NCBI RefSeq assembly: GCF_900103425.1
Contig: NZ_FMXA01000003.1
Coordinates: 1-64,000, forward strand
DNA: 64,000 nt
Direction: 5' to 3'
DNA from: Dialister histaminiformans
GTDB lineage: Bacteria; Bacillota; Negativicutes; Veillonellales; Dialisteraceae
Shown: positions 1 through 64,000 of the stretch, in pieces
Layout of the letters: every line of letters starts with the position of its first letter
Position numbering within the stretch: the first letter of the stretch is position 1
Program-made: the position numbers and the translations under genes
Notes under the pieces: generated by a model
Database searches by the model: none
Told to the model about the DNA's origin: nothing
The model's input: the letters and a program-made list of their open reading frames with translations, nothing else

Positions 1-95
1 TGGCAGTTTTCACAATGCCAACGCTGACTTCCTGCCTTTGTCTTCCCATATTTATGACAGGGAAACCCACAATAGGGACATCTTATTTTTCTCAT
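1..95 (-). mobile_element. Transposase N-terminus, truncated by window edge
   Basis: The first 31 codons of a minus-strand gene are visible. They read as a short basic start followed by CPYC and, 20 residues on, CENC, i.e. a C-x2-C zinc ribbon of the kind found at the N-terminus of several insertion-sequence transposases. An AGGAGG Shine-Dalgarno sits 5 nt upstream of the ATG at 95. The rest of the gene lies before the window, so family and intactness cannot be decided; an IS1249/IS256-like or IS1595-like element are options. Confidence 0.55.
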
Positions 96-224
96 AAACT
101 CCTCCTAAAACACATTTAAGTCCTGATAAAAAAATAAAAGCCTATTTCTCCAGTATTGGCAAGGGTTTTGAGACTTTTTACCAACACGTTTTGTCCACCC
201 TTATAAATCTTTTCAAAAAAAATA

Positions 225-265
225 AATGCCAATGAAGCCCGATAAACACTGGCTCCATCGGCATT
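225..265 (-). terminator. Imperfect stem-loop followed by T-tract
   Basis: The arms 225-239 and 251-265 pair with two mismatches around an 11-nt loop, and the minus strand continues into TTTATTTTTTTT. It may be a back-up terminator for the ECF gene or part of the insertion-sequence end. Confidence 0.4.
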
Positions 266-293
266 AAAACCAACACGAAATGTCCTATATCCC

Positions 294-317
294 AAAAAGG
301 CCTGATGGCCTTTTTTT
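294..317. terminator. Bidirectional intrinsic terminator after ECF gene
   Basis: AAAAAGGCC-TGAT-GGCCTTTTTTT forms a compact stem with a T-run on both strands. It lies 30 bp beyond the stop of the ECF transporter gene and probably ends the DEAD-helicase / membrane protein / ECF transcript. Confidence 0.8.
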
Positions 318-347
318 ATTGCACTCTGTTTTTCATTTTATATAACG

Positions 348-956
348 TTAACGATTTCCTATCCTGTACAGTGCGGAAAGGATAGGTGCTGTAATCACCC
401 CGGCAACTATCGCTTCCGGTATACCATTAGCTCCGGCAATACCTGCCAGCATCTCGGCTACAGCCACAGGAGACACTCCCTGATGCTGCGCAAACGGCAC
501 CCCCACCAGGAGGTAAAACAATGACAGAAACATCACGGTATGAAGAAATGTGGTTATTACCGCAGCACCTCCTGCCCTCACAGCCAACTTACCGGGAAGT
601 ATCCGGAATAATTTCCAGGCAATCCAGCCTATAGCCACCCGGGGCACTACACATATAATCAATGCATACAATGGATTATATGAAGACGCGAACTGCATCA
701 TCACAGCCGGTGAGCGAAAAGCCTGAATAAAAGAGAACATGCCGAAGAAAAATCCGGTCATGGCTCCGACCTTAGGCCCTGCCGCCATAGCGCCAATAAT
801 CGTTGGAATATGAAGTATGGTTGCATTTATTGCAAAAAGCGGAATAAAACCATATCCGGATATGCCCAGAAATATAGTAATCCCTACAAGAAGACCTGCT
901 GTAGAAAGCTGTCTTACGCTCATAAAACTTCTGTTTACACTATTTACTTTTCCCAT
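348..956 (-). CDS. ECF transporter S component (substrate unknown)
   Basis: This 202-residue protein is almost wholly hydrophobic with about six membrane segments. It looks like the substrate-binding S component of an energy-coupling-factor vitamin transporter: after a short basic N-terminus it carries the stretch with ILHIPTIIGAMAAGPKVGA and the following GFFFGMFSFIQA, which resemble the first helices of the PF12822-type S components. S components bind the vitamin and dock on a shared EcfA/A'/T module, which is not encoded here, so this would be a group II system. The start is set by GGAGG 6 nt upstream of the ATG. It is last in a probable operon with the helicase and membrane protein. I cannot name the substrate; no known riboswitch is visible upstream. 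Confidence 0.8.
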   Translation of the reverse strand: MGKVNSVNRSFMSVRQLSTAGLLVGITIFLGISGYGFIPLFAINATILHIPTIIGAMAAGPKVGAMTGFFFGMFSFIQAFRSPAVMMQFASSYNPLYALIICVVPRVAIGWIAWKLFRILPGKLAVRAGGAAVITTFLHTVMFLSLFYLLVGVPFAQHQGVSPVAVAEMLAGIAGANGIPEAIVAGVITAPILSALYRIGNR

Positions 957-1075
957 AATGCCTCCGTTCCTGCTCCTTCCGGATGCAGGTCGAACCAGAA
1001 CAAACGGCTATCCTCATTGTCCGGTTCACCAGGGATACCGGCAGATATGAGTCTTTCGTCTGTCCTAAATATCAT
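944..1075 (-). CDS. Candidate 43-codon small protein, overlaps ECF start
   Basis: A short open frame begins 4 nt after the stop of the membrane-protein gene and ends 13 nt inside the ECF gene. The peptide starts MIFRTDERLISAG and ends near FWFDLHPEGAGTEALWEK; it is acidic and has no membrane segment. It fills the whole 122-bp gap between two cotranscribed genes, so translational coupling is possible. There is no strong Shine-Dalgarno before its ATG, and I recognise no family. It may equally be chance or an untranslated leader. Confidence 0.3.
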   Translation of the reverse strand: MIFRTDERLISAGIPGEPDNEDSRLFWFDLHPEGAGTEALWEK

Positions 1076-1078
1076 ATT

Positions 1079-1981
1079 TTATTTTTTATCCTGCCCGGAT
1101 ATTGACTTATCTCCGTCTTTGGCAGAAAAAATCCATTGTGTTATCTTCTGACCGCTCCAGAGTGCAATGGCCAGGACCCACATATCCGAAATAAATGGGA
1201 ACATAGAGAAGTAAGCCGGATCCAGATAAGCTCTCCAGTTTCCTTCCCATGGCATGCGGATAGAGATAACAAACGGAATAAACATAAGGATGAGCCATAT
1301 AGAGGCTGTAAAGATAACCTGTGTGGCCCTGTATGGTTTTGACCCGTTTAATGCAAAGAACAGGTATACGCCCATAACCAGCATGGCAATAAAAATCTTG
1401 ATATAAAGCACATACCACATGAGTGACATAAGGATATAAGCACCGGATACGGGATCAATTCCGCCGCCTCCCAGGGCATACAGGCCAAAAAAGCTGAGAA
1501 TGGCCATTCCCGGAATGCTACCTATCAGGAACGTACATGCCATCCAGATGCGCAGGAATTCCCTATGCGCTTCCATAAGACGGGCATATACAGAAACCGC
1601 ATAATGATCCAGTGCGGTAATGATGGCCAAATAGACCGTCATCAGCAGGACAGCCGGAATCACCAGCCAGTAGCCGACATGCCGCCAAGCCAGTTCCATC
1701 TGCGGAAGATAGTACCACAGAACGGCAGTCAGCAGCGGAAGACATGCAATCCACAGGACAACATATACCACTGACCGATAGGCTCTGTATTCCTGTCCAA
1801 ATCCTTTTTTCTGTGCCATATACCAGAAGAAAGGGAATACCAGGCCGATAATAACAAAGCTCAAATAGGATATGGTAATCGATGCCGGAGTATGAATAAT
1901 ATACCCGATAACCGGAACCGGCAATACGACTGCCAGAAATAATGCTACCAGCTTTGCGAATTCAACATATTTATTTTCCAT
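1079..1981 (-). CDS. Polytopic membrane protein, unknown function
   Basis: This 300-residue protein has about eight hydrophobic segments spread along its length, a glycine run GGGG near residue 172, and a charged C-terminal tail (KDGDKSISGQDKK) that is likely cytoplasmic. No conserved catalytic or transport motif is recognised. It starts 22 bp after the DEAD-box helicase and leads into the ECF transporter gene, suggesting one transcript, but the neighbours do not reveal its role. The start ATG has only a weak G-rich ribosome site (AAAAGGGGTTGGG). Confidence 0.7.
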   Translation of the reverse strand: MENKYVEFAKLVALFLAVVLPVPVIGYIIHTPASITISYLSFVIIGLVFPFFWYMAQKKGFGQEYRAYRSVVYVVLWIACLPLLTAVLWYYLPQMELAWRHVGYWLVIPAVLLMTVYLAIITALDHYAVSVYARLMEAHREFLRIWMACTFLIGSIPGMAILSFFGLYALGGGGIDPVSGAYILMSLMWYVLYIKIFIAMLVMGVYLFFALNGSKPYRATQVIFTASIWLILMFIPFVISIRMPWEGNWRAYLDPAYFSMFPFISDMWVLAIALWSGQKITQWIFSAKDGDKSISGQDKK

Positions 1982-2002
1982 GAATTCCCAACCCCTTTTC
2001 CA

Positions 2003-3286
2003 TTATCCTCTTCTGCCACGACGACCCTGAGGCTGTGTCTTGTCCTTCTTTACACGTTTACGCATATCCCGGCCTCTGTGTCCCAGTGCCTTATGTTCCT
2101 TTTTCTTAGTAGGTTTGTACATTCCAGGTACCACTACTTTTTTCTTCGGGCGTGCCTGTCGTACACGTCTTATGCGGCCTTTTTCATCATAACGGGTTAT
2201 GGTTTCATGAATCGATTTTTCCAGACGTCGGAGAAGGGCTCCGTCTTCCGGGGTAACATAGGTAATAGCGATACCATGTGTACCCGCTCTGCCGGTTCTT
2301 CCGATACGGTGAACATAATATTCGAGATTTCTTGGAATCCCAAAATTAAAGACATGGGTAATCCCCTCGACATCCAGACCTCTGGCTGCCACATCAGATG
2401 CCACCAGTACCTGGATTTCCATTTTTTCAAAGCGGCGTATTACCTGGTTTCTCTGTCCCTGGCTCATATCCCCATGGAGTTCTTCCACCACAATATCCGT
2501 TTCTTCAGCCAGACGTTCAGCCAGACGATGGGCTTCATCCTTTGTATTGCAGAAAACAACACTCATAAACGGATTCATTTCTTTCAGATGTCTGATCAGC
2601 AGAGGAAGCTTATGTTCCTTTGTCGTTTCATAAATCCGCTGTTCTACTGTGGACGCCGTTTCCTTTTCTGCCACGTCAATACGCTCCGGATTGGTCATGT
2701 ATTTCCGCGCCAGCCGGACAGTATCCTCCGTCATGGTAGCGGACAGCAGGATGAACTGGCGCTTTTTAGGAGTCTGATCCACCAGGGCTTCGATATCTTC
2801 TCTGAATCCGGCAGCCAGCATCTGATCCGCTTCATCCAGTATAACCATTTTTACGGCGCTCAGATTCAATGTACGGCGACGGATATGATCCAGCAGTCTT
2901 CCCGGAGTACCAATGATAACATGTGGATTTCTCTTCAGCTTCTGAATCTGATTTTCGATTGTACGTCCGCCAATGACATCCGCCGCGTCCACCCCACGTA
3001 CGGAAGCCAGCGATTTCAACACATCAAAGACCTGTTTGGACAATTCACGGGTCGGCGTCAGAATCAGCGCCTGTACTTCGTCCCGTTCCGTCTGAATACG
3101 CTGCACGAGAGGAAGAAGATAGGCCAGTGTCTTTCCTGTGCCGGTCTGAGATTTGGCTATTACATCTCTCCCTTTAAATATGGCAGGAATGGCTTTTTCC
3201 TGTACAGGAGTAGCAACTTTTATCCCCTGTTTGTTCAGTACTTCGGTAAGTGCAGGAATAACACCAAGAGCTGCAAATGAAGTCAT
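2003..3286 (-). CDS. DEAD-box ATP-dependent RNA helicase
   Basis: This 427-residue protein has the full superfamily 2 RNA helicase core: Q-motif region TPVQEKAIPAI (26-36), Walker A AKSQTGTGKT (44-53), PTREL (78-82), TPGR (127-130), DEAD (151-154), SAT (182-184), and the C-terminal RecA-like lobe with ARGLDVEGI and HRIGRTGRAG. A lysine/arginine-rich tail of about 50 residues follows, as in CshA/RhlE-like enzymes that act on ribosomes and mRNA decay. The ATG has a good GGGAGG site 10 nt upstream. A hairpin at 3394-3429 separates it from the peptidase gene upstream. The precise subfamily cannot be set by eye. Confidence 0.95.
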   Translation of the reverse strand: MTSFAALGVIPALTEVLNKQGIKVATPVQEKAIPAIFKGRDVIAKSQTGTGKTLAYLLPLVQRIQTERDEVQALILTPTRELSKQVFDVLKSLASVRGVDAADVIGGRTIENQIQKLKRNPHVIIGTPGRLLDHIRRRTLNLSAVKMVILDEADQMLAAGFREDIEALVDQTPKKRQFILLSATMTEDTVRLARKYMTNPERIDVAEKETASTVEQRIYETTKEHKLPLLIRHLKEMNPFMSVVFCNTKDEAHRLAERLAEETDIVVEELHGDMSQGQRNQVIRRFEKMEIQVLVASDVAARGLDVEGITHVFNFGIPRNLEYYVHRIGRTGRAGTHGIAITYVTPEDGALLRRLEKSIHETITRYDEKGRIRRVRQARPKKKVVVPGMYKPTKKKEHKALGHRGRDMRKRVKKDKTQPQGRRGRRG

Positions 3287-3393
3287 TTATTTTAATCCTC
3301 CCAGTTAAATATAAAATCAGGTTTTATCATAATATTGTAACATATATTATCTACACCTTTCGAGTATTCGCCTGGCAAAGGTTCTTAATGTAA

Positions 3394-3429
3394 AATCCGG
3401 ATATTCCCTTTTACAGGAATATCCGGATT
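3394..3429 (-). terminator. Strong stem-loop after M20 gene
   Basis: A near-perfect 13-bp stem (AATCCGGATATTCC with GAATATCCGGATT) lies between the M20 peptidase stop and the helicase start. The minus-strand T-tract is short (TTTTACATT), so termination may be partial and the helicase may share readthrough. Confidence 0.6.
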
Positions 3430-3450
3430 CTGTTGTTATTTTTATTTTGT

Positions 3451-4698
3451 TTACATTAGCTGAAGTATGCTCTTCCTGTCTCCAGGGGTGAATCCTTTAA
3501 AATCAGGCTTTTCCCGAAGCAGAGCAAGGATATAGGCTAATGCGCATTTAACTCCGGCAGTCAGTCCTTTTTCATCTATATCAAACCGGTCTGTATGATG
3601 TGGAGCACCACATCCCTTTTCAAGGTTCTGAATCCCGGTGAAGAAAAATACTCCCGGGTATAAGGATTCTGTTGCAGAAAAGGTTTCGGAGGCCATCCAT
3701 GGCAAAATCGCATTGTCCATACAGGAATTTCCAAAAGCAGAAGATATGGCTCGCCGCGCCAGTGTTACACAGGGCGTGTAATTAACCGTTACCGGATAAT
3801 ACTGATCGGTAAGAATTTCAGCCGAGCATCCATAAAGGGAACAGAAATCATTTAACCGTTCAAAAAATGCTTTTCTGAACTTCAGACCATCCTCATTATC
3901 CAGCACTCTGGCAGTCCCTGCAAAAGTCAGTTCTGACGGGATGACATTGGGTGTATCTCCTGCCTGTACCATCCCCAGAGAAAAAGTAAGATTATGTGCG
4001 GGATCCACATGAAGCATCCGATAATTTCTGATTTCCGCAGCAAACGAAATAAAGGCTTCAATAGGACTGCATGCCTGATCCGGTCGTGATCCATGTCCCC
4101 CCTGCCCATGAATCTTCACCTTAAAGAAAAAGGCACCTGCCATGGCCGCCCCGTCCAGAATAGCCACTTTCCCTGCAGGAAGGCCCCATAGGACATGTGT
4201 ACCAAAACAGGTATCCACATGAATATGGTTATCCGCCAGATAGTTCATCAGTGGTACTATTCCGCGTTTCCCCATTTCTTCTGCCTGTTCAAACATAAAG
4301 ATAATCTTCCCATCCCATTCTTCCTTATGGCTGGCCAATATATGGGCCTCCGTAAGAAGCATGGCCATGTGCCCATCATGACCGCAGGCATGCATGACCC
4401 CTTTATTCCGGGATATGCAGCACCTGGCGGTTGAGAGGTTTTCTTTGTTTTCCTCTACAGGCAGGGCATCTACATCAGCCCTCATCAGCACGGTAATCCC
4501 CGGCTTCCCGCTATCCAGTACGCCAAAAATTCCCCCCTGGGGAACCTGAGTACAGGAAATTCCCCAGGATTCCAGTTTCTGCTTTATAAAATCCAGTGTA
4601 TTGAATTCCTGCTGTGATAATTCAGGATATTCATGAAAATGCCTTCTAAGGGCAATTAATTCCGGCTCTGCCTGATTGACTATCTGATCTATATTCAT
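3451..4698 (-). CDS. M20-family amidohydrolase / peptidase
   Basis: This 415-residue cytoplasmic metallohydrolase resembles the M20D amidohydrolases that cleave N-acyl amino acids or indole-acetyl/hippuryl conjugates. Visible motifs are RRHFHEYPELS near residue 18, MRADVDALP (72-80), the metal ligand block HACGHDGH (103-110), FEQAEE with the catalytic glutamates (136-141) and a C-terminal HHTDRFD ligand region. The middle GQGGHGSRPDQACSP is the usual dimerisation-domain histidine motif. Substrate is unknown. It has its own near-consensus promoter (4731-4760) and a following hairpin, so it is monocistronic. Confidence 0.9.
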   Translation of the reverse strand: MNIDQIVNQAEPELIALRRHFHEYPELSQQEFNTLDFIKQKLESWGISCTQVPQGGIFGVLDSGKPGITVLMRADVDALPVEENKENLSTARCCISRNKGVMHACGHDGHMAMLLTEAHILASHKEEWDGKIIFMFEQAEEMGKRGIVPLMNYLADNHIHVDTCFGTHVLWGLPAGKVAILDGAAMAGAFFFKVKIHGQGGHGSRPDQACSPIEAFISFAAEIRNYRMLHVDPAHNLTFSLGMVQAGDTPNVIPSELTFAGTARVLDNEDGLKFRKAFFERLNDFCSLYGCSAEILTDQYYPVTVNYTPCVTLARRAISSAFGNSCMDNAILPWMASETFSATESLYPGVFFFTGIQNLEKGCGAPHHTDRFDIDEKGLTAGVKCALAYILALLREKPDFKGFTPGDRKSILQLM

Positions 4699-4730
4699 AT
4701 AATCCCCACTTTCATATTGAAATTATTTTA

Positions 4731-4760
4731 ATTATAGAAACAGATATACGGCAGTGTCAA
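4731..4760 (-). promoter_or_regulatory. Sigma-A promoter of M20 gene
   Basis: On the minus strand TTGACA (4755-4760) and TATAAT (4731-4736) are separated by 18 bp, both hexamers fully consensus. It lies about 30 bp upstream of the M20 start. Confidence 0.85.
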
Positions 4761-4797
4761 CTCCGATGACCTCCCTGGCGGCCTTTCATCTGCCATA

Positions 4798-4989
4798 TTA
4801 TTTTCCCCTTATCTCTTTCCCATATACTCGTTCCATCCCTGCCCGTGTAACCAGCCAGACTCTACCTGATTTTCTATACTCTCCTTTCCGGAATCCGTTT
4901 TTAACCCGCCCCAGGCAATTCTGCCTCAGGGCATCGGACGTCTTTTTCCATCGCTCAGCAGCTTCTTCCAGAGTCATCACATCATTAAA
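4798..4989 (-). CDS. Small helix-turn-helix DNA-binding protein
   Basis: A protein of 64-68 residues with an N-terminal TLEEAAERW helix followed by a recognition helix and a KSGRVWLVTRAGMERVYG end. This matches the small HTH proteins (HTH_59-like, excisionase-fold) common in Firmicutes. The ATG at 4995 or 5004 is possible; the AAAGGAATGG ribosome site favours a start around MVIMEF/MEF (4995-5004). No toxin partner is adjacent; the neighbours are a tRNA terminator upstream and the M20 gene downstream. The target is unknown. Confidence 0.7.
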   Translation of the reverse strand, partial: FNDVMTLEEAAERWKKTSDALRQNCLGRVKNGFRKGEYRKSGRVWLVTRAGMERVYGKEIRGK

Positions 4990-5213
4990 TTCCATGATTA
5001 CCATTCCTTTCCTGATACGCCTGCCTGTATATGATTCCCTTTTATTTTTATTGTATCAGGTGACATGTCCAGAAAAACTCCCATTGCTCATAGTCAGGTT
5101 TCAACAGGCCACTCTCCCCTTTCCCCCGGTAAGGCCTCCCATGGAAAAACAGAATCAAATATTCAGCCTGTAGTCAAAATGGAATGAATATCCCACTGAA
5201 ATAATGGCAAAAC

Positions 5214-5256
5214 AAAAAGCGCGATGATCTGATTTCTCAGATTCCATCGCGCTTTT
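5214..5256. terminator. Terminator of tRNA-Leu(CAA)
   Basis: AAAAAGCGCGATG and CATCGCGCTTTT flank an inner AATCTGA-type extension, giving a long stem with T-runs in both directions. It lies 5 bp beyond the tRNA 3' end. Confidence 0.85.
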
Positions 5257-5261
5257 AACAT

Positions 5262-5348
5262 TGGTGCCGGAGGTGGGACTTGAACCCACACGATATTGCT
5301 ATCGGCAGATTTTGAGTCTGCTACGTCTGCCAATTCCGTCACTCCGGC
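5262..5348 (-). tRNA. tRNA-Leu(CAA)
   Basis: The minus strand folds as a class II tRNA with acceptor GCCGGAG/CTCCGGC, a long variable arm, TTCAAGT in the T loop and an encoded CCA. The anticodon loop ACTCAAAA gives CAA, decoding UUG. Confidence 0.95.
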
Positions 5349-5365
5349 GTATACTGACAGGATTA

Positions 5366-5394
5366 ATTTTACCATTATATCGGTATTCAGTCAA
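5366..5394 (-). promoter_or_regulatory. Promoter of tRNA-Leu, inside surE 3' end
   Basis: TTGACT (5389-5394), 17 bp, TAAAAT (5366-5371) with a TGG extended element. The -35 box overlaps the last codons of surE, so the tRNA can be transcribed apart from the surE operon. Confidence 0.75.
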
Positions 5395-6166
5395 CCGAAT
5401 GGCTGATAATTTTTGATGTTTTATCGAGCAGATTTCTATCTGTCATGTCCCAGGTAATCGGAGTCAGTGTAATTTTCCCCTGACGAATCCAGTATGAATC
5501 AGTATCTGCCGGTTCTTCAGCAAAAACTGGTTCCCCGCCAATCCAGTAACCTGGATTCCCCTCATTATCTGTTATCTTCTTTATCACATTTTTATAAATC
5601 TGCAGCCCCAGTCGGGTTATCCGGACATTTTTCGCTGAAAATTCTGCATCGGCCGGAATATTCAGATTATAGATACCTCTGGCATGTCCCAGAACAAACA
5701 ACTTGTAAATCAGTTGGGAAGAAAAAGCTGCTGCTTTGTGGAAAAATGAAAGGTCCTCAGTATGCTCAACTGAAACCGCTATTGATGGAATGGAATTCAT
5801 GCAACCTTCCATAGCCCCCGCTACCGTACCACTGTATAGACAGTCACTGCCAATATTAAATCCATCGTTGGCTCCGGATACTATCAGATCCGGCATATCA
5901 TGGGCCAGAATCCCATCCAGTGCCAGTTTACAGCAGTCTGCAGGCATTCCCCCCACAGAAAACACGCGGATATGCTCCCCATAGCCCATTTCTTCACGGC
6001 ATGAAAGAAACTGCCGGAGTGTGAGCCCGCTGGAGCAGGAGCTGCGCTGACGGTCCGGCGCCACTACCGTCACACGGGCATAATCGGATACAGCAAGCGC
6101 CAGGGCCTTAATCCCTGGCGCATCATATCCGTCATCATTGGTCATAAAGATATGTATTCTTTTCAC
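5387..6166 (-). CDS. surE: 5'/3'-nucleotidase SurE
   Basis: This 259-residue protein is the metal-dependent phosphatase SurE, which removes phosphate from nucleoside monophosphates and short polyphosphates. The hallmark TNDDGYDAPG lies at residues 9-18, PDRQRSSCSSG near 37-47, and SGANDGFNIG...YSGTVAGAMEG around 97-120, which together give the Asp-Asp-Ser-Asn metal site. It overlaps the glycosyltransferase gene by 4 nt and closes the wecG-psd-pssA-GT2-surE operon, an unusual setting, since surE more often sits with pcm or nlpD. A role in clearing CMP released by PssA is possible but inferred only from position. Confidence 0.93.
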   Translation of the reverse strand: MKRIHIFMTNDDGYDAPGIKALALAVSDYARVTVVAPDRQRSSCSSGLTLRQFLSCREEMGYGEHIRVFSVGGMPADCCKLALDGILAHDMPDLIVSGANDGFNIGSDCLYSGTVAGAMEGCMNSIPSIAVSVEHTEDLSFFHKAAAFSSQLIYKLFVLGHARGIYNLNIPADAEFSAKNVRITRLGLQIYKNVIKKITDNEGNPGYWIGGEPVFAEEPADTDSYWIRQGKITLTPITWDMTDRNLLDKTSKIISHSVD

Positions 6167-7422
6167 CTGTCTATTTCCTTCTTTCGGGTCAAAGATGCCT
6201 GTTCAAAATGCATACTTCTCGTATGAATGGTATGTACCCACCCTTTCTTATGTCTGTCCAGATATCCCAGGAAAGTTACCGGAATCCATGAATACATAAA
6301 CAGTGGATATAAGAGCCAGTAAAACCAGATTTTGAGTGGTACTTCAATCTGAAGGAGCACAATAAGCGGAAGTATATACTGGATAGTACCAATAACCGTC
6401 CAGAACTGTCGGGGAACCAGTACATCGTTATATAAAATCATGGTAAAGCATGGATAGAATATGTTGATATAGGTCATAATCCCCACAGCGGTAGAGAACA
6501 GCAGAAAGTAATTCTGCAGAAGCTGCATAATCCCATCGAGAATCATGAAACTCTTTTTTTGAATCGCTGCCTTGAACAGACGGGGAATATATCGTTCCGC
6601 ACAGTCAAACTGCCCCTGTGCCCAGCGTTTGCGCTGTCTCCATGAAGCCATAAAGGTTAATGGCTTTTCATCATAGACAATCGCGTCATGAGCCCAGCAG
6701 GTACGGATTCCATGGGTAAGGCATTTCATGGAAAATTCCATATCTTCTGTCAGACAATCGCATCCCCATCCATATTTCCGGATTACATCAGCGGCAATAC
6801 ACATCCCGGTACCGCCAAGCGCGGTAGAGAGTCCAAGATTGTATTTGCCCAGATGCCACAGATGGTTGATAGTCCAGAAAGCAATGGCAAATGTTCCGGA
6901 TACCCAGGTATCCGTTGGATTCTTTGCCGACAGGTACCCCTGCATGATTTTCTGCCCCTTTTCCAGACGGTTATTCATAACGGAAAGAAAATCCAGGTGT
7001 ACCAGATTATCCGCATCAAACACACAAAACGCGTCGTACCCTTTGTTTAATGCGAAAATCTGGGGAAATGCCCAGTCCATGGCATACCCCTTCCCTACTT
7101 CCTCTTTGTTAAAGCGAACAAGGACATTCGCCCCATGACTGGCAGCAATCTTAGCCGTATCATCCGTACAGTTATCCGCTATGACATATATGTCATACAG
7201 TTCTTTCGGATATTTGAGCAATTTTAAATTATCCAGTAAATCCCCGACAACCATACGTTCATTATGGGCGGGAATGACTATGGCGAATTTATTTTTTGGT
7301 GCAGCCAGATTCTTCTCTTTTCTATGCCACATGCCAGCTACAGCGATTATAAAATAATACACTGTAAAGAATGCAATGACCAGCTGAGCGGGAATCATGA
7401 CTAAATCCAAATAATGAGACAT
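6163..7422 (-). CDS. Family 2 glycosyltransferase, membrane-bound
   Basis: This 419-residue protein has an N-terminal membrane helix, a GT2 catalytic domain, and three or four C-terminal membrane helices. The motifs are AIVIPAHNE (about 48-56), DNCTDDT, VFDADN (about 132) as the metal-binding DxD region, TALGGTGMCI, EDMEFS (about 225) and QRKRWAQGQ (about 261), the Q/RxxRW signature of processive or large-product transferases. It therefore faces the cytoplasm with its sugar nucleotide and hands product across the membrane, like poly-N-acetylglucosamine or hyaluronan synthases. The placement directly after pssA suggests glycosylation of a lipid, but substrate and acceptor are unknown. Confidence 0.88.
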   Translation of the reverse strand: MSHYLDLVMIPAQLVIAFFTVYYFIIAVAGMWHRKEKNLAAPKNKFAIVIPAHNERMVVGDLLDNLKLLKYPKELYDIYVIADNCTDDTAKIAASHGANVLVRFNKEEVGKGYAMDWAFPQIFALNKGYDAFCVFDADNLVHLDFLSVMNNRLEKGQKIMQGYLSAKNPTDTWVSGTFAIAFWTINHLWHLGKYNLGLSTALGGTGMCIAADVIRKYGWGCDCLTEDMEFSMKCLTHGIRTCWAHDAIVYDEKPLTFMASWRQRKRWAQGQFDCAERYIPRLFKAAIQKKSFMILDGIMQLLQNYFLLFSTAVGIMTYINIFYPCFTMILYNDVLVPRQFWTVIGTIQYILPLIVLLQIEVPLKIWFYWLLYPLFMYSWIPVTFLGYLDRHKKGWVHTIHTRSMHFEQASLTRKKEIDR

Positions 7423-7424
7423 CG

Positions 7425-8150
7425 TTACTCCTCTTCGTATTTTTCTCTGATCTGTCTTCTGCGCCTGTTTGCACGACGCTGCATCTTTCTCTTATTCATA
7501 TAGGTATTTAACATACCGAACAGGATATAGCCTGCACAAATAGCTGCTGCCCATGTTGTCCATTCCAGGATAATGCATACGGCTGCCATGGCAAGGCATA
7601 TGAAGAGTGCCTTCGCATGCAGCTGATCAGCACTGGCCCCTTTATTGTCCGGGTAGTGTACCTCACTGACCATAAGGAATGCCAGCAGTACAACGAATGC
7701 ACAGGCCAGCCAGTCCCAGATGCGGACACCGCTCATGACGTAAGAAGCAATGATAACTCCCGTGGTCGGGCAGGGAAGTCCTTCAAAATACCCATGTACC
7801 ACATCGCTCTTTACGTTGAATCTGGCCAGTCGAAATGCACAAAGCGTACCAAGAAGCGCACAGGCCATCATTCCCCAGATTCCCAGGTTGTGAAGCTGAT
7901 ATGCGTAAATAAGCACACCAGCCCCGATGCCAAAGGAGATATCATCGCAAAGGGAATCCAGTTCCACTCCCAGCGGACCTGCTGTCCCCAGGGCTCTGGC
8001 TGTCCTTCCATCCAGGGCATCAGCGACAACGGCTGCCACAATGCAGGCAGCGGCCGTATTAAAATCTCCGTTCAGAGAAAACATCATACTTAATCCGCCA
8101 AAAAAACCATTAAGAGCGGTTACACCGTTAGCAATCCATGATTTATTCAA
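7425..8150 (-). CDS. pssA: CDP-diacylglycerol-serine O-phosphatidyltransferase
   Basis: This 241-residue integral membrane enzyme joins CDP-diacylglycerol and L-serine to give phosphatidylserine. The CDP-alcohol phosphotransferase signature D-G-x2-A-R-x8-G-x3-D-x3-D is complete: D47, G48, A51, R52, G61, D65, D69. Eight or so hydrophobic segments follow, and an arginine/lysine-rich C-terminus (KRKMQRRANRRRRQIREKYEEE) is cytoplasmic. It directly abuts psd, which uses its product, so the two form one phosphatidylethanolamine pathway. Confidence 0.93.
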   Translation of the reverse strand: MNKSWIANGVTALNGFFGGLSMMFSLNGDFNTAAACIVAAVVADALDGRTARALGTAGPLGVELDSLCDDISFGIGAGVLIYAYQLHNLGIWGMMACALLGTLCAFRLARFNVKSDVVHGYFEGLPCPTTGVIIASYVMSGVRIWDWLACAFVVLLAFLMVSEVHYPDNKGASADQLHAKALFICLAMAAVCIILEWTTWAAAICAGYILFGMLNTYMNKRKMQRRANRRRRQIREKYEEE

Positions 8151-8798
8151 TTACTTGAGCCTCCCAATCACTGACAATCCACCGCGAAGGACATCGCCTT
8201 CTCTGACACAAATATCAACATCCCCAGGAATATATATTTCAGTACAGGATCCAAACTTAATCATCCCATACAGTTCCCCTTTTTTCACCGTGTCCCCCAG
8301 ATTCTTCCAGGATACCACCCGGCGCGCCAGAATTCCGGCTATAAGAATAACAAGAATTGACCGGTGTTTTCCTTCAATACCAATGGCTCCTCTTTCGTTT
8401 TCAAATCCCACGGTATCTTTATACGCTGGAAGAAAACGCCCCTGTGTATAGGACTGATACTGAATCCGGCCTTCCATAGGCGCACGGTTTACATGTACAT
8501 TGAACAATGACAGAAAGATCGTAATCTTATGACATTTCTGTCCAAGGAACGTATCTTCCTGTACATCCTTCTCTACTGCCATTACGGTACCATCGGAAGG
8601 AGAAACCAGAATATCCTCTCCTTCAGGAATACGGTTATTCCGGTCAGGACATCTGAAAAAGAATGTAAAGTAACATGACAGAACAAAAGGGATTACTGCC
8701 ACATATATATGTCCTGCCCATGCCAGAATAACGGCAATCAACAGAGCTCCGGCAATAAAGGGATATCCCTCATGTAGGATTAACGGTTTTTTCAGCAT
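8151..8798 (-). CDS. psd: Phosphatidylserine decarboxylase, short form
   Basis: A 215-residue proenzyme that decarboxylates phosphatidylserine to phosphatidylethanolamine. The N-terminus is hydrophobic (two helices within residues 12-45); the conserved FLSLFNVHVNRAPMEG block lies at 95-110, and KFGSCTEIYIP carries the self-cleavage site G183-S184, whose serine becomes the pyruvoyl group of the alpha chain. The length fits the compact bacterial/archaeal class rather than the 290-residue E. coli form. Its stop is adjacent to the pssA start and its ATG directly follows the wecG-like gene. Confidence 0.93.
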   Translation of the reverse strand: MLKKPLILHEGYPFIAGALLIAVILAWAGHIYVAVIPFVLSCYFTFFFRCPDRNNRIPEGEDILVSPSDGTVMAVEKDVQEDTFLGQKCHKITIFLSLFNVHVNRAPMEGRIQYQSYTQGRFLPAYKDTVGFENERGAIGIEGKHRSILVILIAGILARRVVSWKNLGDTVKKGELYGMIKFGSCTEIYIPGDVDICVREGDVLRGGLSVIGRLK

Positions 8799-9551
8799 TT
8801 AACCTCTCGTCTCCCTTTTCCATTTTCTGACAGCCACCATAAATTTAGGAATGGCAAGCATACGTCCAATACGACTGGGCTGTAAATACAGACGGTACGC
8901 CCATTCCAGCCGATGTTTCTGCATCCACAGAGGCGCACGTTTTAAATTTCCTGCCATGACATCGAAGACGCCGCCAATTCCTACAGCAACCAGATTTCCT
9001 AATTCCTGTTTATGGGCATAGATCCACTTTTCCTGCTTGGGAACACCCATGCCTACCAGCAGCAGTCTGGCTCCACTGTCCCGGATCTGTTTTATTATTC
9101 TTGCTTCTTCAATGTCATCAAAATATCCGTCATGAATACCTGCCACAGGAAAATCCCCATACTGCGCAGAAAAACGGCGGGCCGCCTTTTCCGCAACACC
9201 AGGAGCTCCTCCCAGGAAATATACAGGCCAGTCATGCGCTCCGGACTGCAGTAACAGTTCATGTGCCAGATCGGCTCCTGTTACTCTTTCAGGAAAACGG
9301 AATCCCAGTTTTTCCCCTGCCCAGAGTACACCGGCTCCATCAGGAACTACGAGCTCAGCATCCCTGAGCACATGAGCCAGTTCATGATCCTGCTGTGCAA
9401 GCATAATCATTTCCGCATTAGCCGTAGCCACGAGATGAACTCCCGGCTCCTGCATAAAGGCGACACATGCCTGAACGGCATCACTCATACGCAAAGCCGC
9501 TATGGGAATCCCCATAACTTCATGAATGGAATACAATTGTTTTTTGTTCAT
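8799..9551 (-). CDS. WecG/TagA/CpsF-family glycosyltransferase
   Basis: This 250-residue protein is a GT26 enzyme. ATANAEMIMLAQQD (about 42-55), PDGAGVLWAGEKLG (about 91-104), VTGADL, FLGGAPGVAEKAARR and LLVGMGVPKQEKWI...VGIGGVFDVMAGNLKRAP are all family blocks. Members transfer N-acetylmannosamine(uronic acid) or related sugars from UDP to polyprenyl-linked GlcNAc in wall polymers or common antigen. It opens the lipid/glycan operon; the ATG follows AAAAGGACTT. The C-terminus keeps the basic membrane-docking region (WAYRLYLQPSRIGRM). Confidence 0.92.
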   Translation of the reverse strand: MNKKQLYSIHEVMGIPIAALRMSDAVQACVAFMQEPGVHLVATANAEMIMLAQQDHELAHVLRDAELVVPDGAGVLWAGEKLGFRFPERVTGADLAHELLLQSGAHDWPVYFLGGAPGVAEKAARRFSAQYGDFPVAGIHDGYFDDIEEARIIKQIRDSGARLLLVGMGVPKQEKWIYAHKQELGNLVAVGIGGVFDVMAGNLKRAPLWMQKHRLEWAYRLYLQPSRIGRMLAIPKFMVAVRKWKRETRG

Positions 9552-9869
9552 AAGTCCTTTTATATCAATATACAGTAATCAGTCTGTATTCAACACTACA
9601 TATACTATTTTATCGTAAGGTCCGGTGCATCCTTCAAAGATATGAATCCTTCTCTTACTACGATAAAGTCAACCCTGATGTTCTGTGCTGATTTCTGTCT
9701 TCTACAGGCAACAAAAATCAGACATTCTGTGTTATTACGTCATAAAATGCCTGTTTATCATTTTAAAACAAAACAGGCAGCATTACAACAGAAATTCCGT
9801 TTCACAATTCACTTATTATATCATAACACAGAATCTGAATGCATATGTCGGCCGCCCTCCGGTTAATCA
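9552..9869. other. 318-bp spacer with several inverted repeats
   Basis: No protein gene is seen. Near the wecG-like start, TTTATCGTAAG (9609-9619) and CTTACTACGATAAA (9654-9667) form a near-palindromic pair with one 2-nt bulge. Further upstream a nested structure occupies 9724-9834 (separate entry). The minus strand also has candidate promoter elements for the lipid operon, e.g. TTGACT at 9667-9672, but no convincing -10 at the right distance. Confidence 0.5.
9724..9834. repeat. Nested inverted repeats between recG and wecG-like gene
   Basis: A perfect 12-bp pair, ATTCTGTGTTAT (9724-9735) and ATAACACAGAAT (9823-9834), encloses a second perfect 8-bp pair GCCTGTTT / AAACAGGC (9749-9756, 9771-9778). 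The inner hairpin is followed on the minus strand by ATTTTATG and may be the recG terminator. The outer pair has no obvious explanation. Confidence 0.6.
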
Positions 9870-11906
9870 TCAATGATAGATCCTTGAAAAGAATTCCCCA
9901 TGAAAACGACGGGCCAGTTCTTCCTTTACGTCCAGCCCATGGCTGATTTCTTCCCTGGCGGCTTTCCGTGCCTCTTCCAGGATGGGCAGATCTCTGATTA
10001 CATTCGCTACCTTAAGATCGTCCATACCATGCTGCCTGGTACCAAAGAATTCTCCGCTGCCGCGCAGAAGCAGGTCTTTTTCCGCCAGAGTAAATCCATC
10101 CTGTATCTTCGTCATGAGGGACAGACGGAATTCTGCGGCTTCGCTGGTATTGTCAGAATACAGGATACAGTAGGATTTAGCCTTGCCGCGCCCTACCCGT
10201 CCACGCAGCTGATGAAGCTGAGAAAGACCAAATCGGTCAGCACCATATATAAACATGATGGTGGCATTCGGTACATTAACCCCTACTTCAATTACACTGG
10301 TTGCCACCAGCATCTGAATTTTGCCCTGTACAAAGGCTTCCATTACCTCATCTTTTTCTCTGGCTTTCATCTGTCCATGCACAAGCCCCAGGCAGAATTC
10401 CGGAAACTGCTTCGTCCGGAGTTCCTCATACACAGAAACTGCCGCTGCCAGATCCGCCTTTTCACTTTCCTCCACAAGCGGGCAGACCACGTATACCTGG
10501 TGCCCCATATTCATTTCCTTTTTCATAAACCGGTAAATACGCGCCAGCATATTTCTCCCAACTGCATATGTCCCCACAGGTTGTCTTCCCGGCGGTAGAT
10601 GCCGGATGGATGACACATCCAAATCTCCATACACGGATAAGGCCATAGTCCGGGGAATCGGTGTAGCGGTCATGACCAGTATATGTGGATTATCCCCTTT
10701 AGTCTCCAGCCGTTCTCTCTGTTTTACGCCAAACCGATGCTGTTCATCTGTCACTACCATCCCCAGATGTGCGAATTCCACCGGATCTTCTATCAGAGAA
10801 TGCGTACCGACCAGGATATCGATTTTCCCGCTGGCCAGACGGGAAAGGATTTCCTTTTTCTCCGATGCCCGGGTCTGCCCGGTCAGCAGTTCTGTGCATA
10901 TACCTGTCCCATCATACAGTTCCGACAGGGTCTTATAATGCTGTGCCGCCAGAATTTCTGTCGGCGCCATCAGTGCTCCCTGATATCCGTTTTCAACAAT
11001 TTTGGCCAGTGCAAGTGCAGCAATGACTGTTTTTCCGCTGCCTACATCCCCCTGTATAAGCCGCTGCATGGGCACAAGCCCTTCCATATCGCTTTCTATA
11101 TCCACAAGGACCTGTTTCTGATCATCCGTGAGCTCAAAAGGAATATTCTTCATCACTGACAGCATCAGCTTTCCATCCGGCGAGCATTTGATGCCTGTAT
11201 GTCCCTGTTCCCTTTTCTTCCGGAGGAGCCATATGCCAGCCTGCATAAAGAACAGCTCCTCAAAGGCCAGACGGTACCGGGCCCGCTTCTGTTCTTCCCA
11301 GCTTCGCGGGAAATGCATGGCATAAACCGCTTCTTTCCTTTCCATAAGATGGTATTTCATCCTCACCCGGGAAGGAAGATTTTCCTCTATTGTATCCATA
11401 TGCTGTAAAGCATAGGCTATCATTTTCTGCATCTGCTGCAGCCGTATACCTTCAGTCAGCGGATATACCGGAACCAGTTTTTTCAGGGACTGGATTTCTT
11501 CCGGCCTGGCCGATATGGTTTCCGCATTGGACATCTGATATTTTCCGTAGACATACTCCACTTTGCCATAGGCAAGTATTCCCTGTCCCCGGTCAAATGC
11601 CTGACGCTTCCATGGCTGATTGAAATAGGTCAGATTAACAGCCCCCCGCCCATCGGTAAGTACCACGGTTATAATGGAGAGCCGCGGTCTGGGTCTCACC
11701 TCCCGCACATCCACTATACGCCCGTATACCACGTGTTCATCTTCTGTATCCAGCGCATCCATGGGGGTGATATCCGTCCAGTCCTGATATTTCCTTGGAA
11801 AATAAGAAATCAGATCTTCCACTGTATGGATTCCCAGACGGCCCAGCTTTTCTTCCATCTTAGGCCCCACGCCCTTAACCGCTGTCACCTTGTCTTTTAA
11901 TTCCAT
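9870..11906 (-). CDS. recG: ATP-dependent DNA helicase RecG
   Basis: A full-length 678-residue RecG, the branch-migration helicase that regresses stalled forks and processes Holliday junctions. An N-terminal KGVGPKMEEKLGRLGI helix-hairpin-helix-like region precedes the OB wedge domain (about 60-150). Helicase motifs follow: GDVGSGKTV Walker A, MAPTEILA, TDEQHRFGVKQR (DExH), MTATPIPRT, and the C-terminal LVATSVIEVGVNVPNATIM and LHQLRGRVGRG. The ATG follows CAGGAGAATCCT. It stands alone, divergent from rpmB. Confidence 0.96.
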   Translation of the reverse strand: MELKDKVTAVKGVGPKMEEKLGRLGIHTVEDLISYFPRKYQDWTDITPMDALDTEDEHVVYGRIVDVREVRPRPRLSIITVVLTDGRGAVNLTYFNQPWKRQAFDRGQGILAYGKVEYVYGKYQMSNAETISARPEEIQSLKKLVPVYPLTEGIRLQQMQKMIAYALQHMDTIEENLPSRVRMKYHLMERKEAVYAMHFPRSWEEQKRARYRLAFEELFFMQAGIWLLRKKREQGHTGIKCSPDGKLMLSVMKNIPFELTDDQKQVLVDIESDMEGLVPMQRLIQGDVGSGKTVIAALALAKIVENGYQGALMAPTEILAAQHYKTLSELYDGTGICTELLTGQTRASEKKEILSRLASGKIDILVGTHSLIEDPVEFAHLGMVVTDEQHRFGVKQRERLETKGDNPHILVMTATPIPRTMALSVYGDLDVSSIRHLPPGRQPVGTYAVGRNMLARIYRFMKKEMNMGHQVYVVCPLVEESEKADLAAAVSVYEELRTKQFPEFCLGLVHGQMKAREKDEVMEAFVQGKIQMLVATSVIEVGVNVPNATIMFIYGADRFGLSQLHQLRGRVGRGKAKSYCILYSDNTSEAAEFRLSLMTKIQDGFTLAEKDLLLRGSGEFFGTRQHGMDDLKVANVIRDLPILEEARKAAREEISHGLDVKEELARRFHGEFFSRIYH

Positions 11907-11980
11907 AGGATTCTCCTGTTAAGAATACACAGGGCATTATTATATAAAAAAGTCCCCATCCCTGTAGAAAATTAAATATC

Positions 11981-12009
11981 TTGACTTATCTTCTGATTCT
12001 TTATATTAT
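11981..12009 (+). promoter_or_regulatory. rpmB promoter P1
   Basis: TTGACT (11981-11986), 17 bp, TATTAT (12004-12009) on the plus strand. Confidence 0.65.
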
Positions 12010-12038
12010 AATTCTACCGATAAAGCAAACACAAACGC

Positions 12039-12067
12039 TTGCCAGTGCAAGTATTTTATGCTATATT
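12039..12067 (+). promoter_or_regulatory. rpmB promoter P2
   Basis: TTGCCA (12039-12044), 17 bp, TATATT (12062-12067) gives a second, closer promoter for rpmB about 40 bp before its start codon. Confidence 0.6.
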
Positions 12068-12107
12068 ATGAATGTTGCAATCGCGGAAGCGCAAGGAGGT
12101 GTAGAAC

Positions 12108-12299
12108 ATGGCTAATTATTGTGAAATCTGCGGGAAGAAGACCACAACCGGTATGAACGTATCCCACTCTCATCTGAAGACCAAGAGAACCTGGAAACCG
12201 AACATTCAGAGAGTTCGTGCTAAGGTTGATGGCAAGGTAACAAGACTGAATGTCTGCACCCGCTGCCTTCGTTCTGGAAAAGTTGACAGATCTTTATAA
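12108..12299 (+). CDS. rpmB: 50S ribosomal protein L28
   Basis: This 63-residue basic protein is L28. It is the zinc-binding (C+) form: C5-x2-C8 and C50-x2-C53 make a four-cysteine site. The HSHLKTKRTWKPNIQ block is typical. The AAGGAGGTG site lies 9 nt before the ATG, and two promoters precede it. A terminator follows at once, so it is a single-gene unit. Many bacteria keep a zinc-free copy for zinc starvation; none is seen here. Confidence 0.97.
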   Translation: MANYCEICGKKTTTGMNVSHSHLKTKRTWKPNIQRVRAKVDGKVTRLNVCTRCLRSGKVDRSL

Positions 12300-12310
12300 T
12301 CTGCAGATAA

Positions 12311-12336
12311 AAGACCGGTATTTACCGGTTTTTTTA
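12311..12336 (+). terminator. rpmB terminator
   Basis: ACCGGTA-TT-TACCGGT followed by seven T, 12 bp after the rpmB stop. Confidence 0.9.
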
Positions 12337-12350
12337 TTGCCTGTCCATTC

Positions 12351-12398
12351 AAAAACAGGGAATGATGAATCTGATATTTCATCATTCCCTGTTTTTTT
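12351..12398. terminator. Bidirectional terminator, overlaps CofE-like stop
   Basis: AAAAACAGGGAATGATGA and its complement form an 18-bp stem with a 7-nt loop and T-runs on both strands. It insulates rpmB from the convergent CofE-like gene, whose TAA lies in the final T/A run. Confidence 0.9.
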
Positions 12399-13041
12399 AT
12401 CCCTGTACGTAATTTCTTATGATGGCCATGGGGATATACTGTTTTCCTGAAGAGAACGGGGCTTTCGCCAGGATATGTGCTGCCTTTCTGGCAGAAACCT
12501 TCCGGCTGGTCCCCAGAATAGTTACTTTTTTCCATTCTCTGGTTTCCACTATAACCGCGCCATAAGCTCCAACCCGCTCCACAATCTCCTCACATAGTTT
12601 CTTCACAGGAAAGGGCCTGTAGATAATACATTTATCGTAAGGCGGGAGAGCCTCAGTCACAGCGCAGGAAAAATCAGCCTTCGGGCAGTGAATAAAAAAC
12701 ACGTCCTCATATCCTGCAAGCGCACAGAGGCGACCTATGATGTGCCATAAAATGGTTTTCCATTTCCCTGCCACCGCCATAGCCGAGGCCATAACGTACA
12801 GATTGCTGAATGGATCATCTTCCGGCAGAAGACGGCAGAAAAACCGCTCCAGAAATCCAGGCTGCATTTCCTCTGGACGTATATACCGGTTCTGCATAAT
12901 CGCTGCCGCTTCTCCGGTAAGGCAGATTACATCCTCTGGATGAACCGTCCCCACACAGGATGAAATGATGGTCTCCCATGTATCCACCGATGTAAGCACA
13001 GACGTACTTACCGGTACAACCATCAGTTCTGCCATTACCAT
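12397..13041 (-). CDS. Coenzyme F420:L-glutamate ligase-like protein
   Basis: About 212-214 residues. The N-terminus VVPVSTSVLTSVDTWETII...HPEDVICLTGEAAAIMQ resembles the CofE/FbiB ligase fold (PF01996), in which the protein adds glutamate to a phospholactate-like acceptor using GTP. The rest (AGKWKTILWHIIGRLCALAGYEDVF and AYGAVIVETREWKKVTILGTS) fits the same family distantly. No F420 genes occur nearby and Negativicutes are not known to make F420, so another acceptor is likely. Starts at 13041 and 13035 are both possible; the second gives a TAATG overlap with the upstream gene. Family call is by eye. Confidence 0.6.
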   Translation of the reverse strand: MVMAELMVVPVSTSVLTSVDTWETIISSCVGTVHPEDVICLTGEAAAIMQNRYIRPEEMQPGFLERFFCRLLPEDDPFSNLYVMASAMAVAGKWKTILWHIIGRLCALAGYEDVFFIHCPKADFSCAVTEALPPYDKCIIYRPFPVKKLCEEIVERVGAYGAVIVETREWKKVTILGTSRKVSARKAAHILAKAPFSSGKQYIPMAIIRNYVQG

Positions 13042-13589
13042 CGGTCTCCTCTGTACTCATGCAGCGCATTCCGGATATCCGCGCCAGTCAGATAGACTCT
13101 GTCCTTGGCGTAATACCATTCTCCACGGCCCATGGCCTGATAAATGATATCTATCGGAACATCAGGGATTCTTTCACAGTTTCTTATTACATCTCCTGTG
13201 ACGCTTTTCAGCGTCACTACTATGCGGAGCCCTACCATTCGCCCCTTATGCACCGTTACGGCCTTCCAGTAGCCATCCGTCCGCGGATGTCTCTGATCGG
13301 TAACCTGAGCATATACCTGCAGCGCATCATACTGCTCCGCCGGAAGGCAGGCACGGGCTATGACATCCATAAGGATGCCCTTCTGCTTCCCTTCATTGAT
13401 GACAGGCACCGTAAAGGAAAGGACGGCCTGCGTGTGCGACAGACTCTCTGCCACAGCCCGTGACTGTCTTCGCGTAACGACGCGAAACTCACAGTCCCCC
13501 TGAACCCAGCGAAAAATCCAGTAGGCGATAAATCCCAGGCATATGAGGAACAACGACGCCGCTATGGTTTCAAGAATCGTATAGATCAT
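13035..13589 (-). CDS. Membrane-anchored protein, unknown function
   Basis: This 184-residue protein has one N-terminal helix (about residues 5-27) and then a soluble region predicted outside the membrane or in the cytoplasm. The soluble part alternates beta-like segments (AVLSFTVPVINEGKQKGILMDVIARACLP, KGRMVGLRIVVTLKS), suggesting a beta-sandwich, and ends in acidic/aromatic turns. I recognise no family. It is cotranscribed with murI upstream and the CofE-like gene downstream, which it overlaps by a few bases. Confidence 0.6.
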   Translation of the reverse strand: MIYTILETIAASLFLICLGFIAYWIFRWVQGDCEFRVVTRRQSRAVAESLSHTQAVLSFTVPVINEGKQKGILMDVIARACLPAEQYDALQVYAQVTDQRHPRTDGYWKAVTVHKGRMVGLRIVVTLKSVTGDVIRNCERIPDVPIDIIYQAMGRGEWYYAKDRVYLTGADIRNALHEYRGDRW

Positions 13590-13592
13590 AGG

Positions 13593-14366
13593 TTATTCTC
13601 CAGTGTCCACCGTTTCAGCATGTGCCGCACTGCCAAAAATACTTTTAACAAGGGTATCGGCCGTGCCGCCCGATGCGGTAAAACAGAACTGATCCGGCTG
13701 CGGTGTTCCCGCCAGCTGATGGCCCGATTTCAGCAGGTTCATGCCTTCTTCCACAGTGACTTCCGCTGGATCCCAGAACGCCGCATGCGGAAGATATCGG
13801 GAAATTAGTTCTTTTTCCAGCGGGTAATGTGTACATGCCAGAAAGGCATATTCCGTATTTTCCGCCCCGGTTTCCTGTACGCCCCTGCGGACAATGGATT
13901 CCATGGACTCCCGGCTTTCTCCCATCTCTATGGCATGGGCCAGTCCTGGAAATCCCAGTTCATGTACCTGAATCCATGGATATTTTTCATGAATCAGATG
14001 CTTATGGCGATGGGTGGCAATGGTAGCCGGTGTCGCCAGTACAGCCACTTCTTTCACTCCGTCTAATGCTGGCATGTTCAGACTCATGCGTACTACAGGC
14101 ACTTCACAGTCAAAGAATGAGGGAGCCGCGTTAAAAGAAATCGTATTGCATCCCACAATAATCATCTTGACCTGTTTTTTCAGCAGGTAATCCCGAAGGG
14201 ACGACGCCAGTGTCGTGATTTCTTCCTTTGTTTTATCTCCATACGGATTATGCGCCGTATCCCCGATAAAGACGATTCCTTCATCTGGGTATTTTTTCTT
14301 CAGATACCGGGCTACTGTCAGCCCGCCCACTCCGGAATCCATAATTCCGATTGGTCGATTATCCAT
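13593..14366 (-). CDS. murI: Glutamate racemase
   Basis: This 257-residue enzyme interconverts L- and D-glutamate for peptidoglycan. The N-terminal IMDSGVGGLTVARYL, the first catalytic cysteine in VGCNT (C73) and the second in ACTHYP (C178) are present. Two spots differ from most MurI proteins: AHNPYG replaces ARxPYG, and VGCNTISFN replaces CNTASA. These may only be lineage variation, or point to aspartate or another substrate. It overlaps the thioesterase gene by 1 nt. Confidence 0.9.
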   Translation of the reverse strand: MDNRPIGIMDSGVGGLTVARYLKKKYPDEGIVFIGDTAHNPYGDKTKEEITTLASSLRDYLLKKQVKMIIVGCNTISFNAAPSFFDCEVPVVRMSLNMPALDGVKEVAVLATPATIATHRHKHLIHEKYPWIQVHELGFPGLAHAIEMGESRESMESIVRRGVQETGAENTEYAFLACTHYPLEKELISRYLPHAAFWDPAEVTVEEGMNLLKSGHQLAGTPQPDQFCFTASGGTADTLVKSIFGSAAHAETVDTGE

Positions 14367-14782
14367 TACTTTCTGTCTCCTTCAGATATTTCTGCCAGTC
14401 TGGCAATTGTTTCTGCCGGCAATCGGGTCAGATGCCCTGTATCGGCATGGGATACGCCCCCCAGTGTGCGGGCTCTGCATAACAGTTCATTTGTACCTTC
14501 CCGATATATTTCATATTCAAATACCATTTTAGCCCGGTTCAGTTCACGGAGCCATGTTTTTACCAGCACCACATCATCATTTCGTGCGGAACTTATATAC
14601 TTGATATTAACTTCCAGAATCGGACACACAATGCCCGCAGCCGTCAGATCATTGAGCAGAATACCTCCTTCTCTGAGATACTCCACCCGGGCCTCCTCCA
14701 GCCAGTGTACATAATTGGCATGGTGTACTACCTGCATTCCATCGTTTTCATAATAATGAACACGTCTTCTATAGGTATACAT
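14366..14782 (-). CDS. YbgC-like acyl-CoA thioesterase (hot-dog fold)
   Basis: About 138 residues with the 4HBT hot-dog fold. YYENDGMQVVHHANYVHWLEEARVEYLREGG is the signature, where the Asp and following His-Asn-Tyr form the thioesterase centre. I chose the ATG at 14782, preceded by GGAGG 11 nt upstream. A longer frame to 14893 would run through a terminator hairpin and is rejected. It precedes murI with a 1-nt overlap. Family members hydrolyse short or long acyl-CoA or acyl-ACP. Confidence 0.87.
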   Translation of the reverse strand: MYTYRRRVHYYENDGMQVVHHANYVHWLEEARVEYLREGGILLNDLTAAGIVCPILEVNIKYISSARNDDVVLVKTWLRELNRAKMVFEYEIYREGTNELLCRARTLGGVSHADTGHLTRLPAETIARLAEISEGDRK

Positions 14783-14869
14783 TCTTATTATTCCTCCATA
14801 TTTTTTCATTTTACTACACAACATATTCTTTGTGAATGAATCCGCTTTCCACCGGTTTTGTTCATAAAT

Positions 14870-14904
14870 AAAAAAGATACAGTGGAATCCCATTGTATCT
14901 TTTT
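14870..14904 (-). terminator. Terminator after DUF697-like gene
   Basis: AAAAAGATACAGTGG-AATC-CCATTGTATCTTTTTT forms a 15-bp stem, ending the transcript from the coiled-coil protein gene upstream. Confidence 0.85.
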
Positions 14905-14930
14905 TCGCACCGTTTCACCAGTTCAAAGAC

Positions 14931-16352
14931 TTATTCTTTGTCTTCTCCCTTTTGGTCTTCCGGAGCTGTTGTCTCTTCCGGTTCTGCTTTTCCGGCCCTG
15001 GTCTGTTCTGCCTTATCCTGTTCTCTGTAATAAGCAGCCTTCTCTTCTACACGGGAACGGAAATCACTGGCTGCCTGGCGGATGTTTTCTTCTGCTTCAC
15101 TGGCAGAGTTTTTAATCTTTCCGGAAACTTCTTCCGCCTTAGCCTGTGCGGCATCTGTCCTTCGTTTCACTTCATCACGAAGCCCTTCTGCCTGCTTTCT
15201 TGCAGCTTCCATCTGTTCCAGGGCAGCAGCCTTAGCCTGTTTTGCACGAACTCTGGCTTCAATTTCCTTGACCATAGCCTGTGCCTTTAACGCATCAGCT
15301 CTGGCTTTCATGAGTTCCACCTTGAGCTCTGCCTGCTCTTTCAGCAGTCTGGCTTTAATAACTGCATCGCGGGAAAGTTCCTTCGCTTTGATTCTGGCTG
15401 CAATCTTAACATCCCGGGAGACCTGATTTACAGTTTCTTCCGTTACTTCTCTGGCCGCCATAGCGGTATATTTTGCCGAATCCATCTGTTCATCTGTTAC
15501 ACCGGCACGGCGCAGTGTTTCTTCTGCCTTGTCTGCCACATCACTGACAGCATCTTCCAGATTATCCGTCAATGTATTGAATAATCTATGAGCCTTTACC
15601 GGGTAAAATTTCTTGATATTTCTCTTGAGTTCCTGTGTAAAATCCGCTTTTTCATCGCCCAGCGGGATATCCTTATCAGGATTATTCTCCAACGCTTCAG
15701 CAGAAGCTTTTCCTTCTGCCTTTTCCATTTCAAAAATATCAATATACGGCTTAATATTATCCGGCTGACCATCCTTAATCCAGCGCTGAGCCGCCTTACC
15801 GATACCAAAGGTAACCGATACCGCAATCGGCATCTGCATAAACGGCAGAGGAATCAGCGTTGCTGCCAGGTTTCCAAGAACTGTGCCGCCCAGAGACCCC
15901 ATAAATGCCAGCACGGACTTATGAGTTACGGTTTCTCCATAAATACTGCCAATGCGGCTGATCATATACACTTCATTGGCTATCAGCGCTGCCGTCCCCA
16001 GAACCGGAGTCAGTACAATCACCCCTGCTCTGGCTGCACCCCAGCGAATAAGCTCATCCGCCTGCTTATCCCGGTCATCAACCACTTCTACTTCCACTTC
16101 AGCCACCGGGCTTTCTACCGATACTACCGTGTGTTTTGGATTTGCTGTCTCTTCAGACGATGTTTTCGTCTGCGGCTCCGGAGGGCATTCCTGAGTATTC
16201 CCCGCATCAGCAGCTGACGCCTCAGAAGCAGTGTCTGCCGCAGGTTTCACTTCCAGTGGAAGGCCTGCCGGTTCCTTCACCACAGCCTCTGCTTTTGGTC
16301 TGACTACTGGAGATTTTTCTTCCGGCACCTGTACGTTTTTATTCTCTTCCAT
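14931..16352 (-). CDS. DUF697-like membrane protein with long coiled coil
   Basis: This 473-residue protein has three parts. Residues 1-95 are low-complexity, rich in Glu, Pro and Ala. About 100-195 is hydrophobic with small-residue patterns (ARAGVIVLTPVLGTAALIANEVYMISRIGSIYG, AFMGSLGGTVLGNLAATLIPLPF) like DUF697 domains that often accompany GTPases. About 225-455 is a lysine/glutamate/alanine-rich helix with heptads, ending in an acidic tail. A membrane-anchored scaffold is the best description. No signal peptide is seen. It is alone between a terminator and the SDR gene. Its biochemical role is unknown. Confidence 0.75.
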   Translation of the reverse strand: MEENKNVQVPEEKSPVVRPKAEAVVKEPAGLPLEVKPAADTASEASAADAGNTQECPPEPQTKTSSEETANPKHTVVSVESPVAEVEVEVVDDRDKQADELIRWGAARAGVIVLTPVLGTAALIANEVYMISRIGSIYGETVTHKSVLAFMGSLGGTVLGNLAATLIPLPFMQMPIAVSVTFGIGKAAQRWIKDGQPDNIKPYIDIFEMEKAEGKASAEALENNPDKDIPLGDEKADFTQELKRNIKKFYPVKAHRLFNTLTDNLEDAVSDVADKAEETLRRAGVTDEQMDSAKYTAMAAREVTEETVNQVSRDVKIAARIKAKELSRDAVIKARLLKEQAELKVELMKARADALKAQAMVKEIEARVRAKQAKAAALEQMEAARKQAEGLRDEVKRRTDAAQAKAEEVSGKIKNSASEAEENIRQAASDFRSRVEEKAAYYREQDKAEQTRAGKAEPEETTAPEDQKGEDKE

Positions 16353-16464
16353 AGTGAACCCCTCCCTGGTAATTGTTACTGATATCTATTATTTTTTATA
16401 TTATACCACACAGATAAATAAACTTATTCGATTCTGCGCGCCTTCTGCCATGGATTATCTGCCA

Positions 16465-17205
16465 CTACCAGTCAGTTAATCCGCCATCAACCATGACTAC
16501 ACTGCCTGTCATAAAGGAAGCTCGGTCTGACAAAAGGAAAGAAATAACCTCTCCCACTTCTTCCGGCCGGCCTATACGCATCAAAGGATACAATTCTGCG
16601 GTTTCCTTTTCACTTCCCCCATAGGCAGCAAACTGCCGTTTCAACAAAGGCGTCTTTATATCCCCAGGACAAACCACATTGATCCGCACTTTCTCTACAG
16701 CGAGTTCCAACGCAGCGGATCTGGCAAATGCGGTAACCGCTCCTTTCGTTGCACTGTAAAGTCCTCCCTGTATGTTTCCCTGCACAGCTGCATCCGATGA
16801 AACAACCACTATACTTCCCCTGCCGTATTTTCTGAACACAGGGATAACGGCTCTCACAGAGGCAATAACGCCAAAGACATTTACCCGGAACAGATTCTCC
16901 ATGTCCTCATCCCGAATATTTTCAACAAGACCTTCTGCGTATTGTCCAGCTGCAGCCACCAGACCTTCTATCCGCCCCATAGCTTCTGCTTCTTTTACCA
17001 CCCGATTGATATCCTTCGTACTGGTGACATCGCAGGGAATATACCGGCTTCCCTGAACCTTTCGTTCTGCCTCCCGACCCCGCTCCGGATTCCTCCCAAG
17101 CAGAACCGGTGTGTACCCATCTCTGGATACACATGCGGCTGCTGCCAGCCCAATCCCGGAAGTTCCTCCGGTGATAAGTACCAGTCGTTTTATTTTCTCT
17201 TTCAT
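16465..17205 (-). CDS. Short-chain dehydrogenase/reductase
   Basis: This 246-residue Rossmann-fold oxidoreductase of the classical SDR family has TGGTSGIG (12-19) for NAD(P) binding, an N109 in FRVNVFG, catalytic S136-S137, and Y150-x3-K154 in YSATKGA. The C-terminal NVVCPGDIKTPLL...SFMTGSVVMVDGG is characteristic of FabG-like members. It lies 3 bp after the YibQ-type gene and has only a weak ribosome site, so its expression probably depends on that gene. The substrate is unknown. Confidence 0.9.
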   Translation of the reverse strand: MKEKIKRLVLITGGTSGIGLAAAACVSRDGYTPVLLGRNPERGREAERKVQGSRYIPCDVTSTKDINRVVKEAEAMGRIEGLVAAAGQYAEGLVENIRDEDMENLFRVNVFGVIASVRAVIPVFRKYGRGSIVVVSSDAAVQGNIQGGLYSATKGAVTAFARSAALELAVEKVRINVVCPGDIKTPLLKRQFAAYGGSEKETAELYPLMRIGRPEEVGEVISFLLSDRASFMTGSVVMVDGGLTDW

Positions 17206-17208
17206 TAG

Positions 17209-18321
17209 TTATTTTCCTGTAAGTGATGATAAATATACAAATTCAATACCTTCTGCCTTCAGCTTAGGCACCATCTTCTTAAATGCAGCGGCCGTATTAG
17301 GGCGGCAATGTCCGATAATAATAGCACTCCCGTTTTTCCTTGCCCTTTCGGCTCCCTTCTGTATCATTCGGCATATAGCATCTACATCAGCTGAGTTATC
17401 TACAAAAAGATTATTCCGGGCATAAGGAACATGATAAAGTGCTGCGGCCTTATCCGCCTCAGTATAGGTATTAGTGGCACTGTCGAAGAAAAACATGTTT
17501 CTGGACGCCAGCTCACTCATCACAATCTTCATAACCCGCTTATCTGTAGTGGCCTTTGACCCCTGATGATTATTCATTCCCGATGCCTGAGGGATCTGCT
17601 GTATGGACTGACGGATCAGGCTGCGAATCTGTTCATCTGACATGGAATCCTTAATTACAATCTTTTCCATTCCCTTACCGGAAACGCTTTCCATTGGCTG
17701 GTGGATAATCACCGGCATCCCCTTCGATTTCCATTCTGCAGCTGCTTCTGATGTATGCGGCTCGTTAGGCATAACCGCCAGTGTAAGCGGAATCCCCAGT
17801 CCTTCATATACTCGCTGGCTGTTGAGATCTCTGCCTGCATCATCAATGCATACCGCCAGGCGAACCTTTCCATCAGCTGGAAGATTCACTCTGTTCTGTG
17901 TCTTTTTTTCATCCGGCGTTACGGCTTTAGCCGATGACGAACCTGAACTCGGTGATTTCTTCTCAGAGAAGGCATTTCCTGTGGTTTTCCTGACCTGCTT
18001 TTCCGCTGCTTTTACCGTCTGGCTTGTGAATTCTCTGACCTTTTCTTCCAGACTGGTCTTATTCGTATCCGTATCCTTATGTTCTGAATCCACATCTGCC
18101 TGACTATCCTGTGCCTTTGACTCTCCATACTGCGGAATATCCTGGCCATTTGGAACACTCTGTATCTCTATCCCTTTTTCTTCTGAATCCGGTGCAGCTT
18201 CTCTGTCATCCGGTGAAGGGAAATAGCAGGCTGCCGTCAATGCAGCCCCCGCTAAAAGAATCCCCCAGAAGAATTTATGGGATCCTGTTTTTCTGCTGTT
18301 TCTTCGTTTTCTGGTTGGCAT
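17209..18321 (-). CDS. Divergent polysaccharide deacetylase (YibQ-like)
   Basis: This 370-residue protein has a basic N-terminus (PTRKRRNSRKTGSHK), one membrane helix (about 18-34), a Ser/Glu/Lys-rich linker to about residue 150, then a NodB-like catalytic fold of the divergent YibQ family. Visible motifs are VCIDDAGRD (metal-binding aspartates), LAVMPNEPHT, VIIHQPMES and NNHQGSKATTDKRVMKIVM. Such proteins sit in the periplasm on the inner membrane, in or near the cell wall. The GGAGG site is 7 nt upstream. The SDR gene follows at 3 bp. Confidence 0.88.
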   Translation of the reverse strand: MPTRKRRNSRKTGSHKFFWGILLAGAALTAACYFPSPDDREAAPDSEEKGIEIQSVPNGQDIPQYGESKAQDSQADVDSEHKDTDTNKTSLEEKVREFTSQTVKAAEKQVRKTTGNAFSEKKSPSSGSSSAKAVTPDEKKTQNRVNLPADGKVRLAVCIDDAGRDLNSQRVYEGLGIPLTLAVMPNEPHTSEAAAEWKSKGMPVIIHQPMESVSGKGMEKIVIKDSMSDEQIRSLIRQSIQQIPQASGMNNHQGSKATTDKRVMKIVMSELASRNMFFFDSATNTYTEADKAAALYHVPYARNNLFVDNSADVDAICRMIQKGAERARKNGSAIIIGHCRPNTAAAFKKMVPKLKAEGIEFVYLSSLTGK

Positions 18322-18385
18322 ATCTGCACCTCCACTAAAGACATTATAACAAACCAGGTAAACTTCCAGCAGATTTTACCAATAA

Positions 18386-18413
18386 AAAAGGCTATGAAAA
18401 ATCATAGCCTTTT
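18386..18413. terminator. Terminator after aminotransferase gene
   Basis: AAAAGGCTATGA-AAAA-TCATAGCCTTTT gives a perfect 12-bp stem with T-runs both ways. Confidence 0.9.
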
Positions 18414-18433
18414 CATTTTCTCTGTATGTCAGA

Positions 18434-19639
18434 TTATCTGGATGCCAGGTATTCTTTAAGGGCTTCAGCCAGTCTTCTGATGCCTTCTTCTGTTACATCG
18501 TCTTCGGTGTAGGAGTAGTTCAGGCGGAAGAAATTTCTCTTTCCGCTTACTGGGAAGAATGCATCCCCTGGTACATAAGCAACCTTCTTTTCAATTGCAT
18601 ACTTGAACAGGTCACGGGAATCACAGCCTTCCGGAAGTTCTACCCACAGAAACAGCCCGCCATGTGGATAAGTGTGCTTAACTTCTGCCGGGAAATACTT
18701 ATCTATGGCATTGCACATTACATCACGACGATGTGCGTAAAGTCTGCAGTTATCCTGTACATGGCCTTCAAAATCATAGTTGGTCATATACATTGCCACT
18801 TCGCGCTGTGTCACAGACGGTGTTGCCAGGTCAGTGGAGCCCTTTACACGGTCCAGCTGCTTCATGATATCGTCTCTGGCTACCAGCCATGCCAGACGCA
18901 TGCCTGGGCAAAGTGTCTTGGAGAAAGTGCCGGAGTAAATAACCAGATGCTTCGGATCCATAGAGATAAGTGGCGCGATTTCTTCACCTTCAAAGCGAAG
19001 ATCCCCGTACGGATTATCTTCAAATACCGGGATATCGTAACGGGTTACCACGTCCATAAACTTTTTACGTCTTTCAAGAGACATACAGATTCCGGTTGGA
19101 TTCTGATAATTCGGAATCAGGTAAATGAACTTTACTTTTGGTTCTTTCTGAAGAATCTTTTCCAGTTCTTCCGGAATCATACCCTGGTCATCAGTTGGAA
19201 CTTCAATAAATCTGGGTCTGTTCAATGAAAAAGCATCAATAGCTCCCATATAGGATGGACTTTCAATAAGAACTACATCATCCTTATCCAGGAAGATACG
19301 TCCTGTCATATCCAGCCCCTGCTGAGAACCGGTAACCACCATGATATTCTTTGGGTCTACAGCTTCCATACCCATAGGTACATACATTCTGTTCATACGG
19401 TCAGCAATGGCTTTACGCAGTCCCATATATCCCAGGGAAGGACCATACTGCATGGCACCTGCACCATCTTGTTCTCTTACCTTAACTGCTACTTCTGTCA
19501 GTTCCTTAAGTGGAAAGGTCTGTGGAGCCGGAAGTCCGCCTGCAAAGGAAATAATGTCTGGCTGCGCGATAATTGCGAGTAATGGACCGATATCAGACGG
19601 CTTTAAAGATAACATGGTGTTAGAAAAACGAACTGCCAT
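18434..19639 (-). CDS. PLP-dependent aminotransferase (class I/II, 2-aminoadipate type)
   Basis: A 401-residue fold-type I transaminase. N-terminal ISFAGGLPAPQTFP and QYGPSLGYMGLRKAIA are the usual start of the MocR/LysN/KAT-II subgroup; GSQQGLDM positions the phosphate; PNYQNPTGICMS and FEDNPYGDL hold substrate and ring contacts, and SGTFSKTLCPGMRLAW has the Schiff-base lysine. There is no N-terminal GntR domain, so it is an enzyme and not a regulator. A good AAAGGAGAG site lies upstream. Substrate could be branched-chain, aromatic or aminoadipate; the sequence does not decide. Confidence 0.92.
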   Translation of the reverse strand: MAVRFSNTMLSLKPSDIGPLLAIIAQPDIISFAGGLPAPQTFPLKELTEVAVKVREQDGAGAMQYGPSLGYMGLRKAIADRMNRMYVPMGMEAVDPKNIMVVTGSQQGLDMTGRIFLDKDDVVLIESPSYMGAIDAFSLNRPRFIEVPTDDQGMIPEELEKILQKEPKVKFIYLIPNYQNPTGICMSLERRKKFMDVVTRYDIPVFEDNPYGDLRFEGEEIAPLISMDPKHLVIYSGTFSKTLCPGMRLAWLVARDDIMKQLDRVKGSTDLATPSVTQREVAMYMTNYDFEGHVQDNCRLYAHRRDVMCNAIDKYFPAEVKHTYPHGGLFLWVELPEGCDSRDLFKYAIEKKVAYVPGDAFFPVSGKRNFFRLNYSYTEDDVTEEGIRRLAEALKEYLASR

Positions 19640-19909
19640 AATACATCTCTCCTTTACAATAATATATACAGCAAATATGTGGAAAAAACATCACTGTCTG
19701 CCAGCGATCATATACCAACTTCTGCGCACTTCCTACCGGAGTCGCTTACAGATGCCCCAATTTTTACATATTGCAAACGGTTCAGGCTCTGCCTGCTATA
19801 ACTCTGATTATTTAATGATACACATAAAAGTTGATTTCACATATTTTAATTCTTATTCTTAAATATGTCAATGTTTGAAAATATTATATTTCCATTTTTT
19901 ATGATTCAA

Positions 19910-19948
19910 AAATGATAATGTCCTAATAGACCACAAATGAAAATGTCC
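19910..19948. repeat. Tandem repeats like an IS21-family terminus
   Basis: Two 14-bp direct repeats (13 of 14 identical) with a 25-bp period. IS21-type elements carry such multiple terminal repeats. No istA or istB is near, so this would be an orphan end. Confidence 0.45.
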
Positions 19949-20028
19949 CAGCATGTTATTATCCATCTTTCCGTTCTAAGGCGATATATATCCTGTTGGC
20001 CTCATCATTCTTCCGGAAGAAATTAAAA

Positions 20029-20074
20029 GACAGGAAGCCATATCCGCCCGTTCAGGCCCATATAGCTTCCTGTC
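20029..20074 (-). terminator. Terminator of the rimP-to-ribF operon
   Basis: GACAGGAAGC and GCTTCCTGTC close a stem with a 26-nt loop; on the minus strand it continues into TTTTAATTTC, 4 bp past the ribF stop. Confidence 0.75.
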
Positions 20075-20077
20075 CTC

Positions 20078-21013
20078 TTATTTATTCAGCAGTTTTTCTG
20101 CCATTTCTACATCCCGTTGAATCTGCGTTGTCAGTGCCTCCACAGAAGGAAATTTGATTTCTCCCCGTATACGTTCTACAAAGGAAAGCATAACCTCTTT
20201 TTCATAAATTTCCTGATGGAAATCCAGTATAAAGGTTTCAATAGTCCTCTCCTGGTTACCAAAAGTCGGATTAGTCCCTATATTGGTTATAGAGGCATGG
20301 GTCACGCCTTTTATAAGGATTCTGGACGCATATACCCCATCCGATGGAATCACGCAGTTCCCATCCGTCTCCAGATTGACCGTAGGCACACCGGTAACAT
20401 CGTGACCGCGTCGAAATCCATGAGCTACTGTGCCTGTTATGGTGTATTCTTCCCCAAGAAGCTGATTAGCCACCCCGATACGTCCCTGTCCAATCAGTTT
20501 CCTTATCACTGTACTGGAAACTTCCCGGCCTCCAAGAAGCGGACTTGTCGTCAGCGGTACAATCTTCACTTTGATTCCCCTGCCGGAGAAAAAGGCAGAA
20601 AGCATGGAGGGACTTCCTGCTGCATGTCTTCCAAAAGTAAAATTGCTTCCGCAGACAATACCATACAACCCGGATATGCCTGCCAGTGATTGCATAAAAT
20701 CCTCCGCCGTTTCGGAAAGCACCTCCACGGTAGGATGTATAAACACCACTGTATCAACCCCCATTTTTTCCAGCTTTCTGATCTTTTCCTGACGTGTTTC
20801 CAGAAGCTGTACAGGGTGTTCCGGCCGAAGAACAGCCCGGGGCGGTATATCAAAAGTTATGACACACATGCGGGCATTCCCCTCATGTGCCAGTTGCAGC
20901 GCCTGCTGAATAACTGTCTGATGGCCTATGTGCAGACCATCAAAAAAGCCAAGAGCCAGCACTACAGGCCCCATGCTCATTATGCTCTGCACTGAGGAAT
21001 ATACGGATATCAT
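20078..21013 (-). CDS. ribF: Riboflavin kinase / FMN adenylyltransferase
   Basis: A 311-residue bifunctional enzyme that makes FMN and FAD from riboflavin and ATP. The N-terminal nucleotidyltransferase domain has GFFDGLHIGHQ (about 22-32) and later GSNFTFGRHAAGSP; the C-terminal kinase domain has GTVAHGFRRGHDVTGVPTVNL with the PTxN motif (PTVN). The ATG overlaps the truB stop by 4 nt, so it is translationally coupled. Closing gene of the rimP-nusA-infB operon. Confidence 0.96.
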   Translation of the reverse strand: MISVYSSVQSIMSMGPVVLALGFFDGLHIGHQTVIQQALQLAHEGNARMCVITFDIPPRAVLRPEHPVQLLETRQEKIRKLEKMGVDTVVFIHPTVEVLSETAEDFMQSLAGISGLYGIVCGSNFTFGRHAAGSPSMLSAFFSGRGIKVKIVPLTTSPLLGGREVSSTVIRKLIGQGRIGVANQLLGEEYTITGTVAHGFRRGHDVTGVPTVNLETDGNCVIPSDGVYASRILIKGVTHASITNIGTNPTFGNQERTIETFILDFHQEIYEKEVMLSFVERIRGEIKFPSVEALTTQIQRDVEMAEKLLNK

Positions 21014-21867
21014 AAATCACCAAATACTTTCCGTGGATGTAAAATTCCGTGTTTAATCTCCCCTATTCCCAGAAATCTGTTTTTTCCATATACCGCGGCC
21101 ACCGGTATATCTTCTCTGTGCACGCGGAGCCGTTTACCGGTAAGGAAACCATCACTCATGTCCTCATCCAGGGTAATATCCTTCATTTCCCGGAACAGTG
21201 GACGTATATCCGCCATTATGGCACTTTCAGGGGATGCTTCTATTTCTTCCAGTGTTCTGGCCTCTTCCACAGTAAATGGTCCCATTTCCGTCCTCAGCAG
21301 GAACGACATGGACAGCGGACACCCTGCCGCTTTTCCAATATCGCGCCCCAGCGCCCGTATATAGGTGCCGGACGAGCAGATTACCTTCATCCGCACATAC
21401 GGAGGACAGACTTCCAGCAGTTCAATGGAGTAAATGTGAACCGGTCGTGCAGGGAGCTCCACCTTCTCCCCGTTTCTGGCCAGATCATATGCTCTTTTGC
21501 CTTTCACCTTGATGGCGGAGAAGGCTGACGGAACCTGTTGAATATCCCCCTCAAACCGGGCACATGCCTCTCTCCATACCTTTTCATCGGCAATGGGGCG
21601 GCCTTCTTCCACAATGCTTCCCATAACATCTTCCGTATCTGTGGCAAATCCCATAATGAATTCTGCCACATAGTTTTTTTTATGTATTGGTGCATATTCA
21701 ATCAGCCGGGTAGCCTTCCCCATAAAAACAGGAAGCACTCCTGCCGCCATTGGGTCAAGAGTGCCTCCATGACCGATTTTCTTCTGATGATAAATCCGGC
21801 GAAGCAGGGAAATCACATCAAAGGATGTCATTCCCGCCGGCTTTAAAACATTAAGAATACCGTCCAT
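21010..21867 (-). CDS. truB: tRNA pseudouridine(55) synthase
   Basis: A 285-residue TruB, which isomerises U55 in the T loop of tRNAs. GGTLDPMAAGVLPV (about 35-48) holds the catalytic Asp, KKNYVAEFIMGFATDTED and CSSGTYIRALGRDIG are conserved, and a PUA-like C-terminal segment follows. The gene overlaps nrnA by 1 nt and ribF by 4 nt. Confidence 0.96.
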   Translation of the reverse strand: MDGILNVLKPAGMTSFDVISLLRRIYHQKKIGHGGTLDPMAAGVLPVFMGKATRLIEYAPIHKKNYVAEFIMGFATDTEDVMGSIVEEGRPIADEKVWREACARFEGDIQQVPSAFSAIKVKGKRAYDLARNGEKVELPARPVHIYSIELLEVCPPYVRMKVICSSGTYIRALGRDIGKAAGCPLSMSFLLRTEMGPFTVEEARTLEEIEASPESAIMADIRPLFREMKDITLDEDMSDGFLTGKRLRVHREDIPVAAVYGKNRFLGIGEIKHGILHPRKVFGDL

Positions 21868-22817
21868 TACAAAATCTTCTCCGCTTCTTTTACTAACTCA
21901 GCCTCAGCTTCCTCCATAGGGAGACTGATGGTACAGCCTGCGGCACGTACGTGACCGCCGCCGCCAAAATGGGCTGCCAGCTGGGAAACGTCTGCATATT
22001 CTCTGGAGCGGAGGGAAACACGGGTCACATTTTCTTCCTGATACTTCAGAAGAAAGGCGATTTCCACACCGGCTACTTTCCGCGGGATGCTGACATAGTA
22101 GTCGGAATTGATTCCATCCATCTCCATAGACTGCTTATCCATATAAGCGATACCTATTTTGCCGTCTGCGGCAAAGTGAAGCGTATCCAGTACTCTCTTA
22201 TAGGTTTTCATGCTTTCTGCGGTGGTCACATCCAGATGATTGGATATAAATGCGGGATCCGCCCCCATTTCCACCAGTTTGCTGGCCATCAGCAGCGTAT
22301 GGGAGCTGGTACAGCTGAATTTAAAGAATCCGCTGTCAGTCCCCAGCGCCAGGTACAACGCGTTACAGGTATCCCGGCTCAGCTTAAGTCCATGGTCAAA
22401 AAACATTTCTGCCAGCAGTTCTGCCGTAGCCGCGTAGTTTTCCCGAAGATACAGATAATCCGTATATCCCTCATTGGAAACATGATGATCTATGCAGAGA
22501 CTTTCCACATTTTCCGGAATATGGATTTCCCCTGCCCTCTCCCGGTTTGCCAAATCGGTAAACACGACAGCATCATATGTCCTGCCTTCCGGGATATCCC
22601 GGTTAATGAGCCGGGTGGTCTCTATGAAATTAAAGCGGTCCGGAAGTTCATCGTTGATAACCATATCCGCTTCTTTTCCCATGGATTCCAGCGCATTATG
22701 CAAAGCACATATAGAGCCAATATCATCGCCATCCGGGCGGATATGTCCTACCAGCAGAAACCGGGTATGCTTTTCCAGAAACTGAAAAGCTTCCTCCTTA
22801 CTGATTTTCTGTGCCAT
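21867..22817 (-). CDS. nrnA: DHH-family oligoribonuclease / pAp phosphatase NrnA
   Basis: About 316 residues. The DHH phosphoesterase motifs are present: GHIRPDGDDIGS, DLANRERAG, CIDHHVSN and, in the DHHA1 domain, GGGGHVRAAGC. NrnA degrades 2-5 nt RNAs and converts 3'-phosphoadenosine 5'-phosphate to AMP. I chose ATG at 22817 (MAQKISKEE), with GAGGCG about 7 nt upstream; a start at 22835 has no spaced ribosome site. It overlaps rbfA by 20 nt. Confidence 0.93.
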   Translation of the reverse strand: MAQKISKEEAFQFLEKHTRFLLVGHIRPDGDDIGSICALHNALESMGKEADMVINDELPDRFNFIETTRLINRDIPEGRTYDAVVFTDLANRERAGEIHIPENVESLCIDHHVSNEGYTDYLYLRENYAATAELLAEMFFDHGLKLSRDTCNALYLALGTDSGFFKFSCTSSHTLLMASKLVEMGADPAFISNHLDVTTAESMKTYKRVLDTLHFAADGKIGIAYMDKQSMEMDGINSDYYVSIPRKVAGVEIAFLLKYQEENVTRVSLRSREYADVSQLAAHFGGGGHVRAAGCTISLPMEEAEAELVKEAEKIL

Positions 22818-23175
22818 GTTTTTTCGCCTCGTCATCCTTATGGATTTTCTTTATCAGCCCTTCAATGTGCATACCATAGTCCAAAGACGTATCCACATCA
22901 AAATCAATGGTCGGTGTGTAATAGATTTTCAGCCGCTTCCCCAGTTCTCTGCGAATAAAGCCTCTGGCATTATTCAGTGCTTCCAGAGATTCAGCCTTTT
23001 CCCGGTCGCTGCCGAAAAGGCTGACATACACAGTAGCTTCCCGAAGATCACCGGTAAGATGAACGCCGGTCACTGTTACAAAACCAAGCCGCGGGTCTTT
23101 AATTTCCTTAAGCAGCATAGAACTTACTTCCTGCTTAATAAATTCCTGAATCTTGCGTACTCTCAGTTCTGACAT
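22798..23175 (-). CDS. rbfA: Ribosome-binding factor A
   Basis: This 125-residue protein carries the RbfA KH-like fold: RVRKIQEFIKQEVSSMLLKEIKDPRLGFVTVTGV at the start, then AGFxR-type helix (LNNARGFIRRELGKRLKIYYTPTIDF). It matures the 16S rRNA 5' end in 30S subunits and aids cold growth. It starts 9 bp after infB, the common gene order. Confidence 0.96.
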   Translation of the reverse strand: MSELRVRKIQEFIKQEVSSMLLKEIKDPRLGFVTVTGVHLTGDLREATVYVSLFGSDREKAESLEALNNARGFIRRELGKRLKIYYTPTIDFDVDTSLDYGMHIEGLIKKIHKDDEAKKHGTENQ

Positions 23176-23184
23176 AAAATCACC

Positions 23185-25725
23185 TTATTTCAGTTCATCG
23201 GCTGTCTTAGCCGTTTCTTCCAGTTTGAACGATTCTATCTGATCCCCTTCCTTGATATCGCGATAATCTTCGAGGGAAAGGCCGCATTCAAATCCTTCTG
23301 TAACTTCCTTCACATCATCCTTGAATCGACGGAGAGATCCAATCTTGCCTTCATGAACTACGATGCCATCACGGATAAGACGGATCTGGCAGTTATTGGT
23401 TACCTTGCCTTCCGTTACATATACTCCGGCTACAATAACCTTCGGTGTATGGATAACCTGTCTGATTTCGCCGCGGCCCAGAATAACTTCTCTGATCTTC
23501 GGCGCCAGCATACCGGCCATAGCATCCTTCACATCATCGATAGCGTCATAAATTACGCGATAGAGACGGATATCTACCTTGTTCTGTTCTGCCAGCTTAC
23601 GCGCGTTAGCATCCGGACGGACATTAAAGCCGATAATCAATGCGTTGGAAGCTTCTGCCAGCATAACATCGGATTCGGTAATGGCACCAACTGCCGCATG
23701 AACAATGGAGATACGGACTTCTTCACTCTTAATACCCATAAGGGACTGAGACAGTGCTTCTACAGAACCCTGGACATCGGCCTTGATAATGACATCCAGT
23801 TCCTTCATTTCGCCTTCCTTAATCTTTTCAAAGATATTGTCCAGCGTTACCTTCTGTACCTGAGCCTGTGCTTCTTCCTTCGCACGGGTTGCACGGAGTT
23901 CAGCGATTTCTCTTGCCTTCTTTTCATCCATTACATAGAAATGATCCCCTGCTTCCGGCACAGAATCCATCCCCAGAATTTCTACCGGCATAGATGGTTC
24001 CGCATTCTTCATACGGCGTCCCTTTTCATTGGTCATGGCACGAACACGGCCCCAGCACTTCCCTGCCAGAATACCGTCACCTACGTGAAGTGTACCATTG
24101 TTTACCAGGACATTCATGACCGGACCTCTGCCCTTATCCAGCTGAGCTTCGATAACTACGCCGTAGGCTTCACGGTTCGGGTTGGCTTTCAGTTCTTCCA
24201 TTTCTGCTACCAGCAGGATGTTTTCCAGCAGGTCATCGAGCCCGATTCTCTTCTTAGCGGAAATCGGAACCATAATGACATCGCCGCCCCAGTCTTCGGC
24301 AATAAGGCCTTCGCGGGACAGTTCTTCCTTAATGTGTTCCGGGTTGGCGCCTGGCTTATCAATCTTGTTAATAGCTACCATAATCGGAACCTTTGCCGCC
24401 TTCGCATGGTGGATAGCTTCCACAGTCTGCGGCATAACGCCATCATCAGCCGCTACAATGATGACCGCGATATCGGTAACCTGCGCACCGCGGGTTCGCA
24501 TAGCGGTAAACGCTTCGTGGCCCGGGGTATCCAGGAAGGTAATCTTCTGGTTCTTATAGCGAATCTGATAAGCACCGATTCTCTGAGTAATGCCGCCTGC
24601 TTCATGAAGGGCTACATCGGTAGAACGCAGTGCATCCAGCAGTGTGGTCTTACCATGGTCTACATGGCCCATGATGGTAACTACCGGCGGACGCGGCTTA
24701 AGGAATCTCGGATCATCCGGTTCCGGAATGTATTCGGTAAGATCTTTTTCCTCTTCCGGTTCCAGAAGGGTAACACCAAATTCATCAGCCAGAATTTCCA
24801 CAGTATCTCTGTCCAGGTTCTGGTTGATTGTGGCCATAACGCCATCCGCCATAAGGTGCTTGATGACTTCGCTTACTTCACGCTTCAGCAGATCCGCAAA
24901 TTCCTTGACAGTAACTGTCATAGGAACGCTGACTTCGGTCGGATAAACTACCGGCTTCTTTTCCTGCGGATGTTTCTTCTTATGCTGCTTCAGGGAACGG
25001 GCCATGAGAGATCCGCCTTCACGTTCTCTGCGGCTCTTTTCATAATCTTTCTTTGTCTTCTTACGAGGCGTTCTGAAACGCTTCTGCTGTTCCGGCTGTT
25101 CTGGAATAGCCATTTCCACCGGGGCCGGAGAACGCTTTCTCATCGTGCCATTTCGATTGCCGCCGCGCTGGTCTCTGTCCTGACGGCCTTCGCCGCGGTA
25201 ATTTCTGTCGCTGCTGCGGTTTCCATTTCTATGATCATGGGAATCGTTGCGGAAATCAGAATTTCTGCGTTCCCGGTTATCATGGTTTCTGTCTCCGGAT
25301 CTGTGACTGAATCGGTTGTGGTCACGATCTTTATAGCTGCGATGTTCCGAACTGGTTCTGCGTTCTTCCCCTCTATGAGAAGAAACATGTCTGTCTTCTG
25401 TCTTCACTGTATCTCTGTTGCTCTCTTTCTTTACTTCTTGCGGCTGTTCTACCTTGTAGGAAGAGTAGGAACTGTGATGAGATTCATCTGCCTTTCTCCC
25501 TGCCGGTCTTCCCTGTCGGTCAAAACGAACGGTCCGGATGGTTCGATGGGTATTTTTTCTCGGTTCTTTCCCACTGAATGCCTTTTCCAGAAGGTCTTTT
25601 TCCTTCTCACCAACGCTGTTGAAGTTGGTTTTTACATTAACATTGTTTTTCTGAAGTGTCCTAATGACCTCTTCATTCGTTTTCCCAAACATTTTTGCCA
25701 ACTCATATACTCTATATTTCTGCAT
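23185..25725 (-). CDS. infB: Translation initiation factor IF-2
   Basis: An 846-residue GTPase that places initiator tRNA on the 30S subunit. An IF2_N domain (about 1-50) is followed by an arginine/aspartate/histidine/serine-rich low-complexity stretch (about 55-200), a second IF2_N (about 265-320), the G domain with [10 protein letters not shown] (about 351), DTPGHEAF and NKIDK, then domains II, III and IV. The low-complexity stretch is dense in DR, RN and SH repeats. Long antisense frames over this gene are artefacts of its codon bias. Confidence 0.97.
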
Positions 25726-25747
25726 AGATTTCCTCCATCCTATGAGA

Positions 25748-26047
25748 CTACTCCAGTTTGGTCAGCATCGCTCTGGCAAATCCCCGGTCGGTGATCAGTA
25801 CAGCTGTACGAACGCCTTTGCCCAATGCCTGTCCTAACATTTCTTTCGTTCCAAATATACGATATGGAAGATGATGTCTTTCTGCAGCCAGCACATAATC
25901 TTTTTTCGTCTGTTCTGAACTGTCAGCGGCCAGAATCAGAAGATACCCCTTTCCCTTTCTGATTCCCTTTTCCACCTGTTCATTACCTGACAGTACTTTT
26001 CCTGCTTTCATGCAGAGCCCAATCAATCCATATATCCTGTTATTCAT
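25748..26047 (-). CDS. ylxQ: L7Ae-family ribosome-associated protein (YlxQ)
   Basis: This 99-residue protein has the L7Ae/L30e fold: [40 protein letters not shown] is the RNA-binding start. It is the usual partner of ylxR and infB, overlaps ylxR by 8 nt, and likely binds K-turn RNA; its exact function is not settled. Confidence 0.93.
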
Positions 26048-26306
26048 TTTCTATAGAAACTCTTATCTGTTCATACACATCTCTGGATACCGGACGCTTC
26101 AGCGATCTTTCCAGTCCATGAGACTTATAGGCCTTTTCAAAACATTCCAGGTTATCACAGATATATACTCCGCGCCCTGATTTCTTTCCTGTTCTGTCCA
26201 GCTCAATCATACCGGAGGGAAGTGCTACGATACGGATCAGTTCCTTTTTCGTTTTAGATTCACCGCATCCCACACATCTTCTCATCGGAATCTTCTTTGT
26301 CTTCAT
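26040..26306 (-). CDS. rnpM: YlxR/RnpM family RNA-binding protein
   Basis: A 88-residue basic protein beginning KIPMRRCVGCGESKTKKELIRIV, the YlxR signature (MRxCxxC). In Bacillus subtilis YlxR has been reported as RnpM, a modulator of RNase P. It overlaps nusA by 1 nt and ylxQ by 8 nt in the conserved order nusA-ylxR-ylxQ-infB. Confidence 0.93.
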   Translation of the reverse strand: MKTKKIPMRRCVGCGESKTKKELIRIVALPSGMIELDRTGKKSGRGVYICDNLECFEKAYKSHGLERSLKRPVSRDVYEQIRVSIENE

Positions 26307-27472
26307 TATTCGTTATCCTCTGTATTGCCTTCTGCTTCAATATCCCCCAGGATATCGTCTGTATCATCAAAAGCACCTTCCGATTCACCTTCCGGTGTCA
26401 GAACACCTTCCTGAACCGCCTGGGATTCACTCTTAATATCAATCTTCCATCCGGTCAGCTTGGCCGCCAGACGCGCATTCTGTCCGGACTTGCCAATAGC
26501 CAGAGACAGCTGATAATCCGGAACAATGACATAAGAGGACTTATCATCTTCCCATACGGAAACGGAGATGACCTTGGCCGGTGAAAGCGCATTGGCTATG
26601 TACACAGCCGGATCTTCATCCCATCTTACGATATCAATCTTTTCATCATGCAGTTCATTGACAATATCCTGTACACGCTGTCCCTTAGGTCCTACGCATG
26701 CGCCTACCGGATCAATGGTTGGGTCCATGGCATATACAGCAATCTTAGAACGGGAACCGGCTTCCCGGACAACGGACTTGATTTCCACAGTGCCGCTGTA
26801 AATTTCAGGTACTTCCAGTTCAAACAGACGCTTCAGCAGACCAGGATGGGTGCGGGAAAGGATGATTTCCGGTCCCTTGGTTGTCTTACGTACTTCCAGT
26901 ACGTAGCACTTAATCTTCTGATTCGGTTCAAAGGTTTCACCGGCGATCTGTTCATTATAAGGAAGAATCCCTTCTACACGTCCAAGATCCACAAATATGG
27001 TTCTGGATTCGCTGGATTTTACAGTTCCTGTGATGATATCCCCTTCACGACCGGAAAATTCCGCATAGATGGAGCCTCGTTCCGCTTCACGCAGTTTCTG
27101 AATCATCACCTGCTTAGCTGTCTGTGCAGCTGTGCGGCCAAAATCCTTCGGTGTCACATCAATACGGATATAGTCGCCTTCCTCATAAGCCGGATTCAGC
27201 AGTTTGGCATCCTTTACAGTAATCTTGTTGATGCCTTCTTCATCGTCCGGATCAATTTCCGATACCACTACCTTATCAGCGTAAATATGATATTTGCCTG
27301 TGGTGTGATCCATATCAATAGATGCCTTTACCGCATTGCCGTGTTCCTTCTTATAGGCAGTAAGCAGCACCATTTCCAGTGCTTCAAATACTACGGATTC
27401 CGGAACCTTTTTAATCTTTACCAGCGCATGAACCGCATCCATTAATTCTTCATTGATTTTTTCCTGTGCCAC
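26306..27472 (-). CDS. nusA: Transcription termination/antitermination factor NusA
   Basis: A 388-residue NusA with the N-terminal RNA polymerase-binding domain (1-130), S1 domain (about 135-200, starting [10 protein letters not shown]), KH1 and KH2 (about 230-345: [21 protein letters not shown] and [23 protein letters not shown]) and a short acidic C-terminus rich in Glu/Asp. It lacks the acidic repeats of E. coli NusA, as is normal for Firmicutes. Follows rimP by 18 bp. Confidence 0.97.
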
Positions 27473-27490
27473 GATTTTTATTCCTCCGAA

Positions 27491-27964
27491 TTAAAATGAA
27501 AAATGCAATCTCATCTGAGACATTTTATCCTTATCAATAATCAGTTCTTCTGTGTCGTTATAGGTAAGACGAATCTTTCCATCTTCTGTCAGTCCATCCA
27601 GACGGGCTGTAAAATTTTTAAGTTCTTTGCGTCCGTTCAGAGGGGCATACAGTTTAACGTCCACATCGCTTCCTGCAAAACGCCTGAAATCCTTATCCTT
27701 TTTCAGGATACGATCAATTCCCGGGGAAGATACTTCCAGCAGATAATTACCGGCAATCAGATCTTTTTCATCCAGCAGAGCCCCGGCCTCTTCGCTGATA
27801 TGCTGACAGTCATTTAAATCTACACCGCCCTCTTTGTCGATGAAGATGCGGAGAATCCAATCCCGCTCTCTCACATATTCAACATCTACCAGTTCGATAC
27901 CTTCTTTTTCCAGGCATGGTTCTAATAATGTTTCTACCGCCTTTTCAATTTCTTTTCTTCCCAT
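27491..27964 (-). CDS. rimP: Ribosome maturation factor RimP
   Basis: A 157-residue protein with RimP's N-terminal alpha-beta domain (IELVDVEYVRERDWILRIFIDKEGGVDLNDCQHISEEAGALLD) and C-terminal SH3-like domain. It helps 30S assembly. First gene of the nusA-infB operon. The sequence before the ATG (AATAGGAGCGGCT) is a good ribosome site; a 117-nt leader with a hairpin precedes it. Confidence 0.95.
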   Translation of the reverse strand: MGRKEIEKAVETLLEPCLEKEGIELVDVEYVRERDWILRIFIDKEGGVDLNDCQHISEEAGALLDEKDLIAGNYLLEVSSPGIDRILKKDKDFRRFAGSDVDVKLYAPLNGRKELKNFTARLDGLTEDGKIRLTYNDTEELIIDKDKMSQMRLHFSF

Positions 27965-28020
27965 AGCCGCTCCTATTGCTCCGTCTCCTTATCCCACGTA
28001 ACTTTTTCATGTTAAATATA

Positions 28021-28045
28021 AGAAAAAGTGAGCTGAAAGCTCACT
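28021..28045 (-). promoter_or_regulatory. Terminator-like hairpin in rimP leader
   Basis: AGTGAGCT-TTC-AGCTCACT followed by TTTTTCTT on the minus strand. It lies about 36-60 nt downstream of the predicted start site and 57 nt before rimP, so it can act as an attenuator for the whole operon or end readthrough from the upstream genes. Confidence 0.7.
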
Positions 28046-28087
28046 CTACCTGAAAACATATATGACGGATAAATACTTACCTTTGTC

Positions 28088-28116
28088 AGTATACCATAGA
28101 ACAGGGATAATTACAA
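28088..28116 (-). promoter_or_regulatory. Promoter of the rimP-nusA-infB operon
   Basis: TTGTAA (28111-28116), 17 bp, TATACT (28088-28093) with a TGG extended -10. It lies between the stop of the upstream unknown gene and the leader hairpin. Confidence 0.7.
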
Positions 28117-28145
28117 AGAAAATGAGCGTTTCCTGCTGGTTTTCA

Positions 28146-28838
28146 TCAACGTTCCAATGGACCTGTCCCCAGTTTATCCAGATCCTTTTTCAGATGGAGA
28201 CGTATTTTTTTCTCCAGCTCCTCCACTGTGCGGGCATCATACTCATGAACAATGCCCGGAATCCCCCGGTCACGAAGTTCTCCATAATATTCATCACGGT
28301 ACATATTATAGAAAAAGAGAATCCCTGTATTCTTTTCCCTGTTTTCATACTCTGCGATGATATAGGACCCATTGAGTCCCAGCAGAGGTCTGTCAGGGGA
28401 TATCAGCAGCCGGTATCCATCATAGGAAGGCGGAAGTACCTCTGCGTAATCCCACTGGGTAAAAGCCCTGCCCTTTACCAGTACGGACACCCTGTCCCTT
28501 TGCAGGAACTCGCGGGTGATGGCGGTGGGAAGCAGACGTTCCACGTCGCGCCGGAATCCATCGAAGTCCCCATGAATCAGTTCAATTTCAGTGATTGTAT
28601 ACATTCTGAGATAGAACTTGACCATATAATCCATGGTCTCTTCATCAAAAAGCACCCTGGCCTCCCAGCCGGTTTCTTCATCCTCATACCCGAACGCATA
28701 GTAAATCCGTCCCTCCTGCCGGTCAATCCGTTTTCTGTGAAATGTCCCTATCGTTTCAGGCAGTCCGGATAAATCCCAGTCGAGAAAGGCCTGTCGCCTT
28801 TCTTTCTGTTTCTCTGTAAGCTCTGCCAATTCCTTCAC
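28146..28838 (-). CDS. Conserved-looking protein of unknown function
   Basis: A 230-residue soluble protein rich in Arg, Tyr, Glu and Phe, with no signal peptide or membrane helix. The central region alternates beta-like segments (RIYYAFGYEDEETGWEARVLFDEETMDYMVKFYL) and the C-terminus is a charged helix. I recognise no motif. It overlaps the lytic transglycosylase gene by 4 nt and ends the trkH-trkA-polA-coaE-slt series. Confidence 0.65.
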   Translation of the reverse strand: MKELAELTEKQKERRQAFLDWDLSGLPETIGTFHRKRIDRQEGRIYYAFGYEDEETGWEARVLFDEETMDYMVKFYLRMYTITEIELIHGDFDGFRRDVERLLPTAITREFLQRDRVSVLVKGRAFTQWDYAEVLPPSYDGYRLLISPDRPLLGLNGSYIIAEYENREKNTGILFFYNMYRDEYYGELRDRGIPGIVHEYDARTVEELEKKIRLHLKKDLDKLGTGPLER

Positions 28839-29512
28839 CCCACTTTCGTGTTCTTATCTGTATGCCCCGTCTGTGCGACGGATGCCTGCTGTGCCTTTAG
28901 CTTCTGGATTTCATGTTTTTCCTTCAGTTCTTCTTTAATGCGTATGACCTGTGTCACAAATCCCTGGGTTTCAGGGAACGGAATGGCATCTATATCATTA
29001 AAATCATCCGGCCAGTTCTTTTCCCGTATCCAGGTATCCACATTGCCACGGCCGGCATTGTAGGCTGCCAGCGCCAGCTCCAGATTACCATGATATTTAT
29101 TAATCAGATATCGAAGATACCACGCCCCCAGCGGAATATTGATAGCCGGATCTTTCAGATCCCCGTAAGGGTTTCCGCTCTCCTGGGCAATCCACCGGGC
29201 CGTTGTGGGAACCAGCTGCATCGCTCCTACCGCCCCCACATGGGAGACTGCCTTTTCATCATATTTGCTTTCCACTTCAATGACTGCCTGCAGAAGTTCC
29301 GGCTGAAGTTTATACCGTTCCGCGTTAATCAGAATAAGCTGTGCCACCTGTGCGCTGGGATGATAATCTGATGCCCGCAGCAGGATAAAGCATACCAGAC
29401 ACAGGGCCGCCAGAAAAACCGTAAATATCTTCTTACTTCTGCTTTTCCTCCGCGGCACGTGCCGGTTATGCCTTCTATATTGATTTGCCCGTCTGTTCCT
29501 TATTTCTGCCAT
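28835..29512 (-). CDS. Lytic transglycosylase, Slt domain
   Basis: A 225-residue protein with a strongly basic N-terminus (NRRANQYRRHNRHVPRRKSRSKK), one membrane helix (about 29-46) and a lysozyme-like domain. LLQAVIEVESKYDEKAVSHVGAVGAMQLVPTTA has the catalytic Glu (ESK) and the GAMQL motif, while AAYNAGRGNVDTWI closes the fold. It cleaves the MurNAc-GlcNAc bond to give anhydromuropeptides. The basic tail and helix suggest an inner membrane anchor facing the periplasm. It overlaps coaE by 13 nt. Confidence 0.93.
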   Translation of the reverse strand: MAEIRNRRANQYRRHNRHVPRRKSRSKKIFTVFLAALCLVCFILLRASDYHPSAQVAQLILINAERYKLQPELLQAVIEVESKYDEKAVSHVGAVGAMQLVPTTARWIAQESGNPYGDLKDPAINIPLGAWYLRYLINKYHGNLELALAAYNAGRGNVDTWIREKNWPDDFNDIDAIPFPETQGFVTQVIRIKEELKEKHEIQKLKAQQASVAQTGHTDKNTKVG

Positions 29513-30108
29513 GTAAACTCCGAAATTTTACTCAGTTCCTGAAGTACCTGCCTTCTGGTATTTTCCTCTGACCCCTCGTTATTTATGATTACGTCCGCAT
29601 AACTCAGCTTTTCTTCCACAGGTATCTGATTCTGCATTATCGCCATAACCTGGCTGCGCTTAAGACCATCCCGTTTCATAACTCTGGAAATCTGTACTTC
29701 CGTGGATACATAGACCACCCATACGGAATCCACCCGGGATTGCCACCCCGCCTCTATCAGTAACGGCATATCCAGGACAGCCAGTTTTTCTCCGGCGTCC
29801 TTACAGGCCTTAATGCGGCTTTCCACCAGATGCCAGATAGCCGGATGCATAATCTGATTCAGACGGCTGAGCTTTGCCTTATCCTGAAACACTATCTGCC
29901 CCAGCTGCCGGCGTTTAAGGGTCCCCTCTTCAGAGAGGATTTCCTTCCCAAACGCATCGGCCAGTATGGAAAGTACCGGACTCCCCGGATTCACTGCCTC
30001 CCGGGCCAGCTTATCCCCATCAATCACAGGAATATGCCAGTCTCTGAACCATGAGGCGATGGTACTCTTCCCGCTGCCGATTCCGCCTGTCAGTCCGATA
30101 ATAAACAT
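29500..30108 (-). CDS. coaE: Dephospho-CoA kinase
   Basis: A 202-residue P-loop kinase that phosphorylates dephospho-CoA in the last step of coenzyme A synthesis. IGLTGGIGSGKST (3-15) is the Walker A; DGDKLARE binds the substrate, DMPLLIEAGW is the CoaE lid region. It follows polA at 11 bp, the usual Firmicutes order polA-(mutM)-coaE, here without mutM. Confidence 0.96.
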   Translation of the reverse strand: MFIIGLTGGIGSGKSTIASWFRDWHIPVIDGDKLAREAVNPGSPVLSILADAFGKEILSEEGTLKRRQLGQIVFQDKAKLSRLNQIMHPAIWHLVESRIKACKDAGEKLAVLDMPLLIEAGWQSRVDSVWVVYVSTEVQISRVMKRDGLKRSQVMAIMQNQIPVEEKLSYADVIINNEGSEENTRRQVLQELSKISEFTWQK

Positions 30109-30119
30109 AGCATCCGTCC

Positions 30120-32696
30120 TTACTTTGTCTCGGCCCAGTTAGTGCCTGTATGTACATCAGCAACCAGGGGAACACGCAGTTTAACCGCCTGTTCCATGGT
30201 TTCCTTCAGCAGTTTCTCCAGCATTTCCTTTTCGGAATTAACTGCCTCTACAATCAGTTCATCGTGTACCTGTAACAGAATCCGGCTCCTGCATCCCATA
30301 GCCTGCATCTTTTTATATACATTACGCATGGCTATCTTCATAATATCCGCTGCCGTCCCCTGAATCGGAGTATTCATCGCCGTTCTTTCGGCAAAGGAGC
30401 GCCGGTTGAAATTCTTAGAATGAATATCCGGTAATTCCCTGTATCTGCCGAACATGGTCACCGCCCGGCCCGTGTTACGCGCCTGTTCAATCATGGTCTG
30501 CATATATTCATGGATATGCGGATATCTTTCAAAATAGGATTTCATATACCTGGCAGCTGCTTCACGGCTGATATTGAGCTGTCGTGCCAGTCCATAGTCA
30601 CTGATACCGTAAATGATACCAAAATTTACTGCCTTGGCATGCGATCTCTGTTCCGGAGTTACCTCTTCAAAAGGAATCCCCATGATTTCCGCAGCCGTAC
30701 GCCGGTGAATATCTTCCTTATTATTAAATGCCGCAATCAGTCCCGGATCTCCGGACATGTGCGCCAGTACGCGAAGCTCTACCTGAGAATAATCGGATGA
30801 GATAAAACAGTCATATCCTTCTCCCGGAACAAACAGGGAGCGGATTTTCCTCCCCTCTTCTGTACGTACCGGTATATTCTGCAGATTTGGATTTGAGCTG
30901 GAGAGCCGCCCGGTAGCCGTAACCGTCTGGTTAAACGAGGTATGGATACGTCCCGTTTCCGGTCGGATCAGTTCCGGCAGCGCCAGCAGGTATGTGGATA
31001 TAAGCTTGGACAACGTACGGTATTCCAGGATTTTCTTTACAAAAGGATAAGTTTCCGCCAGCTTATCCAGTACAGACGCGGCGGTAGAGTACCCCGTCTT
31101 GGTCTTTTTCCCTGCCGGCATATGCATCTTATCAAAAAGTATATACGAGAGCTGCCGGGGAGAATTCACATTAAAAGATTCTCCCGCTTCGGTATAGATT
31201 TCCCGAAGGATATGCCTTTCTCTCTGCTGCATATCTTCCAGAACTTCTTTCCATCGTTTCTGATCAGTAGCAATCCCCGCCTTTTCCATAGCGGCCAGAA
31301 CTTCCACCAGCGGAAGCTCAATATTCCTGTACAGTGCGTCTACTCCGTTCTTTTCCATTTCCGGCACAAGATGCGCATATACAGAGAGCAGGAATGTCCC
31401 GGTAACCGCGCCGCTTTCCTCCGGCGTTTCCATCTGTTCCGGATATACCGGATCAATGCCGCAGAATTCCGCCAGGTAACTGAGCGGATAATCCGTGCGT
31501 CCCGGGTTCAGGACATAAGCAGAAAGGGAAATATCTTCCAGTGCAAGTCCATGCAGAGGGAAATCCGATTCCCACAGTTTCTTGCTGTCCGTCACCACCA
31601 CATGAGCCGCCTTTGACAGGACTTTCTGTACCTGCGGAAACTGTTCCCTTTCCGCTCTCCATACATGGTCATGAGAAACAATCATGACAAAAGGAGCCTG
31701 CAGAAAAGGGGCCGTACCGGTGAAGGGAATAACCAGTGCCAGTGTCTCCCCTTCCACGGAGATATCTTCACTCCATGGCTCCGCTTCTTTAATCTGTGTC
31801 GCTGTCTGCTCTTTCTTTTCTCTGGCCAGCGCCTCAAATCGTGGCAGCCGGCTGAATTCACTGACCATGGTATCCATGCCCAGACGACGGAACAGAGCGT
31901 TCATTTCATCCAGGTGCACAGGCAGTTTCATCTCATCCAGAGTGGATTCCAGCGGAATATCCCGGCGGATGGTTGCCAGGTCATATGACAGATAAGCGGC
32001 TTCCTTATCTGCTTCCAGCTTCTTATGGAGCGCTCCTTTGATTTCATCCAGATGGTCATAAATCCCGTCCAGTGTCTTATACCGGGTGATCAGCTTGAGC
32101 GCTGTTTTTTCGCCTACGCCCCGCACCCCGGGGATATTGTCCGAAGCATCGCCCATGAGGGCCTTCATGTCAATAACCTGCGAAGGAGTAATCTGATATT
32201 TTTCCATTACCGCCTCAGGCGTCATGGCATCCATCTGAGAAATGCCCTTCCGGGTAAGAAGCACGGTGACATGCTCATCAGAAAGCTGGAGAGCATCTCT
32301 GTCCCCGGTGACAATATAAACCGGAAGGCTGTCCTCATACCGTCTGGACAGTGTCCCAAGGACATCATCCCCTTCATATCCTTCCGGCTCATATACAGCA
32401 ACCCCCATGACCCGCAGTACTTCCTTAATCAGCGCAAACTGAGGTACCAGTTCGTCAGGTGCCGGCTTTCTCGTAGCCTTATACTCACTGTACATCTTTG
32501 TGCGGAACGTTTCTCTGCTCTTATCAAAAGATACAGCCATGTATTCCGGATCCAGTGTACGGTAAATGCTGAGAAGCATCCGCAGAAACCCAAATACCGC
32601 ATTGGTGTAAACGCCATTTTTAGACAGCGGCGGAAGCGCATAAAATGCCCGGTAAAGGAGGCTGCTCCCATCAATGATTACTAATTTATTTTCCAT
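30120..32696 (-). CDS. polA: DNA polymerase I (3'-5' exonuclease site lost)
   Basis: A 858-residue Pol I: 5'-3' exonuclease (1 to about 290; LLYRAFYALP, YEGDDVLGTL, GVRGVGEKTA), a degenerate proofreading domain (about 310-460), and the polymerase domain with motif A DYSQVELRVLAHMSGD, motif B RSHAKAVNFGIIYGISDYG and motif C QVHDELIVE. In the proofreading domain the DxE pair that binds metal is replaced (ALVIPFTG), so it should lack 3'-5' exonuclease as in Bacillus-type enzymes. It follows trkA at 29 bp and precedes coaE. Confidence 0.95.
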   Translation of the reverse strand: MENKLVIIDGSSLLYRAFYALPPLSKNGVYTNAVFGFLRMLLSIYRTLDPEYMAVSFDKSRETFRTKMYSEYKATRKPAPDELVPQFALIKEVLRVMGVAVYEPEGYEGDDVLGTLSRRYEDSLPVYIVTGDRDALQLSDEHVTVLLTRKGISQMDAMTPEAVMEKYQITPSQVIDMKALMGDASDNIPGVRGVGEKTALKLITRYKTLDGIYDHLDEIKGALHKKLEADKEAAYLSYDLATIRRDIPLESTLDEMKLPVHLDEMNALFRRLGMDTMVSEFSRLPRFEALAREKKEQTATQIKEAEPWSEDISVEGETLALVIPFTGTAPFLQAPFVMIVSHDHVWRAEREQFPQVQKVLSKAAHVVVTDSKKLWESDFPLHGLALEDISLSAYVLNPGRTDYPLSYLAEFCGIDPVYPEQMETPEESGAVTGTFLLSVYAHLVPEMEKNGVDALYRNIELPLVEVLAAMEKAGIATDQKRWKEVLEDMQQRERHILREIYTEAGESFNVNSPRQLSYILFDKMHMPAGKKTKTGYSTAASVLDKLAETYPFVKKILEYRTLSKLISTYLLALPELIRPETGRIHTSFNQTVTATGRLSSSNPNLQNIPVRTEEGRKIRSLFVPGEGYDCFISSDYSQVELRVLAHMSGDPGLIAAFNNKEDIHRRTAAEIMGIPFEEVTPEQRSHAKAVNFGIIYGISDYGLARQLNISREAAARYMKSYFERYPHIHEYMQTMIEQARNTGRAVTMFGRYRELPDIHSKNFNRRSFAERTAMNTPIQGTAADIMKIAMRNVYKKMQAMGCRSRILLQVHDELIVEAVNSEKEMLEKLLKETMEQAVKLRVPLVADVHTGTNWAETK

Positions 32697-32725
32697 AACC
32701 TTCTCCTGTTAATTTCTGTTCCCTG

Positions 32726-33415
32726 TTATTTTTTCTGACTGTCTGCCCAGCGAATAAAGCGGCTGAAGTCTTCTTTCCTTCCCGATAGAAACAGTACATC
32801 CCCCTGTTGAAACGTCATATCCGGGCGGATTCGTTCTATGAGTTTTCCGTTCTGAACTACTGCAATAATATTCAGATCAAATGACCTGCGAAGGCTTGCC
32901 TCCAGCACAGTCTTTCCTGCCAGCACATCCGGAATCTGAGCCTTAAATATACTGAGCACTTCATTAAGCTGTACAAAGTCCAGAATAAGGTTGGATTTAA
33001 ACCGGCTGGCCAGTCTTACCGCCATATCCCTTTCCGGATAGATAACCTCCGCCCCCAGTTTCTCCAGAATTTCCCCGTGTTCTGTAGAGCTGGCCCGTGA
33101 AATAATTTTCTTTACCCCCATATTCCCCAGATTAAGCGTAGCCAGTATCGAGTCCGTCATATCTTCCAGACAGACAATAACCACATCACAGTTTTTAAAT
33201 CCGGCATCCTTAAGTGCTGTTTTGCTGTAGTCCCGGATAATCTGTGCATTTTCCGTAACATTGCGCAGCTCCCTTATATCTGCTGATTTCTTCCCTGCAA
33301 CCAGCAAGTCCACTCCTGACTCTGCCAGTTCTTCCACCAGCGTATATCCAAAGCGATCTGTTCCAAGAATACCATACGAGACATTCTGCTTTGCCTCACT
33401 ATGAAAGTTAAACAT
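32726..33415 (-). CDS. TrkA/KtrA-type potassium uptake regulatory subunit
   Basis: A 229-residue cytoplasmic gating protein: N-terminal RCK Rossmann domain (about 12-140) and C-terminal RCK_C domain (about 145-225). The glycine loop is altered: GILGTDRFG (15-23) has Asp20 where family members have the second Gly of GxGxxG, and the usual acidic residue at the end of strand two is absent (LVAGKKSADI). It lies 30 bp after trkH, its channel partner. A changed nucleotide preference or loss of NAD(H) binding is likely; see findings. Confidence 0.88.
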   Translation of the reverse strand: MFNFHSEAKQNVSYGILGTDRFGYTLVEELAESGVDLLVAGKKSADIRELRNVTENAQIIRDYSKTALKDAGFKNCDVVIVCLEDMTDSILATLNLGNMGVKKIISRASSTEHGEILEKLGAEVIYPERDMAVRLASRFKSNLILDFVQLNEVLSIFKAQIPDVLAGKTVLEASLRRSFDLNIIAVVQNGKLIERIRPDMTFQQGDVLFLSGRKEDFSRFIRWADSQKK

Positions 33416-33445
33416 AATTCAATTCCTCCCGGTATAGGTTGCCTA

Positions 33446-34744
33446 TTACCCAATGGAAATATAATCAGCCGGATATCTGGCCTTTGCATCATCCTCATAA
33501 TACCAAAGTGTGGCTACAGTCAGAGGCCCCAGCCTGCCAATATACATAACAATGATGGTAAGTAATTTACCAGCCGTATTCAACGATGAGGTAATCCCTG
33601 TAGAAAGGCCAACGGTAGCATAGGCACTGGTCATTTCAACCAGCGCATCCAGAAAATGCAGTGAAGGATTAGTATACATCAACAGGAATGTACTTATGTA
33701 TACTGTAAATCCTCCCATAAAAAACACCATGGCTGCTTTTTTAAAAGCACCTTCCGGTATAGAATAGTGAAACATTTCCTCCGGTTTATTCGTAACTGCA
33801 AGGCGAAGCCTGATAACCAGGGTAAAAAAAGTAGTCGTCTTGATACCGCCTCCAGTAGAACCAGGAGCACACCCAATGAACATAAGTGCCATAAGTGTCA
33901 TCAGCCCAGGCGCCGTGAACGAATTAAGCGGTATAGTGGAAAATCCTGCTGTACGGGCCGACATACTGTAAAAAATGGCCTCGCCCCAGTTAAAGGATTC
34001 CGTACACTTGAACAGCAGCGCGCCTCCAAATAGAAGGATTATGGACATAGACAATGAAACGCAGGTATTCAGTGACCATTTTCTGTAATGAAACCCTTCA
34101 CGGTAAATTTCATTTATCGTAACGAATCCGATACCTCCCAGAAAAATAAGTATGATTGTTACCAACGTAAGCCATACATTATTGCGATATATATACATAC
34201 TGCTGCCGGTTCCCAAAATATCAAAACCAGCATTATTGAATGAGGCTATGGAATGAAAACAGCTGATTCCCACCGCTGTCCAGAAATCGTAGGATTTAAT
34301 AAACACGGTAAACGCAGCGACGGCTCCCAGCAGCTCAATAACTAGAGTGGCCACCAGAAGAGATTTAAGGAATCGGATAATACCGCCCATGGTATTCAGA
34401 TTGAAACTATCCCGTATAAGGTAGCGACTTTTAAAATTAAGTTTCTGGTTAAAGGCGGCCATAACCCCTGTCCCCACGGCAGCAACCCCCAGCCCGCCAA
34501 TCTGGATAAGCAGGGCAATTAACGCCTCTCCTATCGGTGAAAAAGTAGAACCGGTATCTGTGACCACCAGGCCGGTAACACAGACTGCACTGGTAGCTGT
34601 ATATAATGAATCGATAAAAGAAAGGGTGACTCCCGGTTTCAGACAGAATGGAAGACGCAGCAAAACCGCCCCCAGAATAATCACCAGGGCAAATCCTGCA
34701 GCTATAGTCCTTGCCGGTGTGATTTCCAGTTTAAATACATGCAT
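33446..34744 (-). CDS. TrkH/KtrB-family potassium transporter
   Basis: A 432-residue membrane protein with the four pore-loop M1-P-M2 repeats of the Trk/Ktr family. Filter-like segments include TATSAVCVTGLVV (about 48-60), SIASFNNAGFD, MSARTAGFST and TSAYATVGLSTG. It would import K+ with Na+ or H+ coupling, controlled by the TrkA protein encoded next. No separate promoter for trkA is seen. The ATG follows GAGGT and an extended -10 promoter. Confidence 0.94.
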   Translation of the reverse strand: MHVFKLEITPARTIAAGFALVIILGAVLLRLPFCLKPGVTLSFIDSLYTATSAVCVTGLVVTDTGSTFSPIGEALIALLIQIGGLGVAAVGTGVMAAFNQKLNFKSRYLIRDSFNLNTMGGIIRFLKSLLVATLVIELLGAVAAFTVFIKSYDFWTAVGISCFHSIASFNNAGFDILGTGSSMYIYRNNVWLTLVTIILIFLGGIGFVTINEIYREGFHYRKWSLNTCVSLSMSIILLFGGALLFKCTESFNWGEAIFYSMSARTAGFSTIPLNSFTAPGLMTLMALMFIGCAPGSTGGGIKTTTFFTLVIRLRLAVTNKPEEMFHYSIPEGAFKKAAMVFFMGGFTVYISTFLLMYTNPSLHFLDALVEMTSAYATVGLSTGITSSLNTAGKLLTIIVMYIGRLGPLTVATLWYYEDDAKARYPADYISIG

Positions 34745-34779
34745 GATTGTACCTCAAAACTACCTGATAATACCTATCC

Positions 34780-34785
34780 ATTATA
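34780..34785 (-). promoter_or_regulatory. Extended -10 element for trkH
   Basis: TGGTATAAT on the minus strand, 35 bp before the trkH start; the -35 (CTTTCA) is poor, as expected for an extended -10 promoter. Confidence 0.55.
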
Positions 34786-34853
34786 CCATGACCACAGATA
34801 TCTGAAAGAAAGCCGCAGGGGCAGGATAATTCAGCCAATTAAGCTGTCAGACA

Positions 34854-34885
34854 ATAAAAAAAGCTCTACCATAGATAGAGCTTTT
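34854..34885 (-). terminator. Terminator of the tRNA cluster
   Basis: AAAAAGCTCTA-CCATAGA-TAGAGCTTTT. Lies 11 bp beyond tRNA-Leu(CAG) on the minus strand. Confidence 0.8.
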
Positions 34886-34895
34886 GTCTTTGAAT

Positions 34896-34981
34896 TGGTG
34901 CGGTCGGAGAGACTTGAACTCTCACGGACGATGTCCACTACCGCCTGAAGATAGCGCGTCTGCCAATTCCGCCACGACCGC
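34896..34981 (-). tRNA. tRNA-Leu(CAG)
   Basis: Class II tRNA with acceptor GCGGTCG/CGACCGC, long variable arm and encoded CCA. Anticodon loop TTCAGGC gives CAG for codon CUG. Last gene in the cluster. Confidence 0.95.
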
Positions 34982-35018
34982 ATATTAAGTTGTGTTGCAC
35001 AATTTCAAAGAAAAGAAA

Positions 35019-35104
35019 TGGTGCGGCTGGTGAGACTTGAACTCACACGATCGAAAGATCACTACCCCCTCAAAGTAGCGCGTCTGCCATTCCGCCACAG
35101 CCGC
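35019..35104 (-). tRNA. tRNA-Leu(GAG)
   Basis: Class II tRNA, acceptor GCGGCTG/CAGCCGC, encoded CCA. Anticodon loop TTGAGGG gives GAG for CUC/CUU. Confidence 0.95.
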
Positions 35105-35111
35105 AAAAGTA

Positions 35112-35187
35112 TGGTGCCTCAGAGCGGAATCGAACCGCTGACACAAGGATTTTCAGTCCTTTGCTCTACCAACTGAGCTACCGAGGC
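35112..35187 (-). tRNA. tRNA-Phe(GAA)
   Basis: 76 nt with acceptor GCCTCGG/CTGAGGC (one G-T pair) and encoded CCA. Anticodon loop CTGAAAA gives GAA. Confidence 0.95.
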
Positions 35188-35192
35188 AAAAG

Positions 35193-35269
35193 TGGCGACC
35201 CGGATCAGATTTGAACTGACGATCTTCGCCGTGACAGGGCGACATGTTAGACCACTACACCACCGGGCC
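35193..35269 (-). tRNA. tRNA-Asp(GTC)
   Basis: 77 nt. Acceptor GGCCCGG/CCGGGTC, discriminator G, CCA encoded. Anticodon loop CTGTCAC gives GTC. Confidence 0.95.
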
Positions 35270-35274
35270 GTACT

Positions 35275-35350
35275 TGGTGGGCGATGACAGGTTCGAACTG
35301 CCGACATTCTGCTTGTAAGGCAGACGCTCTCCCAGCTGAGCTAATCGCCC
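35275..35350 (-). tRNA. tRNA-Val(TAC)
   Basis: 76 nt. Acceptor GGGCGAT/ATCGCCC, CCA encoded. Anticodon loop CTTACAA gives TAC. Confidence 0.95.
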
Positions 35351-35354
35351 ACAT

Positions 35355-35429
35355 TGGTGACCCGTGCGAGATTCGAACTCGCGAACCCGCCGTGAAAGGG
35401 CGGTGTCTTAACCACTTGACGAACGGGCC
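35355..35429 (-). tRNA. tRNA-Glu(TTC)
   Basis: 75 nt. Acceptor GGCCCGT/ACGGGTC, CCA encoded. Anticodon loop CTTTCAC gives TTC. Confidence 0.95.
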
Positions 35430-35433
35430 ATCG

Positions 35434-35509
35434 TGGTGATCCAACCTAGACTCGAACTAGGGACACCCTGATTAAAAGTCAGGTGCTCTACCGACTGAGC
35501 TATTGGATC
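35434..35509 (-). tRNA. tRNA-Lys(TTT)
   Basis: 76 nt. Acceptor GATCCAA/TTGGATC, CCA encoded. Anticodon loop CTTTTAA gives TTT. Confidence 0.95.
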
Positions 35510-35514
35510 ATAAT

Positions 35515-35589
35515 TGGCAGGGGTAGTAGGGATCGAACCTACGCATGACGGAGTCAGAGTCCGTTGCCTTACCGCTTGGCGATACCCCT
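35515..35589 (-). tRNA. tRNA-Gln(CTG)
   Basis: 75 nt. Acceptor AGGGGTA/TACCCCT, discriminator G, CCA encoded. Anticodon loop CTCTGAC gives CTG for codon CAG. A TTG tRNA-Gln must be elsewhere. Confidence 0.93.
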
Positions 35590-35590
35590 A

Positions 35591-35665
35591 TGGCTCCTGA
35601 AGTAGGGCTCGAACCTACGACCGATCGGTTAACAGCCGATTGCTCTACCACTGAGCTATTCAGGA
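35591..35665 (-). tRNA. tRNA-Asn(GTT)
   Basis: 75 nt. Acceptor TCCTGAA/TTCAGGA, discriminator G, CCA encoded. Anticodon loop CTGTTAA gives GTT. Confidence 0.95.
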
Positions 35666-35669
35666 AAAC

Positions 35670-35744
<75 letters not shown>

Positions 35745-35761
35745 ATTTCAGCAACGATATT

Positions 35762-35789
35762 ATTATATCACTGCAACGTTGTTTGTCAA
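35762..35789 (-). promoter_or_regulatory. tRNA cluster promoter, both hexamers consensus
   Basis: TTGACA (35784-35789), 16 bp, TATAAT (35762-35767), 18 bp before tRNA-Gly. The only visible promoter for the ten-gene operon. Confidence 0.85.
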
Positions 35790-36039
35790 GTCCTTGTTTC
35801 AAGAAACTTTTCTTTCAACGTTTGACGCTGCAGTCTTTGCATCTCTCGATGCCGCTCAATCGCAACGTCATGTTCAATACTTTACCAGACACGTCATCAT
35901 ATGTCAACAACTTTTTACAGAAATATTTTAAACCCGCATCGGACTCCAGTTTTGTAGGTCCATCTTCTCCGATAAAATCTGGTTTTTTTCATGCTTTATC
36001 TTCTTTTCTTATAGTTTCTGTTTTTTCATAAAAAACAGT

Positions 36040-36086
36040 AAAACCACCGGACAGTATTAAAATCTCTTATACTGTCCGGTGGTTTT
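36040..36086. terminator. Terminator after LarC-like gene
   Basis: An 18-bp perfect stem (AAAACCACCGGACAGTAT and complement) with an 11-nt loop and T-runs on both strands, 52 bp past the LarC-like stop. Confidence 0.9.
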
Positions 36087-36137
36087 ATCTGTACTTTATG
36101 CGTTGGAAATCCTGTTAACTTTTTTACTTTTTCCAGA

Positions 36138-36875
36138 TTACCGGCCGAAAATCTGCAGTCTTCTGTTAAAAATAGAATTATTCTTTTCCGTATAATACCC
36201 AAGATACAGAGTTACCGTATTCTCACCGGCCGGATTTTCTATCTGGCTTGTACCATAGGACGTAGCATCCACTATAAAACGCCCGTCCATTGACTGGAAT
36301 TCTTCGGATAATCCTTCCAGAATGGCCGCTGCAAATGTCGAAATCCCCTCCACAGGTATGGGAAGACCTGCCGTGGCCCCCTTGCGCTTTAAAATGGCCG
36401 ATACGGCCTTTCCCTGTTCTGTTTTCCCTGCCGTAATATCCAGAGGGCATGTGAAGATAGCGTCTGCTTCCAGGTAGGATATTCCCAGCAGAATATAGTA
36501 AAGGGATATCAGATTTTCAGGCGCCACGTGAAGGTCCTGCAAGGAATCCCCGGTTTCATTCAGGCCGGCCTGCAGCGCATCCATAACCTTATTCCCCGGC
36601 ATCAGAAATTCCTGGCATCCTTTTTCACAAAGGTCCATCCACTCTGCCTTCAATCCTTCCATGGTCAGGTTTTCCTCGCCCATTACCGGTGGCTGATAAA
36701 AATAAGTAGCCCCAATCTGAGCGTATGGATTATTCCTGATTATCGGCCGGGTATACAGTCCCGCCTTTTTCCCTTCGGCCTGCAGATATATTTCCGGAAC
36801 CCCCATATTAACCAGTGCCCCTGCCAGCATATCCGGAGTGAGTTCCCCATTACATTTGATAAATAATGCTTTCAT
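36138..36875 (-). CDS. LarC-like protein (nickel-pincer insertion family)
   Basis: A 245-residue protein resembling LarC (DUF111), which in lactate racemase activation inserts nickel into a pyridinium-mononucleotide cofactor using CTP. MKALFIKCNGELTPDMLAGALVNMGVP matches the LarC start (SGDMxLGALLDLG); EADAIFTCPLDITAGKTEQG and GLPIPVEGISTFAAAILEGL fit the middle; DATSYGTSQIENPAGENTVTLYLG fits the GyGaGxxxxxxpNvLR end. Several of its usual glycines and histidines are lost and it is shorter than the roughly 400-residue full form. It starts 2 bp after a CobT-like gene, so one transcript. No larA, larB or larE is seen. Confidence 0.6.
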   Translation of the reverse strand: MKALFIKCNGELTPDMLAGALVNMGVPEIYLQAEGKKAGLYTRPIIRNNPYAQIGATYFYQPPVMGEENLTMEGLKAEWMDLCEKGCQEFLMPGNKVMDALQAGLNETGDSLQDLHVAPENLISLYYILLGISYLEADAIFTCPLDITAGKTEQGKAVSAILKRKGATAGLPIPVEGISTFAAAILEGLSEEFQSMDGRFIVDATSYGTSQIENPAGENTVTLYLGYYTEKNNSIFNRRLQIFGR

Positions 36876-36877
36876 AG

Positions 36878-37771
36878 TTACTCTGCCTTTCCATAATTCA
36901 TCATTATCCGGTCAAGAAGGGAAAGTCCTGCTGCCGCTCCAAGCCCCGCGCCGCCGGTAATACCATAATGCAGCATCGGTTCCATATGAAGTGCCTGCAT
37001 CTGCATCTTATGCACCGGTTCATCATAAGCCAGGGAAGGGAATATTCCCGACAGGACTTCCGGGTACACAATCGTTGCTGCCAGTGCTGCCGCCCCGGAC
37101 ACCGCATCATCAAACACAACCGCTACACCGTTTTTGGCGCATACGGTAATAAATCCGAACATCGCCACAATTTCCGTGGAACCTGTCGCGGCCAGTACTT
37201 CCAGTGGATTTTCAGCCAAATTTCCGACTTCTTTAAGGTGAAGACGATATCCATTCTTTCTGGTCGCATTTTCCAGCCGCTGATGAAGAGCCGCCGTTGT
37301 CACAGCAAGAGCCGACAGCATATATCTTTCTCCCACATGGCCAAGGCCGACCGCCTCGATTCCCTGCCTGATTACCGCCTGGGCCACAGCCATACCGGCG
37401 GAAACCGCACGTTCTGCCGTTTCCTTATCCATAGCCGGGTACCCATGATGCGTACCATGAATAACCTTCTGATGGAGTATGCCGGAAATTGCCGTGGTAT
37501 CTTTCTGTAAACCTATATCAATCAGATACACTGGCGCATTGATTCTGCGCGCCGCCGCATTAACCGGCCCATATCCCTGTGAAATCACAGCCGCCTCATT
37601 AAAGCTCAGGCGCCCCTGTGTCTTATTGACTCCATCCACTGCCGTATCCCCGCAGAAAACAACCAGGGCTTTCCTGAGTGGTTCCTGTCCCCTGTCCTTA
37701 TACAGAGAAAAAACCTTGTCCTGCATTACATCCCATCCGCTTTTATGGCTTTCCTTACGGTCAAATTTCAT
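36878..37771 (-). CDS. CobT-like phosphoribosyltransferase, ArsAB-type subunit 1
   Basis: A 297-residue CobT homologue. CobT joins nicotinate mononucleotide and a lower base to give the alpha-riboside phosphate of cobamides. Visible matches are ALVVFCGDTAVDG (for the FxADHG block), APVYLIDIGL, NPLEVLAATGSTEIVAM (DPLxLLAxxGGxEIA), VVFDDAVSGAAALAATIV and the C-terminal EPVHKMQMQALHMEPMLHYGITGGAGLGAAAGLSLL. In the last block the catalytic Glu (GEGTGA in CobT) is replaced by Gly (GGAG, about 273-276). It overlaps its paralogue by 4 nt. This pairing matches ArsAB of Sporomusa ovata and Veillonella. Confidence 0.75.
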   Translation of the reverse strand: MKFDRKESHKSGWDVMQDKVFSLYKDRGQEPLRKALVVFCGDTAVDGVNKTQGRLSFNEAAVISQGYGPVNAAARRINAPVYLIDIGLQKDTTAISGILHQKVIHGTHHGYPAMDKETAERAVSAGMAVAQAVIRQGIEAVGLGHVGERYMLSALAVTTAALHQRLENATRKNGYRLHLKEVGNLAENPLEVLAATGSTEIVAMFGFITVCAKNGVAVVFDDAVSGAAALAATIVYPEVLSGIFPSLAYDEPVHKMQMQALHMEPMLHYGITGGAGLGAAAGLSLLDRIMMNYGKAE

Positions 37772-38805
37772 GCCTCTACCCCCAGTTCTTCCTTAGTCGC
37801 ACATTCCTTATATATGTGAAGCACCGTTTCCAGCATATCGCCGGCCATAACGGCAGCCATACCGGTTTCCCACACAGGGTTCAGGGTAGATACCCCGGTA
37901 AGGGAAAGTCCCTGCAGTAAATCTTTCTGTCTCCTGTTTCCGCTGAAGCATTCAGAAGCCATCACTGACTGCAGTGAACTTTCAGACAGCGCAAAAGCCA
38001 GATAGGCTGCGGCCACGCCGGACAGGCCGTCCAGAATAACCGCGCCGCGCCGGGACGCCGCCCCCAGAATCACCCCGGTGAGGAATCCTATATCTACACC
38101 ACCTGTTTTCATTAATACATCGAGCGGACTGTGGTTATCCGGCTGATTGGCATCCAGTGCCTGCTGCACCTTTTCTATGGCATCCACCACCTGTTCCTTA
38201 CTCATCCAGGATTCGGGGCGATATACTTCCGCCGCATTCCACTCTTTCAGCCCGGCAATGACTCCGCACGCCGCCATAGAAGATCCCAGACTCAGGTTCC
38301 CCAGGTAAAATAGTTTCTTCCCTTTTTCAATCCATTCTCCGGCCATTTCAATCCCCGACTCAATGGCCTGAATGGCCTGCTGTCGGGTCATTGCCGCCCC
38401 CTTGGTAAAATCAGCGGTTCCCTCTGCCACACGCTGTCTGCTTATATGCGGATTGCTCAGCCCCTCACCGGAAAGTCCCGTATCCACAAGGGAAAGCTCA
38501 GCCCCTGCAAATGCCGCATTTTTCTCCGCCTCTTTTATCATCTGAGCATACGCCGGATTATCCGGAGTTTCCCTGTTTATAAAAGATCGGGCCGCACCAT
38601 GCTCAGATAGCGGCGCAATAAGAACCTTTTCCGGATCCTCCGGCATGGTTTCTCCAACCGACAGCGCGTAATGCACCACCATATCCACCGCATTCCCCAT
38701 ATAGGTCAATCCTAAATACAGCCGGTTCCACCGGGTGCGGATTTCTTCTTCTGTCTCAGAGGACAGAGGGACAATTCGATTTAATGTATCCTCTAATAAT
38801 CCCAT
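37768..38805 (-). CDS. CobT-like phosphoribosyltransferase, ArsAB-type subunit 2
   Basis: A 345-residue CobT homologue. LIAPLSEHGAARSF (68-70 for the DHG block), SLVDTGL, VAEGTADFTKGAAMTRQQAIQAIESGIEMA (GTxNFxxGPAMTRexA), LFYLGNLSLGSSMAA (GEMGIGNTT), DVLMKTGGVDIGFLTGVILGAASRRGAVILDGLSGVAAAYLAF and a final NPVWETGMAAVMA. Glu313 lies where CobT has its catalytic Glu, which is the reverse of its partner. GNTT is replaced by GSSM. It leads the operon, with a promoter and attenuator just upstream. Together with the next gene it is expected to act as a heterodimer. Confidence 0.78.
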   Translation of the reverse strand: MGLLEDTLNRIVPLSSETEEEIRTRWNRLYLGLTYMGNAVDMVVHYALSVGETMPEDPEKVLIAPLSEHGAARSFINRETPDNPAYAQMIKEAEKNAAFAGAELSLVDTGLSGEGLSNPHISRQRVAEGTADFTKGAAMTRQQAIQAIESGIEMAGEWIEKGKKLFYLGNLSLGSSMAACGVIAGLKEWNAAEVYRPESWMSKEQVVDAIEKVQQALDANQPDNHSPLDVLMKTGGVDIGFLTGVILGAASRRGAVILDGLSGVAAAYLAFALSESSLQSVMASECFSGNRRQKDLLQGLSLTGVSTLNPVWETGMAAVMAGDMLETVLHIYKECATKEELGVEA

Positions 38806-38827
38806 ATTTATCCTTTCTTATAAAAAA

Positions 38828-38853
38828 GGGGAATGGCATGGCCGCCCCTCCCC
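38828..38853 (-). promoter_or_regulatory. Intrinsic terminator in arsAB-like leader (attenuator)
   Basis: GGGGA...GGC...GCC...TCCCC closes a GC-rich stem followed by six T on the minus strand. It lies between the operon's -10 element and its first ATG, 22 bp before the start codon. No upstream minus-strand gene exists that it could serve, so attenuation of this operon is likely. Confidence 0.75.
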
Positions 38854-38884
38854 GTGTCTTTTCCTGAATATTATTTACTGTTTA

Positions 38885-38890
38885 ATTATA
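38885..38890 (-). promoter_or_regulatory. Extended -10 promoter of the CobT-like operon
   Basis: TGATATAAT on the minus strand, with no good -35 box. Predicted start near 38878, giving a 73-nt leader. Confidence 0.6.
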
Positions 38891-38910
38891 TCATAACCTG
38901 TATGGTCCGC

Positions 38911-38940
38911 TTGAATAACCTGGGCTCCTCCATGTACAAT
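38911..38940 (+). promoter_or_regulatory. Promoter of the DUF2939-like gene
   Basis: TTGAAT (38911-38916), 18 bp, TACAAT (38935-38940) on the plus strand, divergent from the CobT-like promoter. Confidence 0.6.
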
Positions 38941-38990
38941 ACCATATAGGAAACTCATGTAAATACATATAGTTATACAGGGAGAATATT

Positions 38991-39572
38991 ATGTCTAAAC
39001 TGAAAAAAGCCGGCATCCTTTTCGCCATACTCATTGCCGGTGCTGCTTCCTGGTTTTATTTTTACTGGATGAACACGCCTGCCTATGCAGCCGGAGAAAT
39101 CCAGAAGGCAGTACAGAGCCATGATTATGACCTGCTTGCCTACCGGGTGGATTTAAACAAAGTCTATTCAGCCGCCATTGATGATTCTGCGGATGTACTT
39201 TCCAAAGATGGAAAAAAGGACCATAGAACCGCCGCTTCACTCCTCCGCAGTTTGAAAAGCCCTATTGCTGACGAACTGGTTCATCAGACACAGCTACGTT
39301 TCCAGGGCAAGAAGAAAGAATCATCCTTGTTCGATGAACCTGTAAATGCCATTACTTCCTATCTTGGATTTACTACCTTAACCATCACTCAATGCCTTTC
39401 CATTGAAGAAAAAGGTGACCAGGCTATTGTAAGTGTACGTGTTCATGACCGGAAATTAAAACACGATTTCACCTGGAAAGTACTTATGGAAAAAGATGTA
39501 AACGGGACCTGGTGCGCTACCCGCATCCTTAATCTGAAAGACTATATCAGAGAAAGAGAAGCTCTGCTGTAA
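38991..39572 (+). CDS. DUF2939-like membrane-anchored protein
   Basis: A 193-residue protein with a single N-terminal helix (about 7-27) and then a soluble domain. PAYAAGEIQKAVQSHDYDLLAYRVDLNKVYSAAIDD resembles the DUF2939 start, a helical pair that follows the anchor; the C-terminus is beta-rich (QAIVSVRVHDRKLKHDFTWKVLMEKDVNGTWCATRI), like an NTF2-type fold. Function unknown. GGGAGAAT precedes the ATG. One-gene unit, ended by 39584-39632. Confidence 0.7.
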   Translation: MSKLKKAGILFAILIAGAASWFYFYWMNTPAYAAGEIQKAVQSHDYDLLAYRVDLNKVYSAAIDDSADVLSKDGKKDHRTAASLLRSLKSPIADELVHQTQLRFQGKKKESSLFDEPVNAITSYLGFTTLTITQCLSIEEKGDQAIVSVRVHDRKLKHDFTWKVLMEKDVNGTWCATRILNLKDYIREREALL

Positions 39573-39583
39573 TACGCAGGCAG

Positions 39584-39632
39584 AATGACAAAGAGGCCGG
39601 CATCCAAAATGGATGCCGGCCTCTTTGTCATT
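39584..39632. terminator. Bidirectional terminator, 22-bp stem
   Basis: AATGACAAAGAGGCCGGCAT and complement with a short A loop serve the convergent DUF2939-like and methyltransferase genes. Confidence 0.92.
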
Positions 39633-39649
39633 TTAATTTCTGATTATAC

Positions 39650-40870
39650 TTATACAATCTGGAACAGGAAAAACTTAAGATAATAGGTTTCCGGAACCGA
39701 CATCAAAATCGGATGATCCGGCGCCTGCTGCCGGGATTCAATCTGCTTTAATGTCACTCCCGCGTCCCTGGCTGCTTCTTTCAGCATCTTGATGAACAGT
39801 TCCTCCCCCATAAAATGAGAACAGGAACAAGTAGCCAGATACCCTCCGCGTGGCAGAATCTTCATAGCCCGATAATTGATTTCCTTATAGCCCCGGAACG
39901 CTTCATGCACAGTCTGTCTTGATTTGGTAAAGGCAGGCGGATCCAGAATAATGTAATCATACGTATGGTTATGTGTCCGGTCGAGTTCCGTAAGATATTC
40001 AAATACATCCGCTTCCACCGCCTCTATTTCCAAATGGTTGCATTCTGCATTATGTTTAACCATAGCCACCGCCTCGGCTGAGATATCCACCGCCGTTACA
40101 GAAGCAGCTCCACCCCGGGCCGCATTGAGCGCAAAGGCCCCGGTATGGGTAAAGCAGTCGAGAACATGCCTTCCCCGGGCAATGCTCCCCGCTGCCAGAC
40201 GATTGAATTTCTGATCCAGGAAAAATCCTGTTTTCTGCCCATTTTCCACATCCACATCATAATGAATTCCATTCTCCACAATATGCGTTATGGTCTTTCT
40301 GTCTTCCGGATTAAGAAGCGGAGAGTCAAAGAACCCCTTATACTGCGTGAGTCCTTCCAGTTCGCGTATCTTCACATCATTTCTTTCATATACACAGCTG
40401 ACCGGAAGCCCATGCTGCCGGAGCACTTCAATCAGGCTGTTAAGGATGATATCTTTGTTCTTTTCTATTCCCAGCGACAGGACCTGCACAGACAGCACAT
40501 CTCCAAATCTGTCCACGGTAAGCCCCGGAAGCTGATCCGCCTCACCAAAGATGATTCGCATATTATCATAATCTTCCGGCCGCATAACCTGGAGACGGTA
40601 ATCCAGCGCATAGGAAACTCTGCGTTTCCAGAAGGCATCGTCAAATCTGTCATTGGCATTTGTGGATATAATACGAACCGTGATCTTGGAGTGTTCATTA
40701 TAAAAGCCGCTGCCTATGAATTTTCCCTTTCCAGACAGCACCCGGACAATCTCACCTGGTTCAATCCCCTCGTCCTTCCCCTTAATTTCAGACCCGTAAA
40801 TCCAGGGATGTCCCCCTTTGGCTGCCAACTCTGCCCGCTTACTGATTGTTACCGTTTTTAATGCTTCCAT
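39650..40870 (-). CDS. rlmI: Class I rRNA large-subunit methyltransferase (RlmI-like)
   Basis: A 406-residue SAM-dependent methyltransferase of the RlmI/RlmK-C family. PUA domain at the N-terminus (WIYGSEIKGKDEGIEPGEIVRVLS, 23-46), central RlmI-like domain, then the Rossmann fold with VLDCFTHTGAFALNAARGGA (motif I), DISAEA, DYIILDPPAFTKS (motif IV) and LATCSCSHFM. RlmI methylates C5 of C1962 of 23S rRNA. The DPPxF and the Cys of CSCS fit the two-cysteine m5C mechanism. Confidence 0.92.
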   Translation of the reverse strand: MEALKTVTISKRAELAAKGGHPWIYGSEIKGKDEGIEPGEIVRVLSGKGKFIGSGFYNEHSKITVRIISTNANDRFDDAFWKRRVSYALDYRLQVMRPEDYDNMRIIFGEADQLPGLTVDRFGDVLSVQVLSLGIEKNKDIILNSLIEVLRQHGLPVSCVYERNDVKIRELEGLTQYKGFFDSPLLNPEDRKTITHIVENGIHYDVDVENGQKTGFFLDQKFNRLAAGSIARGRHVLDCFTHTGAFALNAARGGAASVTAVDISAEAVAMVKHNAECNHLEIEAVEADVFEYLTELDRTHNHTYDYIILDPPAFTKSRQTVHEAFRGYKEINYRAMKILPRGGYLATCSCSHFMGEELFIKMLKEAARDAGVTLKQIESRQQAPDHPILMSVPETYYLKFFLFQIV

Positions 40871-40976
40871 ACAATTCTCCTGTCAGTAAAATATAGATCT
40901 CACATTCCTGCTATTTTACCACAGGTTACATAGATTGATAAGAAATATACCTTTCTCCTGCCTTTTCGTCAGACGC

Positions 40977-41021
40977 AAAAACACCTGACAGTCTCTTTCA
41001 CAGAGCTGCCAGGTGTTTTTA
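40977..41021. terminator. Terminator after secreted hydrolase gene
   Basis: AAAACACCTGaCAG and CTGcCAGGTGTTTT pair around a 14-nt loop with a T-run on each strand. It ends the hydrolase gene on the minus strand. Confidence 0.8.
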
Positions 41022-41086
41022 TGCATGCTGCCTCATAATGGTGAAAATAACAAATCCTGTTCCTATTTCCTTTTTACGAAAGCCAC

Positions 41087-42220
41087 TCAGCCCAGGTATT
41101 TATGGAAGAACGCAGCAATCTTATCAAAAGGTATCTTATTCATATTGTCATACAGATCAGTATGGTTTGCCCCCGGAACAATCAGAAGCTCCTTATTATT
41201 TCCCTTAAGTTTCCTGAATGCATCTTCAGAGAAGTAACGGGAATGTGCCTTTTCCCCGTGGATAATCAACACCGGATTTTCAATTTCATCTGCATAGGAA
41301 AGAAGAGGCATGTTGGTAAATGAAAGTGCACTGGTTGTGTTCCATCCATCGTTAGAATTTAGAGATCTTGGATGGTATGCTCTTCCCTTATAATAAGCAT
41401 GATAATCCTTAACGAACTGCGGTGCATCTTCCGGAAGCGGATCTACCACACCGCCGGCCCGCTGATATGTTCCATTCCTGTAGTCTTCCGTACGCTGCTG
41501 ATTGAGGGCTTTACGGCGTTCCATTCGCTCTTTCTTCAGTGTATCACTGTCTTTTTCATAGTCGAAATAACCATTAGCAGTTACACGGCTCATATCATAC
41601 ATGGTGGAAGTAACCGTGGCCTTAATCCGGGTATCGATGGCTGCCGCATTTAACGCCATACCGCCGAAGCCGCAGATACCCAGGATGCCAATCTTATCCG
41701 GGTTAACATCACTGCGATTGGACAGATAATCCACTGCCGCGCAGAAATCTTCCGTGTTAATATCCGGGCTTGCCACGTTTCTGACATTTCCACCGCTTTC
41801 CCCGATAAAGGAAGGATCAAAAGCCATGGTAATAAATCCCATTTCTGCCAGTTTCTGCGCGTAAATTCCCGCAGCCTGCTCTTTCACTGCGCCAAATGGG
41901 CCGGCTACTGCCAGAGCCGGCATTCTGCCCTGTCTGTTCTTTGGCATGTACAGATCAGCAGCCAGTGTAATCCCATACCGGTTATGAAATGTTACCTTGG
42001 TATGGTCAACCTTATCGCTCTCTGGAAATGTCTTATCCCATGCGCTTGTCAGCTTGAGATGTTCTTCTCCTTCCCATGGGGTAGAAGAAATCTGATGCAC
42101 GGCACCGGCTTTTCCGGACTTGCTGCTTACATCCGCCGCATCTACCGGCATTACCAGCCCCGCCAGAGTAAGCCCCGCCAGAACAAAGGAAAACCATTTC
42201 ACTTTCTTCAGATTTTTCAT
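41087..42220 (-). CDS. Exported alpha/beta hydrolase with Cys nucleophile motif
   Basis: A 377-residue protein with a signal peptide (KNLKKVKWFSFVLAGLTLAGLVMPVDAA, cleavage about 28). The fold shows PALAVAGPFGAVKEQAAG (oxyanion region), FDPSFIGESGG, DKIGILGICGFGGMALN (nucleophile elbow G-x-C-x-G) and HGEKAHSRYF plus ANHTDLYD for the Asp/His. The cysteine in the elbow is as in dienelactone hydrolases and YcjY-like proteins. It is 18 bp downstream of the flavoprotein gene. Substrate unknown. Confidence 0.87.
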   Translation of the reverse strand: MKNLKKVKWFSFVLAGLTLAGLVMPVDAADVSSKSGKAGAVHQISSTPWEGEEHLKLTSAWDKTFPESDKVDHTKVTFHNRYGITLAADLYMPKNRQGRMPALAVAGPFGAVKEQAAGIYAQKLAEMGFITMAFDPSFIGESGGNVRNVASPDINTEDFCAAVDYLSNRSDVNPDKIGILGICGFGGMALNAAAIDTRIKATVTSTMYDMSRVTANGYFDYEKDSDTLKKERMERRKALNQQRTEDYRNGTYQRAGGVVDPLPEDAPQFVKDYHAYYKGRAYHPRSLNSNDGWNTTSALSFTNMPLLSYADEIENPVLIIHGEKAHSRYFSEDAFRKLKGNNKELLIVPGANHTDLYDNMNKIPFDKIAAFFHKYLG

Positions 42221-42238
42221 TTTAACCCCTCTTTGTAC

Positions 42239-42778
42239 CTAAATATGCATTCCTGCATCAAAAGCTTCTTTGAGCGCCATATGATTCTTAATATCCCCCG
42301 GTGCTGTCACTCCACCAGCAAAAACGGTTCCTGCCAACCTGCACCTGGGAAAACACTCGACCCAACCAGCCAGACTGCTGATAACCTTATCCGTAGTGTG
42401 GGGATTATCATCTGCTGCCGCCATAAGAAGATATACATCCCTGAACCTGTATTCCTGTGGGAATATGGGATTGCACCGGTCCAACAAAGTTTTCAACTGA
42501 CCGCTTATCCCGTAATAGTAAATCGGCGTAGCAAATACCACCACATCTGCATTTTTTATCTTTTCGGCAATGACTGCCGCATCGTCCTGCATATAGCAAC
42601 GGAACGTTTTCTGACAGGACAGACACCCGGTACAGAATCCCATTTTTTTCCCGGAAAGAGATATGAATTCTATCTCATTTTCAGCCCTTTCCGCCCCTTG
42701 TGCAAAGGCTTTTGCCAGCTGTTCTGAATTGCTGTCCTTTCGTAGACTGGCGGATATGATAACCACTTTTTTATCCAC
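42239..42778 (-). CDS. Flavodoxin-like NAD(P)H-dependent FMN reductase
   Basis: About 179 residues. I place the start at GTG 42778 (GTGGATAAAAAAGTG), which has AGGAGG 7 nt upstream; a longer frame to 42895 would cross the lysR stop and the inverted repeat. Motifs: IISASLRKDSNSEQLAKAF (FMN phosphate loop), a CTGCLSCQKTFRC cysteine group like iron-sulfur flavoproteins, and ATPIYYYGISGQLKTLLDRC (isoalloxazine loop). It probably reduces quinones or other electrophiles. Its ribosome site is the 3' arm of a perfect 22-bp inverted repeat. Confidence 0.85.
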   Translation of the reverse strand: MDKKVVIISASLRKDSNSEQLAKAFAQGAERAENEIEFISLSGKKMGFCTGCLSCQKTFRCYMQDDAAVIAEKIKNADVVVFATPIYYYGISGQLKTLLDRCNPIFPQEYRFRDVYLLMAAADDNPHTTDKVISSLAGWVECFPRCRLAGTVFAGGVTAPGDIKNHMALKEAFDAGMHI

Positions 42779-42783
42779 AAAAA

Positions 42784-42845
42784 TACCTCCTGCCCTATAA
42801 TGAAACCTCTGTCTTTCTGATGATTTCATTATAGGGCAGGAGGTA
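42784..42845. promoter_or_regulatory. Perfect 22-bp inverted repeat covering SD and -10
   Basis: Arms 42784-42805 and 42824-42845 are exact complements around an 18-nt loop. The downstream arm on the minus strand contains AGGAGG of the flavoprotein gene; the upstream arm contains TATAAT (42828-42833) and the complementary CCTCCT. RNA spanning both arms would hide the ribosome site. Confidence 0.85.
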
Positions 42846-42847
42846 AA

Positions 42848-42879
42848 ATAATAGCCAATACCCACTATCTTTCTATTAT
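42848..42879. promoter_or_regulatory. Candidate LysR-type operator
   Basis: ATAATAG (42848-42854) and CTATTAT (42873-42879) form an interrupted dyad, with a nested ATAG-N10-CTAT (42851-42868). It sits just upstream of a TTGGCT-N19-TATAAT promoter for the flavoprotein and near the end of a lysR gene. Confidence 0.5.
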
Positions 42880-42887
42880 CATGCCTT

Positions 42888-43775
42888 TCAGGCATTTTTA
42901 AAACATTCTTCCATTCGTTTCTTCAGTATTTCTGCCGCCCGGGAAAGGGTATGTTCCTTTTTCCAGACAAAAAAATTACCACTGTGAAGTGCCGGTATAA
43001 AAGGACGGAATACCAGGTCCGGCCTGAGATCGGTGCCACAGGGAACCAGTCGATCATAGATAATCATACTTCCCATCCCCTGCTCCACAAGAAAGGCCGC
43101 ATTATAAGCCAGATTATAGGTAGCTGTAACATGAAGCGACGTATACTCTCCCATCCATCGCTGTATCTCATTTCGAGATGCCAACTGTGACGATACAATG
43201 ACGGGTTCTTTCCTGAGATCCACAGCACGGATTCCCGGTTTATCCGCCAGAGGATTGTCCTTTCTCATTAGAAGTCCCCATGTATCACGGTAGGGCAGCT
43301 GAATATAATGATAATTTTCCGGTGGAATACTGCGGCACAGGAGAGCAAAATCAAGAAGTCCCTTCTCCATATAGTCCAGAGATTGCCTGGTATTTCCGCT
43401 CAGAAGATGAAGATGTACATCGGTATACTGGCGAAGCACAGGTGCCAGTGCCTTGATTACATCACGCATGGCTTCTGTTTCCCCGCAGCCTATATATACA
43501 TCCCCGGCTACCGCTTCCCCCAGATGGGCAAACTCATTCCTGGTCCTCTCTTCCAAAGACATAATTTCTTCCGCTCTTGTCTTAAAAAGAATTCCTGCCT
43601 CTGTCAGTGTGGTTCGTCTTTTTCCACGTACAAAGAGGTCTGTGCCCAGCTCCTCTTCTAGTTCCTTTAATTGTCTGGATAATGTGGGCTGTGTCAGATG
43701 CAGTTTCTCTGCTGCCTTTGTTATATTTTCCTCTCTGGCCACCGCCAGAAAATACCTCATAACCCGAAGCTCCAT
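42888..43775 (-). CDS. LysR-family transcriptional regulator
   Basis: A 295-residue regulator. N-terminal winged HTH MRYFLAVAREENITKAAEKLHLTQPTLSRQLKELEEELGTDLFVRGKRRTTLTEAG (about 5-60) is canonical; residues 90-290 form the periplasmic-protein-like effector domain. It follows a DUF488 gene and precedes the flavoprotein and hydrolase genes, which it likely controls through the 42848-42879 dyad. Same-strand placement is less common than divergence for LysR proteins. Confidence 0.95.
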   Translation of the reverse strand: MELRVMRYFLAVAREENITKAAEKLHLTQPTLSRQLKELEEELGTDLFVRGKRRTTLTEAGILFKTRAEEIMSLEERTRNEFAHLGEAVAGDVYIGCGETEAMRDVIKALAPVLRQYTDVHLHLLSGNTRQSLDYMEKGLLDFALLCRSIPPENYHYIQLPYRDTWGLLMRKDNPLADKPGIRAVDLRKEPVIVSSQLASRNEIQRWMGEYTSLHVTATYNLAYNAAFLVEQGMGSMIIYDRLVPCGTDLRPDLVFRPFIPALHSGNFFVWKKEHTLSRAAEILKKRMEECFKNA

Positions 43776-43801
43776 ACACCCTCCACTTATTTTTCTGCAA
43801 A

Positions 43802-44161
43802 CTAAATATTTTCTTCAAGAAACTCCCTGAGCACCACAGCCTGATTATGTTCCCTGTCTTTAGCACCAAATAACAGGGTAACTGGTCCCTCATCCATGTG
43901 CTGCCTTATCAAAGTTATAAACGACTCTGTTTCCGGATTATCTTCCAGTTCTTTCCAATATCGCTTCCTGAATTCTTCGTATCTGGACGGATCATGACCA
44001 AACCATTTCCTGAGCTCCGATGATGGAGCAATCATTTTATCCCATTCCTTTAATGCTGCCTTTTCCCTGGAAACACCCCGTGGCCAGACCCGATCTACAA
44101 GGATACGAAATCCATCTGTCGCATCAGGGGCATCATAGATACGCTTTATCTGTATGTTCAT
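43802..44161 (-). CDS. DUF488 family protein (YeaO-like)
   Basis: A 119-residue soluble protein with the DUF488 signature RIYDAPDATDGFRILVDRVWPRGVSREKAALKEWDKMIAPSSELRKWFGHDP and a late TLLFGAKDREHNQAVVL. Function unknown. Upstream is the groESL terminator; downstream the lysR gene at 26 bp. AGGAGG precedes the ATG. Confidence 0.9.
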   Translation of the reverse strand: MNIQIKRIYDAPDATDGFRILVDRVWPRGVSREKAALKEWDKMIAPSSELRKWFGHDPSRYEEFRKRYWKELEDNPETESFITLIRQHMDEGPVTLLFGAKDREHNQAVVLREFLEENI

Positions 44162-44228
44162 TTTTATCCTCCTGTCATATTTCTATTGTAGCATACGCTT
44201 TCTTTTCCTCTTTGCCTGTAATTTTCCA

Positions 44229-44267
44229 ACAAAAAACTGTGAACCCATTGGATTCACAGTTTTTTGT
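44229..44267. terminator. groESL terminator
   Basis: ACAAAAAACTGTGAA and TTCACAGTTTTTTGT pair around a 9-nt loop with a T-run. Confidence 0.9.
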
Positions 44268-44295
44268 TAACTCTGTAATCTGATAATGATTCAGA

Positions 44296-45942
<1,647 letters not shown>

Positions 45943-45971
45943 TCACAAAATAAACCTGATTCACATCTGTA

Positions 45972-46253
45972 TTAAAGAATAGCTAAAATGTCTCTTTCAG
46001 ACAGAAGCAGATACTTTTCGCCCTTGTCTTCAATTTCAGTGCCGGAGTACTTAGCAAAGAGTACTTCGTCGCCTTCCTTAACTTCCAGAGGAAGACGCTT
46101 GCCTTCTTCAGTCATTTTGCCGGAACCTACAGCAACAACTACGCCCTTCTGGGACTTCTTCTGTGCTGTATCTGGCAGCAGAATACCACCCATAGTCTTT
46201 GTTTCTTCTTCTTCAACTTTAACCAATACGCGATCTGCTAATGGCTTCAACAT
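45972..46253 (-). CDS. groES: Co-chaperonin GroES
   Basis: A 93-residue co-chaperonin, [37 protein letters not shown]...[15 protein letters not shown]. The mobile loop is [12 protein letters not shown] use the ATG at 46253, preceded by AGGAGG 8 nt upstream; the frame also runs to 46301 but the extra residues are not GroES and cross the CIRCE region. Confidence 0.96.
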
Positions 46254-46294
46254 TTCTATTCCTCCTTTTATTTCATTGCGATTTCTTTCATTTA

Positions 46295-46321
46295 TTAGCA
46301 CTCACATCGACTGAGTGCTAA
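46295..46321. promoter_or_regulatory. CIRCE operator (HrcA site)
   Basis: A perfect TTAGCACTC-N9-GAGTGCTAA, 42 bp before groES. HrcA repression of groESL follows from known biology. Confidence 0.97.
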
Positions 46322-46333
46322 CTTACATTACTT

Positions 46334-46361
46334 ATCATACCACCTTTTTCTGTAAATGCAA
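46334..46361 (-). promoter_or_regulatory. groESL promoter
   Basis: TTGCAT (46356-46361), 16 bp, TATGAT (46334-46339) with TGG extended -10; CIRCE lies immediately downstream. Confidence 0.75.
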
Positions 46362-46521
46362 GTTTTTTTCAAAATTTCATCTGGAGAATATTTTTCCATG
46401 GCACACAGAAAATGATGCTTCCGGTACACCGTCACACCATGTACAGGCATATAACCGTATAAGGCGTATAATATGTATATAGTTTATATGTTCAATTACT
46501 CCTAGGGAGGAATACGCAACC

Positions 46522-47898
46522 ATGCGGTCATTTATATCCGTAATCCCAAAAAAAATAAAATATTTGTGTACAAAAATCAGACATCTCTATAAAACGCATG
46601 GGCGTACTGCCTACGGCATTACCATTATGCTTTCCATTGCCGGCTGCCTCATTATAGGATTCTGGTATTTTCTGACTTCACAGGCTGCCAGTATATTTAA
46701 TTACACGGTAAACCACCGTCAACTGTTTCCAGGAACTATTACCGTATCCAGATTATCAGCCAATATGCTTGGCCAGGTCAGTTTTGAAAATCTGGAATGG
46801 AGGGATACTTCCGGCAGACGACTGGCTACCATCCCGGAAGGTCAATTCCGTGTCAGCATCTGGGATATGCTTACCGGTAGAATTGGGACAACCACACTGA
46901 AATCTGCAACACTGAATGGCGGGTATGTCCATCTGTACTTCAATGATCATATGCAGCTGCTTGGAATCACTCCGGATACGAAAGAAACCTCATCCTCCTC
47001 TGATGAAAAAGAGGATCTGAGCATTACGGGACTGAAAGGTAATCATAAGTTTATCTGCCAGCTGAATCTGAACAATTTCATTGTAGAAACCACATCTCCT
47101 GACCGTCATCTGGTCATCACTAATTTCAACGCAGCCATGGATATAAATACCGGAAAAGTGTCTTCCATTCAGTGTTCTACCGGCCATTTTGAAGGAACAG
47201 TCTCTGCCGCCGGCTTTACCCTGGATGGAACCATTGATTTTGCTCCGTCGGTTCCCCGGTATAATCTTGCCCTCTTTATAAAGGACTGCAATCCAAAATC
47301 CCTGAACGTGGGCATCGATATTGATGATCCGGCTTCCGTCCGTGCCCGGATAGATGGCGATTTGCCAGATCCTATCATTTCCGGAAAGCTCATGCTGTCG
47401 CGCATGACACTGCCAGGACTTCCATTTGAAAACGTAAATGGCCACTTCATTTATCATAACGGCCGCCTGGATGCTGATAACGTAACCGCCAGCGTATTCG
47501 ATGGCCAGGTCAGTGCCCATGGCAATTTCGACATTGACCACAAAACCTATAAAGCATTCATCCGGGGTGTCAATCTAAAAGCCAGCCAGGCTGCAAAAGG
47601 CAGTCATATCCGCTGCCTGGTAACCCTGGACATGTGGATGAGTTCTGATCCTATACGTCATCAGGAAATAGGAGGTACATTTTTCTCCGGCCCAGGGAAA
47701 TACATTATTCTTCCCTTTAACCGGATTTCCGGGCGTTTTGATAAGAAAAACGGCGTCCTTGCTTTTCATGATGTAGTTATCAGTCTTGCGCTGGGCGATG
47801 TAACCACGGATGGGTTCCACTTTACCCCATCCGGTGTGAGACTGGACCCCATTTATCTGGATAACCGTCTCACCGGCGCCCGGGAACGTGTTTACTGA
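46522..47898 (+). CDS. AsmA/TamB-like envelope protein
   Basis: A 458-residue protein with an N-terminal cytoplasmic basic stretch, one membrane helix (about 34-54), and then a long beta-rich periplasmic part. FNYTVNHRQLFPGTITVSRLSANMLGQVSFENLEWRDTSGRRLATIPEGQFRVSIWDMLTGRIGTTTLKSATLNGGYV is typical of AsmA-type repeat starts, in which lipid-transfer grooves are built from beta-strands. Such proteins move phospholipid or help outer membrane assembly in diderms. It is a single gene between groESL and murB. AGGGAGG precedes the ATG. Confidence 0.75.
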   Translation: MRSFISVIPKKIKYLCTKIRHLYKTHGRTAYGITIMLSIAGCLIIGFWYFLTSQAASIFNYTVNHRQLFPGTITVSRLSANMLGQVSFENLEWRDTSGRRLATIPEGQFRVSIWDMLTGRIGTTTLKSATLNGGYVHLYFNDHMQLLGITPDTKETSSSSDEKEDLSITGLKGNHKFICQLNLNNFIVETTSPDRHLVITNFNAAMDINTGKVSSIQCSTGHFEGTVSAAGFTLDGTIDFAPSVPRYNLALFIKDCNPKSLNVGIDIDDPASVRARIDGDLPDPIISGKLMLSRMTLPGLPFENVNGHFIYHNGRLDADNVTASVFDGQVSAHGNFDIDHKTYKAFIRGVNLKASQAAKGSHIRCLVTLDMWMSSDPIRHQEIGGTFFSGPGKYIILPFNRISGRFDKKNGVLAFHDVVISLALGDVTTDGFHFTPSGVRLDPIYLDNRLTGARERVY

Positions 47899-47918
47899 TT
47901 TCTCTTTCCCAAAATGAC

Positions 47919-47970
47919 AAAAAAGCTCAATATGGATTCAGTAATTTCCGAATCCATATTGAGCTTTTTA
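47919..47970. terminator. Bidirectional terminator
   Basis: A 20-bp stem (AAAAAGCTCAATATGGATTC and complement) with T-runs both ways, serving the convergent AsmA-like and murB genes. Confidence 0.92.
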
Positions 47971-47983
47971 TTACGGTATCCGC

Positions 47984-48907
47984 TTATTCCTGGGGAAAAT
48001 CTTCACCCATCATTCGTACATCCAGCGGAAGGTGTACATGGTATTTTTCCTGTACACGGCGCTGTACTTCATGAAGCACAGCCAGGATGTCCGCTGCGCT
48101 GGCCTTGCCATTATTAACCACAAAATCAGGATGCTTAGTGGACACCTGAGCATCTCCGATTGCAAACCCCATAAGGTCGCATCCCTTAATCATAGGGCCT
48201 ACATAATGTCCCGGCGGGCGGAGGAACATGGTGCCGGCACTTCTCTTTTCCAGTGGCTGCTTAGCCCGTCTGGAGGCCTGGTATTCATCCATAACCGCCT
48301 TAATTTCTTCCGGATTGCCTTCCTTCAGATCAAATACCACTTCAAGGACAATATCCCCATTATGCATGAAAACAGAATCACTGTCCCCATACTGAATTTC
48401 TTCCAGTGTGTAGTGTTTTTCCTGTCTGCCATCCCGGGTAACCGTCCTTACCGAATGAACCACATTGGCAAACTTGCTTCCATAGCCATTGGCATTCATA
48501 AATACCGCACCGAGAAGGGTTCCCGGAATACCTGCTGCAAATTCCAGCCCGGACAGGCCTTCTTTCATAGCGAAGCGGGAAACTGCACCGGTACCCGCCC
48601 CTCCGGTAACGATGATCTGATTTCCTTTTCTTACGGTAGATGATTTCATACGGGCCGTACAAAGGGTTATCCCTCGTATTCCTCTGTCACTGATGAGCGA
48701 ATTGGAACCGCCGCCAATCACTGTTACCGGTATATGCAGTTCATCTGCCCGGCGTAATACCTGCTTCAGCTGGTCTTCTGTCTGTGGCATGACAAATACG
48801 TCAGCCGGACCGCCAATGCCATATGTATTATGGCGATTCATGGGTTCATTCACCTTAAACTGACGTTCTGTCAGAATGCCATCAAACACGCTGTTCCAAT
48901 CTGTCAT
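47984..48907 (-). CDS. murB: UDP-N-acetylenolpyruvoylglucosamine reductase
   Basis: A 307-residue FAD enzyme for the second step of UDP-MurNAc. HNTYGIGGPADVFVMPQTEDQ (FAD start), VIGGGSNSLISDRGIRG, GLEFAAGIPGTLLGAVFMNANGYG, RKSAGTMFLRP (here KRSAGTMFLRPPG with Ser as proton donor) and DVRMMGEDF end are present. It is the shorter type II form. Overlaps ylbF by 4 nt. Confidence 0.95.
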   Translation of the reverse strand: MTDWNSVFDGILTERQFKVNEPMNRHNTYGIGGPADVFVMPQTEDQLKQVLRRADELHIPVTVIGGGSNSLISDRGIRGITLCTARMKSSTVRKGNQIIVTGGAGTGAVSRFAMKEGLSGLEFAAGIPGTLLGAVFMNANGYGSKFANVVHSVRTVTRDGRQEKHYTLEEIQYGDSDSVFMHNGDIVLEVVFDLKEGNPEEIKAVMDEYQASRRAKQPLEKRSAGTMFLRPPGHYVGPMIKGCDLMGFAIGDAQVSTKHPDFVVNNGKASAADILAVLHEVQRRVQEKYHVHLPLDVRMMGEDFPQE

Positions 48908-49281
48908 TTACCTTTTTCCTCCTCAAGGGCTTCTTTCACTATATCCATACCTTCACCGGTCATGGCATCCACTACAATCTTATTAATATCCGATGTCATC
49001 TGATTCCAGCGGATAAAGGCCTGTACATAGGCGGCGGCCAGTTCATTGTTGCTGACAAGTACAGCCATGTCCTGCAGTTTCTTATATTCTTTTTCCGCCT
49101 TATCCTTTTCATGCATCATCTGCAGATAGCTGACTTTCTGCTGCAGAACCAGATATTCCGCAGTCATCTTCTTTGCATCCGGATTTGTCTTTAATGCCTT
49201 TTCCGCTTCCACAAGGCGTTTCTGTTCATCACTTTCCTTTAATGCTTTGGCCAGTGCGTAAGCTTCATCATAGATATTCAT
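48904..49281 (-). CDS. YlbF/YmcA-family protein
   Basis: A 125-residue all-helical protein resembling YlbF/YmcA, parts of the Y-complex that modulates RNase Y and competence in Bacillus. The shape AYALAKALKESDEQKRLVEAEKALKTNPDAKKMTAEYLVLQQKV matches the family start. Overlaps murB by 4 nt; follows trmL at 13 bp. AAGGAGG precedes the ATG. Confidence 0.88.
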   Translation of the reverse strand: MNIYDEAYALAKALKESDEQKRLVEAEKALKTNPDAKKMTAEYLVLQQKVSYLQMMHEKDKAEKEYKKLQDMAVLVSNNELAAAYVQAFIRWNQMTSDINKIVVDAMTGEGMDIVKEALEEEKGK

Positions 49282-49294
49282 TCTATATACCTCC

Positions 49295-49774
49295 TTAAAA
49301 CAACCGGTGATCTTTCTGTTTAAGTCCCTTAAATCCTGTCTGACGCAGCGCTTCCATCGTCACAATGGCTACTGCGTTGGAAAGGTTCAACGAGCGAGCC
49401 TCATCAATCATGGGAATGCGGATGCAGTCCCCCGGATGTTTTTTCAGCAAATCTTCCGGCAGTCCGCAGGATTCCCTGCCAAAGACCAGAACATCCTCAT
49501 CGGTAAATCGAATATCGGTATAACAGGTGTCTGCCTTGGTCGTATTGAAATAAAAATGGTGTCCCGCCAGTTTTTCAACCGCTTCTTCATAATTTTCATA
49601 AATCTGAACATCAAGAAGGTCCCAGTAATCCAAGCCGGCACGCTTCAGATGCCTGTCATCCAGGGAAAACCCCAGCGGCTTTACCAGGTGCAGCTGCACA
49701 TGTTCCGCTGCACAGAGTCTGGCAATATTTCCTGTATTACCTGGGATTTCGGGATTAACCAGTAATATATGCAT
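49295..49774 (-). CDS. trmL: tRNA (cytidine(34)-2'-O)-methyltransferase
   Basis: A 159-residue SPOUT-fold enzyme. Motif 1 NPEIPGNTGNIAR, motif 2 DVLVFGRESCGLPEDLL, and motif 3 IPMIDEARSLNLSNAVAIVTMEALRQ form the knotted SAM site. It modifies position 34 of tRNA-Leu(cmo5UAA/CAA type), so it may act on the tRNA-Leu(CAA) in this window. Confidence 0.95.
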   Translation of the reverse strand: MHILLVNPEIPGNTGNIARLCAAEHVQLHLVKPLGFSLDDRHLKRAGLDYWDLLDVQIYENYEEAVEKLAGHHFYFNTTKADTCYTDIRFTDEDVLVFGRESCGLPEDLLKKHPGDCIRIPMIDEARSLNLSNAVAIVTMEALRQTGFKGLKQKDHRLF

Positions 49775-49786
49775 ATGTCTTCTCCA

Positions 49787-50188
49787 TCAGAAATAATCGC
49801 CGTACCGGTTCTTATACCGGTCACTCATTTCTTTTTCTGTCTCATAGGTCTTAAATGTCTTCTTCTTTTCCCCACGATAGGAAACGGTATAAATGGTATC
49901 CTCGTCCAGACCATTTACCGGAATGCGATACGTGTTGTCATAACCGCGCACATCTTCCTTCACCGGCATACCGGTCATTTTTACTCCGCCGCTGAAGACG
50001 AATGGCGGATCTTTCAGCCATTCCTGAGAATCTGGAGTCAGCTCTTCCTGCGGAAGCGCCTCCTTCATGACCACCTCTACATGAAGAAAATCGACAGCAA
50101 TCACGCTTTTTATCTGATTGGCCGACACCGTCCCTGCCAGAGCCAGCGCGGCCAGAAACAGAGCAGCAGTTACTTTGGTGATTTTCAT
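49787..50188 (-). CDS. Exported small protein, unknown function
   Basis: A 133-residue protein with a clear signal peptide (KITKVTAALFLAALALAGTVSA, cleaved about 22-23). The mature part is a predicted beta domain: KSVIAVDFLHVEVVMKEALPQEE... and TIYTVSYRGEKKKTFKTYETEKE look like a fibronectin-III/Ig-type shape. No family recognised. The AAAGGACAG site is 5 nt upstream. It precedes trmL by 12 bp on the minus strand. Confidence 0.65.
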   Translation of the reverse strand: MKITKVTAALFLAALALAGTVSANQIKSVIAVDFLHVEVVMKEALPQEELTPDSQEWLKDPPFVFSGGVKMTGMPVKEDVRGYDNTYRIPVNGLDEDTIYTVSYRGEKKKTFKTYETEKEMSDRYKNRYGDYF

Positions 50189-50325
50189 TGTCTGTCCTTT
50201 CCTAAATACACTGAACTTTCTTCCAGATTATATTATAAAGGATACACTTTATATGTACAAATGAGAACCTTTCCGGCAGGCTGTGCAGTCCATTGACCGA
50301 AAAGGGTCCCGGACTGTTCCTTTCA

Positions 50326-50372
50326 AGAAAAAAGAGGATGTGATGCAAACGCCTCCGCGTTCCTCACATCCC
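50326..50372 (-). terminator. rplS terminator
   Basis: GGATGTGA and TCACATCC with an inner AACGC...GCGTT pair; on the minus strand it continues into TCTTTTTTC. 18 bp beyond the rplS stop. Confidence 0.85.
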
Positions 50373-50389
50373 CGTTTTCCAGGTTTTGA

Positions 50390-50731
50390 TTATCTCTTTT
50401 CCTTAATTCTTGCAGCCTTGCCCTGCAGGTTACGCAGATAGAAGAGCTTAGCACGACGTACTACACCGTGATGCTTAACTTCAATCTTGTCAAGACGCGG
50501 GGAATGCAGCAGGAATGTTCTTTCAACGCCCACACCATAAGAAACACGGCGGACAGTAAATGTTTCTCTCAGTCCATGGTTTCTCTTAGCGATAACAACG
50601 CCTTCAAACATCTGAATTCTTTCTGTCTTTCCTTCGACAACCTTTACGTGTACGCGAACGGTATCACCGGCGCGGAACTCAGGAATGTCTTTACGAAGCT
50701 GTTCGTTTTCCAATGTTTCGATAATATTCAC
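50390..50731 (-). CDS. rplS: 50S ribosomal protein L19
   Basis: I place the start at GTG 50731, giving about 113 residues, with AAGGAGG 8 nt upstream. It then begins [27 protein letters not shown] like other L19 proteins. The ATG 27 bp upstream (50758) adds SSEKEEK but overlays that ribosome site and is unlikely. [35 protein letters not shown] is the core. L19 joins the 30S-50S interface. Confidence 0.92.
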
Positions 50732-50833
50732 GATCTTTTCCTCCTTCTCACTGGACATTCATGCCGATCGCATATGGCAGCGGACTGTCCGGACATACGA
50801 ATAGATTCTATCATGGCCTGTTCAAATAAGCAA
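50732..50833 (-). promoter_or_regulatory. rplS promoter and structured leader
   Basis: TTGCTT (50828-50833), 17 bp, TAGAAT (50805-50810), then a roughly 66-nt leader in which GGACA and TGTCC, and GCC and GGC, can pair in a two-part stem. This may be an L19-type ribosomal leader; the family match is not verified. Confidence 0.55.
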
Positions 50834-50908
50834 GTATTATTCGATATTTCCGCCATTTTATCCATTCATTTTCTGCATATCCGCAGAGGAAATATTCCCC
50901 TGCCGCCT

Positions 50909-52957
50909 TTATACCAGTTTGCTGAAATCTCCCCAGCCATCAAAGAGGGCCAGTACGGTCTTCAGCATAGCCAGACGGTTATTTCTGACTTTCTCGTCCT
51001 TGTCCATAACCATGACGTCATCCAGATAGTGGTTAACCGGCTGTGTAAGTGTGTCCAGTAATGGCATGGCTGCCGCATAATCATGAGCTGCATACAAGGA
51101 GTGTACCTTGCCTTCCACCTTCTGATAAGCATCCCAGAGGGCCTTTTCTGCGTCTTCTCTGAACAGGTCGGCAGATACCGGTCCTTCTTCTGCATTCTTT
51201 GTAATATTGTGCAGTCTGGTTACCGCCTGACGAAGTTCTGTATTTTCCTTGAGCTTGCTTTCTGTCATGCTCTGCGCTTTCAGGAATGCGTCATAAATAT
51301 CGGTAAGTTCTCCGGCCAGAACCGCATCAATAATATCATAGGCAATGCCGTCGCTTAACAGAATCTGACGGATTCTGTCGCGGAAGAAGCTGAGAATAGC
51401 GGTTTCTGCCGTCTGCTTCTGTTCTTCCGTTCCAGGAAGCAGGGCAAGCGCTCCTGCAATACCGCGGCGGATATCCCAGTGAATCTTTCCTGCATTAAGG
51501 ATGTGTACTGCGCCAATGGTCTGGCGGCGAAGGGCAAATGGATCCTGAGACCCGGTTGGAATCATTCCGCGCAGGAATGTGGCTGCCAGATTGTCCAGCT
51601 TGTCCGCTACAGACAGGGCACGTCCTGCGGCTGTTCCAGGCAGTATATCTCCGGCAAATCTCGGCATATACTGTTCAAAAATAGCATCGGCAACGGTCTG
51701 CTTCTCTCCATCCAGCATAGCATACTCTCTTCCCATTTCCCCCTGAAGTTCGGTAAATTCCTTTACCAGTTCAGTGGACAGATCCGCCTTGGACAGGAAA
51801 GCGGCTCTCCGGGTATCTGCCTTTTCCTCATCGGTAAATCCCCAGTCTTCTGCCAGAGCGCCGGACAGCTTCATCAGGCGGTCGGACTTATCCAGCATGT
51901 TGCCCATGCCTTCCTGATAATTGATGCGTACCAAATCGGCCCGATGTTCTTCCAGAGATTTCTTGCGGTCGTTGTTGAAGAAGAATTTAGCGTCATCCAG
52001 ACGGGCACGAAGAACACGTTCATTCCCCACTCTGACGTTGTCAAGAGCCTTTGTTCCCCCGTTTCTTACGGTCAGGAAATAAGGAAGCAGGCTTCCATCT
52101 TCTTTGTGCAGCGGATAATAGCGCTGATGATCACGCATAGGGGTAACTACGGCCGGTACCGGAAGCTTAAGGAATTCTTCATCAATCTTTCCATACAGTG
52201 CGGTTGGATATTCGACGATGAAATTAATTTCTTCGAGAAGTCCCGCGTTGTGCCAGAGTTTGCCTCCCAGTTTGTCCGCCAGGTCCTGCAGCTGCTTTTT
52301 AATCATTTCACGGCGTTCATCAATATCTACAATGACGAAGGCCTTGCGCATAGCTTCTACATAGTCCTTCGGTTCATTGATTACGACATCCCCATGAGAA
52401 AGTACGCGATGACCGCGGGATACATGGCTGCTCTTTACATGAGCGATTTCCATTGGCACAACTTCATTGCCAATGAGGGCGACAATCCAGCGAATCGGGC
52501 GCAGGAACTTGAATTCTTCATTGCCCCAGCGCATTCCCTTCGGATAATTCAGTCCGGACACCATAGCAGTAAATACTTCCGGAAGTACTTCGATAGCCGG
52601 ACGACCTTCATTTACCACATGGGCATAAACATAATTGTCCTTCACTTCCACGGAAGATACATCCACATGCTGTCCACGGGCAAACCCCTGCAGCGCTCTG
52701 GTCGGATTGCCATCCTTATCATAAGCTGCCTGCACAGAAGGACCTCTCTTATCAAGAACTTCATCCGACTGCTTTTCTGCTGCGCCGGCAACATAAGCCG
52801 TCAGTCTGCGCGGTGTTGCGTAAATCTTTATATTTTCAAAAGAAAGGCGGGCTTCTGCCAGTTTCTGTTCTGCCAGGGTCTTAAACTGACTTACCAGAGA
52901 AGGCATGATATTGGCCGGCATTTCCTCGGTTCCAATTTCCAACAGTAAATCCTTCAT
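50909..52957 (-). CDS. glyS: Glycyl-tRNA synthetase beta subunit
   Basis: A 682-residue subunit of the heterotetrameric bacterial GlyRS. KDLLLEIGTEEMPANIMPSLVSQF, TPRRLTAYVAG and KGMRWGNEEFKFLRPIRW are conserved N-terminal blocks; the central GRALSVADKLDNLAATF and PTGSQDPFALRRQTIG form the HD-like region; the C-terminus is the anticodon-binding DALR-type domain. Start overlaps the glyQ stop by 1 nt (TAATG). Confidence 0.96.
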   Translation of the reverse strand: MKDLLLEIGTEEMPANIMPSLVSQFKTLAEQKLAEARLSFENIKIYATPRRLTAYVAGAAEKQSDEVLDKRGPSVQAAYDKDGNPTRALQGFARGQHVDVSSVEVKDNYVYAHVVNEGRPAIEVLPEVFTAMVSGLNYPKGMRWGNEEFKFLRPIRWIVALIGNEVVPMEIAHVKSSHVSRGHRVLSHGDVVINEPKDYVEAMRKAFVIVDIDERREMIKKQLQDLADKLGGKLWHNAGLLEEINFIVEYPTALYGKIDEEFLKLPVPAVVTPMRDHQRYYPLHKEDGSLLPYFLTVRNGGTKALDNVRVGNERVLRARLDDAKFFFNNDRKKSLEEHRADLVRINYQEGMGNMLDKSDRLMKLSGALAEDWGFTDEEKADTRRAAFLSKADLSTELVKEFTELQGEMGREYAMLDGEKQTVADAIFEQYMPRFAGDILPGTAAGRALSVADKLDNLAATFLRGMIPTGSQDPFALRRQTIGAVHILNAGKIHWDIRRGIAGALALLPGTEEQKQTAETAILSFFRDRIRQILLSDGIAYDIIDAVLAGELTDIYDAFLKAQSMTESKLKENTELRQAVTRLHNITKNAEEGPVSADLFREDAEKALWDAYQKVEGKVHSLYAAHDYAAAMPLLDTLTQPVNHYLDDVMVMDKDEKVRNNRLAMLKTVLALFDGWGDFSKLV

Positions 52958-53838
52958 TATTTGCTCTCCTTTCCTTTAAGCATTGGGAATCCCAGATCTT
53001 TTCTCATCTTAAGATAAGCCTTGGCACACATGCGGGACAGCTTTCTTACACGGGCAATATATTCTGTACGTTCAGAAAGGGAAATAGCCCCGGCTGCATC
53101 CAGCAGATTGAAGGTATGGGAAGACTTCAGCACATAATCATAGGCCGGAAGTACATAGCCCAGTTTGATAATCCGGGTCGCTTCGGCTTCATACATATCA
53201 AAAAGCTTGAAAAGCATGTCATGATCGGAGAGTTCATAGCTGTATACGGACTGTTCATATTCATTTTCGTGCCAGATATCCCCATAGGTAACCCCATCGG
53301 TCCATACCAGATCATACACATTGTCCTTCTGCTGAATGTACATGGCAATTCGTTCCAGACCATAGGTGATTTCTACAGATACCGGATGTGTATCAATGCC
53401 GCCGATCTGCTGGAAGTAGGTAAACTGTGTGATTTCCATGCCGTCGAGCCATACTTCCCAGCCAATCCCCCAGGCCCCAAGAGTCGGGGATTCCCAGTTA
53501 TCTTCTACGAAACGGATATCATGTTCTTCCGGATTGATTCCCAGTTCCTTCAGACTTTCCAGATAAGTTTCCTGAATATTATCTGGAGATGGTTTCATAA
53601 TGACCTGGAACTGATGATGCTGGAATAAGCGGTTAGGATTGTCACCGTAACGACCATCATCCGGACGGCGGGATGGTTCTACATAGGCTACATTCCACGG
53701 TTCCGGTCCGATAGTACGCAAAAAGGTTGCCGGATTCATGGTACCTGCCCCTTTTTCTACATCATAGGGCTGTTCAAGTACACAGCCGCGTGACGACCAG
53801 AATTTCTGGAGCGTCAAAATAATCTGCTGAAATGTCAT
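52957..53838 (-). CDS. glyQ: Glycyl-tRNA synthetase alpha subunit
   Basis: A 293-residue class II catalytic subunit: [74 protein letters not shown] (motif 2 region) and LERIAMYIQ. It activates glycine and charges tRNA-Gly together with GlyS. Preceded by a T-box leader; GGAGG 8 nt upstream of ATG. Confidence 0.97.
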
Positions 53839-53899
53839 AATCCTTTCCTCCTGTTAAACACCTGAGGCGCTTATTTTTTCATACCGTCTGCCGGTACAA

Positions 53900-54098
53900 T
53901 AAAAAACGCCCCGTAACGCCAAAGCAGTTACAGGGACGAGAATAACCCGCGGTTCCACCCTTATTGGCCATAAGGCCCACCTTAATTGTCGGTTTATGCC
54001 TGAACTCCAAAATGCCTTCAGCGCCTTTCAGGCTTCCACCATCCCCGAATCGCTTGTACGCCTACTTGTTTTCTTCGCCGTTCATGGCAAAAATACTT
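53900..54098 (-). promoter_or_regulatory. Glycine T-box leader of glyQS
   Basis: The T-box sequence AAGGGTGGAACCGCGGG (minus strand, within 53944-53962) and a terminator CGTCCCTGTAAC...GTTACGGGGCG-T6 (53901-53938) are present. GGC at 54016-54014, following GAA in the stem I region, is the likely specifier for glycine. TGGA in the T-box bulge pairs with a TCCA tRNA end, matching tRNA-Gly(GCC) at 35670-35744. Confidence 0.95.
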
Positions 54099-54104
54099 GT
54101 GTAT

Positions 54105-54133
54105 ATTCTAGCAAGACCATAAGGAAAGTGCAA
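54105..54133 (-). promoter_or_regulatory. glyQS promoter
   Basis: TTGCAC (54128-54133), 17 bp, TAGAAT (54105-54110), just upstream of the T-box leader. Confidence 0.7.
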
Positions 54134-54162
54134 CACAATGTATAAAAGATTCCTCCTTCCTG

Positions 54163-56784
54163 TTAAGTTCTTCCCTGCGGTGCCTGTAGCACAATTACGG
54201 TATCCTTCGGAAGATTCGCTATGAACCGGGACGCACCGGCATCCCCGAACCGGGATGACTGTATGTTCCAGCTGATGAATAGTCTCTTCCTTGCCCTGGT
54301 AATTGCTACATAGAACAATCTCTTTTCTTCCATCAGCATTCCTGCCTTTAATGCACCGAAGGAAGGAAAATTTTCATCAGCCATTCCCGCCATAAAGACA
54401 AAATCAAACTCCATCCCCTTGGCCTGATGCACGGTAGCAATCGGTATACCGGCCTGTCCTGACTGCCATAAGATTTCATCTCCAGCATCCAGAGCCGTCA
54501 TAGCCAGATATTCCTGCAGCACATCCTGCGGCGGCCTTCCATAATCAGGATATGCTTCCGCGCACCTCTTCAGCTCTTCCAGATGCTGCCGTTCCCGCGT
54601 TTTTCCATGCTGTGTAAAATATTCATCCATATTGAGCTGTGAAATGACCTGCCCGATAAGCGCATTCGGATTCTGTTTCCAGGACATCCTGGATATATCC
54701 TGCACAATCCGGGCCATGGGCATAAATAAGGAAACATAAGGACTTATGCATGCCCGGCGCGCATCCCTTTCCGGCCGCAGATGATGATTCACCGCATACA
54801 TAAGGATTTCTGCCGTAGCCAGAATATCATCATATGCGTTGTGAGATGACTTATGGTGAACTTTAAATACCTCTCCCAGATATTCCAGCTTATGATTTTT
54901 CAACTCCGGATAATATCTCCTGAAAATCTCCAGTGTATCCACCCAGGCCGGAATTTCCACCGGATCCATCCCCAGCCGCCTCATCTGACTCATCAGGATA
55001 TGGATGTCATAAGAGACATTATGTCCTGCCAGAATATGGTTACTGGTAAACGCAAGAAAATCAGCGAATACCTTTTCCGGAGGTTCTCCCTCCGCTTTCA
55101 GCCGCTCATCAGATATATGATGTATTTTTTCTGATTCTCCTACCGGGCCTGACGGTTTCACCATCCGGTTAAACCGGGCCGTTACCTGTCCGTCCCGGTT
55201 CAGCGTAACCGCTGCCAGCTGCACAATCTCATCCGTTGACGTGCTTGTCCCTGTAGACTCCACATCAAATACGGTCAGACGGCCTTCATCCAGTGCCTGA
55301 AGCAGTGTTCCATAAGTATCCGCATAACGCAGTACATCCGGACGCAGAAAATCACTGAGAGCAATCCCCAGCTTCCGGTAATCTGATGACAGAATCTTTT
55401 TTACCGTGGCTTCCCCGATACCTTTTCCCCAGTTAAGGCAGAGACGCCTTGCGCTGTTATTATCAAAGGGATTCACTGCCAGATGCAATGCCGCCAGTAC
55501 ATCCTTAACTTCCCTTTTCCTGTACAGTTTTTCTTCCCCTATGCGCAGAAACCGTATAAAGTCCCATCGCCCGCTCCCATCAGCCTTCAGCTGATTCAGC
55601 TGAAGGGTGAAAGCCTCCTCCAGCCGTTCGTTATATGCATTATTGCGGCACAGGATGCATATTTTTCCCTGCTCCGCCTCCTGCAATTTCTTCTGTTTAT
55701 GTACAAGAAATTCAATACACTGGATAATCCATCTGGCCTCTCCGTCCAGCGTTTCAAAGGCCGGATGAATGACTACCGGCTCTCCCTGCCCTTCTCTTAC
55801 AGAAGAAACGGATGACCGTTCATCCGGTATGTCCTTACTAAAGGCATTCCGCAGATAGCCTTCCGCCGCTTTCAGCAGAAGAGGGGTCGCCCTGTAATTT
55901 TCAGTAAAGGTATATACTTCCGGATGAAATTCACGGGTGAACCGCTGAATCAGCTGAATCGGATCCGAACCGCGCCATTCATAAATAGTCTGAAAATAAT
56001 CTCCGGCCAGAAGTACCCTGGCTTGCGATGCCAGCTGGAGAACAATGCCATATTCCAGCATACTCATATCCTGCATTTCATCCACATGGAGATAGCGGAA
56101 CCGGGATGACCACCGGCGCCTGCACCCGTCATCCGACAGCAGATGCAATGCCCCGATAAGTATGTCATTAAAGTCCATACCGCCCAGGGAATGGAGCTGT
56201 CTATCATAGCTGGCGGCCATCTCCGCCCTGGCCCTGTTTTTGTCCACGTTAAACGGGTTCGGCGATATGGCATTCATGGCCGCAAGATAATCCGCAGCCT
56301 CTCCGGTATACCGGTTCCTTTCCAGCAGCCACCTTTTCGCCTTATCCACATCATAGAAAAAGTATCGGCTATTCCGTATCATCTGCCGTTCATTTCCCGG
56401 CCGGGTATTCCATTTTTCCAGTATATCGTCCATCAGTTCCCGGCAATCCTCTTCATCCCATACCGACAGGTTCACATACCGGTTTTCCGGATTGTCCGCC
56501 TCAGCCTGGATAAGCTCATAACAGAAACCATGTATGGTCTTTACAGAAACCCCCTGGCCTTTTTCTCCCATATATTCCTGTATCCGATGCTCCATTTCCC
56601 TGCATGCCTTATTGGTGAATGTAAGGCAGAGAATTTCCTCCGGAGCGGCCATTCCCTTCTCCACCAGCCTGGCTATACGTCTCGCCAGAGTCCCGGTTTT
56701 CCCTGTTCCTGCCGGTGCGGTAAGCAGAATATGATGTGTCCCGTCCTCTGCCACCATCCGCTGTGCATCATTCAGAATATCCAT
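54163..56784 (-). CDS. UvrD-type helicase with internal DnaQ exonuclease
   Basis: An 873-residue fusion. The SF1 helicase parts are LNDAQRMVAEDGTHHILLTAPAGTGKTGTLARRI (Walker A), LCLTFTNKACREMEHR, LHVDEMQDMS (Walker B region), AGDYFQTIYEWRGSD and, late, TVHQAKGMEFDFVF and VAITRARKRLF. Between them, about residues 503-666, sits a DEDDh exonuclease: FDVESTG (DxE), AGHNVSYD and SSHNAYDDILATAE. So the exonuclease is inserted in the helicase, not added at an end. It probably unwinds and trims DNA ends or gaps. Single gene, divergent from the WG-repeat gene. AAGGAGGGG precedes the ATG. Confidence 0.9.
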   Translation of the reverse strand: MDILNDAQRMVAEDGTHHILLTAPAGTGKTGTLARRIARLVEKGMAAPEEILCLTFTNKACREMEHRIQEYMGEKGQGVSVKTIHGFCYELIQAEADNPENRYVNLSVWDEEDCRELMDDILEKWNTRPGNERQMIRNSRYFFYDVDKAKRWLLERNRYTGEAADYLAAMNAISPNPFNVDKNRARAEMAASYDRQLHSLGGMDFNDILIGALHLLSDDGCRRRWSSRFRYLHVDEMQDMSMLEYGIVLQLASQARVLLAGDYFQTIYEWRGSDPIQLIQRFTREFHPEVYTFTENYRATPLLLKAAEGYLRNAFSKDIPDERSSVSSVREGQGEPVVIHPAFETLDGEARWIIQCIEFLVHKQKKLQEAEQGKICILCRNNAYNERLEEAFTLQLNQLKADGSGRWDFIRFLRIGEEKLYRKREVKDVLAALHLAVNPFDNNSARRLCLNWGKGIGEATVKKILSSDYRKLGIALSDFLRPDVLRYADTYGTLLQALDEGRLTVFDVESTGTSTSTDEIVQLAAVTLNRDGQVTARFNRMVKPSGPVGESEKIHHISDERLKAEGEPPEKVFADFLAFTSNHILAGHNVSYDIHILMSQMRRLGMDPVEIPAWVDTLEIFRRYYPELKNHKLEYLGEVFKVHHKSSHNAYDDILATAEILMYAVNHHLRPERDARRACISPYVSLFMPMARIVQDISRMSWKQNPNALIGQVISQLNMDEYFTQHGKTRERQHLEELKRCAEAYPDYGRPPQDVLQEYLAMTALDAGDEILWQSGQAGIPIATVHQAKGMEFDFVFMAGMADENFPSFGALKAGMLMEEKRLFYVAITRARKRLFISWNIQSSRFGDAGASRFIANLPKDTVIVLQAPQGRT

Positions 56785-56886
56785 ATGTCCCCTCCTTCCC
56801 CTTCATCATAGCATACCCACCCTCCCGCCAATCCGTGCTAAAATGGTACATATAAATAAAACTGATTTTTTGCAAGAGGTGATTTC

Positions 56887-58701
56887 ATGCAATCGTTATG
56901 GAAAAAAGCGGTATTCTGCGCGCTTATACTGACATCATGCCTGCCTGTATCTGCTATGAATACCACCGGTAAACAACCTCAGGAAGATCCTCAGAATCCT
57001 GTTCCTTTCGCCGCTGCCGTAAAGAAAGATGGAAAATGGGGCGTCATCAACGACCAAGCGGAAGTGGTTATTCCCATGCAATATGATAAGGCAGCCATTA
57101 CCCTGGCTCCCAACAATCTGCAGACCCGGGAATTATCCGCCGCTTCCCCTTCCCGCTGGAATCTTATTGAAGTGCAGCAGGGGAAAAAACGCGGGTTCTA
57201 TTCCCGGGAAGGTCAGGTCATCGTCCCGGTGTCCTATACTTCGCGCTCAGCCTGGATGGAAGATACCGTGGTCGTTCAGACAGCCAGCAACCGGAATGCC
57301 CTGTATGACATAAACGGCACTGAGCTGGCCCCGGCAGAATATTCATATATCTCCCCGGCCAGTGACGGCATGGCCGCCATGAAAAAAGACGGGAAATATG
57401 GCTTTCTGTCCATTTCAGGAAATACTATTCTTCCACAATATGAAGAAGTGCAGTCATTTGCAGATGGCCTGGCCCCGGTAAAGAAACATGGAAAATGGGG
57501 TGTCATCGACAAGGCCGGCAGGACGGTCGTCCCTTCCATCTATCAGGAAACCGGACCGGCCTATGCCGAAGGGCTCCTTGCGGTAAAGAAAGACAATCGA
57601 TGGGGATTTATCGATAAATCAGGGAAGGAAATCATTGCCCCCTCGTATAAGAAAGTACAGCTGGCCTTCCAGAACGGAATGGCTGCGGTGCAGGATAACC
57701 AGAACCTCTGGGGTTTTGTGAACAGCAAGGGCGTCCAGGTCATCGCCCCTCAGTATAAGGCCGTATACACCCCATTCAGCGAAGGACTGGCCGGTGTCAG
57801 CACCGTTGACGGCAAAGGCTATATCCATCCCGATGGCCGCCTGGCCTTCATGGCTGACTATGCGCAGCTTTTCCCTTTCCATGATGGCATCGCGGAATAC
57901 AGAACAGGAAAAATAACGCCTTCCGGCTATTACGCCTCCCCGTCTGTATCCATAGGCATAGGTATTGGTATTGGCCATGGCCACCACAGACATCATCCTT
58001 ATGATCCATTCGACTGGTGGCCGGGTATCGGTATCGGCTGGCCCTATTACCCATGGGGTATATATGAACCTCAGCTCAGTGTGGAAATGCACCGGGGCTA
58101 TATAGATAATACAGGGCGTGTTATCGTTTCCGCTGCCAATGACCATGTATTCCCCATGACAGAGACCGGTTCCCTGGTTCTCAATGACAACCGGTTTGGA
58201 TATGTCAACCGGAAAGGGGAAATCATTGCCCATCTGGTATACAGGGAACTTATACCAGATCAGACAGCGGGGCTTCTCCTTGCAAAAAATGAAGATAAAA
58301 AATGGGGAGCCCTGTCCCTGACTGACGGGACAGAAATCATCCCCTTCCAGTACAGCGAACTCTCCGCCACACATTCCCCGAGTATCGTGTATAAACAAAA
58401 CGGTCGGTATGGTCTCATGACCAATAAGGGACTACACCTTACAGCGGCCGTATATGATTCCATTGCGGACAGCGATTCCGGACTGTTCCCTGCGGAAAAG
58501 GACGGTCAGTGGCTGTATCTGTCCACTTCAGGCAAGGAAGTCATCCACCTTCCGGATTCCATTACTGACGCCAGACCGTTCGTCCAGAATGCTGCCGCAG
58601 TCAAGGAAAACGGAAAATGGGGCCTTATCAACCATTCCGGTCAGTGGATCGCCTCCCCGGAATTTGATGATATCCAGATTCTTCCTTCCCATAGGGAATA
58701 A
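56887..58701 (+). CDS. Exported WG-repeat protein with Gly/His insert
   Basis: A 604-residue protein with a signal peptide (LWKKAVFCALILTSCLPVSA). The mature part has about 14 WG repeats of the K(W/F/Y)G(V/F/Y)I-(D/N)-x2-G-x-(E/V)-(I/V)-(I/V)-P form, for example KWGVIDKAGRTVVP and RWGFIDKSGKEIIAP. Residues about 344-400 break the repeats with a segment of Gly/Ile (SIGIGIGIGHGHHRHH), Pro/Trp/Tyr (WPYYPWGIYEP) that looks unstructured or membrane- or metal-binding. WG proteins are surface or periplasmic binding platforms; ligand unknown. GCAAGAGGTG precedes the ATG. Confidence 0.88.
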   Translation: MQSLWKKAVFCALILTSCLPVSAMNTTGKQPQEDPQNPVPFAAAVKKDGKWGVINDQAEVVIPMQYDKAAITLAPNNLQTRELSAASPSRWNLIEVQQGKKRGFYSREGQVIVPVSYTSRSAWMEDTVVVQTASNRNALYDINGTELAPAEYSYISPASDGMAAMKKDGKYGFLSISGNTILPQYEEVQSFADGLAPVKKHGKWGVIDKAGRTVVPSIYQETGPAYAEGLLAVKKDNRWGFIDKSGKEIIAPSYKKVQLAFQNGMAAVQDNQNLWGFVNSKGVQVIAPQYKAVYTPFSEGLAGVSTVDGKGYIHPDGRLAFMADYAQLFPFHDGIAEYRTGKITPSGYYASPSVSIGIGIGIGHGHHRHHPYDPFDWWPGIGIGWPYYPWGIYEPQLSVEMHRGYIDNTGRVIVSAANDHVFPMTETGSLVLNDNRFGYVNRKGEIIAHLVYRELIPDQTAGLLLAKNEDKKWGALSLTDGTEIIPFQYSELSATHSPSIVYKQNGRYGLMTNKGLHLTAAVYDSIADSDSGLFPAEKDGQWLYLSTSGKEVIHLPDSITDARPFVQNAAAVKENGKWGLINHSGQWIASPEFDDIQILPSHRE

Positions 58702-58748
58702 AAATCACTGCCGGTTACCGTAAGATGGGTTTCCGCATTCAGCAACAA

Positions 58749-58785
58749 TAAAGGACCGCAAACCAGAACAGTCTGCGGTCCTTTT
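58749..58785. terminator. Bidirectional terminator
   Basis: AAAGGACCGCA and TGCGGTCCTTTT pair around an AACCAGAACAGTC loop, between the convergent WG-repeat and HAD genes. Confidence 0.88.
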
Positions 58786-58802
58786 CCTATGTCCGTAATT
58801 TT

Positions 58803-59945
58803 TTATTTCAGTATCAGAGACAGGGCATTCGTCACCTTATCGATGCAGGGAACCTTTTCCTTTTCAAACAGATTCACAGTGGAGCCCTCACTGTCAAATC
58901 CCGTTCTCACTCCGATAAACTTGGCCCCCATGGCCCGGGCTCCGTACAGATCCACATCGGAATCCCCGATGACCCATACCACATCCCCGGCTCCCGGTCT
59001 GGCCGTTCCCCGGGAATATGCGCCATACCGTGCCGGATTCCTGCCAAAGGCGGCACAGGAAATCAGAAACGGGTTCGGCTTATACAGTCTCATTCCGCCC
59101 AGCGCGGCCGATGCTTCCTCTGCATCCGTGGCTGTCGCTATATGCTGCGGTGAAAATTCATCGTACCAGCCCAGGGCACGGAATGGAATCTCCGTCTCTA
59201 TACGGGACCTTCCGGTGGCCACTCCAATCTGAAAGCCGTTTTGCTTCAGCCGTTCCATCATCTCCCGGATTTCCTGCGCGGGAACCAGTGAGTTTTCCCG
59301 GTATAAAAGCCCGCTTTTTCCACCGCTGTATGGAAGTTTGTGCATCTGCCGCACATAAAGGGTATCTCCAAGATACCAGTTTTCAAACGCTTCAATCTGC
59401 AATCGGTAAAAATCAGAAAATCGGTCAATAAATGAACTGTCACCGGTAATATCCTTTTCCATTTCCTTCTTTAACAAGTCAAAAATATCATTCCCCATCA
59501 CCTGTTCCGGAATCACCGTCTTAAAAAGCTGCACTATCTGTTCTGCCAATGGCACATGGAGCCCCATAACCTGCATCCCCAGTGCACGGAAATCTTCCGG
59601 TTTATGAATAGAAAAAGACAGCCTGTCGGCGCCGCCGGTGCGCTGTTTATATTCCCTGGCCATGCTCCACAGGATGCCGAGCATGCACAAGTGCGACATA
59701 TCCCACATCGATTCCGCATTGTGACGATACAGCCAGCGCAGCAGGCCATCCTCTCCCCATACCCGATTCCGGATATAGGCAATCTGTCCTGCCGAAACCC
59801 TGGACGGCACAAAATCATCCTGTTCCACAGGAAGTCCCATATAGTCCCGACTGTAAAGTATTTCCCACACAGCCAGTGCCGACGCATTGAAGTATTGTTC
59901 TTCTCCCAGAAGCACCCCGTCCACATCAAATACCACGCATTTCAT
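58803..59945 (-). CDS. HAD-superfamily hydrolase with large cap
   Basis: About 380 residues. HAD motifs: VVFDVDGVLL (D7, D9), ATGRSR, LYKPNPF (Lys) and GDSDVDLYGARAMGAKFIGVRTG. A long helical insert (about 20-215) forms a cap that would choose the substrate. I prefer the second ATG (59945); the GGAGG site is 8 nt before it and only 2 nt before the first. Substrate unknown. Its upstream neighbour, the LOG gene, is divergent. Confidence 0.85.
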   Translation of the reverse strand: MKCVVFDVDGVLLGEEQYFNASALAVWEILYSRDYMGLPVEQDDFVPSRVSAGQIAYIRNRVWGEDGLLRWLYRHNAESMWDMSHLCMLGILWSMAREYKQRTGGADRLSFSIHKPEDFRALGMQVMGLHVPLAEQIVQLFKTVIPEQVMGNDIFDLLKKEMEKDITGDSSFIDRFSDFYRLQIEAFENWYLGDTLYVRQMHKLPYSGGKSGLLYRENSLVPAQEIREMMERLKQNGFQIGVATGRSRIETEIPFRALGWYDEFSPQHIATATDAEEASAALGGMRLYKPNPFLISCAAFGRNPARYGAYSRGTARPGAGDVVWVIGDSDVDLYGARAMGAKFIGVRTGFDSEGSTVNLFEKEKVPCIDKVTNALSLILK

Positions 59946-60043
59946 ACTCATTACCTCCGGTGCATTTTTATCCTTTCCTAATCATATCATGTTTATTCCA
60001 CTTACAGAATCCATCTTCAGCAGATGAATATGGACAAATATGG

Positions 60044-60049
60044 TATAGT
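60044..60049 (+). promoter_or_regulatory. Extended -10 promoter of LOG gene
   Basis: TGGTATAGT, 34 bp before the ATG; no clear -35. Confidence 0.45.
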
Positions 60050-60082
60050 TAATCAGGATAAATAAAATTTTCGGAGGCAAAT

Positions 60083-60655
60083 ATGACACAACCAAAGACA
60101 ATCACGGTATACTGCGGATCCAGGCCGGGAAAAAGGAAAGAATACGCGCAGTTCGCGGCTGAATTCGGCTCCCGTCTGGGCAGAGAAGGCTACGCCATGC
60201 TGTTTGGCGGAGGCCGCCTGGGCCTTATGGGAGTCACGGCAGATGCCGCCCTGGCAGCAGGTGCTACGGTGACCGGTATAATTCCGGAAGTATTCGTTGA
60301 TAAAGAACAGGCCCATACGGGAGTGTCTCATCTGGAAGTCGTTAAGGATATGAACGTCCGGAAAAAGAAACTTATTCAGCTGGGTGATGCCTTTGTCATA
60401 CTTCCCGGAGGATTTGGCACACTGGAAGAATTCGCGGATACGGCGGACTGGATTCACATTTATCAGCAAAGCAACCGCCCGGTTATCGTAGCCAACATCT
60501 GCGGCCTTTATGACCCGCTTAAAACCCTTATACGTACCTATATGGAAGAAGGATTTATGGACAGAGACGAATGGTCCAACCTGCATTTCTGTACTACCTC
60601 CGATCAGATTTTTTCCATTCTCAGAGAATCGCTGACTGACGGGGATGTAAAGTAA
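60083..60655 (+). CDS. LOG-family nucleotide phosphoribohydrolase
   Basis: A 190-residue Rossmann-like protein. GGGRLGLMG (about 45-53) and the catalytic PGGFGTLEEFAD (about 109-120) are the LOG signatures, as in cytokinin-activating enzymes and TIGR00730 proteins; bacterial forms cleave 5'-AMP-type nucleotides to ribose 5-phosphate and base. GGAGG precedes the ATG. Single gene. Confidence 0.93.
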   Translation: MTQPKTITVYCGSRPGKRKEYAQFAAEFGSRLGREGYAMLFGGGRLGLMGVTADAALAAGATVTGIIPEVFVDKEQAHTGVSHLEVVKDMNVRKKKLIQLGDAFVILPGGFGTLEEFADTADWIHIYQQSNRPVIVANICGLYDPLKTLIRTYMEEGFMDRDEWSNLHFCTTSDQIFSILRESLTDGDVK

Positions 60656-60743
60656 ACGATATTTTGAATTCTGTTTATTTCTCCACTTTTAATTCATATA
60701 AATTAATCAGATTTCATCGAAATCTCCAGCTGATTTTTATTAA

Positions 60744-60772
60744 TTGCTACATGATTCAAAAAGTGCTATCAT
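60744..60772 (+). promoter_or_regulatory. Promoter of dehydratase activase
   Basis: TTGCTA (60744-60749), 17 bp, TATCAT (60767-60772). The leader to the ATG is about 160 nt, AT-rich, with one short perfect hairpin upstream of the promoter (AGATTTC-ATC-GAAATCT, 60711-60727). Confidence 0.6.
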
Positions 60773-60936
60773 ACTGATAATATTCATTATATTTTATTAA
60801 CCTTATATCCAATAGGATTCTCCTGGGAATAAACCATTGTTTCAACATAACTCCGTCAGGCAGAATCTTTTTTCTTCTCTATATCATTTATCAATTTTAA
60901 TTGTTTTAATTGTTCTGTATTCAGTAAGGAGACATT

Positions 60937-63900
60937 ATGAACCCAGTACTTCATGTGGGTATAGATATCGGATCTACCACAATCAAAGCAGCAGTGCTTT
61001 CTCCATGCAAAGAGCTGCTCTGGGGCACGTATGTGCGGCATATGTCTGAAATAAAGAAAGCCGTACTTTCCACACTGGACGAAATCCAGAAACGATTCCC
61101 CGGTCACAGGATCACCGCTGCCATCTCCGGTAGCGGCGGTATGGGACTTGCCTCCCGCTTTCAGATTCCTTTTTATCAGGAAATCCTTGCGGAGACCAAA
61201 GCGGTCCGCACATTTATTCCTGACGCCGATGTCATCATTGAACTGGGCGGTGAAGACGAAAAAATCACTTACCTGAGAAATGGTGTCGATCAGCGGATGA
61301 ACGGTGCCTGTGCCGGCGGTACAGGGGCCTTTATCGACCGCATGGCCTCTCTGCTTTCTACCGATGCTGCAGGTCTGGAGAAACTGGCCCAGCAGTCGGA
61401 GCACATATATCCTATCGCTTCACGCTGCGGCGTATTCGCCAAAACGGATGTACAGGCCCTGCTTAATGACGGGGCAACCAGTTACGATATTGCCGCCTCC
61501 GTTTTCCAGGCAGTAGTCAACCAGACAATTTCCGGACTTACCTGCGGACGCCCTATCAAGGGAAAAGTCGTATTCCTTGGCGGTCCGCTTACATTCCAGC
61601 CATTCCTCAGAGCCTGCTTTACCAACACGCTGAATCTCTCTCCGGAAAACGCAGTCCTTCCGGAACACAGCGAACTGTATGTAGCCATAGGCAGTGCGCT
61701 GGCCGGTATGCATAATAAGCCTTTCGCGCTGGATCCATGGCTGGAATCCATACATAAGTCCGACCTTTCGGAAAACTCCAAAGTAAAGACCCTCCCTCCG
61801 CTGTTCCGCTCCGAAGAAGACTATGAGGCATTCCGGAAGCGCCACGCGGCCCATCATGTTCCCTGCGACTCGCTGGCGGATGCCAGAGGGGCTGCCTGGC
61901 TGGGCATTGATGCCGGTTCTACCACAATCAAGGCTGCCCTCATCAATGAGAAAGGCCATCTGCTGTATCAGTGGTACAGCAGTAATCACGGCACCCCGCT
62001 GGAAGGGGCTAAGAAAATCCTTTCCCAGCTGTATGAACTGATGCCTTCCGGCCTGCACATTGCCGGAACCGGAGTAACAGGATATGGGGAAGACCTCATA
62101 AAATCAGCTCTGAACCTGGATATGGGCGAAGTGGAAACCATTGCCCACTACCGTGCCGCAGTTCATTTCTGCCCGGATGTGACTACCATTCTGGATATTG
62201 GCGGACAGGATATGAAGTGCAGCCGCATTAAGAATCATTCTATTGACAGCATTATGCTGAATGAAGCCTGCTCTTCCGGCTGCGGCTCTTTTCTGGATAC
62301 CTTCGCCCACTCCCTGGGTATGGATATCCAGGAATTCTCAAAGATTGCCCTGTTTGCGGAGCATCCTGTCGATTTAGGTTCCCGCTGCACCGTTTTCATG
62401 AACTCCCGTGTAAGAGAAGCGCAGAAGAATGCTGTTTCCGTTGCTGATATTTCTGCGGGCCTGTCTTACTCTGTTATCAAAAATGCGCTGTATAAGGTAA
62501 TCCGCCTTCACGATGCGTCGGAACTGGGAAATAAGGTTGTCGTACAGGGAGGAACCTTCTATAACGACGCCGTACTGAGAGCACTGGAAAATCTGCTGGG
62601 CTGCCAGGTAATACGTCCGGATATTTCCGGGCTTATGGGCGCTTATGGAATGGCTCTTCTGGCGCAGGATCGTTTCGCATCTGATCATCACTCCTCCCTG
62701 GCCGGGCCGGAAATCATCCGTACCCTCACCATGGATAACCACATTCAGCGCTGCCCTGGCTGCGGTAATCACTGCATGCTTACGGTCACACGCTTTTCTG
62801 ATGGCAGGGCATTTGTAACCGGTAACCGCTGTGAACGAGGGGCCTCTCTGGCGCTGACAGGGAAATCAGTTCCTCACTCCAGTCTCCCCAATATGTACCG
62901 CTGGAAGATGCGCCGCCTGTTTTCTTATCGGCCGCTTGCCCACCCTTCCAGGGGTACGGTAGGTATCCCCAGAGTGCTTAACATGTATGAGGATTACCCA
63001 TTCTGGCACACATTCTTTACCAGACTGGGTCTTCGAGTCATTCTTTCGCCCTATGATATGCGGGATATGCCAATGGAAGCGATGGAAACCATCCCTTCCT
63101 ACTCTGAATGTTATCCGGCCAAACTGGTACATGGCCATATCTACCGGCTGCTGGAACGCCATCCGGACTTCATCTGGTACCCCTGTGTGGATAAGGGACC
63201 AGACGAAGGCAGTGAAAACACATTCATGTGTCCAATGGTCACTTCCTACCCGGAAACCATTGCCGCCAATATGGATGGCATTCTCTCTGAGAAAAATATA
63301 CCATTCCTTCATCCATTCCTGCCTATGCAGAACGAAAAGGTACTGGCCCGCCGTCTGTATGAAGCCCTGCGTTTCCTTTCGGTTTCCCATTCAGAAATCA
63401 GAAACGCCATCCAGGCTGCACGTAAAGAACAGGAGTCGTATCGTCAGGACCTGAAGGAAAAGACGCTGTCGATCCTCCATGAGATACAGGAAAAGAACCT
63501 CACCGGAATTGTACTGGCTGGCAGACCCTATCATCTGGATCCTACCGTACATCACGGCATCCCTGACCTGATTAACCAGCTGGGAATGGCCGTCCTCTCC
63601 GAAGATGGGATTTCCATGCTGAACAGGGAAATTCCAAACCTCAGAGTGCTAAATCAGTGGTCATATCATAACCGCCTTTATAAGGCAGCCGACTTTGTAA
63701 CCCGGCATAAGAATCTGGAGCTGGTGGAACTTAATTCGTTCGGTTGCGGCCTCGATGCCATCGTAACGGATCAGGTACAGGAAATCATGTCCCAGAGGAA
63801 CCGGCTGTACACAGCCCTTAAGATTGACCAGGGGCTGAACCTTGGCGCTGTGCGCATCCGTCTCCGTTCTCTGAAGGCCGCTATTTCCAACCGGACTTAC

Positions 63901-64000
63901 GGGGACGGGAAGGTCGCCCCTATTATGTATTCCCATCCTATCTATACGCCGGAAATGAACGCAGAATATACCATCCTCGTTCCGGAGATGTCACCCGTAC
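60937..64000 (+). CDS. 2-hydroxyacyl-CoA dehydratase activase fusion, truncated
   Basis: At least 1021 codons are visible; the gene runs past the window. Two BcrAD/BadF ATPase domains lie in tandem: GIDIGSTTIKAAVL (8-21) with NGACAGGTGAF and SRCGVFAK, and GIDAGSTTIKAALINE (about 325-340) with DIGGQDMK, NEACSSGCGSF and SRCTVFMNSRV. In HgdC-type activators one cysteine of each such pair holds a [4Fe-4S] cluster between subunits, so both domains could form it within one chain. A cysteine-rich segment (CPGCGNHC, CERG) and a DUF2229/HgdB-like half follow. It may activate a dehydratase or be self-contained. The promoter above and GGAG 6 nt upstream fix the start. Confidence 0.9.
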   Translation, partial: MNPVLHVGIDIGSTTIKAAVLSPCKELLWGTYVRHMSEIKKAVLSTLDEIQKRFPGHRITAAISGSGGMGLASRFQIPFYQEILAETKAVRTFIPDADVIIELGGEDEKITYLRNGVDQRMNGACAGGTGAFIDRMASLLSTDAAGLEKLAQQSEHIYPIASRCGVFAKTDVQALLNDGATSYDIAASVFQAVVNQTISGLTCGRPIKGKVVFLGGPLTFQPFLRACFTNTLNLSPENAVLPEHSELYVAIGSALAGMHNKPFALDPWLESIHKSDLSENSKVKTLPPLFRSEEDYEAFRKRHAAHHVPCDSLADARGAAWLGIDAGSTTIKAALINEKGHLLYQWYSSNHGTPLEGAKKILSQLYELMPSGLHIAGTGVTGYGEDLIKSALNLDMGEVETIAHYRAAVHFCPDVTTILDIGGQDMKCSRIKNHSIDSIMLNEACSSGCGSFLDTFAHSLGMDIQEFSKIALFAEHPVDLGSRCTVFMNSRVREAQKNAVSVADISAGLSYSVIKNALYKVIRLHDASELGNKVVVQGGTFYNDAVLRALENLLGCQVIRPDISGLMGAYGMALLAQDRFASDHHSSLAGPEIIRTLTMDNHIQRCPGCGNHCMLTVTRFSDGRAFVTGNRCERGASLALTGKSVPHSSLPNMYRWKMRRLFSYRPLAHPSRGTVGIPRVLNMYEDYPFWHTFFTRLGLRVILSPYDMRDMPMEAMETIPSYSECYPAKLVHGHIYRLLERHPDFIWYPCVDKGPDEGSENTFMCPMVTSYPETIAANMDGILSEKNIPFLHPFLPMQNEKVLARRLYEALRFLSVSHSEIRNAIQAARKEQESYRQDLKEKTLSILHEIQEKNLTGIVLAGRPYHLDPTVHHGIPDLINQLGMAVLSEDGISMLNREIPNLRVLNQWSYHNRLYKAADFVTRHKNLELVELNSFGCGLDAIVTDQVQEIMSQRNRLYTALKIDQGLNLGAVRIRLRSLKAAISNRTYGDGKVAPIMYSHPIYTPEMNAEYTILVPEMSPV

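Follow-up and report, generated by a model that had tools for sequence, protein, structure and literature searches.

The window, a stretch of 64,000 nucleotides from the genome of Dialister histaminiformans (1.70 Mb, 99.25% complete; G000), carries on its minus strand a three-gene operon in the order arsA-arsB-larC1′. The arsA gene (37768..38805, minus strand) encodes 345 aa and overlaps by 4 bp with arsB (36878..37771, minus strand), which encodes 297 aa. The third gene, larC1′ (36138..36875, minus strand), encodes 245 aa from an ATG start. The preliminary description had placed this gene 2 bp behind the second CobT-like gene, and the reading frame at 36138-36875 together with the arsB coordinate of 36878 gives exactly that distance from the arsB stop to the start of larC1′. 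An intrinsic-terminator hairpin with a U run (36030..36092, minus strand; dG -34.7 kcal/mol, z -10.4) lies directly 3′ of larC1′ and ends the operon. Further downstream is an array of 10 tRNA genes (34899..35744, minus strand). Just upstream of this array is a perfect sigma-70 promoter match (TTGACA-16-TATAAT, 12/12; window 35762-35789, minus strand). On the other side, a divergent gene at 38991 lies upstream of arsA. No cobalamin riboswitch was found near any locus looked at.

The likeness of the third protein to LarC, proposed earlier, holds up in a profile search: against Pfam PF01969 (Ni_insertion/LarC) it scores 24.0 bits (E 2.6e-5), a narrow pass over the curated cut-off of 22.1 bits. 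The same profile is matched by all 11 of the 11 family homologues of LarC1′ (E up to 1; best E 2.9e-9), and in a profile-profile comparison the family aligns with canonical LarC1 over 228 columns (probability 99.1, E 1.4e-18). These profile matches make LarC1′ a genuine, though divergent, homologue of LarC1, the N-terminal half of LarC. The LarC2 half is not present in the window protein, and the single weak PF01969 match in the window genome is LarC1′ itself. Motifs lost in all aligned members of the window's family, here called f1, are the SGxSGNM start, the His-rich loop, HFHEVGAxDxIxD and CAHGxMPxPAPAT; those kept in the alignment are GxLxxxGVPxxY, part of the TPxGAA region, YG and LGY. 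In the LarC tree LarC1′ forms a long branch, placed among LarC1s without resolution. Its predicted orthology to the LarC1 of the order rests on position, gene order and an [IV]FG tail common to LarC1′ of f1 and to family f2. A fold search of the PDB with the predicted model (pLDDT 77) gave no usable match, and the LarC entries 12bi-12bl were not among the matches listed.

Both upstream genes match PF02277, yet far under the CobT equivalog cut-off. Phylogenetic trees place the window proteins in clades with ArsA (support 99/94) and ArsB (support 100/98) of Sporomusa ovata, so the LarC relative is indeed joined to an ArsAB pair. ArsAB is the NaMN:phenol/p-cresol phosphoribosyltransferase of S. 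ovata, the NaMN phosphoribosyltransferase role being given by a title cited in PMC6461909. Such tandem CobT homologues are almost confined to Negativicutes and serve as a predictor of phenolyl-cobamide production (PMC6461909; PMC8123684).

The two proteins of the window are in different condition. The CobT active-site motifs are gone from ArsA, which has GNLSLGSSM and RPESWMSKEQV in place of GEMGxxNTT and GRGxxISDxRL, and SECFSGNRRQ and VWETGMAA in place of SHLSxExA and LGExxG. Among 83 ArsA residues that are invariant in 15 CobS-positive species, 42 are changed both in the window genome and in its sister (G001); 12 of these 42 columns are identical in the two, including E170N, G172S and E238D, so inactivation probably preceded their split. 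ArsB keeps the core residues found order-wide, with 15 of 16 invariant residues retained in the window and sister comparison; it also keeps the conserved polar residues D66, D70, N74, GxxGER and VFD (A4 numbering). The phosphate-loop motif of ArsA, GEMGxxNTT, is altered in ArsB throughout the order. Absence of the catalytic Glu from window ArsB was considered as a sign of decay and rejected, the position being E, Q or A order-wide. Both ends of window ArsB are trimmed, and it lacks the N-terminal segment seen in ArsA-partnered ArsBs. Elsewhere, G059 has a large internal ArsB deletion (L061:3169-3969) with the adjoining ArsA and canonical LarC1 intact.

Family f1 takes in D. succinatiphilus YIT 11850 (G007) and D. 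micraerophilus DSM 19965 (G005). The order arsA-arsB-larC1′ occurs in 11 of 11 f1 genomes with a readable arsB (G002, 75% complete, was left out of this count) and is thus not specific to one strain. Third-gene proteins of f1 are 40-49% identical to the window protein, and the arsB-larC1′ spacing is -4 to +20 bp where gene ends are clear; in f1 and its sister family alike, the arsB stop and larC1 start overlap or nearly so. The absence of LarB and LarE noted in the preliminary description extends further, with none of LarA, LarB, LarE or another LarC over cut-off in the window genome. The smaller f1 genomes (G000, G001, G003 and G005) all keep LarC1′ and lack all of LarA, LarB, LarE and other LarC. 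Larger f1 genomes encode a separate full-length LarC, in larE-larB-larC order (L073, L074, L075). In the tree it clusters with LarC1 of G111, a genome from a different family of the class (support 100/100), and is therefore probably of different origin; the grouping suggests an acquired larE-larB-larC cassette.

LarC of the nickel-pincer pathway acts on P2TMN, and its chemistry has been described (PMC11796402). Clear homology to LarC1 would suit a LarC1′ that still inserts nickel, for an unknown cofactor; we regard this as highly improbable, given the loss of HFHEVGAxDxIxD, CAHGxMPxPAPAT and the His-rich loop, and a genome with no LarC2, LarB, LarE or LarA.

The three other families of the order indicate how a LarC half came to lie here. 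In these LarC is split: wherever the arsB locus of a split-LarC genome was read, LarC1 is directly behind arsB (examples at L055:226-1086, L056:2543-3400 and L057:3688-4521), and LarC2 is at a distant locus beside larB. Each of the split-LarC genomes tested also encodes larA, larB and larE. The tRNA array is found behind the locus in f1, f2, f3 and f4, so the locus is positionally orthologous in all four families. By this comparison of gene orders, larC was split at an early stage of the order's evolution, larC1 going behind arsA-arsB and larC2 with larB, and the pattern implies that the LarC1 behind arsB began as half of a working nickel-pincer enzyme. The preliminary description had tied the LarC relative to cobamide synthesis. 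This tie fails in that canonical LarC1 of relatives travels with larA, larB, larE and larC2, and so belongs to nickel-pincer, not cobamide, synthesis.

No LarC-like gene was found behind arsB in Veillonella-like genomes that lack Lar genes or have full-length LarC, nor in another genus that lacks them. Elsewhere, then, the LarC1 behind ArsB is usually gone once the nickel pathway has been lost or replaced, and its retention in f1 needs a reason. Family f2 has a further, independent case: G018 and G015 carry a degenerate LarC1 of 200-203 aa behind arsB, which groups with f2 LarC1 (support 92/58). None of the Lar genes is present in G018. In G015 a canonical LarC1 is retained as well, behind an arsB remnant. 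In these f2 loci arsA, arsB and the degenerate larC1 are followed by a T-box, metF, a MetH-activation-type gene and cobalamin-dependent metH (L052:3279-10210, L053:1-4953); for G018 this holds as far as the stretch analysed, which ends within metH.

The window genome, its sister and D. micraerophilus have lost parts of cobamide metabolism. CobS is absent from these three, whereas all others tested have it (as a fragment only in G002), CobU is absent from the three and present in the other 12 tested, and B12-binding domains are likewise found in the other 12 and in none of the three; the domain search covers cobamide-dependent enzymes that carry this domain, unlike class II ribonucleotide reductase. 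In the CobS-less genomes the ArsA motifs are lost (G000, G001) or ArsA is broken (G005). D. micraerophilus represents a separate CobS loss, with ArsB and LarC1′ intact beside its broken ArsA. Cobamide base activation in the window genome was rejected on these grounds, there being no CobS, CobU or B12-binding domain and no ArsA motifs. The preliminary description's idea that cobamide base activation includes a metal step or one on a pyridine nucleotide is not supported; since the LarC1′ motifs are lost too, a cobamide-base or nickel step is unlikely in this genome. A nicotinate-mononucleotide ligand common to both protein families would be compatible with these findings.

Another reading concerns the cobamide makers of the family, where LarC1′ would aid phosphoribosyl transfer by ArsAB, in lower-ligand choice or NaMN delivery, and would not yet have been lost elsewhere. 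The genes overlap or nearly overlap ArsAB in all f1 genomes, CobS and CobU are present in most f1 members tested, and PMC8123684 lists D. succinatiphilus among the predicted phenolyl-cobamide makers. We nevertheless think such an accessory factor unlikely, because LarC1′ is retained in three genomes without CobS and CobU, because many ArsAB loci of the order have no adjoining LarC1, and because loss of cobamide synthesis decays ArsA and not LarC1′.

Separation of ArsB from ArsA is also seen in family f3, where ArsB occurs without ArsA and the sole other CobT-like protein belongs to a separate CobT clade (four genomes); LarC1 follows ArsB in three of these four. ArsBs encoded beside an intact ArsA carry the C-terminal tail TFGxAxVxVAEDGPGxGRQ; the f3 ArsBs lack it, as do those of the three CobS-less f1 genomes. 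The ArsA-less ArsB of f3 and the missing tail fit a second role of ArsB, independent of ArsA.

Whether the trio is maintained was evaluated from substitution rates and a neutral simulation. For the window-sister pair, compared with a same-genus pair of CobS-positive genomes, dN is 0.66 versus 0.21 in ArsA (about threefold) and differs little in ArsB (0.36 versus 0.34) and LarC1′ (0.51 versus 0.37). Both ArsA and LarC1′ are fast-evolving; dS of the window-sister pair is saturated, and there is no close CobS-less pair for dN/dS. Neighbouring genes of these two genomes are 54-79% identical. Second codon positions of the trio have far fewer changes than third positions. In CobS-positive relatives LarC1′ is already degenerate, yet conserved (dN 0.09 with dS 0.78, and dN 0.14 with dS 0.59). 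The simulation, run to a nucleotide distance of 0.64, yields 9-12 expected stops per gene, with a minimum of 2; none is observed in any of the three frames. The open frames speak strongly against pure drift, with the reservation that dS is saturated and a close CobS-less pair is lacking.

These data bear on the main rival explanation, that the trio is what remains of ArsAB and LarC1 following the loss of the two pathways, open by chance or under weak constraint. Death of ArsA in two CobS-less genomes and its breakage in a third, the trimmed ends and some acceleration of ArsB in CobS-less genomes, and the long branch of LarC1′ are all what a relic would show. Against it, three frames remain open in two species at saturated dS where drift predicts 9-12 stops each, the bias toward third-position changes is marked, the shared inactivating changes put the loss of ArsA before the species split, and LarC1′ was degenerate yet conserved while CobS was still present. 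A relic thus seems rather improbable, though less so than the accessory role above.

This gut-type bacterium has lost both parent pathways and most catalytic motifs yet keeps the three genes, which have probably acquired a new use. On balance, we judge it somewhat likely that LarC1′ is an exapted, catalytically dead LarC1 serving as a partner subunit of ArsB. This reading draws on comparative evidence: open frames at saturated divergence, two separate CobS-less lineages in which ArsA decayed but ArsB and LarC1′ were retained, and the occurrence of ArsB without ArsA in f3. The sequences show the history behind it: larC split with its first half behind arsA-arsB and its second with larB; in the larger f1 genomes a different full-length LarC serves nickel-pincer synthesis, and in f1 LarC1′ lost its catalytic motifs and stayed behind ArsB; cobamide synthesis was also lost in three genomes, where ArsA decayed and ArsB and LarC1′ remained intact. 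ArsB and LarC1′ would form a complex that performs neither phosphoribosyl transfer nor nickel insertion and is under selection. Its most plausible role would be binding or sensing a nicotinate-type nucleotide, ligand and role both being guessed from the substrates of the parent families. More tentatively, ArsB and LarC1′ (with dead ArsA in some species), which descend from unrelated cofactor pathways, may have become fixed together among Dialister-family anaerobes, forming a complex of one-time enzymes that works outside both pathways, for example in sensing or sequestering nicotinate nucleotides.

A catalytic version of this idea appears very unlikely; in it, ArsB and LarC1′ would together make up a novel enzyme for nicotinate mononucleotide or some similar pyridine nucleotide, joining the ligands of both families. 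Both parent families handle nicotinate-derived mononucleotides (PMC11796402, and for ArsAB a title cited in PMC6461909), and ArsB keeps its conserved polar residues; the LarC motifs are gone, however, and the phosphate-loop motif is altered in ArsB order-wide.

The claim that no system joining LarC to a CobT pair has been described agrees with the literature searched, where subscription papers fell mostly outside scope and no paper linking LarC with ArsAB or CobT was found. The tandem cobT rule for phenolyl-cobamide production (PMC6461909) could mislead in this clade, because here the pair has open frames despite a dead ArsA and the absence of a cobamide synthase. In the split-LarC families, with LarC1 behind ArsB and LarC2 elsewhere, the genes for the two halves of a cofactor-insertion enzyme lie far apart. 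Should ArsB-LarC1′ have its own role, a directly testable question is what ArsB does where ArsA is absent.

In Lactiplantibacillus plantarum LarC is split into LarC1 and LarC2, encoded in overlapping frames. The order studied here likewise has LarC in two reading frames, but the halves are at separate places, LarC1 behind arsB and LarC2 beside larB. Compared with LarC of the nickel-pincer pathway (PF01969; PDB 12bi-12bl), LarC1′ is homologous across the whole N-terminal half, but lacks the LarC2 half and the conserved motifs, in a genome without LarA, LarB or LarE. The nearest structural relatives of the upstream proteins are ArsAB of S. ovata (PDB 4hdk and related entries), likewise a tandem of ArsA and ArsB; unlike that pair, window ArsA is without active-site motifs, the genome is without CobS and CobU, and a third gene derived from LarC1 has been added.
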